Part shown: piece by piece, positions 1-6,310 of the stretch
How positions within the stretch are numbered: the stretch's first letter is position 1
Layout: the number at the start of each line of letters is the position of its first letter
NCBI GenBank assembly: GCA_021791345.1
Contig: JAJYWT010000208.1
Coordinates: 1 to 6,310 of the forward strand
Direction of reading: 5' to 3'
Length of the DNA: 6,310 bases
Origin: a bacterium
GTDB taxonomy: Bacteria; Chloroflexota; Dormibacteria; UBA8260; Bog-877
Translations under genes and position numbers: made by a program
The notes under the pieces: model-generated
Database searches by the model: none
Seen by the model: the letters and a program-made list of their open reading frames with translations, nothing else
What the model was told of the DNA's origin: nothing

Positions 1-285
1 GCCATCGTCCCCGCCCTCTTCGCCTCGGCGTACCCCCAGCTCCAAGCCCTGAACATCATGCGGCTGCACAGCCCGCAGAGCGCGGTGCTGTCGGCGGTGA
101 TCTTCAACGCCCTGGTGATCGTGGCCCTGATCCCGCTCGCCCTGCGGGGGGTGCGCTGGCGCCCGTCCAGCGCAGCCGCCATCCTGCGCCGCAATCTGCT
201 CATCTACGGTCTCGGGGGCATCGTGACCCCGTTCTTGGGAATCAAGCTGATCGACCTGCTGCTGACCGCTCTCCATGCTTACTGA
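1..285 (+). CDS. kdpB: KdpB, C-terminal end (K+-transporting P-type ATPase subunit B), partial
   Basis: KdpB is the catalytic P-type ATPase subunit of the KdpFABC high-affinity potassium pump in the cytoplasmic membrane. Only the last 94 residues are present; the 5' part lies before the window and frame 1 is open from base 1. The visible part matches the end of KdpB closely: [10 protein letters not shown] near the start, then [28 protein letters not shown], and the closing blocks [12 protein letters not shown] and GIKLIDLLL. It holds the last membrane helices (about residues 27-45 and 65-92 of the fragment) and none of the phosphorylation or nucleotide-binding domains. The TGA at 283-285 is followed at once by the kdpC ribosome binding site, so the two genes are surely one operon. 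kdpF and kdpA are expected upstream but cannot be seen. Assignment is firm from remembered family sequence. Confidence 0.96.
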
Positions 286-287
286 CC

Positions 288-293
288 GGAGGA
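288..293 (+). promoter_or_regulatory. Ribosome binding site of kdpC
   Basis: GGAGGA lies 8 bases before the GTG at 302 and just after the kdpB stop codon (283-285). It decides the kdpC start against the ATG at 275, which has only coding sequence of kdpB and no purine tract ahead of it. Confidence 0.7.
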
Positions 294-301
294 CCCTGGC
301 C

Positions 302-853
302 GTGATCTCCCAACTGCGATCCGCGGTGCTGCTGGCGGTGGGGGCCATCCTCCTCTTCGGGCTGGCCTACCCCTTCGCCGGCACCGGTGTCTCCCAGCTG
401 CTCTTCCCCCACCAGGCCAACGGGTCTCTGACCGCGCGCGGGTCCACCCTGGTCGGTCAGCCGTGGACCGGGCCGCAGTGGTTCCACGGCCGCCCTGACC
501 CGGACAACCCCCTGCGCCTTGACGGTGAGCCCGGGGCCTCTGGAGGGACCAACCTCGGCCCCAGGTCCCGGCAGCTGGTGGCCGCTGTCCGAGCCGGCGC
601 CGCCAAGCTGCGCGGGATGGGAGTCCAACCAACGGCAGATCTCGTCACCACCTCGGGAAGCGGGATCGACCCCGACATCACCCCTCAGGACGCCCTGGCC
701 CAGGTGGCGATGGTCTCGAGGAGCACCGGGATCCCGGAGTCGCGGCTGCGCCGGCTCATCCGCACCATGACCGTGGGCCCGGAGCTGGGCTTCCTGGGGC
801 CGTCCTACATCGACGTGCTTCAGCTCAACTCGGCCCTGGCCCGGATCCGCTGA
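302..853 (+). CDS. kdpC: KdpC, K+-transporting ATPase subunit C
   Basis: KdpC is the small single-span subunit of KdpFABC that supports the KdpA/KdpB assembly and nucleotide binding. The 183-residue product has one N-terminal membrane helix (about 7-28) followed by a soluble domain with the family blocks GSL (41-43), LVGQ (50-53), FHGRP (61-65), SGGTNLG (80-86) and VTTSGSGIDPDITPQ (115-129). Length fits the family (about 190 in E. coli). I chose the GTG at 302 because a strong GGAGGA (288-293) sits 8 bases before it and the protein then begins just ahead of the membrane helix. An in-frame ATG at 275 would add nine residues and overlap kdpB by 11 bases, but it has no visible ribosome binding site. 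The 3' end overlaps the convergent sensor gene by 29 bases. Function is certain; the start is the only doubt. Confidence 0.95.
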   Translation: MISQLRSAVLLAVGAILLFGLAYPFAGTGVSQLLFPHQANGSLTARGSTLVGQPWTGPQWFHGRPDPDNPLRLDGEPGASGGTNLGPRSRQLVAAVRAGAAKLRGMGVQPTADLVTTSGSGIDPDITPQDALAQVAMVSRSTGIPESRLRRLIRTMTVGPELGFLGPSYIDVLQLNSALARIR

Positions 854-3134
854 GCCCCGACGTCCTGGGAAGCGCGCTGTCTCCCAGGATGTGCACGTCC
901 AGCTCGCGGCAACGCTCGATGACCGAGAGCGCCACCGGCTTGTCCCAGGGAAGTCGGCGGCGCCGGCGCGGAGTGGGCATGAAGATCTCCGTCACCTGGT
1001 GCTGCTCCGCCCACTCGACCAGCGTTTCAGCCACCCCACCCATCAACTGGAGCGGCTCCAGCCTGACCCCATGGCGCTGGCACAGCGCAGCCAGCCGCTC
1101 CAGCTGGCGCGCCTCGGCCGGATCGGGTCGAGGCGAAACGGCCGCGATCACCACCAGCGAGGCGTCCTCCCGTCGCGCCGCCAGCAATCCCGCCTCCAGG
1201 AGCGGCCCCGCCCGGTCTATGCGGTCGGGCCGGAGCGCGATCATGATTCGCTCCTGAACCGGCCACAGGCCCTGGGCGCCGGCGGCCCCCGCGTATCGCG
1301 CCCTCCGGCGCTCGGTGTGGGCGGCCACGATCCGAAGGGCAGATGCCCGGAGCTCCTCCAAGAGGGGTTCCGAGAAGAGTTGGAGAGCGGCCCCCACGTC
1401 AAGCGGGGCGGTCACCCAGCCGGATCGGACCCGATCCCGGAGCTCGGCCGGGGGCAGGTCCACCAGCTCAATCTCGTCCGCACGGTCGAGCGCCTCCTGG
1501 GGGACAGCCTCGTGGTCCCCGTGCTCCTGGCTCCGGAACCGACCAAGCTCCTCCCGAGCCGACTCGAAGCCAGGCAGGTCGATCACCCCGACGGTGGCCA
1601 CCACGTTGATCCCGGCATCCTGCAGCCGCCAGACCTGCTGATACCGGGGCCTTCCGGTCTGCAGGTCGCGCAGGCCGAGGTCGTCGACGCAGACGACACC
1701 GGGGTTGCGGCGCAGGATGCCGTCCAGGTCTATGCCTCCGGTGGCCGGGGACGGCACCACCTTGAGCTGGCTGAGGAGGAACTCGGTGGTCGGACTCGGG
1801 GTGCCGGTGGGAGCCGCCACCACCACATCAGCACCCCGCCGCTGGCGGCGGAGCGCCTCCTCCAGCAGCCTGGTGGTCTTGCCCACCCCCGGGGCGTACC
1901 CGAGGTAGAGGCGCAGGCTGCCGCGCACCACCCCGGCATCTAGGCCCGCCAGCAGCGTGGCCGGATCCGGTCGGTCGCCGTCAGTCCACTGGTTCACCTT
2001 CCCCAGGCGTCGCCCGATGACGTGCAGGTGGCGGTCGCCGAGATCGGCGAGCAGCGCCCGCACCACTCCCGTTCCCGGCCCCTCCTTCGACTCGGTCGGT
2101 TCTGCCGCCACCATGACGTGAGTGGCTCCCACCTCTTGGGCCACCTGGAGGGCGATTTCCGCGGGGCGGGTCCCGACCTCCAACCGAACCTCCGCCCCCA
2201 GGTCCACGGCCAGTCCCTGGACCTTCGCCAGCTGCTCTGGGGAGGGAAACCGCGGACTTACGGCCAGAACCGTGACGGGAGCTCTCAGGCGCTGGCCCAT
2301 CCGAGTGCCACGTCTGATCAGACCGGGGGCATTATCACTGCAGGACGTCACGATGAGAACTCGGTCCCGCACCCCGGGAACGGCCTGGTCGTGTACAGAG
2401 CGGGACTCGTGCTGCACCACGTACCAGATGGCCAACTCCCGCAGGGCCGCCAGGTTGCTCTCTCGGAAGAAGCTGTTGAGCGCCAGCTCCACCCGATCAA
2501 ACGGGTAGATGTTGCCGTGGCGCATGCGCTTGCGGAGGGCTTCCGGGGTCATGTCCGCCAGGGTCAGCTCGTCGGCGGAGTCCAGCACCGGGTCTGGGAC
2601 CGTCTCCCGGACCGCGACTCCGGTGACCCGCTCCACCACGTCCCTAAGGCTCTCGACGTGCTGGATGTTGATGGTGGTCCACACCTCGATGCCCGCCGCG
2701 CGGAGCTCTTCGACGTCCTGCCATCTGCGCTCGTGCTTGACGCCGGGGACGTTGGTGTGAGCCAGCTCATCTACCAGCGCCACCCCCGGATGGCGCCGCA
2801 GCGTGGCCTCGAGGTCCATCTCCTGGATCTCCAGCCCCCGGTAGGCGAGGCGCATTGGCGGGACCTGCTCCAGTCCCATCGCCGCCTCCTGGGTGAGCGG
2901 CCGTCCGTGGGGTTGGACCCAGGCCACCACCACGTCCTTCCCCTTTGCGGCCAGGACGTGGGCCTCCTGGAGCATGGCGAAGGTCTTGCCCACCCCCGGG
3001 GCAGCTCCTATGAACACCTTGAGCCGGCCCCGGCTCGGACTCCCAGGTGTGTGCGGCCGGCCCACCCGGCTAGTGGGCTCACCCGCGGGGGCGTTCGACT
3101 CCCGCTTGCTACGATCGCTCTGGCCGTCAACCAC
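825..3134 (-). CDS. Stand-alone KdpD sensor protein with two tandem KdpD-N + USP units, no kinase
   Basis: This soluble protein of about 769 residues corresponds to the cytoplasmic N-terminal half of KdpD, present twice (numbering from the 3134 start). Unit 1 has the KdpD domain with Walker A GAAPGVGKT (43-51), DELAHTN (122-128) and NIQHVES (156-162), all hallmarks of KdpD, then a USP-like domain (about 257-374). Unit 2 repeats the order: Walker A GYAPGVGKT (412-420), VDDLGLRD in place of DELAHTN (483-490), then a second USP-like domain (about 627-751) with an Arg-rich patch. There is no membrane segment, HisKA or HATPase. In E. coli these domains sense or modulate signal output and aid KdpE-DNA binding; in Gram-positives the USP domain can bind c-di-AMP. 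The start is uncertain: I give GTG 3134; GTG 3065 also fits and leaves 12 residues before the conserved GRLKVF block. The ORF stays open to 3380, but that part is antisense to the kinase membrane region. It probably acts in trans on the neighbouring kinase (inference). Confidence 0.9.
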   Translation of the reverse strand: MVDGQSDRSKRESNAPAGEPTSRVGRPHTPGSPSRGRLKVFIGAAPGVGKTFAMLQEAHVLAAKGKDVVVAWVQPHGRPLTQEAAMGLEQVPPMRLAYRGLEIQEMDLEATLRRHPGVALVDELAHTNVPGVKHERRWQDVEELRAAGIEVWTTINIQHVESLRDVVERVTGVAVRETVPDPVLDSADELTLADMTPEALRKRMRHGNIYPFDRVELALNSFFRESNLAALRELAIWYVVQHESRSVHDQAVPGVRDRVLIVTSCSDNAPGLIRRGTRMGQRLRAPVTVLAVSPRFPSPEQLAKVQGLAVDLGAEVRLEVGTRPAEIALQVAQEVGATHVMVAAEPTESKEGPGTGVVRALLADLGDRHLHVIGRRLGKVNQWTDGDRPDPATLLAGLDAGVVRGSLRLYLGYAPGVGKTTRLLEEALRRQRRGADVVVAAPTGTPSPTTEFLLSQLKVVPSPATGGIDLDGILRRNPGVVCVDDLGLRDLQTGRPRYQQVWRLQDAGINVVATVGVIDLPGFESAREELGRFRSQEHGDHEAVPQEALDRADEIELVDLPPAELRDRVRSGWVTAPLDVGAALQLFSEPLLEELRASALRIVAAHTERRRARYAGAAGAQGLWPVQERIMIALRPDRIDRAGPLLEAGLLAARREDASLVVIAAVSPRPDPAEARQLERLAALCQRHGVRLEPLQLMGGVAETLVEWAEQHQVTEIFMPTPRRRRRLPWDKPVALSVIERCRELDVHILGDSALPRTSGLSGSGPGPS
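860..892 (+). terminator. Candidate hairpin terminator or 3' stabiliser after kdpC
   Basis: An inverted repeat begins seven bases after the kdpC stop codon. The arms are 860-870 and 882-892, 11 base pairs with one G-U pair and a core CCTGGGA/TCCCAGG, around an 11-base loop. No T run follows, so it is not a textbook intrinsic terminator. It may end or protect the kdpBC transcript, or be a pause site. The same bases encode the last residues of the opposite-strand sensor gene, so the dyad could also be chance from codon constraint. The base pairing is seen; the role is inferred. Confidence 0.35.
1875..1895. repeat. Direct repeat, copy 2 (Walker A codons of sensor unit 2)
   Basis: These 21 bases are identical to 2982-3002. 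They encode the PGVGKT phosphate-binding loop of the second KdpD domain. The conserved tract marks the internal duplication at DNA level, although the surrounding sequence has diverged. Confidence 0.75.
2982..3002. repeat. Direct repeat, copy 1 (Walker A codons of sensor unit 1)
   Basis: Identical over 21 bases to 1875-1895 and offset by 1107 bases, which is 369 codons, the period of the internal duplication. It encodes the Walker A loop of the first KdpD domain. Strong codon bias plus protein constraint can account for the identity, so it need not mean recent gene conversion. Confidence 0.75.
3107..3115 (+). promoter_or_regulatory. Candidate extended -10 promoter for the kinase-kdpE pair
   Basis: TGC followed by TACGAT fits the extended -10 form TGn-TAnnnT. 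Transcription would begin near 3122, leaving a leader of about 26 bases before the ATG at 3148. I see no good -35 box, as is common for extended -10 promoters. It lies in the short divergent region, inside the 5' end of the sensor gene if that gene starts at 3134, or upstream of it if it starts at 3065. No convincing opposite-strand promoter was found. Match by eye only. Confidence 0.35.
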
Positions 3135-3147
3135 TGCGATGGGAACT

Positions 3148-4377
3148 ATGCCAGCTGAAGTGCGCAGCAAGCCGTGGCGGGCACGGCGCTCGCCCCCGGA
3201 GCCCTGGCGCTCGCTACTCGGCACCCTACTCACCGTGGCCGCCCTCGCGGGTCTCACCGCGGTACTGGTGGCCCTCCGAGCCCCGGCCGAGATCCAGACC
3301 TCGGGGTTCCTGTACCTCGCGGTCGTGGTGCTGGGATCGCTCGCTTTTGGAGGAGTCACCGCACTGGTGGGATCTGTCACCTCTGCCCTGCTGATGGATT
3401 ACTACTTCCTCCCACCCGTGGGTCGGCTCACGATCTACTCGGCCCCGGCGCTGGCCGCCTGGGCGGCTTTCCTCCTCGTCTCCCTTGGGGTAGGGTTGCT
3501 GGCCACTTCGCGGCGCCGCAGCCTGGAGGAGCTGCGCACCGCCCGGGACCGGCTGGAGGCGGCCAATGCCGGGCTCGTGCGAGCGGGAGCCGAACTCGAG
3601 GCCAGCCTCTCGGCCCGCACTGACCTGGCGCGGACCGAGGCCGCCTTGGAGGCCACCCGCCGGGCCGAGGGCTTCCGGCGGGAGCTGCTGGCCACCGTGA
3701 GCCACGAGCTGCGCACCCCCCTGGCGGCCCTGCTCGGCCACGGCTCCGCGCTCGTGGAAGATCCGGGCCTGCCGCAGCTGCAGCATCCGGGCCACGCCCG
3801 GGCCATCGTGGCCGAGACGCGTCGGCTCGACCGCCTCATCCGCGACCTTCTGGAGCTGGCCCGGATCGACACCGGCCAGCTTGACGTGGAGATCGAGGTG
3901 ATCGACCTCTGCGAAGCCGTCCGCGAGGCCGCCCGGCGCTGGACCGGCCCGCTCTCCCCGAGACTCAACCTAGCCGAGACACCGGTCTTGGTGCTGGCGG
4001 ACTGGGACCGCGTCCAGCAACTGCTGGACAACGCGCTCTCCAACGTGTCCCGGCACGCCGGCACGCGGGAGGTCGCCATCGAGGTGCTCTCCCCCTCGCC
4101 GGTGCGGCAGACAGCCGCTGAATGCCGGGTCCAGGACCACGGCCGAGGCATCCGGGCCGAGTTGCAGGAGCATCTCTTCGAGCGCTATTCCCGGGACCGC
4201 CGGGGCGGAGGGCTTGGGGTGGGGCTGGCCGTCTCCCGGGGGCTGGCCGAGGCCATGGGGGGAGCGGTCTGGGTGGAGTCACCGGGGGAAGGGGCCGGAG
4301 CGGCCTTCCACTTCCTGCTTCCGCTGGAGGCGAAGCAACAACCGGTCGGCTTGACCCAGAAGGCCGCCGCGGTTTGA
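3148..4377 (+). CDS. kdpD: KdpD-type membrane histidine kinase lacking the N-terminal sensor (split KdpD, kinase half)
   Basis: A 409-residue membrane sensor kinase that would phosphorylate the KdpE-like regulator next to it. The N-terminal part has about four membrane helices (roughly 23-43, 53-69, 70-86, 100-119) with the YYFLPP sequence (85-90) typical of the DUF4118 membrane domain of KdpD. A charged, probably coiled-coil linker (about 122-178) stands where KdpD normally has a GAF domain. The catalytic part is complete: phospho-acceptor H186 in SHELRTPL, N box LLDNALSN with N295, G1 box D330-H-G-R-G, F box around F344, and G2 box 353-359. Compared with full KdpD (about 900 residues in E. 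coli), the KdpD and USP sensor domains are missing and lie in the opposite-strand gene. ATG 3148 has only a weak, too-close GGGA ahead; ATG 3139 is in frame and equally possible. The ORF extends upstream to 2893, but that part is antisense to the sensor gene. Confidence 0.9.
   Translation: MPAEVRSKPWRARRSPPEPWRSLLGTLLTVAALAGLTAVLVALRAPAEIQTSGFLYLAVVVLGSLAFGGVTALVGSVTSALLMDYYFLPPVGRLTIYSAPALAAWAAFLLVSLGVGLLATSRRRSLEELRTARDRLEAANAGLVRAGAELEASLSARTDLARTEAALEATRRAEGFRRELLATVSHELRTPLAALLGHGSALVEDPGLPQLQHPGHARAIVAETRRLDRLIRDLLELARIDTGQLDVEIEVIDLCEAVREAARRWTGPLSPRLNLAETPVLVLADWDRVQQLLDNALSNVSRHAGTREVAIEVLSPSPVRQTAAECRVQDHGRGIRAELQEHLFERYSRDRRGGGLGVGLAVSRGLAEAMGGAVWVESPGEGAGAAFHFLLPLEAKQQPVGLTQKAAAV
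4358..4363 (+). promoter_or_regulatory. Ribosome binding site of the kdpE-like gene
   Basis: AGAAGG lies 10 bases before the TTG at 4374, inside the last codons of the kinase gene. It supports the TTG start, which would otherwise be doubtful. Confidence 0.5.
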
Positions 4378-5087
4378 GCCGCGGGGGCTCGATCCTGGTG
4401 GTCGAGGACGACTCGGGCATGGGCCGGTTCCTTCGCGATGCGCTGTCAGAGTCCGGCCACCGGGTCCAATTGGTGGGGGACGGACGCGCGGCCCTGCGGG
4501 TGCTCGGCAGCGAGCACGTGGACCTCCTCATCCTGGACCTCGGGCTCCCCGACATCGACGGCATGGACCTCCTGCGCACCGTGCGTGAATGGGAGTCCAA
4601 CCCCCTCATCCTGGTGGTGAGCGCCCGGGGCCAGGACGCCGACAAGGTGGCGGCGCTGCGCGCGGGGGCCGATGACTACCTGGCCAAGCCCTTCAGCCTC
4701 CAGGAGCTCCTGGCGCGGGTGGAGGCCCGCCTGCGGCGGGCCGCGCCCCCACCGTCCGGGGGCGCGCTGGTTTCGGGAGACCTCCGCCTCGACGTCGCCT
4801 CAGGGCAGGTCCTCCGGCGAGGCGTGCCGGTCAGGCTCACCCCGATGGAGATGGGCGTACTGCACGAGCTCTGGCGTCACCGGGGCCGGGTGCGCACCCA
4901 CCGGGAGATCCTGGCCGCGGTCTGGGGCCCCGCCTTCACCGCCGAGCACACCTACGTCCGGACCATCGTCCAGCGTCTGCGGGCCAAGCTGGAGGACGAT
5001 CCGGCCCACCCGCGCTGGCTGACCACTCTGCCCGGGGTGGGCTACATCTGGCAGGAGACGCCCCAGCCGGCTCAACCGCCGAGGTAG
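4374..5087 (+). CDS. kdpE: KdpE-like response regulator (OmpR/PhoB family)
   Basis: A 237-residue DNA-binding response regulator, the expected activator of kdpFABC. Receiver domain, about 6-118: acidic pocket E11-D12-D13, phospho-acceptor D55 in LDLGLPD, S83 in SAR, and K105 in the AGADDYLAKPF block. These blocks are very like E. coli KdpE. A C-terminal winged helix follows (about 130-230), with LTPMEMGVL, the recognition-helix region TYVRTIVQRLRAKLEDD, and the ending PGVGYIW. The start is taken as TTG 4374 because it precedes the SILVVEDD strand by five residues, overlaps the kinase stop as TTGA, and has AGAAGG 10 bases ahead. The frame is open upstream to an ATG at 4122, which would put about 84 kinase-antisense-like residues in front and is rejected. 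The overlap implies translational coupling to the kinase. The 3' end overlaps convergent moaA by 16 bases. Confidence 0.93.
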   Translation: MSRGGSILVVEDDSGMGRFLRDALSESGHRVQLVGDGRAALRVLGSEHVDLLILDLGLPDIDGMDLLRTVREWESNPLILVVSARGQDADKVAALRAGADDYLAKPFSLQELLARVEARLRRAAPPPSGGALVSGDLRLDVASGQVLRRGVPVRLTPMEMGVLHELWRHRGRVRTHREILAAVWGPAFTAEHTYVRTIVQRLRAKLEDDPAHPRWLTTLPGVGYIWQETPQPAQPPR

Positions 5088-6094
5088 GACATCTCCACCT
5101 TGGGAGGCCCGCCCACCACGCCCTGGGCTCGCTCCTCGGAGTACCGATCAGTCCGCCTCCGCCAGAGCCCGCGGACCAGTTCACTCAGCTGGTCATCCCC
5201 GGGCGTGCCGCGCAGAGTTGGCCGGAGGTCGGTCCCGCCTCGGGAGAAGAGGCAGGTGTGGAGGTGACCGTCGGCGCTTAGGCGAAGTCGGGTGCAGGCG
5301 CCGCAGAACGGCTGGCTGACTGAGGAGATGACCCCCACCTCGCCGGCGCCGTCGCGGTAGCGGTAGCGGCTGGCGACCTCCCCGGGGTACGTGGGGCTCT
5401 CCGGCTCCAGCTCCCACCGCTCCCCGATCCGCTCCAGGACCTCGGAGCTGGGCACCACCTCGTCGAGCCTCCAGCCATGGCTCTCCCCGACGTCCATGTA
5501 CTCGATAAAGCGGAGGACGTGGCCCTGGTCCCTGGCGAAGGCGGCGAGCTCGAGCAGGCCGGCATCGTTCAGGCCCCGCCGGACGACGCAGTTGAGCTTG
5601 ACCGGCCCGAGGCCGGCCCGGACCGCCGCCTCCATGCCCGCGAGCACCAGATCCAGCCTTGCTCCCACGCCGCTCATCTCGGCGAAGACCACGGGGTCCA
5701 GGGAGTCCAGGCTGACCGTGACCCGGCCCAGCCCGGCCTCGGCCAGCTGAGCGGCCATCCGACTAAGCAGCAGACCGTTGGTGGTGAGGGCAAGGTCCCG
5801 GATACCGGGTACTGCGGCCAGCTGGCGCACCAGGAGGGGCAGGTCTCGCCGCAGCAATGGCTCGCCTCCGGTGAGGCGCACCTTGGACACCCCCAAGGGG
5901 ACCAGAACCCGCACCACCCGCTCCACCTCCTCGAAGGTCAGGACCTCCGAGCGTGGCAGGAAGCGGAATCCGGGCCCGAACACCTCTCGGGGCATGCAGT
6001 ACTGGCAGCGGAAGTTGCAGCGATCGGTGACCGAAACCCGGAGGTCGCGCAGCGGCCGGGAAAGCTGATCTAGGACCTGCACTTGCCCGGCCAT
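5072..6094 (-). CDS. moaA: MoaA, GTP 3',8-cyclase (molybdenum cofactor biosynthesis)
   Basis: MoaA is a cytoplasmic radical-SAM enzyme that turns GTP into 3',8-cyclo-7,8-dihydroGTP, the first step to molybdopterin, with MoaC acting next. The 340-residue product has every hallmark: the SAM-cluster cysteines C26, C30 and C33 in CNFRCQYC, the SAM-binding GGEP (76-79), the C-terminal [4Fe-4S] ligands C264, C267 and C281 (FCGACTRLRLS...C), and the closing Gly-Gly that MoaA needs for activity. Length matches the family (about 330). The start ATG 6094 has a very strong GGGGAGGG (6108-6101) 7 bases ahead; the frame is open further upstream to 6298 but that part overlaps the upstream gene. It follows the hpnH-like gene by 28 bases, so they are probably co-transcribed. 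No moaC or other moa gene is seen. Its end overlaps the kdpE-like gene by 16 bases. Confidence 0.97.
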   Translation of the reverse strand: MAGQVQVLDQLSRPLRDLRVSVTDRCNFRCQYCMPREVFGPGFRFLPRSEVLTFEEVERVVRVLVPLGVSKVRLTGGEPLLRRDLPLLVRQLAAVPGIRDLALTTNGLLLSRMAAQLAEAGLGRVTVSLDSLDPVVFAEMSGVGARLDLVLAGMEAAVRAGLGPVKLNCVVRRGLNDAGLLELAAFARDQGHVLRFIEYMDVGESHGWRLDEVVPSSEVLERIGERWELEPESPTYPGEVASRYRYRDGAGEVGVISSVSQPFCGACTRLRLSADGHLHTCLFSRGGTDLRPTLRGTPGDDQLSELVRGLWRRRTDRYSEERAQGVVGGPPKVEMSYLGG

Positions 6095-6100
6095 CGTACG

Positions 6101-6121
6101 CCCTCCCCGAGAAGGGGAAGG
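6101..6121 (-). promoter_or_regulatory. Hairpin enclosing the moaA ribosome binding site
   Basis: In the minus-strand transcript, CCUUCCCC (6121-6114) pairs with GGGGAGGG (6108-6101) over 8 base pairs with one G-U, around a 5-base loop. The 3' arm is the whole moaA ribosome binding site, and the 5' arm starts one base after the hpnH stop codon (6125-6123). The pairing is seen directly. The natural reading is that moaA is translated mainly when ribosomes finishing hpnH open the hairpin; this is inferred. Confidence 0.5.
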
Positions 6122-6122
6122 A

Positions 6123-6310
6123 TCAGTGTGCGATCGCCGCCCGCGCCGACTCCTTGAGGGAACCCAAGGTCCGCAGCACAGCGGTGGGCTCGTAGCCCGC
6201 GTGGGCCATGCAGTTCTCGCACTTGGGGTTGCGCCCGCGGCCGTACTGGTCCCAGTCGGTGGTCTCGAGGAGCTCCTTGTAGGAGCTGGCGTAGCCATCC
6301 GCCAGCAGGT
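6123..6310 (-). CDS. hpnH: HpnH-like radical-SAM protein, C-terminal end, partial
   Basis: The last 61 residues of a protein whose 5' part lies beyond the window's right edge. They read YKELLETTDWDQYGRGRN, then KCENCMAHAGYEPTAV, which I recognise as the conserved tail (DUF3463) of HpnH. HpnH is the radical-SAM enzyme that joins 5'-deoxyadenosine to diploptene to give adenosyl-hopane, the first step of hopanoid side-chain synthesis. The radical-SAM CxxxCxxC core is outside the window, so the catalytic part cannot be checked. The TGA at 6125-6123 is followed by a hairpin and moaA 28 bases on, so the pair looks like one transcription unit. Other proteins share this C-terminal domain, so HpnH is probable rather than certain. 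Confidence 0.8.
   Translation of the reverse strand, partial: LLADGYASSYKELLETTDWDQYGRGRNPKCENCMAHAGYEPTAVLRTLGSLKESARAAIAH

Follow-up and report, generated by a model that had tools for sequence, protein, structure and literature searches.

The window, by which we mean the whole 6,310-nucleotide stretch of DNA analysed here, is a kdp locus of a member of the Dormibacteria. Its missing flank was supplied by a near-identical genome (2.49 Mb in 142 contigs, 89% complete), from which the window differs in 0.36% of bases. In that genome, kdpA (PF03814, 737 bits) and a full-length kdpB lie upstream of kdpC, the KdpB protein carries the TGES motif at residues 164-167, and a diadenylate cyclase domain is encoded as well. 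The serine of the TGES motif is conserved in 15 of the 15 loci that cover the site. The features of the window are collected in Table 1.

Table 1. Genes and protein features of the window
Feature	Position	Strand	Remarks
kdpB 3' end	1..285	+	full-length kdpB in the near-identical genome, with TGES
kdpC	275..853	+	overlaps the tandem gene tail to tail
tandem KdpD-USP gene	825..3065	-	likely CDS; stop 825-827
tandem gene, alternative start	upstream GTG at 3134	-	product 769 aa
unit 1 KdpD P-loop domain	2394..3023	-	residues 38-247; PF02702
unit 1 Walker A GAAPGVGKT	2982..3008	-	
unit 1 Walker B Asp-Glu (D122 E123)	2766..2771	-	corresponds to E. coli D109 E110
unit 1 USP domain	2007..2372	-	residues ~255-376; structure model; Pfam just 21.7 bits
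linker with short helix (391-396) running into unit 2	1917..2006	-	
unit 2 KdpD domain, likely pseudokinase	1293..1916	-	residues 407-614; PF02702
unit 2 Walker A GYAPGVGKT	1875..1901	-	
unit 2 Walker B Asp-Asp (D484 D485)	1680..1685	-	
unit 2 USP domain	870..1262	-	residues ~625-755; structure model
separate histidine kinase (DUF4118-HisKA-HATPase_c)	3139 or 3148..4377	+	divergent from the tandem gene
KdpE-like response regulator	4374..5087	+	TTG start would give a 4-nt overlap with the kinase stop
moaA	5072-6298	-	

The kdpC and tandem genes share 29 bp at positions 825-853. The tandem gene lies on the strand opposite to kdpC in six members of the genus and in one further genome (G282), and in the genus the histidine kinase is encoded divergently beside it. 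In seven of the eight other loci of the class that hold kdpC, the tandem gene or the genes for its units come after kdpC and share its strand; G036 alone differs, with both kdpB and unit 1 cut off at a single point. A scan of positions 2900-3300 found neither promoter nor terminator, and shuffled sequences also predict none.

The initial annotation had described the product as two KdpD-USP units in one chain, with Walker A loops 369 codons apart. Both the units and the spacing were reproduced. The scores against PF02702, measured on the protein of the near-identical genome, were 294.6 bits for unit 1 and 143 bits for unit 2, both far over the curated cut-off of 26.1 bits, and the whole window protein scored 431 bits. 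When aligned with each other, the two units showed 34% identity (E 9e-25), with a local score of 265 against 41.5 +/- 5.9 for shuffled sequences. The sole PDB sequence match of both units was 2r8r, the N-terminal region of KdpD from Pseudomonas syringae (E 2.5e-68 for unit 1 and 2.2e-20 for unit 2). The 143-bit score and the 2r8r match rule out that the second half is an unrelated P-loop protein, a point for which a profile search had been proposed.

The USP halves are less readily seen by sequence. Both fall under the Pfam cut-off, yet both adopt a USP fold in the predicted structure. The PDB sequence search with the USP half of unit 1 matched nothing, and the tandem gene was absent from the results of a Usp-family search of the near-identical genome. 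The best NCBIfam match of the protein is NF038185, at 432.6 bits in two stretches, below the curated cut-off of 550. DUF4118, HisKA and HATPase_c are lacking from the tandem protein and sit on the separate divergent gene. The protein is a doubled soluble N-terminal half of KdpD, not a double-sensor histidine kinase.

The N-terminal part of KdpD was reported in 2024 to be an atypical serine kinase that phosphorylates and inhibits KdpB (PMC11018627). According to the parts of that paper dealing with the E. coli protein, Walker A, W39/R190, D109 and E110 are required for the phosphorylation of KdpB at Ser162, which the E110A substitution abolished. We therefore read the residues at E. coli positions 37, 38, 39, 109, 110 and 190. 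Unit 1 of the window has K T F D E R, the full serine-kinase set with phenylalanine instead of tryptophan as the aromatic residue at position 39. Unit 2 has K T T D D R, in which Glu110 is replaced by Asp and the aromatic residue by Thr, while GKT, D484 and R568 are retained. This agrees with the asymmetric pair, one competent and one changed, that had been proposed from the sequence of the window.

The same asymmetry was found among the relatives of the window type, for which 68 homologues with an intact first unit were taken. Position 110 of their second units is D in 63, N in one and E in four, and the Walker A lysine (Lys37) is replaced in 43. D109 and R190 are retained in all 68, and H113, N143, Q145 and E148, invariant in the single KdpDs compared, are gone from most copies. 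Unit 2 is thus likely a pseudokinase, as judged from its residues. Meanwhile, the Bacilli-type tandems show the reversed order, the changed unit being first and the intact one second (46 of 46 second units intact). Their first units (n=45) have lost E110 in 40 and Q145 in 45 cases, and have kept K37 in 45, Tyr39 in 44 and H113 in 42, so the case for a pseudokinase would rest there on the losses of E110 and Q145. Among the 114 tandem proteins compared, only the first unit is intact in 63, only the second in 40 and both in six, and five were not scorable. All 35 single KdpDs compared were intact; 29 of them belong to members of the phylum outside the class, and the homologue listing supplied six. 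In one genome (G159), an extra KdpD domain towards the end of an open frame of 925 aa (L042 3545-6319) has Asp in place of Glu110. Another (G035) has two adjacent single KdpD/USP genes (L046 1180-3622) with kinase residues intact in both, a duplication without fusion.

To see how widespread the layout is, the 7996 candidate homologues with the most shared words were scored and the best 120 were listed. With a profile built for this analysis, two KdpD domains were found in the first 114 of these and one in the last six. The nearest named homologues listed belong to Candidatus Dormibacteria/Dormiibacterota (P0011, 60%; P0016, 58%; L058, 56%). The 120 also include many Bacilli, among them Paenibacillus, Brevibacillus and Peribacillus, and among the matches listed is a tandem from a cyanobacterial MAG, Aphanocapsa lilacina (574 bits in two stretches). 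The homologues carry the source names 'universal stress protein', 'histidine kinase', 'two-component system sensor histidine kinase KdpD' and 'hypothetical protein'; Bacilli proteins annotated under either of the first two names can thus be KdpD tandems. A tblastn search of plasmids with the Brevibacillus protein gave no tandem among the 20 records listed of 436 matching; the 20 places are ~1.1-1.2 kb each and are matched by both units.

Of 301 sampled genomes of the phylum, 38 belong to the class of the window, its own genome included (counted from the listing). A KdpD match of at least 60 bits was found in 17 of the 38, weak matches only (up to 26.6 bits) in seven and none in 14. Both units are present in all 17. 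They are fused in one frame in 11 and broken by contig ends in one (G282), another (G036) has its unit 1 cut short, and in the remaining four (G079, G247, G275 and G296) they form two overlapping genes. In each of these four, an ATG overlaps the stop of the first gene, and the stand-alone unit 2 proteins open with a stretch resembling the linker of the tandem. Outside the class, 71 of 263 genomes have a KdpD match of at least 100 bits; none of the matches listed there has two KdpD domains in one frame, and G035 has its two adjacent genes. In one other family of the phylum, KdpD domains lie in unusually long open frames (G264:C274:15033-15659, 1336 aa; G257:C58:56366-56992, 1344 aa). Seven genomes of family f23 (G034, G043, G070, G078, G102, G110 and G281) have two KdpD-like frames, a longer one and a separate one of about 360-377 aa (107-118 bits).

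The rarity implied by the initial annotation does not hold, since the layout is common in databases. As to its statement that no double-sensor KdpD had been described, no description of a two-unit KdpD was found in titles and abstract openings of the open PMC literature. The term double-sensor does not fit a protein devoid of the histidine-kinase part. The phrases 'two KdpD domains', 'duplicated KdpD' and 'tandem KdpD' had zero occurrences in the KdpD papers text-searched in PMC. The strings 'duplicat' and 'double' are absent from the text of PMC11018627, whose supplementary tables may hold a tandem class.

The origin of the two units was examined with trees of the 'quick' type, built without bootstrap and supported by SH-aLRT. 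In the whole-unit tree, the unit 1 copies of the Dormibacteria cluster together (SH-aLRT 100), next to single KdpDs from Actinomycetota and Chloroflexota, and unit 2 sits on a separate long branch (99). The Bacilli units lie elsewhere, grouped with the units of further tandems (Thermus, the cyanobacterium, P0027 and P0067; fork support 90). The two units of P0027 (98) and the two genes of G035 (100) are sister pairs and look like further separate duplications. When Dormibacteria unit 1 was constrained to join Bacilli unit 2, the cost was 32.3 log units (p 0.0745); joining the two changed units cost 16.6 (p 0.12) and joining both Dormibacteria units 8.0 (p 0.258), so that none of the three whole-unit constraints was rejected at 0.05. 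The four tests on the KdpD domain only were uninformative (p 0.446-0.723); the constrained tree beat the free tree in three of the four, which indicates that the free search was too short.

As the free tree does not join units 1 and 2 of the Dormibacteria, unit 2 could stem from a more distant KdpD that was fused on, although its long branch makes us unsure of this. The tandem duplication of the initial annotation stands as a pair of homologous units; on these trees, direct copying of unit 1 into unit 2 is no more than one possibility. Independent origins of the Dormibacteria and Bacilli tandems are the reading that we prefer, not one that the trees prove.

Unit 2 is under purifying selection. 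The dN/dS of its KdpD domain was 0.015-0.081 in seven distinct comparisons with closer members of the genus, and that of unit 1 was 0.058-0.104; of the remaining pairs, WIN-L055 has exactly the values of WIN-L051, of which it is a repeat, and WIN-L003 is too similar to use. Against the most distant member of the genus (L054), unit 2 exceeded unit 1 (0.253 versus 0.169). In the WIN-L051 pair, the USP identity was 0.93 for unit 2 and 0.82 for unit 1, a bias seen in close pairs of the genus. Several positions variable in single KdpDs are near-fixed in unit 2 (Y31, N102, R47 and R51), and among the unit 2 copies of the window group the conservation of Tyr31 (E. coli numbering) reaches 0.99.

Two AlphaFold2 models were obtained, one for each order of units. 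In both, the USP halves are predicted to pack together, probably as in the tandem UspE, although the pTM of the Brevibacillus model is only 0.59 and AlphaFold2 may be biased toward familiar dimers. The models thus predict internal dimerization of the USP halves at the least, and the internal KdpD dimer suggested earlier finds support as far as these halves extend. The c-di-AMP motif of S. aureus is given as SXS-X20-FTAXY in the relevant part of PMC4686210. With this pattern, run without a positive control, the motif was complete in neither unit: unit 1 has SCS followed by VTVLA 20 residues on, and unit 2 has neither half, both serines of SXS being absent. A relaxed pattern, also lacking a positive control, matched 0 of 26 USP sequences, and looser SxS counts are of little value.

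We consider it probable that the tandem protein, a soluble chain, combines a kinase with a pseudokinase, forms an internal USP dimer and inhibits KdpFABC, and that it is separate from the adjacent histidine kinase. Unit 1 would be a working atypical serine kinase; it would bind ATP and phosphorylate KdpB at the serine of TGES, shutting KdpFABC when potassium is plentiful. Unit 2 would be a diverged copy retained as a pseudokinase. Its USP half would pack on that of unit 1 to give an internal dimer, and its pseudokinase half would support, position or gate the kinase half. Transcription would be left to the adjacent histidine kinase and the KdpE-like regulator. Since TGES is kept, a diadenylate cyclase domain is encoded and the histidine-kinase part is missing, post-translational inhibition of KdpFABC by unit 1 would be the simplest reading. 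We infer the kinase reaction of unit 1 from published work on other KdpDs, and the effect of unit 2 on unit 1 is one that we only infer. Several observations point the other way. With the equivalents of Walker A, D109 and R190 kept, unit 2 of the window may bind ATP, and Asp in place of Glu need not abolish catalysis. The higher dN/dS of unit 2 against L054 and the Asp at position 110 of L042, a single KdpD in the class, also count against the main reading, as does the USP domain of S. aureus KdpD, described as mainly monomeric in the corresponding part of PMC8214093.

These observations leave room for other readings. Unit 2 might be a second sensor, whose diverged USP and P-loop bind another nucleotide or partner and pass the signal to unit 1. 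The better conservation of its USP half in close pairs and the retained GKT, D484 and R568 would fit this, but ATP binding by the P-loop is not a shared role, given that 43 of 68 copies have lost the Walker A lysine, and the missing SXS serines also speak against it; we regard a second sensor as rather unlikely. It is improbable that the protein acts mainly in trans on the neighbouring histidine kinase, with unit 2 as the docking part, so as to replace a missing N-terminal half of KdpD. The kinase indeed has no KdpD or USP domain and divergently adjoins the tandem gene in the genus, but most other class loci place the units behind kdpC on the same strand, and the short KdpD described in part of PMC11018627 works on KdpB.

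Serine kinase activity in both units, directed at separate substrates or jointly at KdpB, seems distinctly improbable for the window type. The six tandems with both residue sets intact and the tandem of Aphanocapsa lilacina (K T V D E R in one unit, K T F D E R in the other) would allow it, but Glu110 is lost in 64 of 68 second units, Lys37 and the four residues invariant in singles are often lost too, and E110A inactivates the E. coli kinase as cited above. Finally, the lost catalytic residues might mark unit 2 as a functionless relic. This is scarcely credible in view of the purifying selection, the presence of both units in all 17 class genomes with a strong KdpD match and the retention of the units as separate genes in four of these. 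For the kinase-pseudokinase reading, a wider scenario is conceivable, though we put it forward tentatively: tandems may have arisen on two or more occasions and in opposite polarity, the intact unit leading in Dormibacteria and following in Bacilli, and may have converged on an internal USP heterodimer with a catalytically dead KdpD copy as the obligate allosteric partner of a pump-inhibiting serine kinase. A natural kinase-pseudokinase chain whose changed copy is conserved, and which exists in two opposite orders, would make it possible to examine directly if the kinase acts as a dimer and to which half the signal is delivered.

Among the nearest known proteins is the short KdpD/Usp kinase of Deinococcus geothermalis, which, according to part of PMC11018627, phosphorylates KdpB and is stimulated by c-di-AMP. 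The window protein resembles it in its domains, the missing histidine-kinase part, the kinase residues (in unit 1), the adjacent kdpABC and the conserved TGES of KdpB (PMC11018627). It differs in having two units per chain, the second likely a pseudokinase, and in the incomplete S. aureus c-di-AMP motif. NF038185, a KdpD-like non-kinase potassium sensor, has a model of 373 positions that covers one unit, whereas the window protein has two. Unlike in the tandem-type USPs (UspE, 4r2j and 5cb0), the USPs of the window lie ~250 residues apart with a KdpD domain between them. As in split systems, of which the kdp region studied in Alicyclobacillus acidocaldarius is reportedly an example, the N-terminal half and the histidine kinase are on separate genes, but here the N-terminal half is doubled and its gene converges on kdpC rather than following it. 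Split chains of serine kinase and histidine kinase are most common in Acidobacteriota and Chloroflexota, as stated in part of PMC11018627. Like the window protein, the Bacilli tandems have two KdpD-USP units, and in most of them one unit is intact and the other changed, but there the changed unit comes first and keeps Lys37.
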